A DNA stretch of 64,000 bases. Origin: Pseudomonadota bacterium (GTDB taxonomy: Bacteria > Pseudomonadota > Gammaproteobacteria > Xanthomonadales > SZUA-38). Under the pieces are notes generated by a model. It made no database searches, had not been told where the DNA came from, and worked only from the letters and a program-made list of their open reading frames with translations. Both the position numbers and the translations under genes were made by a program. Every line of letters begins with the position of its first letter. Positions within the stretch are counted from its first letter, which is position 1. Positions 1 to 64,000 of this stretch are shown here, one piece after another. The DNA lies in contig JBCCCR010000008.1 in NCBI GenBank assembly GCA_039033415.1, positions 1 through 64,000 on the forward strand, in the 5' to 3' direction.

Positions 1-279
1 CAGAAACGCGATTCCATAGACCAACAGCATCAGCGAGCCGGCTACATAGCGGTGCAGCATTTCCTTCCACGCTTTCGGGATACTGACCGGGCGCTCCGGA
101 TAGGCCTCATTGGCGATGCTGATTTCTTCGCTGGTGTCGGGCCAGGTGACTTCACCGTAACAACCGGGCCAGTCGGGACAGCCGAGGCCGGCATGAGAGA
201 GACGCACCCAAGCGCCGAGCACAACCACCGTCAGCGCCAGACCCACCGAGCCCCAGGCCAGTAATCGTAGTGTCTTCAT
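1..279 (-). CDS. ctaA: Heme A synthase CtaA/COX15, partial (N-terminal 93 residues)
   Basis: The minus strand from an ATG at 279 is open to the window edge, so only the N-terminal 93 residues are present. They start with one membrane segment and then a WVRLSHAGLGCPDWPGCYG motif, which is the signature of COX15/CtaA with its periplasmic cysteine pair. Heme A synthase oxidises the methyl group of heme O to give heme A for the aa3 oxidase encoded next door. The start overlaps the stop of the upstream 195-residue gene by 4 bases (ATGA), so it belongs to the same operon. Assignment rests on motif recognition and context; the catalytic histidines lie outside the window. Confidence 0.9.
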   Translation of the reverse strand, partial: MKTLRLLAWGSVGLALTVVVLGAWVRLSHAGLGCPDWPGCYGEVTWPDTSEEISIANEAYPERPVSIPKAWKEMLHRYVAGSLMLLVYGIAFL

Positions 280-863
280 GAGCGGAACTTGCTGTGGCGA
301 ATAAGGCGGTCCAGATCCTTGCGCAAACCCGTGGCGTCAGGCTCCGGCGGGTAATACATCATCGCATTACCGAGCGGATCAACCAGATACAGACCGTCTG
401 CGCTGAGCTCGCGGGTCCGGAACGCGGTGTGCAGGGTCTGACTGAGCGCCGCATCGACACCGCCGCCGGCCGCCTGTACGTCGGTCACCAAGATCTGCAG
501 CTTGTCCTGGTGGCGGCCGAGGGTCTGTTTGATGCGCGTAAGCACGTCGACCTGTGCCTGGCAGGAGGCGTCACACGTTCCCGCCCGCGGCCAGATCAGG
601 CGCCAGGGAGGCAGCTCGTCCGCGTCGGCCGGTCGCTGGTCGTCTAGCGCGTTGAACACCTCGCCGAGCGGCACCACCGGCATGATGAGCTCGCCGTAGT
701 TTTTGGTTGCGCTCGGCTGCCAGTCGCTGAGCCGACTGTTTAGAAACAGGGCGGCGACAATCGGCGCCAAAAATAGCGCGAAGATCAGACCCAGGACCCA
801 GCGGCCGCGAGCCTGAGGCGGCAGCTCGGCGCTGTCGGGCAAAGGGTTGGAAGATTGCGTCAT
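276..863 (-). CDS. Sco-like membrane-anchored thioredoxin-fold protein of the cox operon
   Basis: This 195-residue protein has one N-terminal membrane segment (about residues 21-42) and a periplasmic domain. It carries a CxxxC motif at Cys97/Cys101 and, near the end, a LYLVDPLGNAMMYYP stretch that resembles the C-terminal strand of Sco1/SenC copper chaperones. The canonical Sco histidine is not obvious. A protein of this size is commonly found between SURF1 and ctaA in gammaproteobacterial cox operons, annotated only as hypothetical. Seen: anchor and CX3C motif. Inferred: a role in copper or thiol handling during oxidase assembly. It overlaps SURF1 and ctaA by 4 bases on each side. Confidence 0.75.
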   Translation of the reverse strand: MTQSSNPLPDSAELPPQARGRWVLGLIFALFLAPIVAALFLNSRLSDWQPSATKNYGELIMPVVPLGEVFNALDDQRPADADELPPWRLIWPRAGTCDASCQAQVDVLTRIKQTLGRHQDKLQILVTDVQAAGGGVDAALSQTLHTAFRTRELSADGLYLVDPLGNAMMYYPPEPDATGLRKDLDRLIRHSKFRS

Positions 864-1561
864 GGTTGTGGAACCGATTTTTTCATTCTCAACAATAGGA
901 TCAGCGACACAACGACAACGGCCCCGGCCAGGCTAAACCATTGGATCGCGTACCCGCGATGTTTTTCCGGCGCCATCACCCGCGGTTCCCACAGCTGCAC
1001 GTACGGCGCGGGGTTCGCATCGGTGGCTAGTAGAATCTGGGGCGTCAGCTGCTGGTCGAGCGCGTCAGCCAATTTGTCGGGTTCGAGATATACCAAGAGC
1101 CATGGTGTCGGCGCGTCATAATCCGGTTGCCCCACCTTGATGCCGGGCTGCGGGTAGCTATACAGATGTCCGGCAACCGTTGTCGATCCTTCGGGAATCG
1201 GTGGCAGTTTCGGGAGGTTCCGGCGGGTCCGGTCCATGGGCAGCCAGCCGCGATTCACCAAGATAGTAGAAGCTACCGAGTCGAGCGCGAAGGCGGCGTA
1301 GACGTGCACACCCGTCTGCCCGTCAAGGATCTGGTTGTCTAAAAAAAACTGCTCGCCGGTGAACATTCCGGTCAGCGACACTCGACTGAACCGGGGTTGA
1401 GGTGCGTAAGGGTCCAGCGGCCGGGGCGGCTGCTCCATCGCTATTTCGAAGCCCTCGAAAAGCGCGCGCTTCTCCTGCTCACGATCAAGCTGCCAAAAAC
1501 CCAGGCGGGTGAAGAGCCCGATAAACAGCAGGGCAGAAATCACCGGAATAACGCGTTCCAT
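860..1561 (-). CDS. SURF1 family cytochrome oxidase assembly protein
   Basis: The protein has 233 residues and the SURF1 topology: a short cytoplasmic start, an N-terminal membrane helix (about 5-25), a large periplasmic domain and a C-terminal helix (about 205-228). The motif GFWQLDREQEKRAL after the first helix and NRGWLPMDR in the periplasmic domain are typical. SURF1 assists insertion of heme A into subunit I of heme-copper oxidases. The gene is divergent from the DUF2909 gene, with only 37 bases between their starts. Its stop overlaps the next gene by 4 bases. Length agrees with bacterial members. Confidence 0.92.
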   Translation of the reverse strand: MERVIPVISALLFIGLFTRLGFWQLDREQEKRALFEGFEIAMEQPPRPLDPYAPQPRFSRVSLTGMFTGEQFFLDNQILDGQTGVHVYAAFALDSVASTILVNRGWLPMDRTRRNLPKLPPIPEGSTTVAGHLYSYPQPGIKVGQPDYDAPTPWLLVYLEPDKLADALDQQLTPQILLATDANPAPYVQLWEPRVMAPEKHRGYAIQWFSLAGAVVVVSLILLLRMKKSVPQP

Positions 1562-1598
1562 CGTTTATACTCCACTGCCGTTTATTTGAGACAGCGTT

Positions 1599-1841
1599 AT
1601 GTGGGTGAAAGTCCTTATCGTGGCTATGTTGGTATTCATCATTGCCAACCTGGCCATGAGCATGGCCTACCTGGTGAAAGATCAGGGGGAAGGCAACCGG
1701 GCGCTCAACGCCCTGAAGTGGCGTGTGGGTCTATCGATACTGCTGTTTGGTGGACTGATTGTGGCGGTCAAGCTGGGCTATATTCAGCCCCATGAGAACC
1801 CGCTTGGCGTCAGGCCACTGCCCGCCGCTAACTCCGACTAG
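1599..1841 (+). CDS. DUF2909 twin-helix membrane protein
   Basis: This 80-residue protein has two hydrophobic helices (about 3-24 and 45-64) separated by a basic loop containing GNRALNALKWRVGLS, and a short polar tail. That pattern is the DUF2909 family, which is regularly encoded inside cytochrome c oxidase operons of Gammaproteobacteria between coxC and SURF1. Its biochemical role is not established; an accessory or assembly role is inferred from conserved neighbourhood only. It is the only plus-strand gene in this cox region and converges on ctaE. Confidence 0.85.
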   Translation: MWVKVLIVAMLVFIIANLAMSMAYLVKDQGEGNRALNALKWRVGLSILLFGGLIVAVKLGYIQPHENPLGVRPLPAANSD

Positions 1842-1850
1842 GCGCCCTGC

Positions 1851-2723
1851 TTAGAGGATGTAGACGAAAACAAACAGGCCGAGCCAGACCACGTCCACGA
1901 AGTGCCAGTACCAGGCGACACCTTCGAATCCGAAGTGGTTGTCCGGCTTAAAGTGACCCCGCATGCAGCGGAACATAATCACCGTCAGCATGATGGCCCC
2001 GACAGTCACGTGGAATCCGTGAAAACCCGTCAACATGAAAAACGTTGAGCCGTAGATACCGGAGGTCATCTTCAGATTGAGGTCCGCATAGGCGTGAATG
2101 TACTCGGTGGCCTGCAGATAAACGAAGATAAATCCAAGCGCTACGGTCGCGGCTAGCCACCACACCAACGGTTTGCGCTGCTCGTGCTTAAGGGCGTGGT
2201 GAGCCATCGTCACAGTAACGCCAGAAGTCAGCAGAATCAGGGTGTTGTAGAGCGGCAGGTCGAAAGCCGGGATAGTGGCGAAAGCCCCACCGAGCTCCGC
2301 CGGGCCGTTGGTCGGCCAGGCCGCTTCAAAGTCGGGGAACAAAAACTGCTGTGTCGCCAGGCCCGATCCTTCGCCGCCCAGCCAGGGAACCATAAACTGC
2401 CTGGCGTAAAACAATGCGCCAAAGAACGCGGCAAAGAACATCACCTCGCTGATGATGAACCAGATCATGCCCATGCGGAACGAGACGTCGACCTGCTCGT
2501 TGTAAAGCTCGCCTTCTTCGCTTTCGCGAATCACGATGCCAAACCAGCCGAACATCATGACGACCACAATCGCCAGCCCGCCGAGCATCGTCGTCAGCCA
2601 GAAGCTGCCGGTGCCGTTCATGAAGTTGGCGGCGGACACCACCAGCGTGGTCAGGCCGATTGAGCCAACGATAGGCCAGGTCGTACCGTGCGGGACGTAA
2701 TAGCCGTTGTTTGCGTGTGCCAT
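1851..2723 (-). CDS. ctaE: Cytochrome c oxidase subunit III
   Basis: The 290-residue protein has seven predicted membrane segments and typical subunit III motifs: an early HGTTWPIVGS, a SEVMFFAAFFGALFYA segment, TMAHHALKHE, and a C-terminal GVAWYWHFVDVVWL stretch. Subunit III is part of the aa3-type oxidase core and stabilises subunit I, but carries no redox centre. Length is normal for the gammaproteobacterial form. It follows ctaG by 14 bases in the same direction, so the two are cotranscribed. Confidence 0.97.
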   Translation of the reverse strand: MAHANNGYYVPHGTTWPIVGSIGLTTLVVSAANFMNGTGSFWLTTMLGGLAIVVVMMFGWFGIVIRESEEGELYNEQVDVSFRMGMIWFIISEVMFFAAFFGALFYARQFMVPWLGGEGSGLATQQFLFPDFEAAWPTNGPAELGGAFATIPAFDLPLYNTLILLTSGVTVTMAHHALKHEQRKPLVWWLAATVALGFIFVYLQATEYIHAYADLNLKMTSGIYGSTFFMLTGFHGFHVTVGAIMLTVIMFRCMRGHFKPDNHFGFEGVAWYWHFVDVVWLGLFVFVYIL

Positions 2724-2737
2724 GGTTAGATTTCCAT

Positions 2738-3289
2738 TCAGCTGCCGTCGACGGCGGCAGTGGTTTCGTTGTCCATTCCGTAGAAGCGGTACGACAGCGT
2801 GACCACTTCGATATCGTCCGGGAGTGCCGGATCAAGCATAAATTTGACCGGCATCTCCTTGGATTCGCCGGCCTTCAGTTCCTGCATCGTGAAGCAGAAA
2901 CATTCGGTTTTCGCAAAATAGATAGAAGCCTCAGCCGGCGCCACGCTGGGCACGGCTCGCCCGACTACCGGGTGGTCAGCCAGGTTTTCCGCGTCAAAAA
3001 GCGCTTCGTGCAGTTCTCCCACGCGTACCTTAACGAATTTGTCCTGCGGGGCAAATTCCCAGGGGAGATGCTGCTCGACACTCGAATCCATGTGCACGGT
3101 GACCCAGCGCTCCTCGGCTGGCACAGCCATGCTGGCCGCGTCCGCGTCGGAGACCCGGCCGTTGCCGTCCTCGAGTCGAATGCCCAGCACGTCGCAGAAA
3201 ACATTGTAGAGGGGCACCATGGCGAAGCCGAAGCCGAACATGCCGACCGCAAGCCCGCCCAGCAGCGCAATGACCTTGCCGTGAGACAC
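2738..3289 (-). CDS. ctaG: Cytochrome c oxidase assembly protein CtaG/Cox11
   Basis: This 183-residue protein has one N-terminal membrane helix with the signature VPLYNVFCDVLGI just after it, and a periplasmic beta-rich domain with the copper-binding CFCF motif (KTECFCFTMQEL). Cox11/CtaG delivers copper to the CuB site of subunit I. The start is GTG, preceded closely by a GAGGGA sequence. The gene sits between a 41-residue small protein and ctaE, the usual place in proteobacterial cox operons. Confidence 0.96.
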   Translation of the reverse strand: MSHGKVIALLGGLAVGMFGFGFAMVPLYNVFCDVLGIRLEDGNGRVSDADAASMAVPAEERWVTVHMDSSVEQHLPWEFAPQDKFVKVRVGELHEALFDAENLADHPVVGRAVPSVAPAEASIYFAKTECFCFTMQELKAGESKEMPVKFMLDPALPDDIEVVTLSYRFYGMDNETTAAVDGS

Positions 3290-3294
3290 GTCCC

Positions 3295-3420
3295 TCAGCC
3301 TCCGGCCGCAACCACGCCGCTGGCGATGAACACCACGTAAATCACCACCGCAACCACACCGAGGGCACCGGCCATCAGGAGGGAGCGGTTGCGCTGCTGC
3401 GCTGGCGTACGTTCACTCAT
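3295..3420 (-). CDS. Cytochrome oxidase small assembly-type protein (41 residues)
   Basis: A short reading frame between ctaD and ctaG encodes 41 residues: a basic, Gln/Arg-rich start (MSERTPAQQRNRS) followed by one membrane helix. The ATG lies 5 bases after the ctaD stop and the stop lies 5 bases before the ctaG start, so it fills the gap exactly. Single-helix proteins of this size at this position are known in other proteobacterial cox operons as small assembly proteins. Function is inferred only from position and topology. Confidence 0.7.
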   Translation of the reverse strand: MSERTPAQQRNRSLLMAGALGVVAVVIYVVFIASGVVAAGG

Positions 3421-3425
3421 CGCCG

Positions 3426-5045
3426 CTAGTGCGCCACGTCGCCGTGTGCGAGGTCTTCATCGTGCAGCTCCGGCGGCTGCTCGAACGTGTGGTGCGGCGC
3501 CGGGGTTGGAACCGTCCACTCAAGACCTTTAGCGCCTTCCCAAACCTTATCCGGCAGCTCCTGGGTGCGCTTGCCGAAGGCGGCCTTGAGCACGATGTAC
3601 AGGAAGATCAGCTGGGTCAGGCCAAAGGCGAAGCCACCGATCGACGACCACAGGTTGAACTCCGCAAACTCGACCGAGTAATCGGGAATCCGTCTCGGCA
3701 TCCCCGCCAGCCCCAGAAAATGTTGGGGGAAGAACAGGATGTTGACGGTGATGGTCGACAGCCAGAAGTGCAGCTTGCCGAGCTTTTCCGAATACATATT
3801 GCCGGTCCACTTCGGCAGCCAGTAGTAGGCGGCGGCCATGATGGAGTAGACGGCACCGGTTACCAGCACGTAATGGAAGTGGGCGACCACAAAGTAGGTG
3901 TCGTGGTATTGGAAATCCGCCGGAACAATGGCCAGCATCAGTCCGGAGAAGCCGCCGATGGTGAAGAGGATCACAAAGCCGATCGCAAACAGCATGGGCG
4001 TTTCGAAAGTCATCGAGCCTTTCCACATCGTGGCGACCCAGTTGAACACCTTCACCCCGGTTGGAACGGCGATCACCATGGTGGCGTACATAAAGAAGAG
4101 CTCGCCACCCAGCGGCATGCCGACCGTAAACATATGGTGCGCCCAGACGATGAACGACAGGAACGCGATGCTGGCGGTAGCGTAGACCATGCTGACGTAG
4201 CCAAACAGCGGCTTACGGCAGAAGGTGGGCAGGATCTCGGACACAATCCCGAACGCCGGCAGGATCATGATGTAGACCTCCGGGTGCCCAAAGAACCAGA
4301 AGATGTGCTGGAACATCACCGGGTCACCGCCGCCGGCGGCGTTAAAGAAGCTGGTGCCGAAGTAGCGATCGGTCAGCAGCATGGTGACCGCGCCGGCGAG
4401 TACCGGCATCACCATGACCAGCAGGAACGCCGTAATGAGCCAGGTCCAGACGAACAGCGGCATGCGCAGGAGGTTCATGCCCGGCGCCCGCAGGTTGAAA
4501 ATGGTCACGATGATGTTGATCGCGCCCATGATGGAGGAGAAACCCATCAGGTGAATGGCGAAGATCACAAACGCAAAGCTGTTGCCGCCCTGCAGCGACA
4601 GCGGCGGATAGAGCGTCCAGCCGCCGGCCGGTCCGCCGGAATCCATCAGCAGGGTGGAAAGCAGCATCGCGAAAGCGAACGGCAGGATCCAGAAGCTCCA
4701 GTTGTTCATCCGCGGCAGCGCCATGTCGGGGGCGCCCACCATCATCGGAATCAGCCAGTTGGCAAGACCGACGAATGCCGGCATCACAGCCCCGAAGATC
4801 ATCACCAGGGCGTGCATGGTGGTCATCTGGTTAAAAAAGTCGGGTTCGACCACCTGCAGACCGGGCTGGAACAGCTCGGCGCGGATCACCATCGCCATGG
4901 CGCCGCCGATGAAAAACATCGCCAGCGAGAACAGCAGATATAGGGTTCCGATGTCCTTGTGATTGGTGGAGAAAACCCAGCGACGCCAGCCGCGTACGGG
5001 TTCGTGATGGTGGTCGTCCTGGTGGACCGCTGCAGTACTGCTCAT
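3426..5045 (-). CDS. ctaD: Cytochrome c oxidase subunit I
   Basis: The 539-residue protein is the catalytic subunit of an aa3-type heme-copper oxidase with about twelve membrane segments. Visible ligands include His78 (low-spin heme a, in MTTMHALVMIFG), the HPEVY motif at 254-258 with the CuB histidine and cross-linked tyrosine, His302/His303, and the VAHFHYVLVTGA segment with further heme ligands. It pumps protons while reducing O2 to water. The N-terminus is His/Asp-rich. ctaC is upstream, with 34 bases between them. This is a low-affinity oxidase fitting an aerobic lifestyle. Confidence 0.98.
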   Translation of the reverse strand: MSSTAAVHQDDHHHEPVRGWRRWVFSTNHKDIGTLYLLFSLAMFFIGGAMAMVIRAELFQPGLQVVEPDFFNQMTTMHALVMIFGAVMPAFVGLANWLIPMMVGAPDMALPRMNNWSFWILPFAFAMLLSTLLMDSGGPAGGWTLYPPLSLQGGNSFAFVIFAIHLMGFSSIMGAINIIVTIFNLRAPGMNLLRMPLFVWTWLITAFLLVMVMPVLAGAVTMLLTDRYFGTSFFNAAGGGDPVMFQHIFWFFGHPEVYIMILPAFGIVSEILPTFCRKPLFGYVSMVYATASIAFLSFIVWAHHMFTVGMPLGGELFFMYATMVIAVPTGVKVFNWVATMWKGSMTFETPMLFAIGFVILFTIGGFSGLMLAIVPADFQYHDTYFVVAHFHYVLVTGAVYSIMAAAYYWLPKWTGNMYSEKLGKLHFWLSTITVNILFFPQHFLGLAGMPRRIPDYSVEFAEFNLWSSIGGFAFGLTQLIFLYIVLKAAFGKRTQELPDKVWEGAKGLEWTVPTPAPHHTFEQPPELHDEDLAHGDVAH

Positions 5046-5079
5046 AACGTTAAGTTCCTAAAACGTAATCGGGTCGGCA

Positions 5080-6246
5080 TCAACCGCGCTTGGCGGAGAC
5101 GACTTCGCGGGGCTGGACCGGCGTCTTGTCGGCATTGCCCCAGGCGCTGCGGGTGTAGGTCATGGCGGCGGCGATGTCGGTTTCGCTCAAGGTGCGACGG
5201 AAAGCCTGCATGGCCGTACCCGGGCGGCCGTTCAGCACCACTTTCAGGTGCTCGGCCACCGGCCCGGTGGCCACCGGGCTGCCGGCCAGCGCCGGGAAGG
5301 CCGGCGCGAGGCCTTCGCCGTTCAGCTGGTGGCATGCCGCACACTGCTGTTCGTAGACGCCCTGACCGCGCTCGAAGAGTTCGGCATGCGTCCATTCCCG
5401 CGCAACCTGCTGGGCCTCAGCCAGCTGCTCACCCTTCTGCTCAGCCACCCAGGCCGCGTAGTCTTCAGGCGAGCGGGCGTCGATCACAATCGGCATGAAG
5501 CCGTGATCTTTGCCGCAGAGTTCAGCGCACTGCCCGCGGTACACGCCGGGCTCTTCAATGTAGGTCCAGCCTTCGTTGACCTTGCCGGGGATGGCGTCGC
5601 GCTTCCAGCCGAGTTCCGGTACCCACCAGGCGTGCAGCACGTCCTCAGCGGTGATCAGGAAGCGGACCTTGGTATTAGTCGGAAGCACCACCGCGTTATC
5701 CACCTCCAGCAAGTAGTTGGGCACTGAGGCCGGGTCGATGCCGGAGCCGAGCTGGCGGGCAGCGTTGCTGGCCGGATCGAGGTTGCTCAGGAAGCTGATG
5801 TCGTCCTCGATGTAGTCGTACTTCCACTTCCACTGATAGCCGGTGATTTTGACGGTCATGTCCGTGTCACCAGTCTGTTCCATCTGGATCAAGACCTGGG
5901 TGGCGGGGATGGCCATCACCACAAGAATCACGATCGGGATGATGGTCCAGATGATCTCTGCTTTGGTGCTGTGGCTGAATTGTGCCGGCTCGTGGCCTAC
6001 CGACTTGCGGTGTTTGAACATCGAATAGAACATCGCGCCAAACACCACCACGCCGATGGCCACACAGATCCACAGGATGGTCATGTGCAGGTCGTAGACA
6101 TTGGAGGAAAAGGGCGTGACGCCTCGCGGCATGTTCAGCCCGTATTCGGCGTTCGCTGTTCCTGCCGCCAGCAGCCCCAAACCGGCCGAGAGACCCGCCT
6201 TACGCCATTTGGCGCCGGAGACTTGTACTTGTCCGTGTGCTTGCAT
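5080..6246 (-). CDS. ctaC: Cytochrome c oxidase subunit II with fused cytochrome c domain
   Basis: With the ATG at 6246 the protein has 388 residues: a signal-like start ending AGTANA, two membrane helices, a CuA cupredoxin domain and a C-terminal cytochrome c domain. The CuA ligands are seen as His205, Cys240, Cys244, His248 and Met251 (QCAELCGKDHGFM). A heme c motif CAACH lies at 302-306. Fusion to a heme c domain is usual for caa3-like subunit II in Gammaproteobacteria. The open frame extends to a TTG at 6282, but the ATG gives a better signal sequence. Confidence 0.95.
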   Translation of the reverse strand: MQAHGQVQVSGAKWRKAGLSAGLGLLAAGTANAEYGLNMPRGVTPFSSNVYDLHMTILWICVAIGVVVFGAMFYSMFKHRKSVGHEPAQFSHSTKAEIIWTIIPIVILVVMAIPATQVLIQMEQTGDTDMTVKITGYQWKWKYDYIEDDISFLSNLDPASNAARQLGSGIDPASVPNYLLEVDNAVVLPTNTKVRFLITAEDVLHAWWVPELGWKRDAIPGKVNEGWTYIEEPGVYRGQCAELCGKDHGFMPIVIDARSPEDYAAWVAEQKGEQLAEAQQVAREWTHAELFERGQGVYEQQCAACHQLNGEGLAPAFPALAGSPVATGPVAEHLKVVLNGRPGTAMQAFRRTLSETDIAAAMTYTRSAWGNADKTPVQPREVVSAKRG

Positions 6247-6275
6247 GAGTGTTCTCAAGTCCTTCAATACTTTGA

Positions 6276-6770
6276 CTAACAAGACCGCAGCGCACCCAGC
6301 GTTGCGGTCAGCTGCCCCTGCAGCTCGTTCCGTTCGTCTTCGGTGAGAAAACTTCCCACCTCGACGCGATTTCCATGGCTCGTTAACCAGAGGCGTCGGG
6401 GATGCCCCCGAGCCACCGCTGCGCCACGCTCGACTCGCACCCAGTGCGGGTTGAAGCTGGCGCGAAAGTTCTCCATCTCGCCCATCACCTGCACCTGGCC
6501 GGGGTCGAGCTCGATAATCTGCTGACGCTCACCGCTGCGCAGCACCAGCCACCAGCAGTACCCCAGGGCCGCCAGTTCCGCGCCGGCCAGCGGTAGCGGT
6601 ACCCAGAGGCCCTGCAGCGCAAAGAATCCAGCGGCCGCCAGACACATAACGGATATGGCGGTAAAAACCTTCAGTGCCGCTGTGCGATCCATCGACCGGT
6701 TGGGCGATACGTGGATGCGCCAGCTGGGCCCCGCGTCAGATTTCGGGGCGGATTTGGATACCTGAATCAC
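6276..6770 (-). CDS. DUF2244 membrane protein
   Basis: The protein belongs to the DUF2244 family: two adjacent membrane helices in the first half, then a soluble domain with FNPHWVRVERG and the C-terminal VEVGSFLTEDERNELQ pattern. The open frame reaches 7016, but the N-terminal third of that is unlike the family. A GTG at 6770 follows a CAGGAG sequence by about 12 bases; an ATG at 6797 is the alternative and has no ribosome site. DUF2244 genes often precede cox genes, as here upstream of ctaC. Function is unknown. Confidence 0.8.
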   Translation of the reverse strand: MIQVSKSAPKSDAGPSWRIHVSPNRSMDRTAALKVFTAISVMCLAAAGFFALQGLWVPLPLAGAELAALGYCWWLVLRSGERQQIIELDPGQVQVMGEMENFRASFNPHWVRVERGAAVARGHPRRLWLTSHGNRVEVGSFLTEDERNELQGQLTATLGALRSC

Positions 6771-7092
6771 TGCCAGAGAGTACTCCTGACAGCGCATTTT
6801 AAGCAGCGCACCAGCCCCGGGCAATACGCAGCCCGCTATTGTCAAGGTAATGTGAGCGTTTGTCGAACAATTATCGAGCAAATCTGTCCAAACCCCCGTG
6901 ACCGCTGAGATTCTGCGTGAAGGCCGGCAACACCTGCCCCCACCGTGAGGTCCGGGAAATGACGACGGAACAAGTCCGTTGTCGATCGACGGCAGCGCCC
7001 TCGAGAACCCACCCAAGCAGCCAAATGCAGGCTAGAATCGCGGCTTTGACCTCCTCAACGGAGGAGGCAGGCAATCGGGACAGTCATACGGC
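6771..7092. other. Intergenic region between DUF2244-cox operon and putA
   Basis: This divergent spacer of about 320 bases should hold the promoters of the minus-strand cox operon and of putA. A GGAGGAGGC sequence at about 7060-7070 lies some way upstream of the putA ATG. I see an imperfect inverted repeat around 6858-6883 (TTTG-T-CGA against TCGAGCAAA) but no convincing promoter, and no gene. Confidence 0.5.
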
Positions 7093-10000
7093 ATGAACAC
7101 AGCACCTTCAGCGACATGGATCAGCAGCAACCCGCAGCAGCTGGAATGGCCCGGACATCAGGCCATCAGCGGGGACTGGCTCGCCGATGAAAACGCCCAT
7201 ATGGCCAAGGTGCTCGAAACGGTAGAACTCGCCCCCGAGCTGCAGGAAAAGATCACCGCGCTGGCCACCTCGCTGGTGGTGAAGGTGAGGGCAGGCCAGG
7301 ACGACCGCAGCCCGGTGGACGCTTTCATGCAGCAGTACGATCTGTCTTCAACCGAAGGCGTGCTGCTGATGTGCCTGGCCGAAGCGCTCCTGAGGATCCC
7401 CGACGCGGACACCGCGGACGCGCTGATCGCCGACAAGCTCGGCGACGCCGACTGGGAAGCACACCTGGGCAAAAGCCAGTCGATGTTTGTCAACGCTTCC
7501 ACCTGGGGCCTCATGCTGACGGGCAAGATGGTCCGGGTCCCGACGGAGATGGAGCGCAGCTTCCTCGACCCCTTAAGAAAGCTCGTTTCGCGCAGCGGCG
7601 AGCCGGTGATTCGTCAGGCGGTGCGCCAAGCCATGCGCATCATGGGGCACCAATACGTAATGGGCCGCACCATCGACGAGGCGATGAAGCGCGCCCGAGA
7701 AAAGGACAACCGAGCCTATCGATACTCCTTTGACATGCTCGGCGAGGCCGCGCTGACCGATGCTGACGCGGAGCGGTATTTCGAAGCCTACCAGGAGGCG
7801 ATCCGGCGGCTCGGCGCACACGGCCAGACGGACACCGACCCGTTCAGCCTGCCCAGCATTTCGGTCAAGCTGTCAGCGCTCCATCCGCGGTATCTGTTCA
7901 GCCAGTTCGACCGGGTGCTGGCGGAACTCACGCCACGACTGAAAACGTTGGCCATCATGGCTCGCGAGGCCGGCATCAACCTGACGCTGGACGCCGAGGA
8001 GGCCGACCGACTGCAGCTCTCGCTCGCGGTGTTCGAGCAGGTCTACCGCGATCCGGACCTGGCCGGGTGGGAAGGGATGGGCCTGGTGGTGCAGGCCTAC
8101 CAGAAGCGTTCGCTGGCGGTGCTGGCCTACCTCGCAGACCTGGCCCGGGAGAGCGGCCGGCGCCTGCCGCTGCGTCTGGTCAAAGGCGCCTACTGGGATA
8201 CCGAAATCAAACGGAGCCAGGAACAGGGGCTGGACGGCTACCCGGTATTTACCCGCAAAATCAACACCGACTGCTCTTATCTGGCGTGCGCACGGGTGCT
8301 GCTCGATCAGCGAGAAACGTTCTACCCGCAGTTCGCGACTCACAATGCGCACACGATCGCCGCGATCTATCTGCTGGCCGGCGACGCCGACGGGTATGAG
8401 TTTCAGCGTCTCCACGGCATGGGGGAGGAGCTCTACGATGAGGTGATCGGCGAGGGCAACCTTGCGCTGCCCTGCCGGGTTTACGCCCCCGTCGGCAGCC
8501 ACAAAGACCTGCTGCCCTACCTGGTTCGCCGCCTGCTGGAAAACGGCGCCAACACCTCTTTTGTTAACCGCATCTCCGACCGCGACCTGCCGGTAGCGGA
8601 GATCGTCGCGGATCCGGTATCCCAAAACCGATCCATCGACTCTAAGCCTCATCCCCAGATCGGTCTTCCGGAGACGCTTTACGGTGAGGAGCGCAACAAC
8701 TCGCGGGGCCTCAACCTCAACGACCCGGCGGCGCTGAACTCGCTGAAAGCGCAGCTGGAGTCAGTACCCACAGACGGCTGGCAAGCGGCGCCGCTGATCC
8801 CGGGTTCAGCCGACGGCTCGGACGACTTCGACGTCCACAATCCGGCGGACCGAGGCCAGCGGCTCGGCAGCTGGCGAGCCGCGAACGAGGCCGCGACCGG
8901 CAAAGCGCTGGAAAACGCTGCCGCGGCGGCACCCCGCTGGGACGCAACGCCGGTCGAGGAGCGCGCGCGCTGTCTGCTAAAAGCTGCGGAGCTCATGGAG
9001 GCCCGGGCGCCGGAGCTGATCTATCTGTTGACACGCGAGGCTGGTAAGACCCTCCCGGACGGCTGGGCCGAGCTGCGCGAAGCGGTGGACTTCTGTCGCT
9101 ACTACGCAGCCAGCGCACTGGATATGAAGGCCCACCGGCTGCCGGGACCGACGGGCGAGTCGAACGAGCTGACCTTCCACGGGCGAGGATCGTTCGCCGC
9201 GATCAGCCCCTGGAACTTCCCGCTGGCGATCTTCACCGGCCAGGTGGTCGCCGCCCTGGTGACCGGCAACGCGGTGCTGGCCAAACCCGCCGAACAGACT
9301 AACCTTGTCGGCCACCTGGCAGTTCAGCTGATGCACGAGGCGGGAATCCCTAAGGACGTCCTGCAGTTTGTGCCCGGCGAGGGCCGCCGCGTCGGACCGG
9401 TTTTGACCGCCGATCCGCGGCTGGCGGGCGTAGCGTTTACCGGCTCGACGGAAACCGCCCAGGCGATCAACCGCGCGCTGGCCGCGCGAGACGGCGCCCT
9501 GCCTGCGCTGGTCGCCGAGACGGGTGGCCTCAACGCGATGATCGCGGACAGCTCATCGCTGCCAGAACAGCTGGTCAACGATCTGGTGGGCTCAGCGTTT
9601 ATGAGCGCCGGCCAGCGCTGTTCCGCCGCTCGGGTGCTTTTTATCCAGCGTGACGTGGCGCCTCGAGTGCTGGAGATGCTCGAAGGCGCGATGGCGGAAC
9701 TGACGGTCGGCGATCCGGCGCTGCTGTCGACCGACGTCGGGCCGGTCATCGACCGGGCAGCCCAGCAAACGCTCCAGGCCCACATCGATCGGCTGTCGGC
9801 CGATGGCGGGCTCATCGCCAGCACCCCGCTGCCGTCCTGGCACGAGCAGGGTACTTTTGTTGCACCCACGGCCTTTAAGATCGACCGGCTCGATCTGCTC
9901 AAGCGAGAGGTCTTCGGACCCATCCTGCACGTGATCGAATATCGCGCGCAGGACCTGGACCAGGTGCTCGACCAGATCAACCGGAGCGGCTATGGCCTGA

Positions 10001-10266
10001 CGCTGGGCATCCACAGTCGAATAGAGGATACGATCGAGCACATCCGAGCCCGCGCCCGCGTCGGCAACTGCTACGTCAACCGCAACATGATCGGCGCTGT
10101 CGTCGGCGTGCAGCCGTTTGGCGGCGAGGGGCTGTCGGGTACCGGGCCGAAGGCCGGCGGTCCGCATTACCTACACCGGTTCATCACCGAGCGAACCTTC
10201 ACCGTCAATACGGCCGCCGTGGGCGGCAATGCATCACTGCTGGCCATGCAGCCGGCGGTGGACTGA
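7093..10266 (+). CDS. putA: Bifunctional proline dehydrogenase / glutamate semialdehyde dehydrogenase PutA
   Basis: The 1057-residue protein fuses an FAD proline dehydrogenase barrel to an NAD aldehyde dehydrogenase and converts proline to glutamate. The first half shows RLVKGAYWDTEIK, ATHNAHTIAA and FQRLHGMGEELYD. The second half shows ISPWNFPLAIFTGQ, the general-base Glu in LVAETGGLNAM and the catalytic Cys in AGQRCSAARV. At 1057 residues it is shorter than the roughly 1320-residue E. coli trifunctional PutA and has no visible ribbon-helix-helix domain, so it should not repress its own gene. It stands alone between the cox operon and gspA. Confidence 0.96.
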   Translation: MNTAPSATWISSNPQQLEWPGHQAISGDWLADENAHMAKVLETVELAPELQEKITALATSLVVKVRAGQDDRSPVDAFMQQYDLSSTEGVLLMCLAEALLRIPDADTADALIADKLGDADWEAHLGKSQSMFVNASTWGLMLTGKMVRVPTEMERSFLDPLRKLVSRSGEPVIRQAVRQAMRIMGHQYVMGRTIDEAMKRAREKDNRAYRYSFDMLGEAALTDADAERYFEAYQEAIRRLGAHGQTDTDPFSLPSISVKLSALHPRYLFSQFDRVLAELTPRLKTLAIMAREAGINLTLDAEEADRLQLSLAVFEQVYRDPDLAGWEGMGLVVQAYQKRSLAVLAYLADLARESGRRLPLRLVKGAYWDTEIKRSQEQGLDGYPVFTRKINTDCSYLACARVLLDQRETFYPQFATHNAHTIAAIYLLAGDADGYEFQRLHGMGEELYDEVIGEGNLALPCRVYAPVGSHKDLLPYLVRRLLENGANTSFVNRISDRDLPVAEIVADPVSQNRSIDSKPHPQIGLPETLYGEERNNSRGLNLNDPAALNSLKAQLESVPTDGWQAAPLIPGSADGSDDFDVHNPADRGQRLGSWRAANEAATGKALENAAAAAPRWDATPVEERARCLLKAAELMEARAPELIYLLTREAGKTLPDGWAELREAVDFCRYYAASALDMKAHRLPGPTGESNELTFHGRGSFAAISPWNFPLAIFTGQVVAALVTGNAVLAKPAEQTNLVGHLAVQLMHEAGIPKDVLQFVPGEGRRVGPVLTADPRLAGVAFTGSTETAQAINRALAARDGALPALVAETGGLNAMIADSSSLPEQLVNDLVGSAFMSAGQRCSAARVLFIQRDVAPRVLEMLEGAMAELTVGDPALLSTDVGPVIDRAAQQTLQAHIDRLSADGGLIASTPLPSWHEQGTFVAPTAFKIDRLDLLKREVFGPILHVIEYRAQDLDQVLDQINRSGYGLTLGIHSRIEDTIEHIRARARVGNCYVNRNMIGAVVGVQPFGGEGLSGTGPKAGGPHYLHRFITERTFTVNTAAVGGNASLLAMQPAVD

Positions 10267-10347
10267 CGGGCGGCCGGGGATCGCGGTGATTACCAGGCGA
10301 ACCCAACGCGGTGACGTCGCGCCCCCTCTAACAGCCGGAGGGACGTG

Positions 10348-12006
10348 ATGTATCTGCAGTACTTTGGTTTGCACGAGGCCCCGTTCTCCATTACGCCAGA
10401 CCCGCGCTTTGTGTTTCTGAGTGCTCGGCATGAGGATGCGCTGGCCCATCTAAAATACGGCATCACCGAGGGCGGCGGCGGTGGCTTTGTGCAGCTCACC
10501 GGCGAGGTGGGAACCGGCAAGACGACGCTATCCCGATGCCTGCTGGAAACCCTGCCTGACAACATCTCGGTGGCGCTGCTGCTGAATCCGCGGCTGCCGC
10601 CGCTGGAGCTGCTGGAGGCGATCTGTGAGGAGCTGAAGGTTTCCACCCGAGCTGCCAAAGGCAGTCAGAAAAGACTGGTCGACCGTCTCAACCGGTATCT
10701 GCTCAGGGCCCACGGCGAGGGCCGCAACGTCGTGTTGATCGTCGACGAAGCGCAGAACCTGCTGCCGGAGGCGCTGGAACAGGTCCGCCTGCTCACCAAC
10801 CTGGAAACGCCAACCAAGAAACTCCTGCAGATTGTGCTGCTGGGACAGCCGGAGCTGCGCGACCTGCTGGCGCGCGCCGACCTGCGGCAGCTCGCGCAGC
10901 GCATCACGGCCCGCTATCACCTGACCGCGCTGGACGGCACCGAAACCGCCGACTACCTCGCTCACCGCCTCAAGGTCGCCGGTGCCCTGGAAAACCTCTT
11001 TACCCCCGGCGCCTGCCGAGCCGTCCATCGCTACACCGGCGGCGTACCCCGACTGATCAACATTGTGGCGGAGCGCGCGCTGGTGGCGACCTACGCCGCG
11101 GGCGAGCGGCGGGTGAGTGCCGCGCTGGTCAAGCTGGCCGCTGAGGAGGTGCTGCCGCCGGCGGTCGGCACCGTCGAGCCTGGACCTCAACGATCAGCAC
11201 CCCCCCTCGGTGCGGTGCTGCGAGGCCAGCTGGGAGGACTCGCCGCAGGCCTGACGCTGGCGGCCGCAGCGGCCGTTGCCTGGTGGTGGTGGGACAGCAG
11301 CAGACAGGCTGCTGCTACCTCACCGCAGAATGCAGCGCTGAGCGGCCTGACAGCGAGCCGTCCGGCGGTCGGGTCTGCACCGGACTCGAGCATCGCGGCT
11401 CCGTCGGTTGAGGCGAAGGGCCGCTTGGGGCAAAGCGGCGAAAATTGGATCCAGACCTGGGACCAGGCCTGGCTCCGGCTGAGTGATGGGCTCAGCACAG
11501 CTGCGGCGGCTGCGCCGCGCCGTGGGGAGTGCCCTGACGAGCCGGTTCCGCCCCTGCGGTGCCGGCGCGCGCGGGCCGGCACCGATGAGCTTGAGGCTCT
11601 GGACCGGCCGGTGATGATCCAGCTGTCGGCCGCGGATAATCGCTACGCGCTCGTGCGGTTCGCCGACTCGGCGGTTGAGGTCATGGGGCCAGAAGAGTCG
11701 AACTGGCTCGACACGCGAGAGATCGAAGCGCGCTGGAGCGGTCTGTATATCGATCTCTTTATGATTCCCGGCTACGTCCCCGACGTCCTGCGTGAGGGCG
11801 ACCGCGGACCCGGCGTGCTGTGGGTCAAGGCGGCGGCCAGTCGTTCCAAGCCGGCCTTTCAGGCAGACGCTAGCGACCCCTACTTCGGTCCCGCGCTGCG
11901 AAGCTGGGCCGAGGCGTTCCAGTCAGCTCACGGACTGCCGTCCGACGGACTGATCGGTCTGGCGACGCTTCAACGGATCGCTGACCGCGAAGATCTGATG
12001 CCATGA
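10348..12006 (+). CDS. gspA: General secretion pathway protein A (ExeA-type AAA ATPase)
   Basis: The protein has an AAA+ domain with Walker A GEVGTGKT (about 52-59) and Walker B VVLIVDEAQNL, a membrane helix ending in several tryptophans (about 295-315), and a C-terminal peptidoglycan-binding domain with SAHGLPSDGLIGLATLQ. In Aeromonas, ExeA with ExeB places the type II secretin in the cell wall. The ATG at 10348 was chosen over the GTG one codon upstream, because a GGAGG ends 6 bases before it and the MYLQYFGLHEAPFSITPDPRF start matches the family. gspB follows 52 bases downstream. Confidence 0.92.
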   Translation: MYLQYFGLHEAPFSITPDPRFVFLSARHEDALAHLKYGITEGGGGGFVQLTGEVGTGKTTLSRCLLETLPDNISVALLLNPRLPPLELLEAICEELKVSTRAAKGSQKRLVDRLNRYLLRAHGEGRNVVLIVDEAQNLLPEALEQVRLLTNLETPTKKLLQIVLLGQPELRDLLARADLRQLAQRITARYHLTALDGTETADYLAHRLKVAGALENLFTPGACRAVHRYTGGVPRLINIVAERALVATYAAGERRVSAALVKLAAEEVLPPAVGTVEPGPQRSAPPLGAVLRGQLGGLAAGLTLAAAAAVAWWWWDSSRQAAATSPQNAALSGLTASRPAVGSAPDSSIAAPSVEAKGRLGQSGENWIQTWDQAWLRLSDGLSTAAAAAPRRGECPDEPVPPLRCRRARAGTDELEALDRPVMIQLSAADNRYALVRFADSAVEVMGPEESNWLDTREIEARWSGLYIDLFMIPGYVPDVLREGDRGPGVLWVKAAASRSKPAFQADASDPYFGPALRSWAEAFQSAHGLPSDGLIGLATLQRIADREDLMP

Positions 12007-12058
12007 TGGGGCCAGCGACGCTGGCGGCTGGCGCAGCCGCTGATCGGGGAGAAGCCTG

Positions 12059-12871
12059 ATGTCCAGCATCCTTGAGGCGCTCAAGAAATCAGAGGCGCAG
12101 CGCGCCGCCGGCAACGCATCGCGGGCGCCGCTAGCGACCGAGCCGCAGCACAGGTCATCCCAAAACCGGCGGCTGCTGCTGATGATGCCACTGGCCATCG
12201 GACTGGCGGTGACGGTCGCGTGGCGCTATGGGCTGTTGACGTCACCCGATGACGTCGACTCGATCGAGACACCGACCGTGGCCGGCACGGCGCCCGCTGC
12301 CGGTGAAGCGGTTCCAGCTGTCGCCCCGGCGCCGGCGCAGCCAGCCCCCGCTCGCGCCATTCAGCCGACCACCGCCGCCGAATCGGCCGGCGCTGCACCA
12401 AAGCCGGTCACCGAGGCACAGCCGCTCGGACCGACGACGGAGGCCCCGGCGCCGGCATCATCGCCTGAACTTGGCGACGCCACGGTGCAGACCGAAACCC
12501 CGGCTGCGCCGGTTGCTACAGCAGGGTCTTCGCCGCCCTTGGCTGAGCCTACCGACGTACCCATGCCTGCGACGGCAACGGCCGAACCCCCGGCACAACC
12601 TGCCGACGACACCGCGGACGCACCACCGCCTAAACCCGGCTCCCGCCTTCCCTCACTGGCCCAGCTCCCGGCTTTGGAACAGGAGATCGGGGCCGTTGAG
12701 ATGACGATGCTTGTGTATAGCCAGGATCCGGCGCGCCGGTTTGCGCTGGTTAACGGTCAGCGGCTCAAGGAGGGTGAAACCCTGGAAGGCGGGGTGGAGC
12801 TGCTGGAGATCCGGCGTGACTCCTGCGTGTTTGCCGCTCGCGGTCAGCGGTTTGTCATCCGCAGCCAGTAG
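12059..12871 (+). CDS. gspB: General secretion pathway protein B
   Basis: The 270-residue protein starts with MSSILEALKKSEAQR, the typical cytoplasmic GspB/ExeB start. It then has one membrane helix (about 38-55), a long Pro/Ala/Thr-rich periplasmic linker (about 70-195) and a C-terminal GspB domain with VYSQDPARRFALVNGQRLKEGE. It works with GspA in assembly of the type II secretion secretin. No other gsp genes are in the window, as is common for the AB pair. The linker is low-complexity and its length is likely variable. Confidence 0.93.
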   Translation: MSSILEALKKSEAQRAAGNASRAPLATEPQHRSSQNRRLLLMMPLAIGLAVTVAWRYGLLTSPDDVDSIETPTVAGTAPAAGEAVPAVAPAPAQPAPARAIQPTTAAESAGAAPKPVTEAQPLGPTTEAPAPASSPELGDATVQTETPAAPVATAGSSPPLAEPTDVPMPATATAEPPAQPADDTADAPPPKPGSRLPSLAQLPALEQEIGAVEMTMLVYSQDPARRFALVNGQRLKEGETLEGGVELLEIRRDSCVFAARGQRFVIRSQ

Positions 12872-12895
12872 GCGAGCACAACCCATGATGGCGTT

Positions 12896-13585
12896 TTGAA
12901 AAGGACTCGGCGCGACAAGGCCTGGTTTCGTAAGCCTCAAAAGCGGCGCTGGCCGCTCGCGGCGGTGCTGCTGGGCGTGGCGATGGCCGCGACGGGCATC
13001 TGGCAACGGGCCTCAGACTGGACTTTTGGCGCCTGGGGGCTGATTCCGGCGGAGTTTGTGGCGGCGTTTCAGGGCAGCGTCGAGTGGTGGCAGCCTCCGC
13101 TGATCACGCCGCTGACCTCGCTGTTTATGCACGCCGGCTGGCCGCACTTGATCGGCAACCTGATCTATTGGGCCCTGTTCGCTCCCCGCGTAGAAAGTCG
13201 GATCGGCGCGCTGGGCTTTGCGTCGCTGCTGCTGGGCTGCGGCGTGCTGGCAAACCTTTACTCGGTCTGGCTCGAACCCGAGGGCCTGGCGCCGCTGGTC
13301 GGGATGAGCGGGATGGTTTCAGCCTGCATGGGTGCATTCCTCGGGCTGTTTCCCCGCTCGAAAGTGGGCGTCATCCTGCCTCTCGGGCTATACCTTCAGT
13401 TCCTGCGCATCCCCGCGATCGCGCTGATTGGCTCGTGGTTTGGATTCCAGGTGTTATACACTTTTTTCGGTGACGCGCTTGGCACCGTGGCCTGGTGGAC
13501 CCATATCGCAGGCTTTGTGAGCGGACTGATCCTTGCGATCCCGCTCAGCTTTCTCACGCCCGCCGTTGCGCAGCGCGAGCGCTGA
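12896..13585 (+). CDS. Rhomboid family intramembrane serine protease
   Basis: The 229-residue protein has six or so membrane helices and the rhomboid catalytic features: FMHAGWPHLIGN (His79, His84, Asn88), the GMSG motif with catalytic Ser138, and His203 in WTHIAGF. Rhomboids cleave membrane-spanning substrates within the bilayer. The frame begins at a TTG at 12896, because the ATG codons just before it run straight into a stop; a start further in is possible. Substrates cannot be inferred. It sits between gspB and a DUF1820 gene, all on plus. Confidence 0.88.
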   Translation: MKRTRRDKAWFRKPQKRRWPLAAVLLGVAMAATGIWQRASDWTFGAWGLIPAEFVAAFQGSVEWWQPPLITPLTSLFMHAGWPHLIGNLIYWALFAPRVESRIGALGFASLLLGCGVLANLYSVWLEPEGLAPLVGMSGMVSACMGAFLGLFPRSKVGVILPLGLYLQFLRIPAIALIGSWFGFQVLYTFFGDALGTVAWWTHIAGFVSGLILAIPLSFLTPAVAQRER

Positions 13586-13634
13586 CCTGCATCGGGAAAC
13601 GCGCCGGCATCGTGCGCAGTAGCAAGGACAGAAC

Positions 13635-13967
13635 ATGGCCAAAAACACGCTCTATAAAGTCATCTTTCTCAACCACGGGAAGGTCTACGAACTGTTTGCC
13701 CGCAGCGCCAGCGCCAGTGGCCTCTATGGCTTCGTTGAAATCGGCGAGCTGGTGTTCGAGAGCGGGGAGTCCCTGGTGGTCGACCCCACCGAAGAACGAA
13801 TCCGGGACGAGTTCAGTGACGTCAAGGTGCTGCACCTGCCCATGCACAGCGTCATTCGCCTGGAAGAGGTGGAAAAGCGCGGCACCTGCCAAATTCGCGA
13901 TCGCGAGAGCGGCGAGAAGATCACACCCTTTCCGCTGTCAGCCCCGACCGGCCGCAGCGAAAGCTAA
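13635..13967 (+). CDS. DUF1820 family protein
   Basis: This 110-residue soluble protein starts MAKNTLYKVIFLNHGKVYELFAR and contains GLYGFVEIGELVF and HSVIRLEEVEKRGTCQI, matching the DUF1820 family found mainly in Gammaproteobacteria. Function is unknown. It has no membrane segment or signal. It follows the rhomboid gene by 49 bases and precedes a short region rich in inverted repeats. Confidence 0.88.
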   Translation: MAKNTLYKVIFLNHGKVYELFARSASASGLYGFVEIGELVFESGESLVVDPTEERIRDEFSDVKVLHLPMHSVIRLEEVEKRGTCQIRDRESGEKITPFPLSAPTGRSES

Positions 13968-13985
13968 ACCATACCGTGGATACTA

Positions 13986-14107
13986 GTAGGCTGTTGAAAA
14001 AGCCTTCCCTGGCCCATTTTTTTACTATGGCAACAACGCCATTGAAAATGCCGGCACGTCCATGTGCCGGATGCAGCGCGCCGAAAAACTTCGGTTTTTA
14101 GCGCGCC
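13986..14107. repeat. Cluster of short inverted repeats, possible mobile-element remnant
   Basis: About 120 bases between two convergent genes hold three hairpins in a row. GGCT and AGCC at 13989-14004 flank a GGCTGTTGAAAAA sequence that resembles insertion-sequence ends. CCGGCAC pairs with GTGCCGG at 14051-14070. GCGCGC plus AAAAAC pairs with GTTTTT plus GCGCGC at 14076-14106. The last can also fold as CCGAA-AAAC-TTCGG followed by TTTTT, which would act as a plus-strand terminator for DUF1820. Whether it is a repeated element needs copies elsewhere in the genome. Confidence 0.5.
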
Positions 14108-14108
14108 G

Positions 14109-15383
14109 CTAGTTCGACGCAGCTCCGGCCGGTTGCCCGGCGAAGTCCGACTGCCGCAATAGCTTCGTCGCCTCCAGCAGCGCCCGGTCGATGCCGTCGG
14201 GCCCCGGCTTGCTCTCCATAGCGATATCAGGCTCGATGCCCGTACCGTGGATCGATACGCCAGATGGCGTGTAATACCGCGCGGTTGTGAGCTTGATGGC
14301 GCCGCCGTTGCGCAGCGGTAGCACGGTCTGCACCGATCCTTTGCCAAAACTCTTCTCCCCGAGCAGCGTCGCCCGGCCGTGATCTTTCAGTGCGCCGGCG
14401 ACAATCTCTGACGCGGACGCGCTGACCTTGTCGAGCAGCAGCACGATCGGCGCACCCTCGAGCGCGTCGTCTGCATCCGACTGGTAGGTCGCCAGGTCAG
14501 CGCCGTCTCGGCCGCGGGTGGAAACGATGTCGCCCCGGCTCAGAAACAGGTCGCTGACGCCAACCGCTGCCGACAGCACGCCGCCCGGGTTGCCGCGCAG
14601 GTCGAGGATCAATCCCCCGAGCGGTGCGCCATGGCCCGCCTCGAGTTCGGCCAGGGTGTCGGCGACCCGGCCAGCCGTTCCCGTCTGAAAATTCCCGATC
14701 TTCAGGTAGGCGAGGCCACCGTCCAGCAGCTCACCGTGCACGGCGATGATTCGAATTACCTCACGGCGCAGAGTCATGCGGCGGTCTGCCTGACCCTCAC
14801 GCCCAACCGTGATGGTCACCTTGGTATCCGCAGGTCCACGGACCCGCTCGAGCGCGCTGCGGGGCCCGGCTTTGGTAATGGGGATGCCCTCCACTTCGCG
14901 AATGGTGTCGCCGCGGACGATGCCCGCTCTCGCGGCGGGTCCTTCCTCGGTGACCGCGACCACCGCCAGCTCACCGTCGCGCCAGTCGACCTCGATGCCG
15001 ATGCCGCCGTACCGACCCTGACTGTCACTCTCGAGCCGCCGGTATTGGTCAGCGTCCAGGTAAACGGTATGCCGATCCAGTCCGGACAGCATGCCGCGGA
15101 TGGCGTCTTCCAGCAGGTCAGCATCCGCCGTATCGTCGACGTAATCTCGCTGCACGTGACCCATCACGTCCGTCAGCGTGCGCATCTGCATCAGGGTCAG
15201 CGCCATATCATCAGGCGGCGCGGCCACCGCGCGGCTGGTGCACACCGCGGCGACGACAAGCGCCAGAATCATCGTTGTGACGCACCAATCTCGGGTGGCT
15301 GGACGCCTCACGATGCTTATAGAGGAGCGGCTCGCGGTCTGTCCGCGAACGTCGTGCTGGCTTCGACTTCGGTGGTTTGGCAT
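14109..15383 (-). CDS. S41 family C-terminal processing peptidase
   Basis: The 424-residue protein has a hydrophobic export segment (about 38-54), a PDZ domain with RYGGIGIEVD and GIVRGDTIREVEG, and a C-terminal S41 protease core with LDLRGNPGGVL, the nucleophile region SASASEIVAGAL and the lysine-containing GEKSFGKGSVQT. It is a periplasmic tail-specific protease of the CtpA/Prc type. The 37 residues before the export segment are Arg/Ser-rich, so a shorter form starting at 15272 is possible. CtpA processes the D1 reaction centre protein in oxygenic phototrophs; nothing here suggests that role. Confidence 0.9.
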   Translation of the reverse strand: MPNHRSRSQHDVRGQTASRSSISIVRRPATRDWCVTTMILALVVAAVCTSRAVAAPPDDMALTLMQMRTLTDVMGHVQRDYVDDTADADLLEDAIRGMLSGLDRHTVYLDADQYRRLESDSQGRYGGIGIEVDWRDGELAVVAVTEEGPAARAGIVRGDTIREVEGIPITKAGPRSALERVRGPADTKVTITVGREGQADRRMTLRREVIRIIAVHGELLDGGLAYLKIGNFQTGTAGRVADTLAELEAGHGAPLGGLILDLRGNPGGVLSAAVGVSDLFLSRGDIVSTRGRDGADLATYQSDADDALEGAPIVLLLDKVSASASEIVAGALKDHGRATLLGEKSFGKGSVQTVLPLRNGGAIKLTTARYYTPSGVSIHGTGIEPDIAMESKPGPDGIDRALLEATKLLRQSDFAGQPAGAASN

Positions 15384-15530
15384 TGCGCGGTTCCTCGCGT
15401 GTGCTTAGCTGGCAGGGCCACTACCCCTGTCTCTAACGTCGGCCCAGGATCATCGGGGCTTTATCCATAGACCGCGCTAGGGCACAAAAAGATTCATCCA
15501 GCGCGGCTGGGCTGTGGCACACTCCGTGCC

Positions 15531-16259
15531 ATGACCGATCCTGACTATCGTTCGAGCAAGCTCATCGACCCGGCGGAGCGCCTGATTTTTGCCCTCGATG
15601 TGCCCCATCGCAGCGACGCTTTAGCGCTCGTAGACCAGCTTGGAGACGCGGTACGTTTCTACAAACTTGGGCTTGAGTTTTTTCTGAGCGGCAGCTTCTT
15701 TCCGGTACTGGAAGAGCTCTGCAGCCGCGACAAGAAAATTTTTGTCGACCTCAAGCTATTCGATATTCCGGCAACCGTTGCCGGCGCGGTCCGGCAGCTG
15801 AACCAATACCCCATCGACCTCACCACCGTGCATGGCAACGACGCCATGCTGCGGGCCGCAGCGGAGGCGGCCGATTCGCTGAAGGTTCTGGGTGTGACCG
15901 CCCTGACCAGCCTGGACCGCGGTGATCTCGACGACCTGGGGTTCAGCTGCAGTGTCGAAGACCTGGTGCTGTCCCGGGCTCGCCGCGCGCTGGAGGCCGG
16001 CTGCGCCGGCGTGGTGTCCTCGGGGCTTGAGGCCACGCGACTGCGCGAGAACCTCGACCACAAGCTGCTGGTTGTTTGCCCCGGCATTCGGCCGGTGGCC
16101 AACACCGACGACCAGCAGCGCACCGTCGACGTGGCGCAGGCGTTGCGCAATGGCGCTGACTACCTGGTCATCGGCAGGCCCATCCGAGCCGCCGACGACC
16201 CTCGGGGTGCTGCCAGCGCCATCGTGGAGACAATCCACTCAGTGTTCGATTCACCCTGA
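15531..16259 (+). CDS. pyrF: Orotidine 5'-phosphate decarboxylase
   Basis: The 242-residue protein is a class I OMP decarboxylase that makes UMP in pyrimidine synthesis. It shows LIFALDVPHRSDA at the start, the catalytic KIFVDLKLFDIPATV with the Asp/Lys charge cluster, and the phosphate-binding LVIGRPIRAADDPRGA near the end. The ATG at 15531 is the only start that gives this conserved N-terminus closely. A short GGCAC/GTGCC inverted repeat lies immediately upstream of the start codon. It stands alone, convergent with the antiporter gene. Confidence 0.96.
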   Translation: MTDPDYRSSKLIDPAERLIFALDVPHRSDALALVDQLGDAVRFYKLGLEFFLSGSFFPVLEELCSRDKKIFVDLKLFDIPATVAGAVRQLNQYPIDLTTVHGNDAMLRAAAEAADSLKVLGVTALTSLDRGDLDDLGFSCSVEDLVLSRARRALEAGCAGVVSSGLEATRLRENLDHKLLVVCPGIRPVANTDDQQRTVDVAQALRNGADYLVIGRPIRAADDPRGAASAIVETIHSVFDSP

Positions 16260-16285
16260 CACGGTCCGATGCTCGCAAAACGGCT

Positions 16286-17266
16286 CTACGAGACCGCTTC
16301 GACGGCCTTCGCCGTCAACCATCCCAGGTAAGCCAGGTAGCCGGCGAGCAGCGCCGCCCCCTCAAACCGATTGATTCGACCGCCGCCACCGCGGCGATAG
16401 CCGAACACCAGCAGCGCAACCGTCATCACCAGCATGGTCGGGAGGTCGCGGTCCAGCACAGCTGGCGAAACCGGCACCGGGGCGATGCTGCCGGCCAGGC
16501 CGACCACCACCAGCGAGTTAAACAGATTCGATCCGAGCACGTTGCCCAGCGCAATCTCGTGCTCGTTTTTTCTGACCGCCACCAAAGAAGCCGCCAGTTC
16601 AGGCAGAGAGGTGCCAACAGCGACCACCGTCAGGCCGATCACCAGTTCACTGACGCCCAGACCGGTGGCGACACCCACCGCGCCCCAAACCAGGAACCGG
16701 GCGCTGACGATCAGCAGCATCAGACCCACCGACAGCTTGAGCAGCGCCTGCCTGAGCGGCAGCAGACGGCTGGTGATCTCCTCCCGCACCTCTAGACCCA
16801 ACGCGTCCACCGTGCGCAGCTTGCTGCTGGCGTACACCGACCAGCCGAGAAAAGCGCCAAAAACCCCGAGCAGCAGCAGCCCGTCGAGGCGACTAAGCGT
16901 ACCGCTGTGGAGCATCCAGCCGAGGAGACCCGTGACCAGCAAAAGAAACGGGAGCTCCTGTCGCAGCACCTTTGACTCGACGCTGATCGGTTTGAGCAGC
17001 GCCACCAGCCCCAGGATGAGACCGATGTTCGCGACGTTGGACCCCATGGCGTTGCCGAGAGCCAAAGCCGGCGTACCGTCCAGGGCTGACTGAACGGACA
17101 CCACAATCTCCGGGGCTGAGGTGCCAAAGCCGACGATCAGCATCCCGATCAGCAGCGGCGACATACCGGCGTGGCTGGCGGTGGCCGCAGCGCCTTCGAC
17201 AAACCAGCTGGCGGACGCCATGAGCACCAGCAGGCCACCTGCGATAGCGAGGAGCTCGAGCGTCAT
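16286..17266 (-). CDS. Calcium/sodium antiporter, CaCA family
   Basis: The 326-residue protein has about ten membrane helices arranged as two homologous halves. Each half carries an alpha-repeat: GFGTSAPEIVVSVQSALDG with GNAMGSNVANIGLILG in the first, and AVGTSLPELAASLVAV with GNVLGSNLFNSLVVVG in the second. These glutamates bind the cation in the YrbG/NCX family, which exchanges Na+ or H+ for Ca2+ across the inner membrane. Length is normal for the bacterial family. Confidence 0.94.
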   Translation of the reverse strand: MTLELLAIAGGLLVLMASASWFVEGAAATASHAGMSPLLIGMLIVGFGTSAPEIVVSVQSALDGTPALALGNAMGSNVANIGLILGLVALLKPISVESKVLRQELPFLLLVTGLLGWMLHSGTLSRLDGLLLLGVFGAFLGWSVYASSKLRTVDALGLEVREEITSRLLPLRQALLKLSVGLMLLIVSARFLVWGAVGVATGLGVSELVIGLTVVAVGTSLPELAASLVAVRKNEHEIALGNVLGSNLFNSLVVVGLAGSIAPVPVSPAVLDRDLPTMLVMTVALLVFGYRRGGGGRINRFEGAALLAGYLAYLGWLTAKAVEAVS

Positions 17267-17374
17267 CGAGCCCCCGGCTCAAACGAGCGCACGGACGCAA
17301 AGTCGCCGGTAACCAGGCAGACGAAAACGAGGAAGCGACATTCGGCGTAGCTGTCGGTCGAGGAGGTAGAAGAA

Positions 17375-17557
17375 ATGAGTCCCGCATCCCGCGGTGGCGG
17401 CATCAGACCGGCAAATTACCACTCTTTGGCGGGACCCAGAGCCAAATGCGGGAAATTTTTGCGGCTGGCCAGGGCTGTTGGTGGCGTTTTTGTCCGCGAA
17501 TCCGAAAAGGATCACGGAAATATTGGGATTTTCAGCTTACTTAGAGTGTTTTTCTAA
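17375..17557 (+). CDS. Possible small protein (60 residues), unsupported by homology
   Basis: An ATG at 17375 follows an AGGAGGTAGAAGAA sequence, a near-perfect ribosome site with 8 bases between GGAGG and ATG, in an otherwise non-coding region. It opens a 60-residue basic frame that I do not recognise. The stop lies inside a perfect 8-base inverted repeat followed by TTTT (17538-17564) that could terminate the transcript. The composition is not clearly protein-like, so this is listed for the strong ribosome site and not as a confirmed gene. Confidence 0.25.
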   Translation: MSPASRGGGIRPANYHSLAGPRAKCGKFLRLARAVGGVFVRESEKDHGNIGIFSLLRVFF

Positions 17558-17573
17558 GTATTTTCTCAGAAAA
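17538..17573 (+). terminator. AT-rich inverted repeats, terminator-like
   Basis: TACTTAGA at 17538-17545 pairs perfectly with TCTAAGTA at 17553-17560 across a 7-base loop, and TTTT follows. Immediately after, TTTTCT and AGAAAA (17561-17573) form a second small palindrome. The first hairpin with its T-run could end a plus-strand transcript such as the 60-residue frame before it. Its pairing is A/T-rich and weak. Confidence 0.4.
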
Positions 17574-17576
17574 TGA

Positions 17577-17692
17577 TTGTAAGCCACTCAAAAATATATA
17601 AAATACCCGAAAACCAATAAACGAAGGGAATCGGAGGGGATAGCCTTCGGGCCATCCATTACTGCCCCGGCGAAGGCCGGGGTTTTTTGTGT
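17577..17692 (+). ncRNA. Candidate small RNA with own promoter and terminator
   Basis: A plausible sigma-70 promoter (TTGTAA at 17577-17582, 16 bases, TAAAAT at 17599-17604) lies in an AT-rich stretch. From about 17611 the transcript would contain a hairpin at 17638-17657 with a TTCG tetraloop (GGATAGCC against GGCCATCC, one mismatch) and then a strong intrinsic terminator at 17665-17688 (7 G/C pairs, GAAG loop, six T). The terminator points along plus, while the genes on both sides are on minus, so it serves no annotated gene. Predicted RNA length is about 80 bases. No known RNA family is recognised. Confidence 0.5.
17665..17688 (+). terminator. Strong intrinsic terminator on plus strand
   Basis: CCCCGGC at 17665-17671 pairs with GCCGGGG at 17676-17682 across a GAAG loop, followed directly by TTTTTT. 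There is no A-run on the other side, so it acts only on plus-strand transcription. No plus-strand gene precedes it within 1.4 kb except the small-RNA and small-frame candidates. Confidence 0.8.
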
Positions 17693-17711
17693 CCGATGTC
17701 TACAGGGTCGC

Positions 17712-18242
17712 TCAGGCGTCCCAGTCCAGGTCCAGATCGACGTTGACCAGGTCCTCGTCATCCAGGAGTGCCGCCACGTCCTCCGGGTCGAGCTGGCCGG
17801 CGATGTTAACCAGCACCGCCTCCGCTTCATCGTCCATCGCGATGACGGTAATGCCTTCCAGCATGTCCTCGCTGCCCTTGACCAGGACATGGACCCAGCT
17901 GTCGGGCTCGATAACCTTGGCGAAACGCTCCCATCCCTCACCCATAAGGTCGCGAACAACGCGGTTGGCCTGAGCCTGGTAGTCACGCCGCTGGCTCACC
18001 TCAAAGACCTTAACCCGGACGCTTTCGACCTTGCTAAGCACCTCGAGATCCTCGTCCCCTTCGGCCGCCGCCTGGGCCCAGCTCAGCAGCCAGCCGCCGA
18101 TCTGGATATCGACGGTCACATTCGTTTCATCAAAGCCTGCCAGCGTTGCGAAGTCGATTTTTCCGGGATGGCGCGACTGCGCCAGCGCCAGCGTTGAAAC
18201 AGTCAGCAGGGCGCAAAAAGCGCCGGTAATCATTTTTTTCAT
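17712..18242 (-). CDS. DUF4252 domain secreted protein
   Basis: The 176-residue protein has a cleavable signal peptide ending TLALAQS (about residue 23) and then a small domain with VSQRRDYQAQANRVVRDLMGEGWERF and ITVIAMDDEAEAVLVNIAGQLDPEDV, matching DUF4252. The mature protein is strongly acidic at the C-terminus (DDEDLVNVDLDLDWDA). Family members are envelope proteins of unknown function, often near ECF sigma factor genes; none is nearby. The gene stands alone. Confidence 0.8.
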   Translation of the reverse strand: MKKMITGAFCALLTVSTLALAQSRHPGKIDFATLAGFDETNVTVDIQIGGWLLSWAQAAAEGDEDLEVLSKVESVRVKVFEVSQRRDYQAQANRVVRDLMGEGWERFAKVIEPDSWVHVLVKGSEDMLEGITVIAMDDEAEAVLVNIAGQLDPEDVAALLDDEDLVNVDLDLDWDA

Positions 18243-18409
18243 GGTGAATCCTCAGCCTGTGTGAAAGGGATACGCTCAGCGTGAGATTCGGTTACAGGGC
18301 CCGCACATTATTTTGAATGTGTACGTGGCCCCTGGCTCTAAGGACCGGGGCGGTTTGCGAAGCGCCCGCCGATCGCTGAAAATGGTTGTCCACCACAGCA
18401 CCGCTCTGC

Positions 18410-20908
18410 ATGGCGACCCACCTCACACCCAGACGTTCTTCCGCGCGCTTGTCGGACTCCCTGTTCGGCCGACTGCTGCGCGCCCTGGTGAAAGAAAAGG
18501 TCATGCCGCGGGAGCCGGCCATCGACCCGGATCGACCGATCTGTTACGTGATTGAGTCGGACGCGCTGTCAAACCTGCTGATTTTGCAGAAAGCGTGTCG
18601 GGATCGTGGCCTGCCGCTCCCGCTCGACCCACTGGACCTGGAAAACGAGCAGCCGTCCGATCGACGGGTGATCGGTCTGCAGACTCTGCGAGGCCTGTTG
18701 TTCCGACGACCCGACTGGCGGCCGCATCTGCAGGAGCTCAACGCCATGACCCGGGTGCTGGAGGCTCGGCCAGACCTGGATCTGCAGCTGGTCCCCGTGT
18801 CGATTTTCCTCGGTCGTCGGCCGGATAAGGAAACCGGATTCTTCCGTATCCTGTTTTCGGAAAACTGGACCGTCGCGGGCCGGCTTCGCCGTCTCCTGGC
18901 GCTGCTGCTCCACGGTCGCAACACGCTGCTCCAGTTTTCACAGCCTATCGAGCTGCGCGAGGCGCTGGACGAAAATCTCGGCCGCCCCCGAACCGTCAGA
19001 AAGATCTCGCGGCTGCTGCGAGTGCACTTTCGCCGGCGGCGGACCGCCGTGGTGGGACCCGACCTGTCCCACCGTCGCACCGCGCTCGATCAAATTCTGC
19101 GCACCCGCAAGGTGCGCGACGCGATCCGTACGGAAGCCGATAAAAACAGCCAGCCGATCCGACGCGTGCGCCGCCGTGCGGCGGGCTACGCGAGGGAAAT
19201 TGCCGCCGACTATTCGCACACCATGATCCTGATCATGTCACGGCTGCTCGGCTGGTTCTGGAATCGGATTTATGACGGCGTTCACGTCCACAACGAACAG
19301 CATCTGGATGAGGTACCGCCGGGGGCAGAGATCATTTACGTGCCCTGCCACCGTAGTCATATCGACTATCTGCTGGTGTCGTATCTGGTTTACCACTCGG
19401 GCTTTGCGGTGCCGCATATCGCCGCCGGCGTGAATCTGAACATGCCCGTGGTCGGCTCCGTGATCCGCCGCTGCGGTGCTTTTTATCTGCGCCGGAGCTT
19501 TCGGGCGAACGCGCTCTACTCCACCGTCTTCACCGAGTACCTGGACACCATCTTTTCGCGCGGTGTGTCGCTCGAGTATTTCATCGAGGGTACCCGCAGC
19601 CGCACCGGGCGGCTGCTCAAGCCCCGCACCGGCATGCTGTCGATGACGGTTCGAAGCTACCTGCGCCACCAGGAGCGCCCGGTGGTTTTTGTGCCGGTAT
19701 ATTTCGGCTATGAGCAGCTGGTTGAAGGCGACTCCTATCTGGGCGAGCTGTCAGGCGGACGCAAGAAGAAAGAGACCTTATCCGGGCTTATCCGCTCCTT
19801 CTCGATCCTCAAGAAGAAGTTCGGGCAGATGCATGTGAGCTACGGTAAACCGGTGCTGCTGGCCGACCACCTCGACCAGCAGGAGCCGCAGTGGCGCGAG
19901 CTGATTCCCACCGACGACCAGCGACCGCCCTGGCTCGCCGGCGCCGTCGACCAGCTTGGCGATCGCATCATGCGCCGGATCAACTCCGCCGCGGTGGTCA
20001 ATCCGATGAACCTGCTGGCCATCGCGCTGCTTTCGAGTCCGCGTAACGCGATGGCGGTCGATGACCTGGAATCCCAGATCGATCTGCTGCGCGAGCTGCT
20101 GATTCGTCTGCCGCTGTCGCCTCACGCTGCGGTGACCGACCTCACCGGCCGAGAGGTGATCGAATACTGCGATCAATTCGGGCTGGTCGAGCGGCGCAGC
20201 GATAGCCTCGGCGACATGGTGGTCTGCAGCGAAAAGAACGCCTGGCTGCTGTCGTACTTTCGTAATAATTCGCTGCACGCAGTGGCCCTTTACTCCTGGT
20301 GCGCCTGCGTATTTCGCAACAACATGAGCTTTCGGCGGGAGGACTTTGAGCGCATGGCGCGCGTGCTCTACCCGTTCCTTAAAGACGAGCTGTTCCTGCC
20401 CTGGACCGGCGAAGAGTTTTTAGAAGCGTGCGACAAGTGTTTGGCACAGTTTCGCCAGCTAGGCCTGCTGGTGGCCTCCGAGCAGCCGGACGTGCTGCAG
20501 CGGGTTCGCGGCGAAACGCTGCAGGCGCTGCAGCTCTCGATGCTCAGCCAGCCGATCTTCTCCTCGCTGGAGCGCTTCTACATCACTGTCGCGCTGCTGG
20601 TGAAAAACGGCCCGGGCACGATGACGGCCTCGGAGCTGGAGAACCAGTGTCACCACACCGCCAAACGCCTGGCTGTTACAGTCGCTTTCGAAACGCCCGA
20701 ATTCTTCGACAAGGCCCTGTTCAGAAACTTCATCCGGATCCTGCGCCGCGAGGGTGTGCTCACCACCTCCGAGGACGGCAAGCTGGTGTTCAACGAGGCG
20801 CTAGAAATTGTGATCCGAGACGCCAAGACGGTCCTGAGCAAAGAGGTCAGGCACAACATCTGGCGTCTCTCGCCGGCTCCTAAGCCGGTAGAGGAGATGG
20901 CGGCCTAG
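18410..20908 (+). CDS. plsB: Glycerol-3-phosphate 1-O-acyltransferase PlsB
   Basis: About 832 residues from the ATG at 18410. The acyltransferase core shows the HX4D motif in VPCHRSHIDYLL, GAFYLRRSF, the EGTRSRTGRLL motif and a later PVVFVPVYFGYEQL, all typical of PlsB. The enzyme transfers an acyl group to glycerol-3-phosphate at the inner membrane, the first step of phospholipid synthesis. The frame also opens at a TTG at 18386, but neither start has a clear ribosome site. Length is normal for PlsB. The end overlaps the convergent ydcH-like gene by 4 bases. Confidence 0.95.
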   Translation: MATHLTPRRSSARLSDSLFGRLLRALVKEKVMPREPAIDPDRPICYVIESDALSNLLILQKACRDRGLPLPLDPLDLENEQPSDRRVIGLQTLRGLLFRRPDWRPHLQELNAMTRVLEARPDLDLQLVPVSIFLGRRPDKETGFFRILFSENWTVAGRLRRLLALLLHGRNTLLQFSQPIELREALDENLGRPRTVRKISRLLRVHFRRRRTAVVGPDLSHRRTALDQILRTRKVRDAIRTEADKNSQPIRRVRRRAAGYAREIAADYSHTMILIMSRLLGWFWNRIYDGVHVHNEQHLDEVPPGAEIIYVPCHRSHIDYLLVSYLVYHSGFAVPHIAAGVNLNMPVVGSVIRRCGAFYLRRSFRANALYSTVFTEYLDTIFSRGVSLEYFIEGTRSRTGRLLKPRTGMLSMTVRSYLRHQERPVVFVPVYFGYEQLVEGDSYLGELSGGRKKKETLSGLIRSFSILKKKFGQMHVSYGKPVLLADHLDQQEPQWRELIPTDDQRPPWLAGAVDQLGDRIMRRINSAAVVNPMNLLAIALLSSPRNAMAVDDLESQIDLLRELLIRLPLSPHAAVTDLTGREVIEYCDQFGLVERRSDSLGDMVVCSEKNAWLLSYFRNNSLHAVALYSWCACVFRNNMSFRREDFERMARVLYPFLKDELFLPWTGEEFLEACDKCLAQFRQLGLLVASEQPDVLQRVRGETLQALQLSMLSQPIFSSLERFYITVALLVKNGPGTMTASELENQCHHTAKRLAVTVAFETPEFFDKALFRNFIRILRREGVLTTSEDGKLVFNEALEIVIRDAKTVLSKEVRHNIWRLSPAPKPVEEMAA

Positions 20909-21105
20909 GCGTCGATATCGGGGATCAGCTGGCTTTCCAGAATCGTGATCTGATCGCGCAGCTTGAGCTTGCGTTTCTTCAGGCGGCGAATGTTGAGCTC
21001 ATCAGCGCCGGTCTGACCCATAGACTCGATGGCCTGATCCAGTGCGCGATGTTCCAGCCTCAGCTCCGACAGTCGCCCCGCCAACGTATGATCGGTTTCA
21101 GCCAC
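20905..21105 (-). CDS. YdcH/DUF465 family small protein
   Basis: The 66-residue protein is predicted to be almost entirely a helical hairpin, with ELRLEHRALDQAIE and the basic LNIRRLKKRKLKLRDQI segment that defines the DUF465/YdcH family. Function is unknown. Its start overlaps the end of the upstream lipoprotein gene by 8 bases, so the two are probably cotranscribed. Confidence 0.88.
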   Translation of the reverse strand: MAETDHTLAGRLSELRLEHRALDQAIESMGQTGADELNIRRLKKRKLKLRDQITILESQLIPDIDA

Positions 21106-21838
21106 CTTCGGGCGCAGCCAGCGCCATCATATCGGCGCGGAGCTGCTCAGCGACGGCATCCATGGCTTTGGCAAGCCCCTCGGCAGCGCGATCTTTTTCT
21201 GCCAGCATTGCCTCAGTGTCTTTAAAGGCATAGGAGCTGTCGGCATCCAGCGTGATCGTCGCCTCGTCGGCATCCAGCGGGTTGTACTCAACCCGGGTCA
21301 GATAGACCTCGTCCAGCGTTTTGGCATCCAGCAGGCGGGCGCCGACGTGGAGCGTCGGCAGGTAATCCTGGTTGATCGACGGCGCGATGTACCCGACGAC
21401 ATCGATGTAGACGTCCAGCAGGAAATCGACCGGCTCGTTTTTCGGCGGCCGGCGTTCGAAGCGACCCGGCGCCACCTCACCCAACACGTTATCGATCGTT
21501 CGCTTGAACTCGATTTCCTTGAGGTTCAGCCGCGACTCGACGAACGCCTCGCGCAGGCGCCGGTCCACCTCCTCGCGGTAGGCGAAGTCCGCCTCAGTCA
21601 GCGCCTCAACCAGCCGCTTCTGACGAGTCTGTTCACCCTTGAAGACTGCCAGCCGGCCGGCCGTCCCCGCAAAGCCGATGGGGTTGTCGTCGACCCGGGC
21701 CTCTAACTTCTGCTGCATATTGATCGGCAGCACGCCGATAACGGCGCCTTGTTTTGCGGTGTCGGTGCTGAGCTCGGTGCGTGTCGCCGGTGCGCTGCAT
21801 CCGACAAGCGCCAGCAGCAGCAGGATACTGAATCTCAT
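21098..21838 (-). CDS. Hypothetical lipoprotein
   Basis: The 246-residue protein has a short signal peptide with a lipobox LVGC (Cys14), so it should be a lipid-anchored periplasmic or outer-membrane protein. The body contains a hydrophobic beta-rich segment (VDFLLDVYIDVVGYIAP) and an acidic, helical C-terminal region (KDTEAMLAEKDRAAEGLAKAMD). I do not recognise the family. It is followed by the ydcH-like gene with an overlap and is divergent from ttcA. Confidence 0.7.
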   Translation of the reverse strand: MRFSILLLLALVGCSAPATRTELSTDTAKQGAVIGVLPINMQQKLEARVDDNPIGFAGTAGRLAVFKGEQTRQKRLVEALTEADFAYREEVDRRLREAFVESRLNLKEIEFKRTIDNVLGEVAPGRFERRPPKNEPVDFLLDVYIDVVGYIAPSINQDYLPTLHVGARLLDAKTLDEVYLTRVEYNPLDADEATITLDADSSYAFKDTEAMLAEKDRAAEGLAKAMDAVAEQLRADMMALAAPEGG

Positions 21839-21925
21839 TTGGGCGGTTCCCCATCAGGCATGCTGTCGCTACCATATACGCGCACCCAGGCCTTGTCTAC
21901 GAAGGCCCGCCGTGCCGTCTGATCG

Positions 21926-22825
21926 ATGCCCTCACCATCCGGGAAAACCACCTTGACCACCACCGAACGCAAAGCAAGATACCAGCAGGGCAAGCTCCAG
22001 CAGCGCCTGCGCCGCGCCACGGGTAAAGCGATCATGGACTACCAGATGATCGGTGACGGCGACCGGGTCATGGTGTGTCTTTCCGGCGGCAAAGATTCTT
22101 ACACGCTGCTCGACATGCTGCTTGCGCTGCAGAAGAAGGCGCCGGTGTCATTTGAGCTGATTGCGGTCAACCTGGATCAGAAGCAGCCGGGTTTTCCTGA
22201 GCACGTGCTGCCCGACTATCTGGGTGAACTGGGGATCCCTTTTCACATCATCGAGCAGGACACCTACAGCACGGTGCTGTCGGTGGTGCCCGATGGCAAG
22301 ACGTTTTGCGGCCTGTGTTCCCGGCTGCGGCGGGGGGCTCTGTACACGTGGGCCAGTCAGAACGGCATCACCAAGATTGCGCTGGGCCATCACCGGGATG
22401 ACATTATTGAAACGCTGTTCCTCAATCTGTTTTTTGGCGGATCACTGAAAGCCATGCCGCCGAAGCTCAAGTCGGATGACGGCCGCCACATCGTGATTCG
22501 ACCCCTGGCCTACTGCCGGGAGACCGATATCGAGGCGTACGCCGCCGGGCGCAACTTCCCGATCATTCCCTGCAACCTGTGCGGCACCCAGCCCAACATG
22601 CAGCGCCAGGCCATCAAGCTGATGCTAAAGGACTGGGCGCGCATTCATCCCGGACGCATCGAGAGCATCTTCGGCGCCATCGGCAACGTCGCCCCGTCAC
22701 AGCTGGCCGACCGGACGTTGTTCGACTTTGCGGCGCTGGAGGCCAACGACAATGCCGGAGACTGGCTGATGCCCGGACAGGAAGCGGCAGAATCCGATCT
22801 CAGCAACGCAGACCCGATACGCTAG
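21926..22825 (+). CDS. ttcA: tRNA 2-thiocytidine(32) synthetase TtcA
   Basis: The 299-residue protein has the PP-loop ATPase motif SGGKDS at 53-58 and the two CxxC pairs that bind the iron-sulfur cluster: Cys128/Cys131 (FCGLC) and Cys216/Cys219 (CNLC). It also shows [14 protein letters not shown] and the [12 protein letters not shown] segment. It thiolates cytidine 32 in certain tRNAs. Length and motifs agree with the family. The end overlaps the convergent secreted-protein gene by 26 bases. Confidence 0.96.
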
Positions 22826-23786
22826 TTAATCTCTGAAGCTGGATCGTTCCGGTGCCGTCCGCACCGTCGTAGCTGAACTCCAGCTGCTGGCAGTCGAGAA
22901 AGCGAAGCGTCACCGAACCCCACGATTCCCGCTGCACGTCGTTGCGGTCAAAGGCCGGACCAAAATCGGCACCGCTGGTGCGAATCACGGGTATCGTCAG
23001 CTCGCGGGCACCGGCCGGCAGCGGGGCGCTGCCGATGAGCCACTGCTGGCGACCGGCCAGGTACGTGTACCAGCTCACGACCAGCGCCCGGCCCTCGGGC
23101 CCTTCACTAACCTCGACGATCACACCTTCACCGTCTCGGACGCGATTAAACCAGCTGCCGGCGTGGCGGGCCGAAATCTGCTGAAACGTCGGCACACCGT
23201 ATTCGGCCGGGCTGTAGGCGGGATAGTCCAGCGTTCGGCGAAACTGGACGTCCTGGATGATCAGGGTCAGCTCATCGTCAAAATCGATCCCGGCGTTGTC
23301 GGTGGCCGGGCTGGACTCCACCACCAGGCGCAGCCCGGGACCCTGGGCAGCGTCCGGGCTCTGTATCAGCTGCCGACCCGAGTCGTCCTGGGTCAGCGTG
23401 TTGGCCTCCGAGGCGACCCGCACCGGCACCTGGACATCGTTCTGGACCAGGTCGACCAGGGGCGCGAGCGGCAGGCCACCCTGAGGCGTGATTTCGATCA
23501 GCAGCGCGGAGCCGTTGGTATGGCAGGGTACCCGCCATGACCGGATCTGCACGGGGACCGAAATGCCTCGCGGCGCGGTGGCGTCAGGCAAGACGGCTGA
23601 ATATTCGAAAAGGATGGTGCCCTCTACGTAGCTGTTGGCAAGCGTCGGCAGCGGGCCTGGCTCAAAACAGCTTGGCGGGTAGGCGTTCTGGGCGAGTGCG
23701 GGGACCGCAACGCTGATCATCAGGGCCAGCGCAGCCCGGAGGTTTCTACGGCGCAGACCCCTAGGGGCCCGGTTGGAAAACGGCAT
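22800..23786 (-). CDS. Secreted protein with C-terminal WFNRxRDGEG-type domain
   Basis: The 328-residue protein has an Arg-rich twin start, a signal peptide ending VPALAQ (about 33) and a two-part mature region. The second part (about 205-328) contains [60 protein letters not shown] and the final LRC. From memory this beta-rich module recurs in secreted proteins of Xanthomonadales-like genomes; its function is not known. The first part is unrecognised. Four or so cysteines suggest disulfides. It overlaps ttcA at the end and is divergent from rdgC. Confidence 0.7.
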
Positions 23787-23851
23787 GACAAGATATTACC
23801 GCACAAGCGCCTTTTCTGCTGAAATAGCCGCTTTCCACGAAAGGCCATCCG

Positions 23852-24760
23852 GTGTTTTCCAACCTCAGTATCTACGCCGCCCGTTTGCCGGGTCTGGCGC
23901 CCGAACAGCTCGCCGAACAGCTCTCGGCCGGCGTCCTCAGCCCCTGTGGCCGGCTCGAGCCCGGCTCTGCCGGCTGGGTCTCACCCTACGGACGAGATTC
24001 CGACGTGCTAACCCACATCGTCGGCCGCTGCGCGCTGTTTCGTTTCGGGATCGAGGAGAAAGTCCTGCCTCCCGCCGTCATAAAAGAGGCGGTCAGTCAG
24101 CGGCTGCTCGAAGCTGAAAAAAAGACCGGGCAGCGGGCCGCCCGCGCTGAGAAACTCCGCGTCAAAGACGAGGTGCTGATGGACCTTCTGCCGCGCGCGT
24201 TCGTCAAACCGAGACACGTGGATGCCTTTCTCGACCTCGAGGATGGCTGGCTGGTGGTGGACACCGCCAGCCGTAAAATCGCCGAGGATCTGCTGGGGCT
24301 GCTGCGCATGAACGTGACCGGTATCACCATCACCGCACCCGACGCCAAACCCGCTATCTGCCGCAAGCTCACCGCCTGGCTCCAGAGCGGCGACGCACCC
24401 CAGGGCTTCACGCTCGGAGAAGAGTGTGATCTGCGCGACGAACGCGACGCCAGCGCCACCATCCGCTGCCGACGCCAGGAGCTTGAGCGATCGGATATCC
24501 GGCGTCACGTGGAGCAGGGTATGCAGGCCTTTAGGCTCGGCCTGGTCTGGCAGGAGCGGCTGAGCTTCAGCGTGACCGAAGAGCTTTCGCTGCTGCGGGT
24601 TAAGGCGTTGGATCAGGTGCAAAGCCAGCTGAGTGACATCCGATCCGAAACGGCGCTTGAGGAACTGGACGCGAGATTCGCGCTCTTTTCGCTGGAGTTT
24701 CGGGCCCTGCTGGAGCAGCTTTGCGGCGTGCTGGACTGGCCGGGAGCAGCGGAAGACTAG
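23852..24760 (+). CDS. rdgC: Recombination-associated protein RdgC
   Basis: The 302-residue protein starts at a GTG and shows the RdgC pattern: MFSNLSIYAARLPG, GWVSPYGRDSDVL, KVLPPAVIKEAVSQRLLEAEKKTG with its helical basic segment, and AFVKPRHVDAFLDLEDGWLVVDTASRK. RdgC forms a ring around double-stranded DNA and limits RecA activity. It is restricted to Beta- and Gammaproteobacteria, which supports the taxonomic reading. Length is as expected. Confidence 0.95.
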   Translation: MFSNLSIYAARLPGLAPEQLAEQLSAGVLSPCGRLEPGSAGWVSPYGRDSDVLTHIVGRCALFRFGIEEKVLPPAVIKEAVSQRLLEAEKKTGQRAARAEKLRVKDEVLMDLLPRAFVKPRHVDAFLDLEDGWLVVDTASRKIAEDLLGLLRMNVTGITITAPDAKPAICRKLTAWLQSGDAPQGFTLGEECDLRDERDASATIRCRRQELERSDIRRHVEQGMQAFRLGLVWQERLSFSVTEELSLLRVKALDQVQSQLSDIRSETALEELDARFALFSLEFRALLEQLCGVLDWPGAAED

Positions 24761-24798
24761 CCGGTCGAAGCTGGCCCCAACGATAAAACGGCCGAGCG

Positions 24799-24826
24799 TT
24801 GGACCTCAAACATTCTTTGTTAGAAT
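24799..24826 (+). promoter_or_regulatory. Sigma-70-type promoter of the azurin gene
   Basis: TTGGAC at 24799-24804 and TAGAAT at 24821-24826 are separated by 16 bases, giving a good -35/-10 pair. The predicted start at about 24833 leaves a leader of roughly 40 bases before the ATG at 24872. Confidence 0.6.
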
Positions 24827-24871
24827 GGCGGCTGTTTACGTAGACACACATCTTCTCACGGAGACTCCCCT

Positions 24872-25750
24872 ATGAAGCGTCAAAACTTTTTTCTGATCCT
24901 GCTGGCCACGCTGCTGACGCTGGCACTGACCGCCTGTGGTGGTGATGATGGCAGTTCCGGCAGCGGTTCCATGGCTGAGAAAGCGGCCGACAGCGTTGAG
25001 GAAGCGGCGGCCGAGGTGGCTGACGCGGTCGAGGACGGCGCCGACGCTGCAGCCGATATGGCCAGCGAAGCCGGTGATGCGGCCACCGACATGGCCGGCG
25101 ATGCGATGGACGCCATGAGCGATGCTGGCGATGCCGCGGCTGGGATGGCCGAAGACGCCGGCGATGCCGCCATGGATATGGCTGACGATGCGATAAACGA
25201 AGCCAAAGACATGGCCGGCGCCGCGATGGACGAAGCCAAGGACATGGCCGGTGACGCCATGGACGAAGCCAAAGACATGGCCAGCGATGCCGGCGATGCA
25301 GCTGCCGGCGCGGCCGCCGGGGCTGCGGCGGGCGTGATGGGCAAAGCTGAAGAGGTTGCCAACGTCGCGGCTGGCTGCACCCTGGACATCGAGGCGGGCG
25401 ACACGATCGCCTACAGCACCAACGAATTGGCCGCCCCGGCGGGCTGCGACGCGGTGACCGTGACCCTCACCCATACCGGTCAGTTTCCCAAAGAGGCCAT
25501 GGGCCACAACTGGGTCCTGCTGCCCACGGACGCCATCGATTCGGTCGCAAACGCCTCGATGGCGGTGGGCCCCACCGGCAACTACGTGCCCGATGACGAT
25601 CGCATTATTGCTGCTACCAAGCTGATTGGCGGCGGCGAGTCGGCAAGCATCAGCTTTTCGCTGGAAGGCCTGTCAGGCACCTACTCGTACATCTGCACGT
25701 TCCCAGGACACTGGGCTGTGATGCGCGGTACGTTCACCGTCGGCGGCTGA
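24872..25750 (+). CDS. Lipid-anchored azurin with long alanine/aspartate-rich helical stalk
   Basis: The 292-residue protein has a lipoprotein signal with lipobox LTAC (Cys22), a low-complexity region (about 34-165) built on repeats such as MDEAKDMAGDA, and a C-terminal azurin domain (about 167-292). The type 1 copper ligands are visible as His212, Cys275, His280 and Met284 (ICTFPGHWAVM), with a likely disulfide Cys169-Cys192. Azurins shuttle electrons in the periplasm. Here the protein would be tethered to a membrane by lipid through an amphipathic, LEA-like stalk. A terminator follows at 25802. Repeat length may vary between strains. Confidence 0.9.
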   Translation: MKRQNFFLILLATLLTLALTACGGDDGSSGSGSMAEKAADSVEEAAAEVADAVEDGADAAADMASEAGDAATDMAGDAMDAMSDAGDAAAGMAEDAGDAAMDMADDAINEAKDMAGAAMDEAKDMAGDAMDEAKDMASDAGDAAAGAAAGAAAGVMGKAEEVANVAAGCTLDIEAGDTIAYSTNELAAPAGCDAVTVTLTHTGQFPKEAMGHNWVLLPTDAIDSVANASMAVGPTGNYVPDDDRIIAATKLIGGGESASISFSLEGLSGTYSYICTFPGHWAVMRGTFTVGG

Positions 25751-25801
25751 CTCCAGCCGGTCTGGCGGGCTGCTACCCGCTCGCCTAACTCGCAAGGAAG
25801 A

Positions 25802-25827
25802 CCCCGGGCTCAACGTCCGGGGTTTTT
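25802..25827 (+). terminator. Intrinsic terminator of the azurin gene
   Basis: CCCCGG at 25802-25807 pairs with CCGGGG at 25817-25822, followed by TTTTT. It lies about 50 bases after the azurin stop. The convergent haloperoxidase-type gene ends inside its loop region. Confidence 0.8.
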
Positions 25828-27159
25828 ATGTGGGCCTTGCAACTCGTCGCTCCCGCTCATAGGCAAGAGCAGCGTCTGCAGCACCTGCTCGCCTACCTGA
25901 TGGCCCAGACGGTTGCCTTCGATCGAGTCATAGCGAAAGTGAATCCCCAGGTAGACCCGTGATAGGGCGCATTCCATGGCCGCCTCGGAGAAGCTGTTGA
26001 ATTGACGACCCGGAGGTTCCATCGGGCGCTTACCGGATAGAGGTCCAGCCATGTCCACCTCTGCGGTGATCATAGTGAACGCCATATCGTCCCCAAACGT
26101 TTCTGCCAGCGCACTCATCGCTGCCGCGCACGCGGTGCCGTGAGCTGACGGGTAGGAGGGAAATGCGTAAGTGTGGCCATGGGTATTGTTCCAGTCGGGG
26201 TCCGCGCTAGTCGCCGGATTACCGTCATTTTCCGCCCAGCGTATCGCCGTGTAGGGTCGCCAGTGATTGTAGAAAAATTTGTTGTTAAACGAGCTGACGT
26301 AGGCGTCGAAGACGGCCACGTTCAGCAGCGCAAAGAGGCGGTTAGCCGTTACGCCGGTCAGGCCCCGCTCGAGGGTCAGTCGGCGAGCCAGCCGATTGTG
26401 GGAGTTCTCAGCGAAATCCTTCCACCAGAGCGCCAAATGCGTCTGATCGGGACTTCGTTCATCGCTCAGATCCCGCCCGACCCGCTTCACCTCGTCGAAG
26501 GCTTCAGCATAGGCCGGCCCGTCAATCGCTGGCGGCGGCGGCACCCGTAGGCTCGCGGGTGCGTTTATGGCAAAAGGCTCTGCTTCCGCCCAACCGGCCC
26601 CGAATACGAACCCTTCCGGCGTGCCGCTGTGGTCGGAGAACTCGGCATAAACGCCGGGCGCCATCGGGTGCCAGCGGTATTCCGCCTCGCCGTCCCAACC
26701 ATCACCGGCCCTCGCGGCCAGGATGGCTGCCGCCGCCCGATCGCCGAGCTCAAGGCCAAGCGTCCGGGCGCGGCCCTGAGGCACATCCGCCAGCCACCGT
26801 TCGCGTTCGGTCGACCAACGCTGCACTTGGTCCGGGTACTGTGAGCGGGCCAGCGCAAAGGCGGCTTGGGTTAAGGCCGAGAGGGGGTCGGCCTCCGGTT
26901 CCGGATGATTGAGCCGATACGGCTGGAAGCGCGGCTGAATGTTGCTCAGCGCATCATGGATAGCCAGATGCATCAGCGTTGCGGTACGAAGGCCTTTGAG
27001 CGTGAGGAACCCGTCTTCCGCTTCGGCGGTCTCCATCACCAGCTGATTCCAGCGCACCACAGGCTCCGACGTCAGGGGTGTCGGTTTGGTGGTTCCTCTC
27101 ACGCTGCAGGCGGTCGCGAGCACGAAGGTCAGCCATAGGCTGATGATGATGTTCCTCAT
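25810..27159 (-). CDS. Vanadium-dependent haloperoxidase/PAP2-type lipoprotein
   Basis: About 449 residues from the ATG at 27159, chosen because it directly precedes a signal peptide with lipobox-like ATAC and follows an AGAGG; the frame opens further, to 27192. The C-terminal half carries the vanadate/phosphate pocket motifs: KFFYNHWRP (K-x6-RP), PSYPSAHG and SRVYLGIHF (SR-x5-H). These are shared by vanadium haloperoxidases and PAP2 phosphatases; overall length and order fit the bacterial vanadium haloperoxidase-related group. Substrate cannot be told. It is divergent from an HxlR regulator with an inverted repeat between. Confidence 0.85.
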   Translation of the reverse strand: MRNIIISLWLTFVLATACSVRGTTKPTPLTSEPVVRWNQLVMETAEAEDGFLTLKGLRTATLMHLAIHDALSNIQPRFQPYRLNHPEPEADPLSALTQAAFALARSQYPDQVQRWSTERERWLADVPQGRARTLGLELGDRAAAAILAARAGDGWDGEAEYRWHPMAPGVYAEFSDHSGTPEGFVFGAGWAEAEPFAINAPASLRVPPPPAIDGPAYAEAFDEVKRVGRDLSDERSPDQTHLALWWKDFAENSHNRLARRLTLERGLTGVTANRLFALLNVAVFDAYVSSFNNKFFYNHWRPYTAIRWAENDGNPATSADPDWNNTHGHTYAFPSYPSAHGTACAAAMSALAETFGDDMAFTMITAEVDMAGPLSGKRPMEPPGRQFNSFSEAAMECALSRVYLGIHFRYDSIEGNRLGHQVGEQVLQTLLLPMSGSDELQGPHKNPGR

Positions 27160-27218
27160 GATTGCCGAGCCTCTGGATGCTTGGTCCTTCAACCTAGATT
27201 GCCGCGCCGCGTTTTTCC

Positions 27219-27235
27219 ACTACTGTTTCTGTAGT
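27219..27235. promoter_or_regulatory. Inverted repeat, likely HxlR operator
   Basis: ACTAC at 27219-27223 and GTAGT at 27231-27235 form a perfect 5-base dyad with a 7-base centre. It is placed in the 110-base gap between the divergent haloperoxidase-type and HxlR-type genes. HxlR regulators bind short dyads in their own promoter regions, so this is a plausible operator for both genes. Confidence 0.5.
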
Positions 27236-27269
27236 TGCACTGGCAGCCGACGCCCTAGAAAATCGTCTC

Positions 27270-27980
27270 ATGAACAAGGGATATGGGCAGTACTGCCCCT
27301 TGGCGCTGGCGGCGGAAATACTTTCTCAGCGGTGGACGATTCTGGTGATCAGCCGGCTCATCGATGGGTGCACCCGCTTCAATGAAATTCATCGCGGCCT
27401 GCCGCGGATGTCACCCACGCTGCTGACCAAGCGTCTCGCGGAGCTGGAAAACGCTGGCCTCGTAAAGCGACAAAAAGAACGCGGTCGCGATCGCTACCGC
27501 TATCTCCTCACCCCAAGCGGCGAAGAGCTCGAGGAGATCGTGATGCAGATGGCAGTCTGGGGGCAACGCTGGGCTCGAGACATGACCACCGATGATCTCG
27601 ACCCAGCATTCCTGGCGTGGAGCATGCACTTGAGGCTCGACACCTCAGTGATGCCGCCCGGTCAGACCGTCATGGAGTTTCGTTTTTCGGGTAGCCCGGA
27701 ACAGCTGGATCGCTTCTGGCTGGTAAAGCAGGCTGACACCGTGCAGATGTGCCTCAGAGATCCGGGCCTGGAGGTTGATTTGCTGGTTCGCGCTGACCTG
27801 CGCCGGTTCATCGAAACCTGGCGAGGGTTTCGCAACCTGCGAAAAGAAATCCGGTCAGGCCGTATCAAGCTCGCGGGACCCAAAGAGCTGAAAAACAGCT
27901 TTCCTCATTGGCTGCAGCTCAGCACTCTCGCGCCCTACAAGCGTCAGCGATCTGGTCGAGAGCGACGCTTGGTGCGCTGA
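27270..27980 (+). CDS. HxlR family transcriptional regulator with C-terminal extension
   Basis: Residues 1-100 are an HxlR winged helix: QYCPLALAAEILSQRWTILVISRL, then FNEIHRGLPRMSPTLLTKRLAELENAGLVKR and the YRYLLTPSGEEL wing. Typical HxlR proteins have about 110-150 residues. This one has 236, with an extra C-terminal domain (about 125-215, VMEFRFSGSPEQLDRFWLVKQ) that looks like the SCP2-type small-ligand domain seen in some HxlR proteins. It likely controls the divergent haloperoxidase-type gene. It converges on pufM and shares a bidirectional terminator. Confidence 0.85.
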   Translation: MNKGYGQYCPLALAAEILSQRWTILVISRLIDGCTRFNEIHRGLPRMSPTLLTKRLAELENAGLVKRQKERGRDRYRYLLTPSGEELEEIVMQMAVWGQRWARDMTTDDLDPAFLAWSMHLRLDTSVMPPGQTVMEFRFSGSPEQLDRFWLVKQADTVQMCLRDPGLEVDLLVRADLRRFIETWRGFRNLRKEIRSGRIKLAGPKELKNSFPHWLQLSTLAPYKRQRSGRERRLVR

Positions 27981-28022
27981 ACGTTAGCCGGCTTATCGAA
28001 GCATCCCAAAGTCAGCAAAAGA

Positions 28023-28044
28023 AAAGGGCCCGCTTGGGCCCTTT
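28023..28044 (-). terminator. Terminator of the puf superoperon (bidirectional)
   Basis: AAAGGGCCC at 28023-28031 pairs perfectly with GGGCCCTTT at 28036-28044 across a GCTT loop. On the minus strand it is followed by a T-rich run (TTCTTTT), ending the transcript 50 bases after pufM. It also lies after the convergent HxlR gene and can serve both. Confidence 0.85.
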
Positions 28045-28094
28045 CCTTGCTCTCGAACGAAACGGATATATAGCACTCTGGTCAGTCTTGCTTC

Positions 28095-29015
28095 TTACGG
28101 GTTGGGATTCGGCGCGATGCCATGTTCCATGGCCCACAGGTACCAGTTATCGACCACCGTCCCGGAGAGGATAATCCCGATGCCGCCGGTCAACGTGCAG
28201 AGAATGGCAAACCACAAGGCCCAGCGATGGATGGACTCGATTGAAGCGTTGAAGCCCATCGTCCAGCGCCAGAACAGCGCGCCGCGTTCAGCACCCGTAC
28301 CGCGGTCGAAGATCTGCTCCACCTCTTTATGAGCACCGAAGCGGTCGGTCGCCAGGATGGTTGCGCCATGCATGGCAAACAGCAGCGTTGATCCGTAGAG
28401 GAAGGCAATGGACAGCATGTGGAACGGGTTGTAGAACAGATTGCCGTACTTCAGCGAAAAGTTCTGCGTCCAGTCCAGGTGCGGGAAGATGCCAAACGGC
28501 ACCGCTTCGGAGAAGTCGCCCATGGCCAGCGGTCGCAGGAAACCCAGCACCAGGTACAGCCAGATAGCCGAAGCAAACGCCCAGGCGATGTGGGTACCCA
28601 TTCCCAGCACCTTTGCCCGCAGGTACATGCGCAGCCACCAGAGCAGGATTGACACGGTCAGGAACAGACCGGCCAGCTGCCACCAGCCGCCTTCTTCCAG
28701 CGGCGCTAACCCGAGTCCATGCTCAGCGGTCGGCGGATCCAGCGAGAGCCAGAACAGTTGCCTGACAAACTCAATGGGGTTCCAATCGACCTGAGCCAGC
28801 ATGTTGAGACCGATGATCTCAAAAGCGATAAAGCCGCTGAAGAGCGAGGCCAAAGCCAGCCAGCCGAGGTAGAACGGACCCACCTGGGCATCGCCGAAGG
28901 TGCCCAGCAGCCAGCTATCGAACATGCCGGTGCGGGGCCAGTCTTTGTCGGGCCCGACGCTGGCTTCACCGCCAGCAGTGACCTGAACGCGCGAAAAGAT
29001 ATTTTGATATTCCAT
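28095..29015 (-). CDS. pufM: Photosynthetic reaction centre subunit M
   Basis: The 306-residue protein is the M subunit of a type 2 reaction centre, with five membrane helices. The bacteriochlorophyll- and iron-binding region is intact: [23 protein letters not shown], then [25 protein letters not shown] and [12 protein letters not shown] pairs with L to hold the special pair, accessory pigments, quinones and iron in the inner membrane. It follows pufL by 14 bases. The next gene is the convergent HxlR regulator, so there is no pufC (cytochrome subunit) or pufX after it. Confidence 0.98.
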
Positions 29016-29029
29016 GGCTTAACGTCCCC

Positions 29030-29854
29030 TCAGCCCCAGATCGGCAGCTGCCGCCACCACTCCCACCACAGTGGCCAGCCTTTGGTCCAGGCCGGGCCGC
29101 TGATGATCATGCACACCGCGCTCCAGAAGCCCGCATTCAGCGCCAGGAACAGGCCCAGCCGATGAATGCCCAGAGACCCAACCGAGTAGCCGATCGCGTC
29201 ACGGAAGTAGCTGTTCTCGTGCTCAGAGCCCTTGGACAGCTGTCCTTTGCCGGGATTGGCCGCCGACAGAATCAGGCCGCCGTGCATGGCCAGCGCCAGC
29301 GTGGTGGTGAAGAAGAAGGTGATGGCAATCATATGAGCCGGGTTGTAGTGGAAGGCGATGTGTGAATAGCCCACCGCGGACACCCAGTCGAGATGACTCA
29401 TGATGCCGTAAGGGAATCCATAGCCCCAGGCACCCATCAGAATCGGCCGGAACACCACCAGCGTTGCGTAGGCAAAGATGGCCATGCCGAACGTAAACGG
29501 CACGTGGTAGCCCATCCCGAGTTTACGGCAGATTTCGACCTCCCTGAGCGCCCAGGAGATGAACGCCCCCAGCGCACAGATGGTGACCACCTGCCAGATC
29601 CCACCGTCATTCAGTGGTGCCAGACCCAAGCCATAGCTCACGTCTGGTGGCTTGATGTTGATTAACCAAGGGTTCCAGGTGTCGCCCAGTGCGGCGCCAT
29701 AGAAAATCATTGCCGAGCCGAGCAGGGCAAAAAACATCGTGGTCACACCAAAAAAACCGACATAACACGGCCCCATCCAGAAATCGAACAGGTCGCCCCC
29801 CAACAAGGTGCCGCCGCGCACCCGGTATTTCCTTTCAAAACTGAGCATCGCCAT
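29030..29854 (-). CDS. pufL: Photosynthetic reaction centre subunit L
   Basis: The 274-residue L subunit begins [20 protein letters not shown], the usual start, and has five membrane helices. Conserved histidines appear in [32 protein letters not shown] and LGIHRLGL; they bind the special pair, the accessory chlorophyll and the non-heme iron. The gene follows pufA after a 102-base spacer that contains a very stable hairpin, and precedes pufM. Confidence 0.98.
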
Positions 29855-29910
29855 CAGCTCTTAACCTCCAAATTCGGCGTGACAATCACTGTCGTACAGA
29901 CACCAATAAT

Positions 29911-29954
29911 GGCTGCAGCCCGCGGCCCGGTGCATCGGGCCGCGAGCTGCGGCC
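29911..29954 (-). promoter_or_regulatory. pufA-pufL intercistronic mRNA hairpin
   Basis: Directly after the pufA stop (29957) the minus strand folds into a long stem. CGCGGCCCG (29921-29929) pairs with CGGGCCGCG (29936-29944) around a 6-base loop, and the stem continues outward, with one mismatch and one G-U pair, to 29911/29954, about 19 pairs in all. In Rhodobacter a hairpin at this place protects the pufBA part of the message from 3' decay and sets the excess of antenna over reaction centre. The same role is inferred here from position and strength. Confidence 0.85.
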
Positions 29955-29956
29955 AG

Positions 29957-30175
29957 CTACACAACGGAGATATGCGACAGATCCTCGCGGGTTGCGGAAA
30001 CCAGCGCTTCTGTAGCGAACTCCGTAGTAGCGTTTGCCCCACTGGGTCCTTCAATCCAGTTAAACCGATCTGTGCTCAGAACGACGAAATGGATAAAAAT
30101 TGCCAGCGTAAATAAGAAGACCGCAACAGCAACAAGTGCTCTGCGCGGATCGAACATCATCCATACACGCCACAT
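29957..30175 (-). CDS. pufA: Light-harvesting LH1 alpha subunit
   Basis: The 72-residue LH1 alpha polypeptide starts MWRVWMMFDPRRAL and has one membrane helix with the bacteriochlorophyll ligand His29 in FLFTLAIFIHFVVLST. It forms the core antenna ring around the reaction centre with PufB. The C-terminal tail after the helix is about 30 residues long (FNWIEGPSGAN...), longer than in many 50-60-residue alpha subunits. It follows pufB by 12 bases. Confidence 0.96.
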   Translation of the reverse strand: MWRVWMMFDPRRALVAVAVFLFTLAIFIHFVVLSTDRFNWIEGPSGANATTEFATEALVSATREDLSHISVV

Positions 30176-30187
30176 GTTTTAGTCTCC

Positions 30188-30418
30188 TTATGTCAAGCGC
30201 GCTAAGACGCTTTGGGCGACGGCGTTAACGCCGTCAGAAAGTGATGCATAGCCTTCCGGTCCAGGGAACCATGGGCGCCATTGCCACACTAGGAAGTGAG
30301 CAACGATTGCAACCACCGTAAACACAACAAATCCCACCATGAACAGCCGATGGAATTCCTGTGCTTCATTTGGGGTAAAGCCCGACATCGAGCCCCCCGT
30401 TTCTCCGAAATCAGCCAT
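30188..30418 (-). CDS. pufB: Light-harvesting LH1 beta subunit
   Basis: The 76-residue LH1 beta polypeptide contains the conserved [10 protein letters not shown] segment (His23), one membrane helix with the bacteriochlorophyll ligand His41 in [15 protein letters not shown], and a 20-residue C-terminal tail. Together with PufA it builds the LH1 ring. No pucBA (LH2) genes are in the window. Confidence 0.96.
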
Positions 30419-30554
30419 AGTTTTCTTCCTTATGACTTGGTGGCCTGACGGCCGTTACCGTACAACTCCCGTACGGCAGGGAACATCGCCCGGACGGAGA
30501 CCAAGGCGAATCCTGTAGCGGCGGCGCATTACCTGCGACCGCCACGAAACCCCT
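30419..30554 (-). promoter_or_regulatory. pufQ-pufB spacer with hairpin
   Basis: This 136-base leader of pufB has no reading frame of interest. It contains a perfect dyad CCGTAC (30458-30463) and GTACGG (30471-30476) with a 7-base loop, which on the mRNA could form a hairpin involved in processing or stability of the pufBA message. A terminator role is unlikely because no T-run follows. Confidence 0.45.
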
Positions 30555-30791
30555 TCAGGCGGAAAACACCATCGCCGTAATGGTGATGGCTTTCAGCCGC
30601 GTTTCGCTGAACACCGGTCGATAGCCGCGCGCGCCGGGCGCCCAGGGCTGCCAGCGCCAGCCGGTGGCGGCCGCAACCAGAGCCACCGGGAGCAGCAACG
30701 TGAAGCTCACGGCAAAAATCAGTTTGCCGATCAGCGCCTCGTTACGCCGCGGTGCATGGCTGTTGCTGTTATGGTGAGTCGCAAGGTCCAT
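30555..30791 (-). CDS. pufQ: PufQ-like protein
   Basis: From the ATG at 30791, which follows a GAGG sequence, the protein has 78 residues. It has a His/Asn-rich polar start (LATHHNSNSHAPRRNEAL), one membrane helix and a conserved end containing WRWQPWAPGARGYRPVFSETRLKAI. PufQ lies between bchZ and pufB in Rhodobacter and promotes bacteriochlorophyll flow or assembly; this protein has its position, size and topology. The frame also opens at a TTG overlapping the bchZ stop (30824). Sequence similarity to known PufQ was judged by eye only. Confidence 0.8.
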   Translation of the reverse strand: MDLATHHNSNSHAPRRNEALIGKLIFAVSFTLLLPVALVAAATGWRWQPWAPGARGYRPVFSETRLKAITITAMVFSA

Positions 30792-30820
30792 GGTGAAATC
30801 CTCGTTTGATTTCGCGGTGT

Positions 30821-32266
30821 TCAATTCGCGGTTTCTTTTGCTGCCTGCTCAACGCAGGCCACGTCAACGGTGTCGCATTGCCCTAGGCGAGCCGCTTGCT
30901 CAGCGGCGTCCCGGACCTTCTTGGCGGCAGAGATCCGCACTAGCACCGGTCGGGCCTCGACAATTTCATCCAGCCGGCGGCGAGCCTCTTCATCCCAGGG
31001 CAACGCCTCCTCCAGCCTGGCGGGGGTCTTGTCGACCTGATCGAGATCCGTTCCAAGCGGGAGAATGTGGAACAGGGCATCGAACAGGGCGTTGCACACC
31101 TCCTGGACCAGGTAGGTTGCGCCGCTGTAACCCATGAACGGGGTGCCGGTGTGTCGGCGGATGATCGCGCCGGGAAACGATGCCGGAATAAACTGCGTAC
31201 CGGCACCAACCTCGGCCAGATACATCCGCTCGTTGTAGCTGCCGAACAGCACGAGCGGTGGGTTGCTCGTCAGGGCCTGGCGGACACTCTGGTTTTCCGG
31301 CTTTATGCCGGGCTTCCGGGAAGCAGCCAGGGTGCACGGCAAACCCAAATCGTTACAGAGGAAGTTTTCGATGCCGCGGACGTGTGTTTCGTTCGCCACA
31401 ATCGCAAAGCTGGCGGTGGCAAAAAAGTCCTGGGTCACAGAACGCCAGAGGTCCCACAGCGGCTTGATGGTGGTGTGCTTCTCGCGTTCGATAAACGGCT
31501 CGGGGTCGACCTCCAGCAGCTTGCCCAGCTCCCGCAGGAATGCGGTAGTGCTGTTGAGGCCGATGGGTGCCTGCAGATAGGGCCGTTCGAGCTGTTCACA
31601 GAGGATGCGCCCGTACTCACGGTACATGCAGATGTTGACCTGCGCGTCCATCAGCTTGGGCACGTCGCTCAGGTGGCTGCCGAGCGGGAATTCCAGGTTT
31701 ACCTCAGCACCGATACCCTCTACCAGGCGTCGGATCTCGGCAAGGTCGGACGGCATGTTGAAGTAGCCGTAGCTCGGGCCGATGATGTTGACCTTCGGCT
31801 TCTCACCCTCTTTGGGTTTGCGCGCTGCCTTGATGCGACCCTTCTTGGGTCCAAACTCCGACCATAACCACGACATCGCACGGTCGGCGCTCTGCCACTG
31901 ATCCTCGTCGATCGTGCGTGGCAGAAAGCGTTTGATGTTAGTGCCTTCCGGCGTCACGCCGCCGCCGATCATCTCGGCGATGGAACCGGTGACAACCACG
32001 GAGGGTTGATCGGGGTCGAGCGTCTCGTGGGCCCGGCGCATGGCACCCTCGGTACCGTGCTGACCCAGCTCCTCTTCGGCCAGCCCCGTGACGGTGATCG
32101 GCAGCTCGTGCGGCGGCAGCGCGTCGGTATAGTGCAACACCGACGTCACCGGCAGATTCTCGCAGCCCACGGGACCGTCGATGATCACCTGCAGACCCTT
32201 GATTGCCGAAAAGACGTAGACGCTGCCCCAGTAGCCGCCGGCGCGGTCATGATCCTGGACCAACAT
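30821..32266 (-). CDS. bchZ: Chlorophyllide a reductase subunit BchZ
   Basis: The 481-residue protein is a nitrogenase-like NifK-type component. It begins with [30 protein letters not shown], which holds cluster-ligand cysteine, and continues with [14 protein letters not shown] and [16 protein letters not shown]. With BchX and BchY it reduces ring B of chlorophyllide a toward bacteriochlorophyllide. Its ATG overlaps the bchY stop by one base, so translation is coupled. pufQ follows. Confidence 0.96.
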
Positions 32267-33804
32267 CAGGCGACCACCGAACTGGCGACGGGATTCTTGG
32301 ACTTATCCCGGGATTTGGGTCCGTGGATGGCGCCGCGCGACCGTTTTTTGGGCGGTGCTTTCGGCGTATCGGAATAGATACCCGCCGTATCGCCCTGGCC
32401 GACGCCTTCAAAGAACGCTTTCATCTGGCCCATCCGCTCCGCCTGGCCCATAGCGCCGTTGATCACCTGCGCCAGGGATGCCGGGCCGGGCATACCCATG
32501 AGCGGCCTGGCAGAAATCAGGTTGGTGAAGTAGAGGCCCGGTACCGCCAGCTCTTTGGCTTTCTGCACCACTGGCGTGGTACCGATAGCCAGATCTGGCT
32601 GGAACTCTTTCATGGCCGCAACGTCCTGCTCGAGCGATGCCCGGTATTCGACGTGGACGCCCCGAGCTTCGAGCCACTCCCGATCGTCATTCGACCAGGC
32701 GGTTTTGGGACACGCCGTGCCGACGTACCTTAAGTCCGCGCCGCACTCCATCAGCAGGCGGCCCACCAGCAGCTCCGAACCCTCGTAACCGGAAAGCGTG
32801 ATGCGACCCTTGATCGGTGCACCGGCGATAGCGCCCTTCAGGGCCGGCAGGAATTGTGCTTTGGCTTTTCCAATCAGCTCCGCGCTGACGTTGCAGGCCG
32901 CACCGATCTTTTCCAGCCACTGCTCGGTGGCGTCGTGGCCCACCGGCGCTGAGCCCACAATCGGCCGACCCGCTGCTTCGAACTCGCGGATGCTCGCGGT
33001 GTAAAAAGGATGGATGGCCGCAACAGCGGTGCCGTCCAGCGCACCGTAAAGCTCGCGCCATTCGCGTGTCGGCACCACCGGACCTGCCGCCAGGCCGAGT
33101 GGCTCCAGCAGACCGCCGATCGACATCGGGTCAGCCGGGAACATTTCACCCAGCAGCGTGACCGTCGGCCGGCCGTCAGATTTCTGGGCTGGCGCCTGCA
33201 CGGGGCCTGCCTCGACTTCGGCACGCGCGTATTTCAGCATCGCGCCGGCGAGGATATCTTTGGCTTCGGCATGGGTCGGAACCCCAAAACCCGGTACGTC
33301 GATGCCGATGATTCGGACCCCGTTGATCTGCTCGGGCAGCATCTGCAGCGGAACGCCAGAGGCGGTGGGGACGCAGAGGTTGGTGATCACCACGGCGTCG
33401 TAATGCTCCGGATCCGCCATCTGGTAGACCGCGTCACGGATATCTTCAAACAGCTTTCCGGTGACCAGCGTTTCGGAGTTGAACGGGACGTAGCCGACGC
33501 TGCGACGGGCCCCGTAAAAGTGTGAGGTGAACGTCAGACCGTAGACACAGCAGGCCGAGCCGGACAGGATGGTGGCCGTCCGCCGCATCCGCAGGCCCAC
33601 CCGCAGCGATCCGAAGGCTGGACACATGCTTTGCGGCTGATCGTGCGGACCGACGGGGTAGTCCGCAGCGTACTGCTCGAGGATCTCGCTCTTGCCGGCA
33701 GCTTCCGCCGCCTTCTTGAGCTCGCCGCCCGCATGACAGCCGCCAGCCGCCTGCGCGTCGTTACTCTGAGATTCGGTCATCGGAGTTTTCTGGGTCATCG
33801 TCAA
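32266..33804 (-). CDS. bchY: Chlorophyllide a reductase subunit BchY
   Basis: The 512-residue NifD-type component shows [35 protein letters not shown] near the start, with the iron-sulfur ligand cysteines, and [15 protein letters not shown] further on. It forms the catalytic heterotetramer with BchZ. The first 40 residues (Gln/Ser/Ala-rich) and the last 35 (basic, KKRSRG) are low-complexity tails. Start and stop overlap bchX and bchZ. Confidence 0.96.
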
Positions 33805-34823
33805 ACGTTGTCGTAAACCACTTCCAGAGAGGGCTTCGATTTGATCTCTCCGCCCATCATGTCCGCCGCCGTGGCGGGCTGCAGGACCACATCGCGGCCC
33901 GTTTCTTCACTGCTGAACAGCCCCAGCAGACCATCCTGATCCAGCGGCTTCGGCTGACGGGGCGGCGCCTCGGCGACGTTGACCGCAAGCTCTTCGAACA
34001 GCGGCGCCCAGGGACCCCCGGGCTTGCCAATAATTTCGTAGTTCGCGCTTTTGCGGCGAATGTCTTCGTCAGCGGGAATGGCCGCGAGCACCGGGATCCC
34101 GACCGCTTCAGCAAAGGCCTGGGCTTCGCCGGTGCCGTCGTCTTTATTGATGGCCATGCCGGCAACGCCCACGTTGCCGCCGAGCTTGCGGAAGTACTCC
34201 ACCGCCGAGCAGACGTTGTTGGCCACGTAGAGCGACTGGAGATCATTGGAGCCGACGACAATCACTTTCTGGCACATGTCGCGAGCGATCGGCAGGCCAA
34301 AGCCTCCGCACACCACGTCGCCGAGAAAATCGAGCAGCACGTAGTCAAAATCCCACTCGTGAAAACCGAGCTTCTCCATCAGCTCGAAGCCGTGGATGAT
34401 GCCTCGGCCGCCGCAGCCTCGGCCTACCTCAGGCCCGCCCAGCTCCATGGCGTAAACGCCGTCGCGAGTAAAACACACGTCGCCGATTTCAACCGGCTCG
34501 CCGGCGGCCTTTTTGGCGGAGGAAGTTTCGATAATGGTCGGGCAGCTGCGCCCGCCAAACAGCAGGGATGTGGTGTCACTTTTCGGATCACAGCCGATCA
34601 GCAGGACCTTCTTCCCCTGCTGGGCCATCATGTAAGAGAGGTTCGAGAGCGTGAAGCTCTTGCCGATCCCACCTTTCCCATAGATCGCAATAATCTGCGT
34701 TTCTTTGGCGGGCTCTCCCGTCGGCACCGGGTCGGGCTCAATGGCCGCTTCGTCGCGCAGTCGTGCGTGCACGGGCTGGGTTAGATCGACAGATGGGGTT
34801 ACCGGTTTGTTGCTGGCACTCAT
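33801..34823 (-). CDS. bchX: Chlorophyllide a reductase iron protein BchX
   Basis: The 340-residue protein is a NifH-like ATPase with P-loop [17 protein letters not shown], switch regions, and the cysteines that bridge a 4Fe-4S cluster (GRGCGGRGII and VCGGFGLPIARDMCQK). It passes electrons to BchYZ with ATP hydrolysis. It is distinguished from BchL by the phenylalanine after the P-loop lysine-serine and by the bchC/bchY neighbours. Overlaps of 4 bases on both sides indicate coupled translation. Confidence 0.97.
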   Translation of the reverse strand: MSASNKPVTPSVDLTQPVHARLRDEAAIEPDPVPTGEPAKETQIIAIYGKGGIGKSFTLSNLSYMMAQQGKKVLLIGCDPKSDTTSLLFGGRSCPTIIETSSAKKAAGEPVEIGDVCFTRDGVYAMELGGPEVGRGCGGRGIIHGFELMEKLGFHEWDFDYVLLDFLGDVVCGGFGLPIARDMCQKVIVVGSNDLQSLYVANNVCSAVEYFRKLGGNVGVAGMAINKDDGTGEAQAFAEAVGIPVLAAIPADEDIRRKSANYEIIGKPGGPWAPLFEELAVNVAEAPPRQPKPLDQDGLLGLFSSEETGRDVVLQPATAADMMGGEIKSKPSLEVVYDNV

Positions 34824-35821
34824 TGAAGATTTCTCCAGTCCAGAATCATTTTCAGGCAGGTCGGCTCGGCAAAAGCCGTTTGATAGGCCGTGGCTGCGTC
34901 ATCAGGGGTTGCGTGGTGGGTGATCAGCTGGTCCAGATTCAGCGCGCCGTCTTCCACAAGCTGACGCACGCGCTGGAGATCCTGGGGCTGCCACTGCGCG
35001 GCAATCCGAATACGCGCTTCTCGCATAAACGCGGGGGCAAAGTTGAAGGTCACGGGCGCGGAATAAAAACCGGCGAGCACCACCTCACCCAGCGGGGCCA
35101 GGTTGAACATGACCTTATCCAGAATGGCGCTGTCGCCGCTGACGTCAAAGACGCGCTGGTAATCGCGGCGGGCGTCGCTGTCCGGCTGAATGACGGGATA
35201 GCCCTCGTCGCCGGTCATGCGGTCAGCGTTGAGCTCCCACACGGTCGGCGCCGGGCCACCGCAGGCGATCGTCGCGCGGGCGAGCAGTCGCCCGAGTACG
35301 CCGTGGCCGATGATCAGCTCGGGCCAGACGGGTTTACCGTCGGGCGCGCAGTAGATGGCATGAACGGCGGTGGCAGCAAGCGCCATCAGGGTGCCCGTTT
35401 CGTCCAGCCCCGGCTGGATTTCAAGCGCCTTGGATTGATCCACCAACAGGCGAGACGCGGCGCCACCAAACAGACCGCGAATCTCGCCAAAACACGACGC
35501 GCCGGAAACAAAAACCCGCTGACCGATGCGCTCGCGGCACGCGTCGCCGGCGTCGACGATGCGACCGACCGACTCGTAACCCGGAACCAGCGGATAACCC
35601 ATGCCGGGAAAGTTCGGCATGGTGCCGTCCCACAGCAGGCGCTCGGTGCCGGTGCTGATACCACTGTATTCGACCGCCACAAGCACCTCGTCAGTCTCGG
35701 GCTGACGGAGCGCAATCCGCTGTAAATCCAGGCTTCCTGGGGCGTTCATGACAACCGCCAGGGAAGTCACGTCCGAATCCGGCAGAGACTTTTCGGCGGA
35801 AGTATGGAGTAAGGAACTCAT
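34820..35821 (-). CDS. bchC: 3-hydroxyethyl bacteriochlorophyllide a dehydrogenase BchC
   Basis: The 333-residue protein is a medium-chain dehydrogenase with the family features EYSGISTGTERLLWDG, FPGMGYPLVPGYESVGRIV and a Rossmann segment near GVLGRLLARA. It oxidises the 3-hydroxyethyl group to acetyl in bacteriochlorophyllide synthesis. No Shine-Dalgarno sequence precedes the ATG, and a TTGACA/TAAACT promoter with overlapping PpsR-type sites lies immediately upstream, so the message may be nearly leaderless. bchX follows with a 4-base overlap. Confidence 0.96.
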   Translation of the reverse strand: MSSLLHTSAEKSLPDSDVTSLAVVMNAPGSLDLQRIALRQPETDEVLVAVEYSGISTGTERLLWDGTMPNFPGMGYPLVPGYESVGRIVDAGDACRERIGQRVFVSGASCFGEIRGLFGGAASRLLVDQSKALEIQPGLDETGTLMALAATAVHAIYCAPDGKPVWPELIIGHGVLGRLLARATIACGGPAPTVWELNADRMTGDEGYPVIQPDSDARRDYQRVFDVSGDSAILDKVMFNLAPLGEVVLAGFYSAPVTFNFAPAFMREARIRIAAQWQPQDLQRVRQLVEDGALNLDQLITHHATPDDAATAYQTAFAEPTCLKMILDWRNLQ

Positions 35822-35827
35822 GAGAAG

Positions 35828-35859
35828 TGTCAGTTTACGCTGACTAATGACACTGTCAA
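35828..35859 (-). promoter_or_regulatory. bchC promoter with PpsR/CrtJ-type sites
   Basis: On minus, TTGACA (35859-35854) and TAAACT (35837-35832) are 16 bases apart. An 18-base site reading TGTC-N10-GACt on plus (35828-35845) differs from the PpsR consensus TGT-N12-ACA at one base and covers the -10. A second perfect dyad TGACA-C-TGTCA (35848-35858) covers the -35. The -35 also contains the crtF stop codon. Confidence 0.7.
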
Positions 35860-36983
35860 CTTTTTGTTACGTTACCTTCGCCGTCAATTTCGGGCGGCGG
35901 ACTCGGCTTCTGAACCGTCACCACGCTGGCCATGAGCGGCAGTGCCGTCGGGTGGTGCTCAAACAGCACAAATCCAACGCGCTCCAGGAAACCGCGCAGC
36001 TCCTTTAACGACCTCGGACGGCCGCTGCCCATCGCTTTGAAATAGAGCGAGAAGTAGGCACCCGCGATGGCTCGAGCGCCGGTCGTTTCGGCCATGGGCT
36101 CAGCGATCAACAGGCGCCCGCCGGGCGGCAGATAGTCAAAAATGCGCCGAAAAAGTGCCATCACCGTCGGGTCGTCATGGTCGTGTACGATCCGAATCAG
36201 CGACACAAGATCCGCGCCTTCCGGCAGCGGATCGTCGGCAAAGCTGCCGCCAAAAGCCTCAATGCGGCTGTCATCCTCAGCCAGCTTGCGCCGCGCCAGC
36301 TCCGCAACGGGTGGCAAATCAAACAGCTTGAGGTCCAGAGCAGGAAAATGCTCACCCACCTCGGACAAAAAGGTGCCGTCGCCGCCGCCGATATCCAGGA
36401 GGCAGCGGTGCAGGCCAAAGTCATACGCAGCGACGACCTGCTCCGCCACCATAATCTGAGACTGAGACATCAGATCGGAATAGCGCTGAGCGGCGTCCGA
36501 GGACACGTCCCCGGCAGCGTAGGGCCAGTAGGCAGCGAGCTCCGCCTTGACCTCACCGCGCAGCATGGCGAGCGGATCAGACAGGTCACGATAGAAGTGT
36601 TCGTGGTGCCGGATCATCGCCAGCAGGGAGGGATTGGCCAGCAGCACCGCGCCCTGGGGCCCCAAGGCAAACTCATCGCCAACACGCTGAACCAGGCCGG
36701 TGGCGGCGGCCGCATCGAGCAAGGCCAGCAGCGCGGGCGCCGGTAGCTGGACGCGGTCGACCAGCTGCACGCCGCTTAACGGGCCGTCTCGAAGGATCTC
36801 AAACAGCTCAAGCTGGACACACGCCTGCAGCGTTTGGGAGTAGACAAATCCTGCGACCAGATCAAACAGCGCGCTGGCGCGCTGGCGGACCAGAGGACGC
36901 AGCAAGCGCATCGCGCCGACGCGGCTGTGGAAAGCCGGATCAGACAGGCGACGGTTGCGCCAATTGATCCAGGATTTTTGCAG
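35856..36983 (-). CDS. crtF: Demethylspheroidene O-methyltransferase CrtF, non-ATG start
   Basis: The SAM-dependent methyltransferase shows CLLDIGGGDGTFLSEVGEHFPAL, then IRIVHDHDDPTVMALFRRI and GGRLLIAEPM. It O-methylates the tertiary hydroxyl of acyclic carotenoids. The first ATG is at 36911, but codons upstream read SWINWRNRRLSDPAFHSRVGAM, matching the WRNRLLASPRFQRW-type N-terminus of CrtF, and an in-frame stop lies at 37008. No ATG, GTG or TTG is available between, so a CTG at 36983, 36995 or 37001 probably initiates. The coordinate given uses the CTG nearest the gene; an AGGG at about 37004 favours one of the other two. Confidence 0.85.
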   Translation of the reverse strand: MQKSWINWRNRRLSDPAFHSRVGAMRLLRPLVRQRASALFDLVAGFVYSQTLQACVQLELFEILRDGPLSGVQLVDRVQLPAPALLALLDAAAATGLVQRVGDEFALGPQGAVLLANPSLLAMIRHHEHFYRDLSDPLAMLRGEVKAELAAYWPYAAGDVSSDAAQRYSDLMSQSQIMVAEQVVAAYDFGLHRCLLDIGGGDGTFLSEVGEHFPALDLKLFDLPPVAELARRKLAEDDSRIEAFGGSFADDPLPEGADLVSLIRIVHDHDDPTVMALFRRIFDYLPPGGRLLIAEPMAETTGARAIAGAYFSLYFKAMGSGRPRSLKELRGFLERVGFVLFEHHPTALPLMASVVTVQKPSPPPEIDGEGNVTKS

Positions 36984-37068
36984 CGACGCTATCAGGACCA
37001 GGTGACCCTACTCTTTTATGCGGCCCACCGGAGTCGCGAGTCGAATGGAACGGTCGGTATATCCGAGC

Positions 37069-37941
37069 TCAGGCAGCAGCGCTGCGCATCAGCGCATGGT
37101 CGATAAACGCGCGCGCTTCGACCTCGATCAAGCCCCGCAGCTTCTCCTCACCCGGACAGGCGGGAATCGAATCCATCGCCTCGGTCACCAGCCGCTTGAG
37201 GCGCTCTTCCGAGGCACTCATGCCTCGCTCGAGCACCGAGTTGGGCCGGTGAAGGTCGCTGTCACGGCCGATCGGCTTCCCGATCTCTTCCGGGTCGGCT
37301 GTCACGTCAAGAATGTCGTCCGCCACCTGATACGCTTCACCCATCCGCCGGCCCAGCATTTCCCAGGGCTCTGCCTCAACGCCGGCGGCTGCCGCACCCA
37401 GGGCCGTTGCTGCGACAAACAGCGAACCGGTTTTCTGCCGCTGATAGCGACCCAGCGGCGCCTCAGGCTCACACTCCCAGGCCTGGCCGGCGGCGATCCC
37501 GCACGGAGCACCAACCGATGAAGCCAGCACGCCGACAAGCGCTGGCAGCCGTTCCGGATGGTTGGCTGCACCGCGCGCCAGCGTTTCGAACGCCATCACA
37601 ATCAGCGCGTCACCCGCCAGCACGGCGAGACGTTGTCCGTAGGCCATGTGGACTGACGGTTTGCCGCGCCGGGTCGCGGCATCGTCAAAGCACGGCAGGT
37701 CATCATGGACCAGCGATGCACAGTGGATCATCTCAACCGCACAGGCGGCTGAAGCCACCGTTGCCGGATCATCCGCATCGCACGCCTTGGCGACCGCCAG
37801 CGTCAGCTTCGGCCGAACTCTCGCGCCACCTGGCATCACCGCATAATTCAGCGCCTCGAGAAATCGGGGCGGACAGCATTCGTCGCTGGCGTTAGCCAGC
37901 ACCTGCTCGAGCGACGCGTTGATGATTGCGGTTGGATCCAT
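37069..37941 (-). CDS. crtE: Geranylgeranyl diphosphate synthase CrtE
   Basis: The 290-residue prenyltransferase has the first aspartate-rich motif in HDDLPCFDDAATRRGK and the second in YQVADDILDVT. It makes the C20 diphosphate used for carotenoids and, by BchG, for esterifying bacteriochlorophyllide. It heads the crtEF-bchCXYZ-puf superoperon. Its start lies 29 bases from the PpsR-type sites shared with divergent crtC. Confidence 0.96.
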   Translation of the reverse strand: MDPTAIINASLEQVLANASDECCPPRFLEALNYAVMPGGARVRPKLTLAVAKACDADDPATVASAACAVEMIHCASLVHDDLPCFDDAATRRGKPSVHMAYGQRLAVLAGDALIVMAFETLARGAANHPERLPALVGVLASSVGAPCGIAAGQAWECEPEAPLGRYQRQKTGSLFVAATALGAAAAGVEAEPWEMLGRRMGEAYQVADDILDVTADPEEIGKPIGRDSDLHRPNSVLERGMSASEERLKRLVTEAMDSIPACPGEEKLRGLIEVEARAFIDHALMRSAAA

Positions 37942-37968
37942 GGGCGCACCGTCAGTAGTTAATTGTTA

Positions 37969-38000
37969 TTGACACTTGTGAGTGTCATGTAGAATAGACA
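37969..38000. promoter_or_regulatory. crtE/crtC divergent control region with PpsR site
   Basis: TGTC-N10-GACA at 37983-38000 is an exact match to the PpsR/CrtJ palindrome TGT-N12-ACA. It overlaps a second perfect dyad TGACAC-N6-GTGTCA at 37970-37987. On plus, TTGACA (37969-37974) and TAGAAT (37990-37995), 15 bases apart, form a likely crtC promoter that both dyads cover. A crtE promoter on minus is not clear. Confidence 0.8.
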
Positions 38001-38031
38001 CCTGGTCAAGCAGCGTCAACTCGCACCGTTT

Positions 38032-38958
38032 ATGTCCGTTTTTCCGGTTTTCTCCCGCCCGGTACCGCGACGCGGCTATCAGTGGTGGTACGTGGACGCC
38101 AGCAGCAGCGACGGCCGCGAGCATCTGGTCATCATCGCTTTTGTCGGCAGCGTCTTTTCGCCCTACTATGCGCGTGCCTGTCGGCGGGTCGAGGCCGATC
38201 CGATGGACTACTGTGCCATCAACGCGGCGCTTTATCGAAGCGCCGGCAAGCGATGGGTACTCACGGAAAAGCCTCGTGGATTGATCAGCCGCGGCGACGA
38301 TCACTTTCAGCTGCACGATTCCAGCCTCCGCTGGAATGGCACACATCTCGACATCGAAATCCGGGAGCGTGGCGTTCCGATCCCCCAGCAGGTGCAAGGG
38401 CGGATAACAGTCAATCCGCGCTTCACGACCGACCCTGACCAGGCGCAGATTCATCTGGATCCTCACGAGCGCCATCAGTGGTGGCCTTTTGCGCCTTCGT
38501 GTGATGTCACCGTCCAGTTTGATCATCCCGACTGGCAGTGGCGCGGTTCAGGCTACTTCGACACCAACCAGGGCGCGGAACCGCTGCATGAGGGGTTTGA
38601 GGTGTGGAACTGGAGCCGCAGCCATCAGGCTGAAGAGACTCTGTTGACCTATAACGCGACTCCCCGCAACAGCGAGGCCAGCTATCTGGCGCTGGCGATC
38701 GATCCGCAGGGCAATATCAGTCCGCGGGACATCGCTCCGGCGCAACGCCTCAGGCGCGGACTCTACGGAATGGATGGCGAGGTGCATCTGGCCCAGCCGG
38801 TGACGTCGGTAAAAATGCTGGAAGACACCCCTTTTTACACGCGCTCCATGATCGCCGCTGGCGATCAGCAGGTGATGCACGAAAGCCTGTCGCTGCGGCG
38901 CTTTCGGCAGGCCTGGGTGCAGTTCCTGCTGCCGTTTAAGACCCGGCGACAGCGCTGA
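38032..38958 (+). CDS. crtC: Carotenoid 1,2-hydratase CrtC
   Basis: The 308-residue protein matches hydroxyneurosporene synthase: GYQWWYVDASSSDGREHLVIIAFVGSVFSPYYARA near the start, DYCAINAALY, and the lipocalin-like GSGYFDTNQGAEPL with FEVWNWSRS. It adds water to the acyclic carotenoid end, before CrtF methylation. crtD, which normally accompanies it, is not present in the window. It is divergent from crtE and convergent with the crtB array. Confidence 0.95.
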   Translation: MSVFPVFSRPVPRRGYQWWYVDASSSDGREHLVIIAFVGSVFSPYYARACRRVEADPMDYCAINAALYRSAGKRWVLTEKPRGLISRGDDHFQLHDSSLRWNGTHLDIEIRERGVPIPQQVQGRITVNPRFTTDPDQAQIHLDPHERHQWWPFAPSCDVTVQFDHPDWQWRGSGYFDTNQGAEPLHEGFEVWNWSRSHQAEETLLTYNATPRNSEASYLALAIDPQGNISPRDIAPAQRLRRGLYGMDGEVHLAQPVTSVKMLEDTPFYTRSMIAAGDQQVMHESLSLRRFRQAWVQFLLPFKTRRQR

Positions 38959-38961
38959 CGC

Positions 38962-39114
38962 TCAGGTGTCCTCGGGTGGCGGCGGTTCGGCGGGCTGTTT
39001 GTCCCGCTCTTTGCGCTCCCGCTGGAGGCGAAGCCGCCTTAGGTTATAAAGCTCTAGCAGCGCCAGACCGAGCACGGTTCCCGCTATCCCAAGCTCGATC
39101 CAGGCCAGCTTCAC
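38962..39114 (-). CDS. Small membrane protein at the end of the crtB array (50 residues)
   Basis: A GTG overlapping the crtB stop (GTGA) opens a 50-residue frame: a membrane helix in residues 4-24 (MKLAWIELGIAGTVLGLALL), a basic stretch (LRRLRLQRERKERDKQ) and a Pro/Glu-rich tail. The overlap and clear single-helix design argue that it is a real gene. Small proteins with a similar start occur next to crtB in other photosynthesis clusters as far as I recall; function is unknown. Confidence 0.7.
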   Translation of the reverse strand: MKLAWIELGIAGTVLGLALLELYNLRRLRLQRERKERDKQPAEPPPPEDT

Positions 39115-40067
39115 CTCGCTCGCGGCGCGGCGGCGTCGACCAGGAACGCCACTTCTTTCAGCGGCGGAGAATAATCGCTGCGGCTACGCCGCACCACGGA
39201 AGCCGCCGCCTGCGCCAACAGCGCAATCTTGCGCGACCGCATCACCACGGCCCGCTGCGAAACGCTGTCTAAACCGTTTGCCCGGACAACCGTGCCAATT
39301 TCTGAATAAATTCTGCGGGCCGCCTCAATGCCCGGACGGCAGCCGGCGGGAAGCTGATCGATGCCGGCGATCGCGCGCCGGTAGAGTCCGTCAGCCGTGT
39401 CGAGAACTTCTGCCACGACCTCTCCTAACGCCTGGCTGAACTTAGGCTTGGAAAGGAACGCATCAACGTCGACGTTCGCCGCGGACAACAGGTCGAGCGG
39501 GAGATAAACACGGCCGGCGCGCGCGTCTTCACCCACGTCCCGGGCGATGTTGGTGAGCTGCATGGCCACCCCCAGGTCGCAGGCGCGCGCCAACACCTCG
39601 GGTGCCCGGGCGCCCATCAGCATCGCCATCATCACCCCGACGGTACCGGCCACGCGCGCCGCATAGCCGTAGAGTGCGGACATGTTGGGATAGCGACGCT
39701 CGTCCACGTCCCATTCGAAACCCTCGATAAGCGCTGCGGGCAAGGTGTATGGAATGCCATAGCGCTGGACCACTTCGGTCAAGGCGCGATCAGCCGCAAT
39801 CGGCTGCGGGTGACCGGCGTAGATACACTTAAGGCGCGCATAAAGCGCATCGACGGCCGGCGTCGGATCTTCACCCTGAAAATCATCGATGGCGTCGTCC
39901 GCCTCGCGGCAAAACGCATACAGCGCTGAAGCCGGATCACGGACCGGTTTTGGCAGCACCATGGAGGCTGCGTAAAACGATTGGGAACCCACTCGCAGCT
40001 GCCGCCGACAAATGCGGATGTCAGCAGGATAGCGAAACGTTTTTTGCCAGTTTTGTCTTGTTGTCAT
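39111..40067 (-). CDS. crtB: Phytoene synthase CrtB
   Basis: The 318-residue protein has both squalene/phytoene synthase aspartate motifs: FCREADDAIDDFQ and NIARDVGEDARAGRVYLP. It joins two geranylgeranyl diphosphates to phytoene. The phytoene desaturase gene crtI, usually adjacent, is absent here. The start overlaps the bchO stop by 4 bases, so crtB is expressed with the bchI-D-O genes. Confidence 0.96.
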   Translation of the reverse strand: MTTRQNWQKTFRYPADIRICRRQLRVGSQSFYAASMVLPKPVRDPASALYAFCREADDAIDDFQGEDPTPAVDALYARLKCIYAGHPQPIAADRALTEVVQRYGIPYTLPAALIEGFEWDVDERRYPNMSALYGYAARVAGTVGVMMAMLMGARAPEVLARACDLGVAMQLTNIARDVGEDARAGRVYLPLDLLSAANVDVDAFLSKPKFSQALGEVVAEVLDTADGLYRRAIAGIDQLPAGCRPGIEAARRIYSEIGTVVRANGLDSVSQRAVVMRSRKIALLAQAAASVVRRSRSDYSPPLKEVAFLVDAAAPRAR

Positions 40068-41035
40068 TGTGAGCTCCCCTCAGAGCGGTTGATCAGTCCG
40101 TGGTCAGCGGCGATGTGATTGAGCAGGGCTGCCACCGACGCCGGCTGCTCCTCATGGGCCAGGTGGCCGAGACCCGGCAGGTGGTGAGTGGCCGCCAGCG
40201 CTATACGTCGACCGAGCTGCTCAGCCTGCCGCGGCGGGACGGTCTTGTCGCGGTCGCCCACAAGCAGGTACAGCGGTCGCGGCAGCCCGCGCAGGTCGCG
40301 CAGCAGCGGGCGCAGATCCCAGTGGGCCATCATGCGCAGCGTGCCCGAGACGTGCTCCGGTCGCTGGAGCTGTTCCCGATAACGCTCAGCAGCCTCTTCG
40401 GTCACCGCAGAACCGGTCTGCTCAAGCAGCCGTTCCACGGCCCCCGCCTGCGACGCCCGGCGGGCCAGCTGTCGGGTCAGCACGCCGCTCTCAGCACACC
40501 AGCGCGCGATCGGCATCATCAGGCCCGCCGCGGCGCCGCCGTAGGGCATGAACGCACCGTTGATCGCAACAAGCGCGCGCGGCGCAATCTGCGCATCCAG
40601 CGTCAGCCTCGCCGCGAGTGCGGCCCCGGCCGAGTGACCCACGACAAGATCCGGCTCGAAGCCTTCGGTTTCCAAAAGCGCTGCCAGCCCGTCAGCCATC
40701 GCGGGCAGCGACGGTCGCCAGCGATCGGGCGCATGGGTGCTGCCATGACCGGGAAGGTCGGGTGCCAGCAGCTGAAAATCTTGGGCGAGCAGTGGCCAAA
40801 TCCCGTTCCAGGAATGAATGCCGGCACCGGTGCCATGAAGCAGCAGCAGACGAGGCCGGGCCTCTTCCCGAGCGTCATCAGCGCGCATGCGCCAACGAAT
40901 CCCTCCGGCACTGACCTGGCGAATACCGCCGTTCGACGGCGCGGTCTTGCTGAAAGCGCCCAACGTTGCGGGTCGATCACCCGCTGGCGGAGGGCTTAAG
41001 CGGACGTCCGCTGAAAAATGGACTGCGCTGCTCAC
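40064..41035 (-). CDS. bchO: BchO alpha/beta hydrolase, magnesium-chelatase associated
   Basis: The 323-residue protein is an alpha/beta hydrolase with LLLLHGTGAGIHSWNGIW and the nucleophile elbow VVGHSAGAALAARL, plus LVGDRDKTVPP near the end. BchO follows bchD in nearly all purple-bacterial clusters; it is linked genetically to Mg chelation but its substrate is not established. A 40-residue polar extension precedes the fold. It overlaps bchD and crtB by 4 bases each. Confidence 0.92.
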   Translation of the reverse strand: MSSAVHFSADVRLSPPPAGDRPATLGAFSKTAPSNGGIRQVSAGGIRWRMRADDAREEARPRLLLLHGTGAGIHSWNGIWPLLAQDFQLLAPDLPGHGSTHAPDRWRPSLPAMADGLAALLETEGFEPDLVVGHSAGAALAARLTLDAQIAPRALVAINGAFMPYGGAAAGLMMPIARWCAESGVLTRQLARRASQAGAVERLLEQTGSAVTEEAAERYREQLQRPEHVSGTLRMMAHWDLRPLLRDLRGLPRPLYLLVGDRDKTVPPRQAEQLGRRIALAATHHLPGLGHLAHEEQPASVAALLNHIAADHGLINRSEGSSQ

Positions 41036-42780
41036 GGCGCAGACGCCTGCTGCACAGCAGCCGACAGGCTGTGGGCATCCACCCGCGGCAGCACCAGGTA
41101 GCTTGCACCCAGCGTATCCGCCAGCTCGCTCGCCTCTTTTCGGGGCCGGCGCGCCACGTCAACCAGCAGCGTGTTGAAGCCTTCAAGACCCAGCTCACCC
41201 GCAGCATCCAGCGTCTGGCTGGCTGCTTCGGGGTGGCCGGGCGTGCCGTCTCGACCAACGTTGCCGCGCCCGTCCGTCAGTACCACCAGCACGGGCTGCT
41301 GGTGTTTGCGCTGAAGTCCCGCGGCCAGTTCCCGCGCAGCGTCCAGCGCACCTGCCAGCGGCGTTGCGCCACCGCCAGGGAGGTCCGACAGCGCGCGCTT
41401 GGCGCGGGCCAGCGATCGCGTGGGCGGCAGGAGGAGCTCCGGTGCGCTGCCGCGAAACGCCAGCAGCGCAACCTGATCGCGACGCACGTAGCAGTCGGCC
41501 AACAGCAGCTCAATCGCCCCTTTTACTTCTCCGAGGCGCTGCATCGCCGACGAGCCCGATGCGTCCACCACAAAAACGGTTGTCAGCTGGGTTTTCTGTT
41601 TGAACCGCGACACGCGGAAGTCGTCGGTGCGCACCGCCAGGCGGCCTTTCCTGCCGCCGCGCAGGCGCTGCCAGGGCGCCGCGGCTTTGATCGTCGCCAG
41701 GAGATTGAGGCGCGGTCCCCGGGAAGCGTGACCGCGGCGAATGCCGATAGGTCGACCACGGGTCGCCGGACGCCGTATCCGCGAACGTCCCCCGGCGCCG
41801 GCTCGTCGGCGGTTCTTGCCGCTGCTGAGCGAGGCCAGCAGTCCGGGCGGCAGCACCGCCTTGGCGGCCGCAATCAACATTTCGTCAGGAATCTGGTCCC
41901 CGGCCGGCTCCCGGTCGGCCTCTCCTGGGTCGCTATCCGTTTCGGCACGACTATCGGGCGGCTCCGGGGCTTCGGGTTCGGGCTCTTCCGGTGATGGCAG
42001 CGTCAGCGCGTGGGGGAGCAACACCAGCCGGGCGGCGTCACCGATCTCTTCGGCTCCAACCGTCTGGAGCTTGCGCAGCCCCGCCAGAGCGCACGCAGCC
42101 AGCGCCGCCTGCCGCACCCGACGCAGCGAGGTGATTCCCATGCTGAGCGCCGCGCGATCCAAGGTCGCGATGGCCTGCTCGGCCAGCGGGGGAAGAGCTT
42201 CCCGAGCGGCACGGATTTGCGCCTCGGTAAACGGTTCCGCGGGCAATTCATGAAAAGTGTCTGAGAACGAGCGAAACGCCAGCCGGTCGGTCAGACCACC
42301 GTCCATGGCCTCGTCATCCTCGAGCGCTTCGTCCAGCGCCAGCGCCACAAACCGCGCCGGCCTTGTGGTTGAAAAGCCGTCGCGTTCCAGTCGATATTCC
42401 CCGCGATCCAGCGCCGCGGTCAGGGCGCTTGCCACCTCGCGGCTCTGCCGCTCCGCCATGTTGACAAGCAGCAGGCCGCCGTCAGCTTCCGTTAGCAAAC
42501 CTTCCTGGAGGATCGGTTTACCCAGCCCAGCACCGTTGGGAGAGGACGCCGCCAGCGACGCTGCCAGATCCAGACCGCCCAGCAACCGTTCCGGGCTGAC
42601 GCCCAGGGGTAGCCGCACCGCTCGCCGGCCGTCGTTCAACGTGTGCTCGGCGCGGGCCAGCAGCGCGTCCCGGCCAGGTCCCGGCAGGCCGCAGATCTGC
42701 AGACCGCCGAGCTTCGGTGCCACCGCCAGCAGCGCCAGCGCCAGCGCGGCGTCGCCGGCCGCGGTCGGTTCGCCGCTCAT
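41032..42780 (-). CDS. bchD: Magnesium chelatase subunit D
   Basis: The 582-residue protein has a degenerate AAA+ domain in the first half, a central acidic, proline-rich linker (PEEPEPEAPEPPD, about 270-300), a basic segment and a C-terminal von Willebrand A domain with MIDAS VVDASGSSAM. BchD joins the BchI motor to the catalytic subunit BchH in inserting Mg into protoporphyrin IX. bchH is not in the window. Confidence 0.96.
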   Translation of the reverse strand: MSGEPTAAGDAALALALLAVAPKLGGLQICGLPGPGRDALLARAEHTLNDGRRAVRLPLGVSPERLLGGLDLAASLAASSPNGAGLGKPILQEGLLTEADGGLLLVNMAERQSREVASALTAALDRGEYRLERDGFSTTRPARFVALALDEALEDDEAMDGGLTDRLAFRSFSDTFHELPAEPFTEAQIRAAREALPPLAEQAIATLDRAALSMGITSLRRVRQAALAACALAGLRKLQTVGAEEIGDAARLVLLPHALTLPSPEEPEPEAPEPPDSRAETDSDPGEADREPAGDQIPDEMLIAAAKAVLPPGLLASLSSGKNRRRAGAGGRSRIRRPATRGRPIGIRRGHASRGPRLNLLATIKAAAPWQRLRGGRKGRLAVRTDDFRVSRFKQKTQLTTVFVVDASGSSAMQRLGEVKGAIELLLADCYVRRDQVALLAFRGSAPELLLPPTRSLARAKRALSDLPGGGATPLAGALDAARELAAGLQRKHQQPVLVVLTDGRGNVGRDGTPGHPEAASQTLDAAGELGLEGFNTLLVDVARRPRKEASELADTLGASYLVLPRVDAHSLSAAVQQASAP

Positions 42781-43787
42781 CCGAAGACCTCTTCGACGGC
42801 CCGCTCTACCCGAACCAGGGCCCGCGACTCGTCCAGTGGATTGCGCCGCAGGCGGTGGCCTAACGCGGCGCCCGACATGGTGCGCAAATCTTCCGTCGTG
42901 ACGGCGTCTCGACCATGATAGGCAGCCAGGGCGCGCGCCGCCCGGATCAGCGTCAGCTCGCCGCGCAGGCCGTCGGTTTCCAGAGCGAGACAGAGCCTCG
43001 CGGCATCTTCCAGGACCGCCGTAGGCACCTCTACCGCATCAAGCTTTTCGCGTCCGGTAAGTATTTTTTTTCGGATGGCACCTTCGCGGCGCGCCCAGCG
43101 GCGACGGAAGCCGGCGGGATCCCGATCGAAATCGTCGCGCCGCCTGATGACCTCCACGCGCTCGGACAGCTCGGTCGGCGTGGTGATATCGACGGCCAGG
43201 CCAAAGCGATCCAGGAGCTGGGGTCGTAGCTCGCCCTCTTCCGGATTACCGCTACCGATCAGGACAAAGCGCGCGGGATGACGCACGCTTAAACCTTCTC
43301 GCTCGACGGCATTTTCGCCGGAGGCCGCCACGTCCAGCAGCAGATCCACGAGGTGGTCTTCCAGCAGGTTCACCTCATCGATGTAGAGAAAACCCCGGTT
43401 CGCCGCCGCGAGCAAACCGGGCTCAAACGACTTCTCGCCGCGCACCAGCGCCGCTTCGAGGTCCAGCGCGCCGACCACGCGATCTTCGGTTGCCCCCAGC
43501 GGCAGATCCACCACAGGGATCGGACGTTTAACGATCGCCTGTTTGTCACCTTTGAACGGCGGATAAAGCCTCGCCGGGCTATCCGGCGGGCGATTATAAG
43601 GGCAGCCATTCACCATCTCGATCTTCGGCAGCAGCGCCGCCAGCGCCCGGACGGTTGTGGACTTCCCCGTGCCGCGGTCCCCCAGCACCAGTACGCCGCC
43701 GATGCTCGGGTCGACCGCGCTGACCAGCAGCGCCTGTTTCATGGCTTCTTGGCCGACGATCGCAGCAAATGGGAAAACGGTTTTCAT
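42777..43787 (-). CDS. bchI: Magnesium chelatase ATPase subunit I
   Basis: The 336-residue AAA+ ATPase shows FPFAAIVGQEAMKQALL, Walker A LGDRGTGKSTTVRALA, Walker B GFLYIDEVNLLEDHLVDLLL and the arginine-containing SGNPEEGELRPQLLDRFG. It powers Mg insertion together with BchD. Overlaps bchD by 4 bases. Length is standard for BchI. Confidence 0.97.
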   Translation of the reverse strand: MKTVFPFAAIVGQEAMKQALLVSAVDPSIGGVLVLGDRGTGKSTTVRALAALLPKIEMVNGCPYNRPPDSPARLYPPFKGDKQAIVKRPIPVVDLPLGATEDRVVGALDLEAALVRGEKSFEPGLLAAANRGFLYIDEVNLLEDHLVDLLLDVAASGENAVEREGLSVRHPARFVLIGSGNPEEGELRPQLLDRFGLAVDITTPTELSERVEVIRRRDDFDRDPAGFRRRWARREGAIRKKILTGREKLDAVEVPTAVLEDAARLCLALETDGLRGELTLIRAARALAAYHGRDAVTTEDLRTMSGAALGHRLRRNPLDESRALVRVERAVEEVFG

Positions 43788-43820
43788 CAGCTTGCGGGCG
43801 TTCGCTTTGCCGAGCAGTGC

Positions 43821-44585
43821 TCAGCGGCTTTGGTGAGAGGTCCGGGCAAGCTGCCACAGCTTCCCGTCGGGCACGTCCATCATGAGAAAAATATGTTCCA
43901 GCAACGCCAGCGCCGTGAGCGTTGCCAGCAGCAGTGAGCTGCTGACGGCAAAATCGCTGGCGCCCGTCGCGAGGCCCTGCACACACCAGTAGCCGACCAG
44001 GGCCAGCCCGGCCGCCACCGAAAGCGGAAACAGCGGGTTCATCCGCCGTCGAGCCATGTAGCTGGCAAGGTAAGACAGGCGCGGCGGCAGGTATTCCAGA
44101 TGGAAATTCCACACGCCGAGAAAAATATTGAGCTTGGTACTCCAGCGCATCAGCCACAGCAGACAGAAGGTCGCTAACCCGACCTTGTTGGGCTGACCAA
44201 GACTCATCCACGCGATGACGCCCGCCGTGCCAATCACGGCCAGCTCGTGCCACAGGCACGCACGTACACCATGCAGAAATCGCTGCCACTGGCTCAGACC
44301 CGGCGGGCAGCGCTGCGGTCGCGGGCCGGTGACATAGCCCAGAAAGTAGGTGATTTCGTGCCAGCTCCAGATCGCCAGCGCGGACGTGAAAGCCAGGTAC
44401 GCGTGAACGCTACTGCTGTTGCCTACCGAATACGCCAGACCCGCAACGCCGAGCATCGCAATCGCGCTGGCCAGCCAGAACGTCGACCCATAGGTACGTT
44501 CCGGCAGACCTGTGCGATACAGCGCCAGGATCGTGAACAGCCACCAGCAAGCGGCGGCTGACGCTATGGGCAGGAGTATGCTCAT
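43821..44585 (-). CDS. puhE: Photosynthetic complex assembly protein PuhE (DUF3623)
   Basis: The 254-residue membrane protein has about seven helices and the family markers SALAIWSWHEITYFLGYVTGPR and the TKLNIFLGVWNFHLEYLP segment. DUF3623/PuhE proteins are found only in phototrophs; in Rhodobacter, loss of PuhE alters bacteriochlorophyll and complex levels. It lies 3 bases after acsF and 33 bases before bchI. Confidence 0.88.
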   Translation of the reverse strand: MSILLPIASAAACWWLFTILALYRTGLPERTYGSTFWLASAIAMLGVAGLAYSVGNSSSVHAYLAFTSALAIWSWHEITYFLGYVTGPRPQRCPPGLSQWQRFLHGVRACLWHELAVIGTAGVIAWMSLGQPNKVGLATFCLLWLMRWSTKLNIFLGVWNFHLEYLPPRLSYLASYMARRRMNPLFPLSVAAGLALVGYWCVQGLATGASDFAVSSSLLLATLTALALLEHIFLMMDVPDGKLWQLARTSHQSR

Positions 44586-44588
44586 CAG

Positions 44589-45653
44589 CTACCAGGTGGG
44601 CGCCAAACGAACGTTGCTGCGTCGCTCGTTCTTTTTCACCGGCATGAAATACAGCCGAGCGAAAACGCCAAAGGCCTGCAGCCCCAGGCCAGCTCGGCGG
44701 ACGCGATTGACGATGCCGCCTTCCGCTTTGGCCTTTTCCACCGACGCATTGATCTCCACCAGGCGATCCAGCATCTCCCAGAACCGCGGATTGTCGAGAT
44801 CGAGCGAAATGGGGAAGATCTGCTCGCTGATGGTGGAGGTGACGTTGAGCACCTCCTTGTCGTAGTCGGTGGGATTCATACCCAGGGCTTTGTGCAGCTC
44901 TGGCCGACTGTGATCTCGCACGTACATGGTGGCGAAGACCGCCAGCAGGAAGAACCGAATCCACAGCTTGTTGTGCCCCTTCAGCAGCTTGGGGTCAGCC
45001 TTCATGATCAAGGCGAAAACCTCGCCGTGTCGAAACTCATCGTTACACCAGTCCAGGAACCACCGGAAAATCGGGTGGAAGCGTTTATCCGGATTGCGCT
45101 CAAGCTGCCGGTAGATCGTGATGTAACGCGCGTAGCCGATTTTCTCCGACAGATATGTAGCGTAGAAAATGTACTTGGGCTTGAAGTACTGATATTTCTT
45201 GGCTTTGCGCAGAAAGCCGAGATTTACCGGCATATCGAAGTCGTCGAGACACTTGTTGAGGAATCCCGCGTGCCGCGATTCGTCGCGCGCCATGTGGGCC
45301 ATCACCTCTTTGATGTCCGGATTATTGACGGCCTTTTGAATGTCTTTATAGAGCACGCAGCCCGAGTACTCGGAGGTGATCGAGGAAATCAGAAAGCCGA
45401 GAAATTCTTTTTGCAGGGCCGGCGGCAGGGTTTTGATTTCGTCGAGGAACGCCTCGTCCCGCTGAAAGTGATCGTGGTTGGCGTCACCGCGAAACTCGTC
45501 CATCAGCTCATCCCACTCGCGCCGAACCGGCTCGAGATCCAGACGATCCATCGCGTCAAAATCGGTGGTGTAGAAACGGGGTGCGAGCAGCGCCTCCTGT
45601 CGAGCCTCCTCGGTGGAGTTGGCGATACCCGTCTTGCGATCTTGCGTACTCAT
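44589..45653 (-). CDS. acsF: Aerobic Mg-protoporphyrin IX monomethyl ester cyclase AcsF
   Basis: The 354-residue di-iron protein contains iron-binding helices with MARDESRHAGFLNKCL and NDEFRHGEVFALIM, and ITSEYSGCVLY upstream. It closes ring E using O2. With no bchE in the window this makes pigment synthesis oxygen-dependent, in keeping with an aerobic phototroph. Its ATG overlaps the puhC stop (one base). Confidence 0.97.
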   Translation of the reverse strand: MSTQDRKTGIANSTEEARQEALLAPRFYTTDFDAMDRLDLEPVRREWDELMDEFRGDANHDHFQRDEAFLDEIKTLPPALQKEFLGFLISSITSEYSGCVLYKDIQKAVNNPDIKEVMAHMARDESRHAGFLNKCLDDFDMPVNLGFLRKAKKYQYFKPKYIFYATYLSEKIGYARYITIYRQLERNPDKRFHPIFRWFLDWCNDEFRHGEVFALIMKADPKLLKGHNKLWIRFFLLAVFATMYVRDHSRPELHKALGMNPTDYDKEVLNVTSTISEQIFPISLDLDNPRFWEMLDRLVEINASVEKAKAEGGIVNRVRRAGLGLQAFGVFARLYFMPVKKNERRSNVRLAPTW

Positions 45654-46183
45654 CAGCTCTTCTCCTCGACGGCGGAAAGGCCGCCATCGCCGTCATGAAC
45701 AGGCAATACATATTTTTCAAAAACAGCCTTGTTGGGGGCACCAAAGGCCCACAGATCGATCACCTGCTCGGTCGTCGGATCGATCAGCAGCAGCTGGCCG
45801 CTGGCGTAATGCTCCAGGTGAAAGGGTGAGTCCATCGGATGGCCAGCTTCGCGGCGCGTTTTGCCCAAAGCACGCAGCGTTGCGCGCAGGAACCCGTTGC
45901 CGGCCCCCAGCGTTTCGACCGCCTCGCCGGTCTGGGCGTCGGTGACCACCACGGTTCCGTCAAGGCCATCAGCAAAGGTCAGCGATCGAAAGCCGACCAT
46001 CGCCGTCTGCGGCGAAACCTGGGCGACCGGCTCGGTCCAGGTCGCCGCCAGGGTAAAGGTCATTAGCAGCACAACGCCGATGGCGGTCAGGGGCTTCCAC
46101 ATCATTGCGGCTGGCGAGTGATCATGGGCATGATCATGGTGATGATTGGATTGGTGCCGGTGGCCGTGAACCTGGTGATCCAT
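45653..46183 (-). CDS. puhC: Photosynthetic complex assembly protein PuhC, His-rich N-terminus
   Basis: The 176-residue protein has one membrane helix (about 28-46) and a periplasmic domain with GFRSLTFADGLDGTVVVTDAQTGE and FHLEHYASGQLLLIDPTTEQVIDLWAFG, as in PuhC. PuhC assists LH1/reaction centre assembly. The cytoplasmic first 22 residues contain ten histidines (clusters NHHHDHAHDH), which could bind metal ions; this is not a usual PuhC feature as far as I know. Confidence 0.9.
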   Translation of the reverse strand: MDHQVHGHRHQSNHHHDHAHDHSPAAMMWKPLTAIGVVLLMTFTLAATWTEPVAQVSPQTAMVGFRSLTFADGLDGTVVVTDAQTGEAVETLGAGNGFLRATLRALGKTRREAGHPMDSPFHLEHYASGQLLLIDPTTEQVIDLWAFGAPNKAVFEKYVLPVHDGDGGLSAVEEKS

Positions 46184-46185
46184 GA

Positions 46186-46875
46186 TTAGCGCCCTGCCGC
46201 AGCCAGCGGAAGATCGGGGTGGGCATCACCCACGGTACCGACGTCTATGGCGCCGCGCTCAGGCGTCATCGCCTTTGCCCTTCCTTCGGTCACCGTCGGC
46301 TTGATCGCGTCAACAAAGACCTTTGCCACGTGCTCAACGTCTTCGAGGCACCGCAGGCTCGGCTGCGGCGACAGGAACCGAAATGGGCGCACAAAAGGCC
46401 ACATCAGGCAGTAGCCAACCCGCTGCCCAGGCATCAGTTTGAGGCAGACGTCGCCGCTACCGTCGCGACTGCGCCGGATTCCCGCGTCCTGAATATGTTT
46501 GAAAGGCAGATTGACGGTCATCGGCAGCGCCACGCCAAAGCGCATGACAATGCGCTGGCTGGTGATCGTATAGACCGTCGTGCGGGCAATCAGGTAAGCG
46601 AGCAGCTGCAGAATACCAATAGCCGCTACGCCCACAATCGCCAGATTGACCACGGACCCGACGCCGGAGGCTGCGGCGTTTTCCACGCCGCCAGCGTTGG
46701 CGTCGATGAGCCGCCATAAGCACAGGAGCACAAAATAGACGGCAACTTTGCGCCAGTGAAACAGGCGCCGAGCCAATAAGGCTCGGGTCGGAGCGCCCCG
46801 CCAAAGCAGCGTCTCGCCGTCGGTGAGGTTCTGTTCCAGCTCAACGATGTCGTCCGCTTCGGTCAGCTCGGTCAC
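46186..46875 (-). CDS. puhB: Photosynthetic complex assembly protein PuhB
   Basis: The 229-residue protein begins with an acidic soluble part containing GETLLWRGAPTRALLARRLFHWRKVAVYF, then two membrane helices, then a PH-like part with TVYTITSQRIVMRFGVALPMTVNLPFKHI. This layout is PuhB, a reaction centre assembly factor encoded after puhA. It overlaps puhA by 4 bases and is 2 bases from puhC. Confidence 0.92.
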   Translation of the reverse strand: MTELTEADDIVELEQNLTDGETLLWRGAPTRALLARRLFHWRKVAVYFVLLCLWRLIDANAGGVENAAASGVGSVVNLAIVGVAAIGILQLLAYLIARTTVYTITSQRIVMRFGVALPMTVNLPFKHIQDAGIRRSRDGSGDVCLKLMPGQRVGYCLMWPFVRPFRFLSPQPSLRCLEDVEHVAKVFVDAIKPTVTEGRAKAMTPERGAIDVGTVGDAHPDLPLAAAGR

Positions 46876-47660
46876 AGCAGCGGCTCCTGTCGCGTATCGT
46901 TGGCGTACAGCGTTCCACCGCCGAAGTAGCCCATGATCTTGTCTTCCTCGAGCCGGGTGATCCGATCGGGATTGCCCAACGCTGGAACCTGAGCAAACTG
47001 ATTAGCGTTGATCGAGGCGACGTTGATCCGATCGCCCTTGACCCGGGAGAACGTAAAAGGCAATAGGGCGGTATGGTTTTCGGTACCCTCCACCGCCACC
47101 TCAAAAAAGACAACCATCGGCTCGCAGCGGTCGACCCAGATATCCACCACCTTGCCGGCCAGCTCGTCATCAGCGCCGTAAACGGGGAAGCCCATCGGAT
47201 CGGTCCCGGAACGCTGACCCGTACCGATCAAATCGATGCCGGGATTCACCTTAAAGTCCGTGGCAACGCGCATCGGTACGATGCGGTCTTCGCCGTGGAT
47301 CGTATGGTCCGGCACATCATCTCGATCCGAGTAAGACGCCGGGCCGACGCCGTCCAGCATCGGGTTGCCGGTGGGTTCACCCGGTGCGCCGGGATAGCGG
47401 CCGGCTGGCCTTAAGGCGAGCTTACGCTCATTGACTGGACGCGGTACGGTTACCGTTTCGCCATTTTCCAGCTTGAAAGTCTTAGGTGGCGGGGTCATCG
47501 GAAAGCCATGCACCTGAACCATTCCGCCGCTGCGGTTGGTCCGATCTGAGTCCAGGGGATAACCCTCGCGCTTGCTCTCGCGGTGCAGGTACAGCACCAG
47601 AACAAGGAAGAAAATCCAAAATAGCGTGAATAGGATTTCGACCAGATCAATTTCGTTCAT
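46872..47660 (-). CDS. puhA: Photosynthetic reaction centre subunit H
   Basis: The 262-residue H subunit has one N-terminal membrane helix followed by YLHRESKREGYPLDSD, then GFPMTPPPKTFKLENGETVTVP and a cytoplasmic beta-barrel domain with GLPV-like DPMGFPVYGADDELAGKVVDIWVDR. It caps the L/M core and guides protons to the quinone site. A 78-base gap without a gene separates it from lhaA. Confidence 0.97.
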   Translation of the reverse strand: MNEIDLVEILFTLFWIFFLVLVLYLHRESKREGYPLDSDRTNRSGGMVQVHGFPMTPPPKTFKLENGETVTVPRPVNERKLALRPAGRYPGAPGEPTGNPMLDGVGPASYSDRDDVPDHTIHGEDRIVPMRVATDFKVNPGIDLIGTGQRSGTDPMGFPVYGADDELAGKVVDIWVDRCEPMVVFFEVAVEGTENHTALLPFTFSRVKGDRINVASINANQFAQVPALGNPDRITRLEEDKIMGYFGGGTLYANDTRQEPLL

Positions 47661-47738
47661 GACAAAACTCCACCTCGTTTAACTGACTTCTCGCTTCGCC
47701 GCCGTCAGGCTGTCGAAGATCGCTCTCTCAACATGTTG

Positions 47739-49190
47739 CTACCCAGGAAACTCCGCCAGGCCGACCGAATCGTCTTCCCCCAGCGGCTCACGCGAGTGCC
47801 GAGCCAACGGGCCGATCACTACCAGCGTGACAAACAACAACAGGATTTCGAACTGATAGACGGCGCTGTAGCCGGCGCCGACAGTCGTGAGGGCCGGCCC
47901 CAGCAAACCACCCTCGGCCAGCATGCTGACCAGATCGCGGGCACCGCCGCCGGCCGCAACGGCCAGCCCGGCTGACGTCGCCTGGACCGCACCCCAGGCA
48001 CCTAGCGCCAGACCGTTGCGCTCACCAGCTTCGGCACCATCTCGGTCAGCCAGCTTCATGGCGGCGGTCATCGTGCCGACACCAAACAGTCCGGCGCCAA
48101 AGCCAACCAGCGTGACCCCGACGCGAAATAGATTGGTCCAGTAGAACGCCGCCACCAGGGTCAGCATGGCAAAAGCGAGTATGCCAACGAGGGCGCCGTA
48201 GCCAGCCAACCGATGCGGATCGATGCCCACCTTTAGCGCGCGGGCGGCACAGGCGAAGGCCAGCAAAGTCCCGAACGCGAAAAGCGCGGTGAGCACAGTG
48301 GTTGCGGAGACCGACAGACCGAGTACCTGTCCTCCGAACGGTTCCAGCAGGATGTCCTGCATCGCGAAGCCAAAGGTACCGAGGCCCACCGCGACCAGCA
48401 GACGGACGCAGCGGCTGTCGGACGTCAGCTGCCGCCACGCCTCGCGGAATCCTACCCGGGGGCGGTCGGGTCGGGTCAGCTCGCGGTTGCGTGGCTCTTG
48501 CTTCCACAAGGCGAGCAGGTTCAGCGCCATCGTGACGATAGCGGCACCCTGAATCACTCTGATCAGCCGCAGCTGGCCGAAGTCGGTCAGCAGCGCACCG
48601 AAGATCAGGGCGCTAAAAAACATGCCGACCAGCAGCATGACAAACAGGAGCGCAACCACCTGCGGTCGCTGAGACTCGTCGGCCAGGTCGGTAGCGAGCG
48701 CCAGGCCCGCGGTCTGCGACATATGCATGCCGGCGCCGAGCAGCAGAAACGCCAGGGCCGCGCCAAGCTGGCCGTAGATAATGGGCCCGTGCGTGTCGCC
48801 GGAAAGGACCAGCAGCGCAAATGGCATCATCGCCAGACCACCAAACTGCAGCAATGTGCCAAACCAGATGAACGGCACCCGACGCCAGCCGAGGGCCGAC
48901 ACATAGCTATCGGACCGGTGTCCGATCAAGGCGCGCAGCGGCGCAAAAACCAGCGGCAGGGCAACCATCACCGCCACAAGCCAGGTCGGGACCCCCAGCT
49001 CAACGATCATGACGCGGTTCAGCGTGCCGGTCAGCAGCACCATCGCCATGCCGACGCTGATCTGGAACAGGGCCAGGCGCAGCAGGCGCGACAACGGCAG
49101 CTTCTCGCTTGCGGCATCGGCGAACGGCAGCAGCCGGCTGCCGAGCTGAGCGACAAGCTGGTGCCAGTTGTTCGCCGGCGTTTGGTTCAT
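47739..49190 (-). CDS. lhaA: LhaA, PucC-family LH1 assembly transporter
   Basis: The 483-residue protein has twelve membrane helices and PucC/LhaA motifs such as LTGTLNRVMIVELGVPTWLVA, ALIGHRSDSYVSALGWRRVPFIW and MQDILLEPFGGQVLGLSVSATT. This major-facilitator branch handles bacteriochlorophyll delivery for LH1 assembly. The place between bchM and puhA is the standard location of lhaA. A paralogue lies at 57717. Confidence 0.95.
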   Translation of the reverse strand: MNQTPANNWHQLVAQLGSRLLPFADAASEKLPLSRLLRLALFQISVGMAMVLLTGTLNRVMIVELGVPTWLVAVMVALPLVFAPLRALIGHRSDSYVSALGWRRVPFIWFGTLLQFGGLAMMPFALLVLSGDTHGPIIYGQLGAALAFLLLGAGMHMSQTAGLALATDLADESQRPQVVALLFVMLLVGMFFSALIFGALLTDFGQLRLIRVIQGAAIVTMALNLLALWKQEPRNRELTRPDRPRVGFREAWRQLTSDSRCVRLLVAVGLGTFGFAMQDILLEPFGGQVLGLSVSATTVLTALFAFGTLLAFACAARALKVGIDPHRLAGYGALVGILAFAMLTLVAAFYWTNLFRVGVTLVGFGAGLFGVGTMTAAMKLADRDGAEAGERNGLALGAWGAVQATSAGLAVAAGGGARDLVSMLAEGGLLGPALTTVGAGYSAVYQFEILLLFVTLVVIGPLARHSREPLGEDDSVGLAEFPG

Positions 49191-49884
49191 CGGCGATGCA
49201 GCTCCAGGGCCTGAGACGTGTAAAAGCCGCCACTGATGCGGCGGGTCTGAGAGATGGCCCAGTCATTGAGCCTGGGCTCCCGCTCGACCCGACGACACAG
49301 ATCGGCGTCGGAAACCGGGACGATGGCGGGCGCGCGGTGGCTGCGGCTCGGAATCAACCGACCGACTCCGTGCATCAGCGACAGCGCGGGCGTGCGCGGC
49401 GCAAACGTCATCAGCATGGCCCGGCTTACGCGCGGCGCCCAGGTGCTGAGCATCCGGACCATGTCGGCGGGCTCATAGTGGATCATGGAATCCATGGCGA
49501 CGAGGTAGTCGAATTCGCCGAAGTCGCCGTCGAGCATGTCGCCGACGTGAAACGAGACGCGACCGTGAAGCTCATCAGGTGTTCGCTCCCGAGCCAGCTC
49601 GATGAGGGTCGGCGATACGTCGACGGCCACCACCTGTCCACCTCGTCGGGCAACTTCCAGCGCCAGCGCCCCGGTGCCGCAGCCGGCGTCGAGCAAACGC
49701 AGCCCGCTCATATCCCGGGGCAGCCAGCTCAGCAGCGTATCGCGCATGGCGTCGCGGCCCGCTCGGACCGTGGCGCGAACCCTTCCTACCGGGGCGTCGC
49801 TCGTTAGCCGCTGCCAGGCGGCCGCTGCCGTCCGGTCAAAATATTCGGTCAGCTGGTCGCGGCGGCTGAGGTAAGAACCGTTCA

Positions 49885-49885
<1 letters not shown>
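49187..49885 (-). CDS. bchM: Mg-protoporphyrin IX O-methyltransferase BchM
   Basis: The 232-residue SAM methyltransferase has the binding motif LRLLDAGCGTGALALEVARRG and the BchM-typical FDYLVAMDSMIHYEPADM. It methylates the ring C propionate of Mg-protoporphyrin IX, giving the substrate of AcsF. Its start overlaps bchL and its stop overlaps lhaA. Confidence 0.96.
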
Positions 49886-50817
<932 letters not shown>

Positions 50818-50889
50818 TCAAGACGGTCTTGAAATGGATTGCAGCGAGACTTTGGCTCAGCAGGAGCCGCGCAAAGCACGAGGGTGGCA

Positions 50890-52469
50890 CTAGCGGCTGA
50901 AATGCGCTTTAGCATCGTACAAAGTCTCGACGGTAATGGTGGATACGCCCTGATCACGGGCGAAAGATTCGGTGTTGCGCCGGGCCTTGCCGCGGACAAA
51001 AAACGGGATCTGTCCCAGCGCCCTCTCTGCGTCCGGGGTCCAGCTGGGCGCGCCGGCCGGTACAGGCTCTACCGGCAGAGCCGCCGGTGCCGCAGGCTCC
51101 GGCGAGTCGACGGCGGATGGGCCTCCGTAGCGTCCCAGGTGGGACGGAGCGGCCGTTTCGTTGAACTCGAAATCTTCCCGGAACATGCCCAGCAGGTGTT
51201 CTTCCAGACCCATCATCAGCGGATGGACCCAGGTATCAAAGAGCACGTTGGCGCCTTCAAAACCCATCTGCGGCGAGTGAGCCGCCGGGAAATCCTGAAC
51301 GTGAATCGGTGAGGAGATTACGGCACACGCGATCCCGAGGCGCTTGGCGATGTGGCGCTCCATCTGAGTGCCGAGCACCAGTTCTGGCTGCAGCTCGGTA
51401 ACCCGCTGCTCGACCTCTAGATAGTCGTCGGTGATCAGCGCCTCCAGGCCCATGTCCTTGGCGAGGGCCCGGACCTCCCGGGCGAACTCCCGGCTGTAGG
51501 TGCCCAGACCGACGACCTCGAACCCCAGCTCATCGCGGGCCACCTTGGCGGCCGCCAGGACGTGGGTGGCATCACCGAAGACGAAGACTCTTTTGCCGGT
51601 CAGATAGGTTGAATCGATCGAACGCGAATACCAAGGCAGACGCGATTGATGCCGCTCCAGCATCGGCTGGGCGTCCAGTTCGGCCAGCGCGGCCACCTCG
51701 CGGATAAAGTCGCACGTGGCGTTGACGCCGATCGGGACCACGCTGGTCATCGGCTGCCCGAAGGTTCGCTTCAGCCAGCGTGCGGCCGTATCGGCGATTT
51801 CCGGATAAAGCACCACGTTGAAATCGGCCTCGCCAAGCCGGGCCAGATGTTCTGGAGCTGCGTCGAGCGGGGCCACCACGTTGATCGCCACGCCGAGCTC
51901 CTGCAGCATCGCCACCACCTCTCGCACGTCGTCCCGGTGCCGGAAGCCGAGGGCGGTCGGGCCGAGAATATTGCAGCGAGGGGTCGCGTCCGGACTTCTT
52001 TCGCGCTGCTGCCCCGGCGGCGGTGCCTGGGGGCCGGCGAGCGCCCGCACCAGGTGATAAAACGTCTCGGCGGCTCCCCAGTTCTCCTTGCGCTGATAGG
52101 CAGGCAGCTCCAGCGGCACCACGGGGATCGGCAGCTCTAGCGCCTCAGCGAGCCCGCCCGGGTCGTCCTGGATGAGTTCCGCCGTGCAGGAGGCGCCGAC
52201 GATCATCGCCTTGGGCTTGAAGCGTTCATACGCTGCCTGCACCGAGTCCTTGAACAGCGTAGCCGTGTCCGAACCGAGATCCCGAGCCTGAAACGTGGTG
52301 TACGTGACCGGCGGGCGCCGCGGAATCCGCTCGATCATCGTAAAAAGCAGGTCCGCGTAAGTATCACCCTGGGGCGCGTGCAGCACGTAGTGCAGATCCC
52401 TCATCGCGGTGGCCACCCGCATGGCGCCTACGTGAGGCGGCCCTTCGTATGTCCAGACCGTAAGATGCA

Positions 52470-52470
<1 letters not shown>
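50890..52470 (-). CDS. bchB: Light-independent protochlorophyllide reductase subunit B
   Basis: From the ATG at 52470 the protein has 526 residues and the classical start [20 protein letters not shown]. It continues with [35 protein letters not shown] and ends in the small PCP-reductase-like domain ([25 protein letters not shown]). With BchN it forms the catalytic part of the oxygen-sensitive, dark-operative enzyme. The frame opens upstream, but that part lies inside bchN. The ATG overlaps the bchN stop by one base. Confidence 0.97.
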
Positions 52471-54214
<1,744 letters not shown>

Positions 54215-54261
54215 TGGTGGCAGAACTCCTTAAATTCAGGCGGCAGGACCGCGAGATACCG

Positions 54262-54341
54262 AATCTAATGGGCGCGAGGCAATGTGTCAACTAAAGTGTA
54301 CGTAAGTGTAACTTGACAAATGATGGCTGTCGCGCTTTATT
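54262..54341. promoter_or_regulatory. Divergent bchF/aerR promoters bridged by a 34-base dyad
   Basis: TGTCAA (54285-54290) and TTGACA (54313-54318) are arms of a dyad centred on TACGTA (54299-54304). Each arm is also a perfect -35. On minus TTGACA is followed after 17 bases by TAGATT (54267-54262) for bchF; on plus TTGACA is followed after 17 bases by TTTATT (54336-54341) for aerR. Two one-mismatch copies of TGT-N12-ACA (54285-54302 and 54301-54318) fill the dyad. Confidence 0.65.
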
Positions 54342-54420
54342 CACACTTCTATATGTCAGATTGGCTGGCAGGCCGCGCGATGCGGATCAGCCGGGGCGGC
54401 CTGTCTGGGAGGACAGTCTC

Positions 54421-55302
54421 ATGCGTAACCGTCAGGGAACTGACCGTATCGACCACACCGAAGGGAGCACCCGCTGGGCCGGCAGCGCCGATTCCGAAGA
54501 CTCTGGCGATCAGGAAGGTGATCAACGACCGGCGGGGGATGATGCGTGGAATCAGCTTGAGTCGACCATCGAAGGAGAAATTGTTCCCCGCCTGATGATG
54601 GCTTTCCAGCAGCCCAGCGCGATGCCGATCGCCGCGCCCGTTGCTGCCGATCCGAACACCCAAATGGACGAGTTTGTAGACCTCATCCTCGCGGGTGACA
54701 CGCCCGCTGCGATTGGATTTATTCGGCAGGTGTACGGCGCCGGCTCCTCGCTAAAGCCCAGCTACCTCAATCTGATCACCGACTGCGCGCGTCAGCTCGG
54801 GAGCCTTTGGGACGAAGATCGATGCAGCTTCTTTGACGTAACGGCGGGAATCACCCGTCTACGCCAGATCATGCTGGAACTGAGCCCCCAGTTCTGTGCC
54901 TCCAACCGTCACGAAGTGCGGGAGGGTCTGCACGCGCTGATTCTCCCCGTGCCGGGTGATCAACACACGCTGGGCCAATCGACGGTGGTGGAATCCTTTC
55001 GCCGGGCCGGCTGGAACGTACAGGCCGGCACGTCCGAGACCGTCGGCGCCATCACCCGGCTCGTTGAGCGTCAGCATTTCGACGTGGTTGGCCTGTCGGT
55101 CAGCGCTGACCGATTTGTCGACGATCTCGGCCCGATCATCACCCGGATTCGCGAAGCTTCCTGCAACCCCAAGCTCAAGGTGCTGGTCGGCGGTCGATCC
55201 GTCGCAGCTCGAGACGGCCTGGCGGATGAGCTGGGTGCCGACGCCACGGCCGGCGACGGGCATGCTGCCGTGGCGGCTGCCGAACGCCTCGTCTGCCACT
55301 AA
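54421..55302 (+). CDS. aerR: PpaA/AerR, B12-binding antirepressor of PpsR
   Basis: From the ATG at 54421, with GGGAGGAC upstream, the protein has 293 residues. The first 60 residues are acidic and polar. The rest is a cobalamin-binding fold with SLWDEDRCSFFDVTAGITRLRQIM and the DxHxxG motif as Asp180-His182-Gly185 (GDQHTLG). In Rhodobacter capsulatus the homologous AerR binds B12 in the light and modulates CrtJ/PpsR. ppsR follows immediately, which supports that pairing. Confidence 0.93.
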   Translation: MRNRQGTDRIDHTEGSTRWAGSADSEDSGDQEGDQRPAGDDAWNQLESTIEGEIVPRLMMAFQQPSAMPIAAPVAADPNTQMDEFVDLILAGDTPAAIGFIRQVYGAGSSLKPSYLNLITDCARQLGSLWDEDRCSFFDVTAGITRLRQIMLELSPQFCASNRHEVREGLHALILPVPGDQHTLGQSTVVESFRRAGWNVQAGTSETVGAITRLVERQHFDVVGLSVSADRFVDDLGPIITRIREASCNPKLKVLVGGRSVAARDGLADELGADATAGDGHAAVAAAERLVCH

Positions 55303-55314
55303 TGAGCTTTCGCT

Positions 55315-56724
55315 GTGGCTGACAAAAATTCTTCGACTCTCGGCGAAAACTATTTCGCTGACCTGAGCCCGGCACAGCTGGCGACGATCGTCTCCGGCGC
55401 CAACGACCTGGCGCTGATCGTCGACAGTCAGGGTGTGGTTCGAGACGTCGCGGTGGAAGATCCCAAAGGCGCGATGGCCGGCGCCCCGGACTGGGTCGGC
55501 CAGCCCTGGGTGGACACAGTCACCGTCGAATCGCGGCCGAAGATCGAGGCGCTGATGGCCGAACAGAGCGGCTCACAATCACGCTGGCGTCAGGTGAACC
55601 ACCCGACCAGCACCGGGCTCGATCTGCCGATTATGTATCGCTCCTTTAATTGTCAGGATCACGCGATTGTGCTCGGTAAGGACCTGCGCCCATTGTCCCA
55701 GGTGCAGCAGCAGCTGCTCGACGTGCAGCACTCGATGGAAAATGAGTACGCGCGCCTGCATCACGCCGAAACCCGGTATCGCATGCTCTTTCAGCTGGCC
55801 GCAGAGGCCATCCTGATCCTTGACGCTGACGGTCGTTCCATCCAGGAAGCGAATCCAGCAGCGGCTCAGCTGCTTGGCGAGTCCGTGGCGAAGCTGGTTC
55901 GGCGCTCGCTGGCCGATTACCTGCGGGACATCGACCTGACCGAGCTGCTCGCCGAGTCGCGCTCCGCGGGTCAGGGGCGGGAGCTGAAGGTCAAGCTGCA
56001 GGACGGCCGCGAATGCCAGCTCTCCGCAACCCTGCTCCGGCAGGACGACGCGATGCTCTACCTGATTCATCTAACGCCCAGCGATCGCCAGCTGCTGCCG
56101 GACCGCAGCGATGAGGCAATGTCGACGCTGGCGGTGGTTCGCGAATCATCCGACGGTTTTGTGATCACCGACATGGACGGCCAGATTCTGGCCGGCAACG
56201 AGGCGTTTGTGCGCATGTGTCAGCTGGGCAGCGAAGCCCAGCTGAAGAATCAGCCTCTTGAGCGCTGGCTGGGACGCTCCGGCGTTGATATGCGGGTGAT
56301 CCGCAAAAACCTCAGCCAGCGTGGCGTGGTCCGCCAGTACAGCACCACGGTCAGTCCGGAGTTTGGCACCCCGCTGGAAGTTGAGCTGTCGGGCGTATCG
56401 GCCAGCGACGCCGAGCCGCCGTGCCTGGGTTTTGTCATTCGCCAGCTGCGCAGCGCCAGCCGCGGCGAAACGGAAGAGAAGTTTGTCAAACAGCCGCTCG
56501 GCAAGTCGCTAGAGCAGATGACCGAACTGGTGGGTCGGGTCCCGCTGAAAGATCTTGTACGGGAAACCACAGACCTGATCGAGCGCCTGTGTATCCAGGC
56601 AGCGCTCGAGCTGACTACCAACAATCGGGCCTCCGCGGCCGACATGCTGGGGCTGTCCCGGCAAAGCCTCTACGTGAAGCTGCGCCGCTACGGCATCGCT
56701 GACGGCAACGGCTCCGACAAGTAA
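55315..56724 (+). CDS. ppsR: Transcriptional regulator PpsR/CrtJ
   Basis: The 469-residue protein starts at a GTG and contains PAS-type domains (RMLFQLAAEAILILDADGRSIQEANPAAA and DGFVITDMDGQILAGNEAFVRMC) and a C-terminal Fis-type helix-turn-helix (ASAADMLGLSRQSLYVKLRRYGI). The cysteine in ERLCIQAALE just before the helix-turn-helix matches the position of the redox-sensitive cysteine known in Rhodobacter. PpsR represses bch, crt and puf genes aerobically through TGT-N12-ACA sites, several of which are present in this cluster. Confidence 0.95.
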   Translation: MADKNSSTLGENYFADLSPAQLATIVSGANDLALIVDSQGVVRDVAVEDPKGAMAGAPDWVGQPWVDTVTVESRPKIEALMAEQSGSQSRWRQVNHPTSTGLDLPIMYRSFNCQDHAIVLGKDLRPLSQVQQQLLDVQHSMENEYARLHHAETRYRMLFQLAAEAILILDADGRSIQEANPAAAQLLGESVAKLVRRSLADYLRDIDLTELLAESRSAGQGRELKVKLQDGRECQLSATLLRQDDAMLYLIHLTPSDRQLLPDRSDEAMSTLAVVRESSDGFVITDMDGQILAGNEAFVRMCQLGSEAQLKNQPLERWLGRSGVDMRVIRKNLSQRGVVRQYSTTVSPEFGTPLEVELSGVSASDAEPPCLGFVIRQLRSASRGETEEKFVKQPLGKSLEQMTELVGRVPLKDLVRETTDLIERLCIQAALELTTNNRASAADMLGLSRQSLYVKLRRYGIADGNGSDK

Positions 56725-56746
56725 CGAGCCGATGTGCCGGCCTGAC

Positions 56747-56804
56747 TGTCAATACTCCGTGACTGTCACGTTTCGTTGACACTTACCCCTAGTCGCGCTA
56801 CCGT
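56747..56804 (+). promoter_or_regulatory. bchG promoter with tandem PpsR sites
   Basis: TGTC-N10-GACA at 56764-56781 is an exact PpsR/CrtJ palindrome. A one-mismatch copy (TGT-N12-ACt) lies at 56747-56764 and shares one base with it. TTGACA (56776-56781) and TACCGT (56799-56804), 17 bases apart, form a likely promoter; the -35 is part of the exact site. The ATG is only 10 bases after the -10. Confidence 0.75.
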
Positions 56805-56814
56805 CTCCTTTACT

Positions 56815-57720
56815 ATGCAGGCCACCGCAGTCCAAACCGCCGCTCCCGGGCTGAAGCCCCTGGCCCTGCTTGAACTCCTAAAACCGATCACCTGGTTCCC
56901 ACCCATGTGGGCCTTCGGCTGCGGCCTGGTTTCGTCACGCGCGACGTTTGAAGGCCGCTGGTGGTTTGTGGTCGGTGGGATTGCACTCGCTGGCCCGCTG
57001 CTGTGCGGCACCAGCCAGGTGGTCAACGACTGGTTCGACCGCCACGTTGATGCGGTCAACGAGCCGAACCGACCGATTCCGTCCGGACGGGTGCCCGGGC
57101 GCATCGGGCTGTGGTTTGCCATCCTCTGGTCGGCGGTGTCCATCGCCGTTGCCGCCGCTCTGGGCGTGTGGGTGCTGGCCGCCAGCTCCTTGGGTCTGCT
57201 CCTTGCCTGGGCCTACAGCGCGCCGCCGGCCCGCCTCAAGCTCAACGGCTGGTGGGGCAATGGGGCGGCAGGTCTTTGTTATGAAGGTCTGCCGTGGTTT
57301 ACCGCGGCTGCGGCGCTGAGTGGGACGTTGCCGGGCTGGGAGATCATCTCGCTCGCGCTGCTTTACTCGGTTGGCGCGCACGGAATCATGACGCTCAACG
57401 ACTTTAAGGCCCTGAAAGGGGATCACCTGCTGGGCGTTCGATCGCTGCCGGTGCAGCTGGGCCCGGAGCGCGCGGCAAGGGTCGCGTGCTGGGTGATGAC
57501 GCTGCCGCAGCTGGCGGTAATCGGGCTGCTGGTTTACTGGCAGGCCGTTCCTTTTGCGGCGGCGGTTGGTCTTGGCGTGCTGCTGCAGCTCCTGGCCATG
57601 AAAAAAATGCTGCGGGACCCGGAAGGGCTCGCTCCCTGGTACAACGGCACGGGAGTGACGCTATACGTGCTCGGCATGCTCGTCAGCGCCTTTGCGCTTC
57701 GTCTGGAGGTGCTGGCATGA
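56815..57720 (+). CDS. bchG: Bacteriochlorophyll a synthase BchG
   Basis: From the ATG at 56815 the protein has 301 residues, about nine membrane helices and the prenyltransferase motif QVVNDWFDRHVDAVNEPNRPIPSGR. It esterifies bacteriochlorophyllide a with geranylgeraniol. The frame opens earlier (56776), but that part overlaps the promoter. No Shine-Dalgarno sequence precedes the ATG, so the message may be nearly leaderless. The stop overlaps the next gene (ATGA). Confidence 0.96.
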   Translation: MQATAVQTAAPGLKPLALLELLKPITWFPPMWAFGCGLVSSRATFEGRWWFVVGGIALAGPLLCGTSQVVNDWFDRHVDAVNEPNRPIPSGRVPGRIGLWFAILWSAVSIAVAAALGVWVLAASSLGLLLAWAYSAPPARLKLNGWWGNGAAGLCYEGLPWFTAAAALSGTLPGWEIISLALLYSVGAHGIMTLNDFKALKGDHLLGVRSLPVQLGPERAARVACWVMTLPQLAVIGLLVYWQAVPFAAAVGLGVLLQLLAMKKMLRDPEGLAPWYNGTGVTLYVLGMLVSAFALRLEVLA

Positions 57721-59051
57721 GCGCCGGCGGCCTGGGCTGGGTGGGCATCTTCCGGCTGGGGCTGGTGCAGGCTTCGCTGGGCGCCATTGTTGTGCTGACC
57801 ACCTCAACCCTGAACCGGGTCATGGTGGTCGAGCTGGCGCTGCCAGCCATCCTTCCGGGCCTGCTGGTTGCGATGCATTACGGCATCCAGATTCTGCGGC
57901 CTCGCTTCGGCCACGGCTCGGACCGGGGCGGGCGACGCACCCCGTGGATCATCGGCGGCATCGCCGTGCTGGGCCTCGGTGGGGTCCTGGCTGCCGCCGC
58001 CACCGCATTGATGACCGTTTCAACCGTGGCCGGCGTGGCCCTCTCAGCCGCTGCCTTCCTGCTGATCGGCGGCGGGGTTGGCGCCGCCGGCACATCGCTG
58101 CTGGTACTGCTGTCGGCTACCGTCAGCCCGGCGCGGCGAGCCGCGGCGGCCACCATCACCTGGGTCACGATGATCGCGGGCTTCATTATTACCACCGCGA
58201 TTGTCGGGCAGCTCCTCGACCCGTTCAGCTACGCGCGCCTGGTCGCGCTCACCGGCGCGGTCAGCGCGGTGGCCCTGCTGACGACCGCGCTGGCGGTCTG
58301 GGGCATCGAAGCCCGCTATGCCCGCCGGGTGGTTGAGCCGGAGGCCTCACCGGACAAAGCTGAGTTCATCACCGCCATGCGGGAGGTGTGGTCCGAGCCA
58401 CGCACCCGGCGCTTTTCGGTGTTTGTTTTCATGTCCATGCTGGCCTACAGCGCGCAGGATCTGCTGCTGGAGCCCTTCGCAGGCGCGGTGTTCGGGCTGA
58501 CGCCCGGCGAGTCCACGCAGCTCGGCAGCGTGCAGCATGGCGGCGTCATGCTCGGCATGCTGCTGGTGGCGCTGGTGGGCAGCGGTCTGGCCAAGGGACG
58601 CCACGACGTTCTGCGGCGCTGCACCGTCGCCGGCTGCGCCGGCTCCGCGCTGATGCTGGCGCTGGTCTGCGTGGCGGCGCTGAGCGGCCCACCCTGGCCG
58701 CTGCACGGGCTCGTGTTTTCCCTCGGGCTGGCCAACGGAGTGTTCGCCGTGGCCGCGATTGGGAGCATGATGACGTTGGTCAGCGAAGGCCATCGGCAGC
58801 GCGACGGCGTGCGGATGGGCCTGTGGGGCGCCGCCCAGGCCGTCGCCTTTGGGCTCGGCGGCATCATCGGTACCGCCGTGGTTGACCTGTCGCACTGGCA
58901 GGGTGTTTCCACCGCCAGCGCCTACGGCCTGGCGTTTGCCGTGCAGTCGGCCTTGTTTGTGATCGCCACAGCGCTGGCGGTCAGCCTCGGACGCCGTTCA
59001 GCGGCCGAGCGGTCAAAACCTTCTTTGGAGATCAGCGATGCAGCAGTATGA
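57717..59051 (+). CDS. PucC-family transporter (second copy, between bchG and bchP)
   Basis: From an ATG overlapping the bchG stop the protein has 444 residues and twelve helices, with TSTLNRVMVVELALPAILPG, RFGHGSDRGGRRTPWIIGG and SAQDLLLEPFAGAVFGLTPGES. It belongs to the same branch as LhaA and PucC (often named bch2 or ORF428 in this position). It likely acts in pigment handling for antenna assembly; exact role is unknown. The frame opens further upstream, inside bchG, and that part is not coding. bchP starts 14 bases before its stop. Confidence 0.9.
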   Translation: MSAGGLGWVGIFRLGLVQASLGAIVVLTTSTLNRVMVVELALPAILPGLLVAMHYGIQILRPRFGHGSDRGGRRTPWIIGGIAVLGLGGVLAAAATALMTVSTVAGVALSAAAFLLIGGGVGAAGTSLLVLLSATVSPARRAAAATITWVTMIAGFIITTAIVGQLLDPFSYARLVALTGAVSAVALLTTALAVWGIEARYARRVVEPEASPDKAEFITAMREVWSEPRTRRFSVFVFMSMLAYSAQDLLLEPFAGAVFGLTPGESTQLGSVQHGGVMLGMLLVALVGSGLAKGRHDVLRRCTVAGCAGSALMLALVCVAALSGPPWPLHGLVFSLGLANGVFAVAAIGSMMTLVSEGHRQRDGVRMGLWGAAQAVAFGLGGIIGTAVVDLSHWQGVSTASAYGLAFAVQSALFVIATALAVSLGRRSAAERSKPSLEISDAAV

Positions 59052-60222
59052 CGTAGTTGTAGTGGGCGGCGGCCCAACCGGCGCCACCGCGGCCAATGAC
59101 CTCGCTGCCATGGGTCATAAGGTCATGCTGCTGGACAAAGATGGTCGCATCAAACCCTGCGGCGGCGCTGTCCCTCCCAAGCTCGTGGAGGAGTTCGATA
59201 TCCCCCACAGCCAGCTGGAGGCCAAGGTGACAACCGCGCGCATGATCGCTCCGAGCCATACTGCGGTAGACATGGACATCGGCGGTTGGGTCGGCATGGT
59301 CAACCGCGGCACGTTCGATGAATGGCTGCGCAATCGTGCGGAAAAGACCGGCGCCACGCGCTGCACCGGCGACTACAAGGAGCTGCTGCGCGACGATCAG
59401 CCCGGCCCCATCGTTCGCTTCGTCGACAAAGCGGGCGAGGAACACCGGGTCCGCGCGAAGCTCGTGATCGGCGCTGATGGCGCCGCATCCCGGGTTGCCA
59501 AGGAACACATCCCCAACGCCAAAGAGCTGGCGAAGGTGTTTGCCTACCACGAGATCGTCAAATCGCCGAGTGAACCGCGCGAGGGTTTTGATCCTGAGCG
59601 TTGCGACGTTTACTACCAGGGTCGGGTGTCTCCGGATTTTTACGGCTGGGTGTTTCCCCACGGCGAGGAAACCAGCATAGGAATGGGGACGGCGGTCAAA
59701 GGCCACTCGCTCCGAGGCTCGGTTAAGATTCTGCGTGAAGGCTCAGGCCTCGAGGACGCCCCCACGGTCCGCACCGAAGGCGCGCCGATTCCTCTCAAGG
59801 CGCTGAAGCGCTGGGACAACGGTCGGGACGTGCTGGTGTCCGGCGACGCCGCCGGCGCCGTCGCGCCGGCATCGGGCGAGGGCATTTACTACGCCATGCT
59901 CAGCGGCCGCCTGGCCGCTGACGCCTGTGCCCAGGTTCTGCGTACCGGCAAGGTTGCGGCGCTAAAGACCGCACGCAAACGCTTTATGCGGCTTCACGGC
60001 CGGATTTTCTGGGTGCTCGGGATCATGCAGAAGTTCTGGTACAACAGCGAGAAGCGTCGTGAGCGTTTTGTCAGCATTTGTCGCGACCCGGACGTACAGC
60101 GTCTGACCTGGGAAGCCTATATGAACAAGCGTTTGGTCCGCGCCAAGCCGGTTGCCCACGTGCGTATCTTCTTCAAAGATCTGGCGCACCTCTTGGGAAT
60201 CGCGCGCACCGATCCGCACTGA
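59038..60222 (+). CDS. bchP: Geranylgeranyl reductase BchP
   Basis: The 394-residue flavoprotein has a Rossmann motif VVVGGGPTGATAANDLAAMGHKVMLLDKDG, IKPCGGAVPPKLVEEFDI and the second dinucleotide motif in VLVSGDAAGAVAPASGEGIYYAMLSG. It reduces geranylgeranylated bacteriochlorophyll stepwise to the phytylated form. GGAG lies 7 bases before the ATG, inside the end of the transporter gene, so the two are coupled. Confidence 0.96.
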   Translation: MQQYDVVVVGGGPTGATAANDLAAMGHKVMLLDKDGRIKPCGGAVPPKLVEEFDIPHSQLEAKVTTARMIAPSHTAVDMDIGGWVGMVNRGTFDEWLRNRAEKTGATRCTGDYKELLRDDQPGPIVRFVDKAGEEHRVRAKLVIGADGAASRVAKEHIPNAKELAKVFAYHEIVKSPSEPREGFDPERCDVYYQGRVSPDFYGWVFPHGEETSIGMGTAVKGHSLRGSVKILREGSGLEDAPTVRTEGAPIPLKALKRWDNGRDVLVSGDAAGAVAPASGEGIYYAMLSGRLAADACAQVLRTGKVAALKTARKRFMRLHGRIFWVLGIMQKFWYNSEKRRERFVSICRDPDVQRLTWEAYMNKRLVRAKPVAHVRIFFKDLAHLLGIARTDPH

Positions 60223-60267
60223 TTTTCCCGCGGGCAGCATGACCGGTCTCATTCCGTCCCGCCGACT

Positions 60268-60753
60268 ATGAGGGTAATTCCCTCGCGCCGCTGGCCGGCC
60301 ATCATCGTAGCCGTTGCCTGTGCGGTGAGCGTATCGGCGCTCGGCGGCTCGCTGACCGATCTCGGGCCCTGGTACCAGAACCTCACGCAACCCGACATCA
60401 AACCCCCGGACTGGGTCTTCGGTCCGGTCTGGACCACCATCTTTACCCTGACAGCCACCGCCGGCGTGCTGGCCTGGTGGGCGAGCGAGCAGCGTCGCGG
60501 TGTGTTGATCGGCGCGCTGGCCTTTAACGCGGGCATGAACGTGCTGTGGTCGCTGCTGTTTTTTCACCTCAAGCGGCCGGACTGGGCCCTGCTGCAGGTT
60601 CCCATGCTGTGGGCGTCGATTTTGGTGCTTGCGGTGGTGTGCGGCCGCCGTCGCAGGGTGGCCGGCTGGCTGCTGCTCCCCTACCTCGCCTGGGTATCGT
60701 TAGCGGCGATCGTCAACTACGGCGTCGTCAGGCTGAACGGTCCTTTCAGCTGA
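60268..60753 (+). CDS. tspO: TspO/MBR family tryptophan-rich sensory protein
   Basis: The 161-residue protein has five helices and TspO marks: WYQNLTQPDIKPPDWVFGPVWTT, NAGMNVLWSLLFFHLKRPDWAL and YLAWVSLAAIVNYGVVRLN. TspO proteins bind porphyrins; in Rhodobacter sphaeroides TspO lowers photosynthesis gene expression in the presence of oxygen. Here it closes the bchG-bchP arm, 45 bases after bchP. It ends overlapping the convergent hydrolase by 8 bases. Confidence 0.93.
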   Translation: MRVIPSRRWPAIIVAVACAVSVSALGGSLTDLGPWYQNLTQPDIKPPDWVFGPVWTTIFTLTATAGVLAWWASEQRRGVLIGALAFNAGMNVLWSLLFFHLKRPDWALLQVPMLWASILVLAVVCGRRRRVAGWLLLPYLAWVSLAAIVNYGVVRLNGPFS

Positions 60754-61645
60754 GGTTCGCCTCTTCGGCGATCGATCCCCTGGCTTCCAAACCGGCGTAA
60801 AACGCCAGGATATGTTCAGCGCAGATCTGTGGATGTTCCATATGAAGATGATGGCCGCCTGGCGCCGTGATCACCGTCTCCTGCGGGCAGATGCCCTCCC
60901 GCTTTTTCAGGAGCTGGACCATCTGGGGGTAGCGATGCTGCTCCGCCAGCAGGACCAGCACCGGGCACTCGATCGCCGCCAGGATTTCCCGGACCTGCGC
61001 CTCCGTGTAGCGCTGCAGTGAGGACCACTTAAGGCGCCGGTCCCCCAGCCAAGTGTAGCCTCGGTCGGTCTCGACGATGCCTCGTTCTCCAAGGACGCGG
61101 CAAAGCGCGAGTGGAAAGTGTTCATTTTCCCGGGCGGCCAGCGCTTCATCATAGGTGGCGAAGTAGCGCTGCTTCAGCCCTCCGCTACGGTCGAGGACCC
61201 CCTTGCGCAGCTGCTGCACCACGTGGTTTTCCGGTCCGCTGATCGGGCCGAGCATGTCGATGCTCACAAACGAGGCGAAACGCTCGGGGAATGTTGCCGC
61301 CAGCAGGGCGCCGAGACCTCCACCCATGGAGTGCCCAATCAGGTGGCAGCGGTCCCAGCCAAGAACCGTCAGCGTCTGGAACACGAGCGGCACATTGTCG
61401 ATGTAGTGGAACCAGTGACCTTTGTCGCCCATCTCCGTCAGCCCATGGCCAGGAAGATCCAACGCGACGACCCGACAGCCAGCCAGGTGCGGCGCCAGCG
61501 GCGCAAAGCTGTCGGCGTGATCCATCCAGCCGTGGAGCGCAAGCACGGGCGACCCCTCGGGCGGCCCGTACTCTCGAGCCGTCAGGTCGAAACCGCCTAC
61601 CTGAAGGCTCAGGTTGCGGGGCGTTGCCTCACTGGGCTCTGTCAT
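60746..61645 (-). CDS. Alpha/beta hydrolase
   Basis: The 299-residue hydrolase has VLALHGWMDHADSFAPLAPHL, the nucleophile elbow LIGHSMGGGLGALLA and a late GGHHLHMEHP with the catalytic histidine. Substrate is unknown. Its start overlaps the end of the AttH-like gene by 17 bases, so it belongs to that operon and not to the photosynthesis cluster. Its family could include serine-hydrolase lipases or haloalkane dehalogenase-like enzymes. Confidence 0.88.
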   Translation of the reverse strand: MTEPSEATPRNLSLQVGGFDLTAREYGPPEGSPVLALHGWMDHADSFAPLAPHLAGCRVVALDLPGHGLTEMGDKGHWFHYIDNVPLVFQTLTVLGWDRCHLIGHSMGGGLGALLAATFPERFASFVSIDMLGPISGPENHVVQQLRKGVLDRSGGLKQRYFATYDEALAARENEHFPLALCRVLGERGIVETDRGYTWLGDRRLKWSSLQRYTEAQVREILAAIECPVLVLLAEQHRYPQMVQLLKKREGICPQETVITAPGGHHLHMEHPQICAEHILAFYAGLEARGSIAEEANLS

Positions 61646-62765
61646 AACCGGTCATCTCCAGATAGCCGTTGGCGCTGAGCTCCTCTGTGCCCCAGCGGCC
61701 GTTGGCGCGCACTGCACCCTCCCAATACCGGAAGGTCTGATTCAATTCCTGATCGTCGAGCATCGCTTCCACCGTCAGCGCGAGCTGCTGGCCCGGTAGC
61801 TCCAGCCGCCAGCGGAGCGGATAACGGGCGTCGCTGTGGGGGCTGCGCCAGTAGCCGCCCGGGCTGAGCACAAAATCTTTAGCGGTCAGCTGCAGACGCT
61901 GGTCTCCATCAACCAGCGAGCCGGCCGCATACCCATCTGCCCGGCCCTCGGCGTCGCGGAGCTGAAACAGCATCAGGTAACGTCCGGCTCCCAGCTGGAG
62001 ACTGAACCAGTCCCAGCCAGTCTGATTCTTGGACAGCACGCTCGTGCTCCACTCCCGGTCGAGCCAGCTGCTGCCGCGCACCGGCAGCCGCTCACCCGCC
62101 AGCGTCAGCGTGCCGCTGCTCGCCAGCTCAGGAATCGAGTAATAGTAGCTGGCGTTGCCAGGCCCCGCACCCTTGATGCTCAGGCCGTTGTCCCCGTGCG
62201 GGATCACCGGACTGACCGGCGTCAGGTTCAGCTCCAGAGCCACCTCCTCACCGGTCGCCCGAAGCACAATTCCGTCATCGCGCCAGTGCGCGGACCAGTC
62301 ATCCAGGTCGACGGAGAGCCGACCGGTCGCCGCCGCGGCCAGCCCCGCGGCACCCCGGCTCAGACGCTGGTCGTGGAAAAAGCGGCCGCCGTCGAGGTCG
62401 CTCACCGCGAAGTGAGCCAGGTACAGCTGTCCCGTCGACCATCCGACAGGGTTTGACGCCGGGCTGTCGGGCTTGAGCGCCTGCCGGAAAAACGTGAGCT
62501 GATAGCCGAAGCGTCTCGGCGGCGCGCTGGCGGCCGCGTCCCCGGCCAGCGCCAAATGACCGGTGAAATACCACCACTCGGTTTGGTACTCGGGATGGGC
62601 ACCGTGATCTGCAGGAAATTCAAAGGCACGCGGAGCCACCGCCCGACGGAAACCCGGGTCAGCCTCGCCGCCGAGCGTCTGCTGCAGATCGGTGACCGGT
62701 GGTGGCTCAGCACCACAGCCCAGCAGCAGTACCACCGCCAGGCCAAGCAAGCCGCGCATCGTCAC
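61629..62765 (-). CDS. AttH/CrtC-like lipocalin-domain lipoprotein
   Basis: The 378-residue protein has a lipobox (LLGC, Cys16) and two lipocalin-like domains. The first starts PEYQTEWWYFTGHL and contains GYQLTFFRQALKP; later come GSSWLDREWSTSVLSKNQTGWDWFSLQL and YPLRWRLELPGQQLALTVEAML. This is the AttH family, distantly related to CrtC. Such proteins are usually encoded with FtsX-type ABC permeases, as here. The role is unknown; export of a hydrophobic compound is one inference. Overlaps the permease by 4 bases. Confidence 0.88.
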   Translation of the reverse strand: MTMRGLLGLAVVLLLGCGAEPPPVTDLQQTLGGEADPGFRRAVAPRAFEFPADHGAHPEYQTEWWYFTGHLALAGDAAASAPPRRFGYQLTFFRQALKPDSPASNPVGWSTGQLYLAHFAVSDLDGGRFFHDQRLSRGAAGLAAAATGRLSVDLDDWSAHWRDDGIVLRATGEEVALELNLTPVSPVIPHGDNGLSIKGAGPGNASYYYSIPELASSGTLTLAGERLPVRGSSWLDREWSTSVLSKNQTGWDWFSLQLGAGRYLMLFQLRDAEGRADGYAAGSLVDGDQRLQLTAKDFVLSPGGYWRSPHSDARYPLRWRLELPGQQLALTVEAMLDDQELNQTFRYWEGAVRANGRWGTEELSANGYLEMTGYDRAQ

Positions 62766-64000
62766 GACCGCGGCACCGCTGGGCGGTTAAAGCTCAGGGC
62801 AGGCGGCAGCGCCGCCAGCACCGCGGCAACCAGCGCCAGCCCACCGCCCAGCGCAAACGTGGTCCATTGCCAGTCGACATAGAGCGTCCAGCCAAAGGCT
62901 CGAGTATTGACGACGCCGGTCAGCAGCCAGGCCAGCGCAGCGCCGAGCGGCGCGGCCAGCAGCGCGGCCGTGAGTCCGAGCCCAGCCGATTCCAGCAGCA
63001 GCAGGGTGCCGATCTGCCGCCGCGTGAGTCCCAGGCAATGCAGCAGGCTCGACTCGCGGCGACGCTCCAGCTGCAGCGCAAGGATGGCGCTCAGGACGCC
63101 GACAAAGGCAACGATCGCGGCGAGCCATTTCAGCCCTCGGGTCAGCTGAAACGTCTGGTCAAAGACTTCCAGCGAGCGCCGCCGGATTTCCCCCGTTTCC
63201 CCCAGCTCAAGATCAGCAAACGCCGGACTATCTGACTGCGCCAGAGTTTCCCGCAGCCGAACAAACCCGGCCTCAGCCTGACCTGGTTCGAAGTACACCG
63301 CCGCCGAGGTGACGTCGAGGTCCGACCAGATCTGCTGATATTGATCCAGATGAATAATCGCCCGGCCTCCGTCGGCCCGGTAATCCTTGAACACCGCGCC
63401 AACCTTAAGCCGTACTGGCCCCGTGGGCCCCGGCACGCTGATCCGATCGGCCGGTTGCAGCGACAGCCGTCGGGCGAGCGTCTCGCTGATGAGCGCCACA
63501 GGCTCGCGATGCCACCGACGCCAATCATTGCCGGACCAGGGTGTCATGAATTCGTACGAATCCCGCCCCTCGGCGGTCAGGTCCTGAGCCGACAGCCGGC
63601 TGACGCCCGCCTCCTCGGGCCAGCTGCGGCTGACGTAGCGCGCGACCTCCCGCACACCGTCACTCGAACGCACCCGGCGGAGAACCTCAGGGCTGATCGA
63701 CGCGTTTTCAGCGCCGTTGCGGAGGTACGCATCCGCGCTCAGGCTCACGTTAAGCCAGCCCACCACGCTGCCGCGAAAACTCGAGATCATGTGGTCGACA
63801 CCAATGACGGTGGCCACCGCCAGGATCAGCGCCGCCAGCGCGGCACCGGTCCGGCTTAACGTCTGGGGCAGGCGGGCTCGGGCAAAGCCGGCGAGAGGTC
63901 GGCCGGCCACCCCAACGGGCAGGGAACCCAGCAGCCTGACCGCCAGCGGGATAGCGATGGCGATCCAGCCGACGGCGACCAGAAAAACCGCGGCCAGAGC
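62762..64000 (-). CDS. ABC transporter permease, FtsX-like, partial (C-terminal part)
   Basis: The frame is open to the window edge, so only the C-terminal 412 residues are present. It contains a central hydrophobic stretch (about residues 1-60), a periplasmic domain and a last set of three helices with GLKWLAAIVAFVGVLSAILALQLERRRESSLLHCLGLTRRQIGTLLLLESAGLGL, an FtsX-domain pattern. It likely partners an ATPase outside the window and the AttH-like lipoprotein that follows. Confidence 0.88.
   Translation of the reverse strand, partial: ALAAVFLVAVGWIAIAIPLAVRLLGSLPVGVAGRPLAGFARARLPQTLSRTGAALAALILAVATVIGVDHMISSFRGSVVGWLNVSLSADAYLRNGAENASISPEVLRRVRSSDGVREVARYVSRSWPEEAGVSRLSAQDLTAEGRDSYEFMTPWSGNDWRRWHREPVALISETLARRLSLQPADRISVPGPTGPVRLKVGAVFKDYRADGGRAIIHLDQYQQIWSDLDVTSAAVYFEPGQAEAGFVRLRETLAQSDSPAFADLELGETGEIRRRSLEVFDQTFQLTRGLKWLAAIVAFVGVLSAILALQLERRRESSLLHCLGLTRRQIGTLLLLESAGLGLTAALLAAPLGAALAWLLTGVVNTRAFGWTLYVDWQWTTFALGGGLALVAAVLAALPPALSFNRPAVPRS

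Follow-up and report, generated by a model that had tools for sequence, protein, structure and literature searches.

A compact dyad between bchF and aerR as a putative PpsR operator holding the −35 boxes of two divergent promoters

A 34-bp dyad in the photosynthesis gene cluster of a Pseudomonadota bacterium is probably a compact PpsR operator that holds the −35 boxes of both the bchF and the aerR-ppsR promoters and would shut the two together. The dyad, its fixed spacing and deep conservation, the promoter elements, the gene order and the co-occurrence with ppsR are all read from DNA sequence, and from them we infer that PpsR would bind here as a repressor of both transcription units, including its own.

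Results

The window, by which we mean the whole stretch of 64,000 nt that was analyzed, contains a photosynthesis gene cluster, and the dyad lies in its bchF–aerR intergenic region (Table 1). Downstream of bchF are bchN, bchB, bchL and bchM. On the opposite side, aerR and ppsR are separated by only 12 bp and presumably, because of this short gap, form one operon; in Dinoroseobacter shibae, ppaA-ppsR is a single operon (PMC10890935). An earlier sequence-only reading of this DNA had proposed a single dyad between bchF and the divergent aerR, with arms TGTCAA at 54285–54290 and TTGACA at 54313–54318 around a centre TACGTA. All of these coordinates are exact, with the centre at 54299–54304, and the dyad is confirmed. 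The pattern TGTCA-N10-ACGT-N10-TGACA occurs a single time in the 6.4-Mb host genome, and in a congener (G026) the dyad is identical at 34 of 34 positions, versus coding-sequence DNA identities of 85% for bchF and 76% for aerR. As a sequence pattern, the dyad is beyond chance.

Two further observations concern the aerR leader. Upstream of its ATG, the aerR frame runs on without a stop to the dyad, giving a 329-aa open reading frame from a TTG at 54313 (region 54313–54420), but G026 has an extra base inserted just before the aerR ATG, and such an N-terminal extension is therefore not conserved. Within the leader, 37 bases (54349–54385) are the same in the window and in G026, even though aerR itself has diverged to the extent given above.

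Table 1 Features of the bchF–aerR region in window coordinates
Feature	Position	Strand	Basis
bchF, 2-vinyl bacteriochlorophyllide hydratase, first gene of the bch operon	53732..54214	-	TIGR02020, PF07284
bchF −10 box TAGATT, 17-bp spacer	54262..54267	-	Promoter scan; hexamer common to relatives L093, L097, L098
34-bp dyad, putative compact PpsR operator, TGTCAA-N9-ACGT-containing centre-N9-TTGACA	54285..54318		Sequence; 34/34 in G026; 107/169 bchF loci
bchF −35 box (TTGACA on minus strand), also outer half of one PpsR-type site	54285..54290	-	Conserved before bchF; scan 10/12
PpsR-type site TGT-N12-ACG, 5 of 6	54285..54302		Sequence; halves conserved
PpsR-type site CGT-N12-ACA, 5 of 6	54301..54318		Sequence; 2-bp overlap with site 54285..54302
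aerR-ppsR −35 box TTGACA (putative), also outer half of the other PpsR-type site	54313..54318	+	−10-like enrichment 16–18 bases outward, z = 7.8
Exact TGT-N12-ACA over the aerR −10, 9 bp from the dyad	54328..54345		TGT lost in G026; spacing not enriched across loci
aerR probable −10 box TTTATT, weak, without A at position 2; 17-bp spacer	54336..54341	+	Score 4.7, 9th of 72 representatives; conserved in G026
aerR/ppaA, B12-binding antirepressor	54421..55302	+	PF02310, place before ppsR; GGAGG before ATG
ppsR/crtJ repressor	55315..56724	+	TIGR02040, 405 bits, cut-off 275

To the bchF side, the dyad arm had been read as a consensus −35 box with TAGATT 17 bases away, and this is confirmed. A promoter scan of the region returned the bchF promoter only, with 10/12 matches (shuffles gave a mean of 0.3 per kb), and TTGACA-N16..18-TANNNT is present upstream of bchF in nearly all loci compared. 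Judged as a sigma-70-type promoter, with −35 and −10 boxes and a spacer of 16–18 bp, the bchF side of the window reads TTGACA-N17-TAGATT, and this predicted promoter is very strongly supported.

The predicted aerR promoter is supported less well. The sequence-only reading had also taken the aerR arm as a −35 box; TTTATT does stand 17 bases away, but it is a weak −10 that falls below the scan threshold because it has no A at position 2. For a comparison across loci, −10 boxes were scored in 72 representatives clustered by flank, taking the best score at spacers of 16–18 against mononucleotide shuffles; the clustering lowers the effect of kinship among the 72, and some relatedness remains. The mean best −10 score is 0.41 on the aerR side, versus −2.94 (sd 0.43) in shuffles (z = 7.8), with a peak only at 16–18 bases outward from the arm; on the bchF side the mean is 4.58 (z = 19). 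About one-third of the representatives are without a good aerR-side −10. A column-conservation profile alone had pointed to an aerR side without any −10, which was reversed once spacers of 16–18 bp were allowed.

These data bear on the possibility that the dyad is a PpsR operator of bchF only, with the aerR arm as a second operator half whose −35 likeness is a by-product and with the aerR-ppsR promoter located elsewhere. TTGACA is common to the PpsR half-site and the −35 consensus, so the arm can be explained without a promoter function, and besides the weak −10 of the window there is no single conserved −10 column on the aerR side. In one genome, moreover, the dyad lies at bchC, where nothing points to a divergent gene, and aerR of Rhodobacter capsulatus has two offset promoters, of which the upstream one is poorly conserved (PMC6199135). 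We nevertheless consider an operator for bchF only unlikely, given the confinement of the −10-like enrichment to 16–18 bases from the aerR arm and given that, in many alphaproteobacterial loci, the aerR ATG and its Shine-Dalgarno sequence lie 37–47 nt from that arm. This distance fits a transcript start approximately 30 nt from the arm and leaves scant space for another promoter.

The spread of the dyad was followed in bchF loci from named genomes and further taxonomic draws, which amounted to 169 non-redundant loci from alpha-, beta- and gammaproteobacteria. Upstream regions were scored with a symmetric matrix of the 34-bp element trained on the first (named) set. With this matrix, which imposes the spacing and whose arms were selected for, so that the information content of the arms is inflated, a score above 20 was obtained upstream of bchF in 107 of the 169 loci, versus a maximum of 2.8 in shuffled regions. 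By draw, the dyad was present in 26/26 loci of an acetobacterial family, 26/28 of the family of Rhodopseudomonas, 6/7 of the order of Ectothiorhodospira, 9/16 of a Rhodospirillaceae order and 5/8 of the host's order, and matrix scoring did not find the full element in the Rhodobacterales of the named set. An independent count of TGTCA on the upstream side of the bchF −35 also peaks at one distance, with 21 of the 44 occurrences exactly 28 bases away, and the central ACGT, which is unselected in the column profile, is kept in nearly all sequences. Across 369 genomes of the host's class the pattern was found in five, four times at bchF/aerR.

The dyad is not strictly unique to bchF/aerR. One Rhodospirillales genome has a full copy before bchC (L105:1500-1533), and at another locus (L167) the dyad lies between bchF and bchG with no adjacent aerR and with ppsR approximately 7 kb off on the same contig; because of these two copies, it is not strictly a two-promoter device. 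Other arrangements were also seen. Two Halieaceae loci (L032 and L087) have ppsR directly divergent from bchF, no detected aerR and the bchF half of the element only, and some betaproteobacterial loci (L011, L012 and L018) lack the dyad and carry individual PpsR-type sites, close to bchF and further towards aerR, whereas it is retained in their relatives L197 and L198.

PpsR as the predicted ligand is supported by co-occurrence, by a corresponding site in Dinoroseobacter and by half-site resemblance. Among the loci examined, the dyad is confined to genomes that encode PpsR: the two dyad loci checked that have no aerR next to them come from genomes with PpsR at another place, and no PpsR above the cut-off was found in the genomes of five loci (L073, L041, L094, L096 and L159) at which both the dyad and a neighbouring aerR/ppsR are missing. 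Where the dyad is absent, which is mostly in Rhodobacterales, the bchF half persists as TGT-N12-ACA (consensus TGTAAgTTTtaaTTGACA), and the unselected internal bases of this half correlate with those of the dyad (correlation 0.57, permutation p 0.0075). Mutation of the site over the bchF −35 of D. shibae together with a second site raised bchF activity to that of a ppsR mutant (PMC10890935). A regulator other than PpsR on the central TTACGTAA-like palindrome would account for the central ACGT, which is the least PpsR-like part of the dyad and is mismatched to TGT/ACA in both halves. Such a regulator is very improbable in view of the absence of the dyad from the five PpsR-less genomes and of the corresponding bchF half, which is a PpsR site in Rhodobacterales.

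As for the geometry, the one-mismatch PpsR sites that had been assigned to each half of the dyad are both present, but they are not separate, as they have the central CG in common, which gives an overlap of 2 bp and a distance of 16 bp between centres. One mismatch in a six-base motif is easily reached, and such a match carries little weight by itself. Neither half is the full TGT-N12-ACA of a classical operator (each matches at 5 of 6 bases), and the conserved consensus has the same centre. The documented gap between tandem CrtJ/PpsR sites is 8–9 bp (PMC4452267, PMC9144470), instead of which the dyad has its overlap, and it resembles classical operators in covering a promoter element of a photosynthesis operon (−35 and/or −10), here the bchF −35. 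The centres of classical tandem sites are 26–27 bp apart, an 8-bp gap corresponding to 26 bp or approximately 2.5 helical turns. At approximately 1.5 turns the dyad would be one turn shorter, and the helical phase would thereby be kept.

The window also contains two pairs of sites with classical spacing, one before bchC (35828–35871) and one between a crtE-like and a carotenoid-hydratase gene (37957–38000). A second compact pair lies before bchG (56747–56764 and 56764–56781), with one base in common and centres 17 bp apart; it has the same arrangement in G026, with the last base changed, and was not found in the more distant G004 and G078. The exact TGT-N12-ACA at 54328–54345 was considered as a third operator at classical spacing and rejected, given that its TGT is absent in G026 and its position is not enriched across loci. 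It is probably lineage-specific or due to chance.

Discussion

In the switch that we propose, two PpsR-type sites, each made of an outer half (TGTCA or TGACA) and the common central ACGT, would place two PpsR dimers in the same relative phase as on a classical tandem operator. Bound PpsR would then cover both −35 boxes and shut the bchF and aerR-ppsR promoters at once, by which pigment genes, antirepressor and repressor would rise and fall together and PpsR would limit its own synthesis through negative autoregulation. The sequence-only reading had tied the antirepressor to the pigment operon but had missed the part of ppsR in the coupling; with ppsR directly behind aerR, the switch would include autoregulation of the repressor.

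An alternative in which colliding polymerases make the two promoters mutually exclusive, with PpsR secondary and with bchF and aerR-ppsR expressed alternately, starts from the −35 hexamers being only 22 bp apart, which is less than the stretch that a pair of polymerases usually touches on the upstream side of the −35 boxes. Collision as the main control is nonetheless improbable, as conservation of the central ACGT and of the internal bases goes further than two promoters would require. Furthermore, ppaA/ppsR and photosynthesis transcripts of Sediminicoccus shift in the same direction (PMC10949492), which would speak against alternation if that strain carries the dyad.

Joint repression by PpsR may not be the only state of the dyad. 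In R. capsulatus, AerR does not simply release CrtJ but alters its placement on DNA, and the long and short forms of AerR act oppositely (PMC5362033, PMC6199135). Since AerR alters CrtJ binding, the block of both promoters may be one of two states, and an activated state is possible. In Sediminicoccus KRV36, ppaA and ppsR track the photosynthesis genes in both direction and extent, and the only PpsR sites that a motif search gave are those at bchC and puc (PMC10949492). The dyad, which is predicted for KRV36, may explain the co-expression of ppaA-ppsR despite the lack of a detected PpsR site there. We see an even chance that the compact operator, which a search for TGT-N12-ACA overlooks, was the ancestral means of control in proteobacterial photosynthesis clusters, both −35 boxes included, and that Rhodobacterales later moved to separate sites.

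The dyad offers a testable wiring by which bacteriochlorophyll synthesis would be coupled to the amounts of PpsR and AerR in many phototrophs, and outside Rhodobacterales it would serve as a better motif with which to predict control by PpsR. A structural question also follows, namely how PpsR, reported as a tetramer, is accommodated on two overlapping sites.

The closest known system is the bchF/ppaA region of D. shibae, where bchF and ppaA-ppsR are likewise divergent with overlapping promoters and where PpsR sites lie over the bchF −35 and −10 (PMC10890935). Unlike the dyad, these are separate TGT-N12-ACA sites, with no compact dyad or common −35 pair described, and the Rhodobacterales loci compared here lack the aerR-side half, unlike the dyad loci. 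The tandem operators of R. capsulatus bchC and Rubrivivax pucB/crtI (PMC5362033, PMC4452267) are similar in that paired PpsR sites overlap promoter elements, but they combine an 8–9 bp gap with one promoter, whereas the dyad combines a 2-bp overlap with two predicted promoters. The aerR promoter region of R. capsulatus resembles the present locus in that aerR lies inside the photosynthesis cluster and is itself regulated; its two offset promoters are accompanied by FnrL sites, and no common −35 dyad is described (PMC6199135). Full-text literature searches, which covered few subscription papers, returned no account of the compact dyad with both −35 boxes, of its breadth across three classes or of its absence from Rhodobacterales. 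Overlapping divergent bchF/ppaA promoters under PpsR are already published, whereas the compact, conserved arrangement with two −35 boxes appears to be a variant not described before, the overlapping-site geometry of which differs from the documented PpsR geometries.
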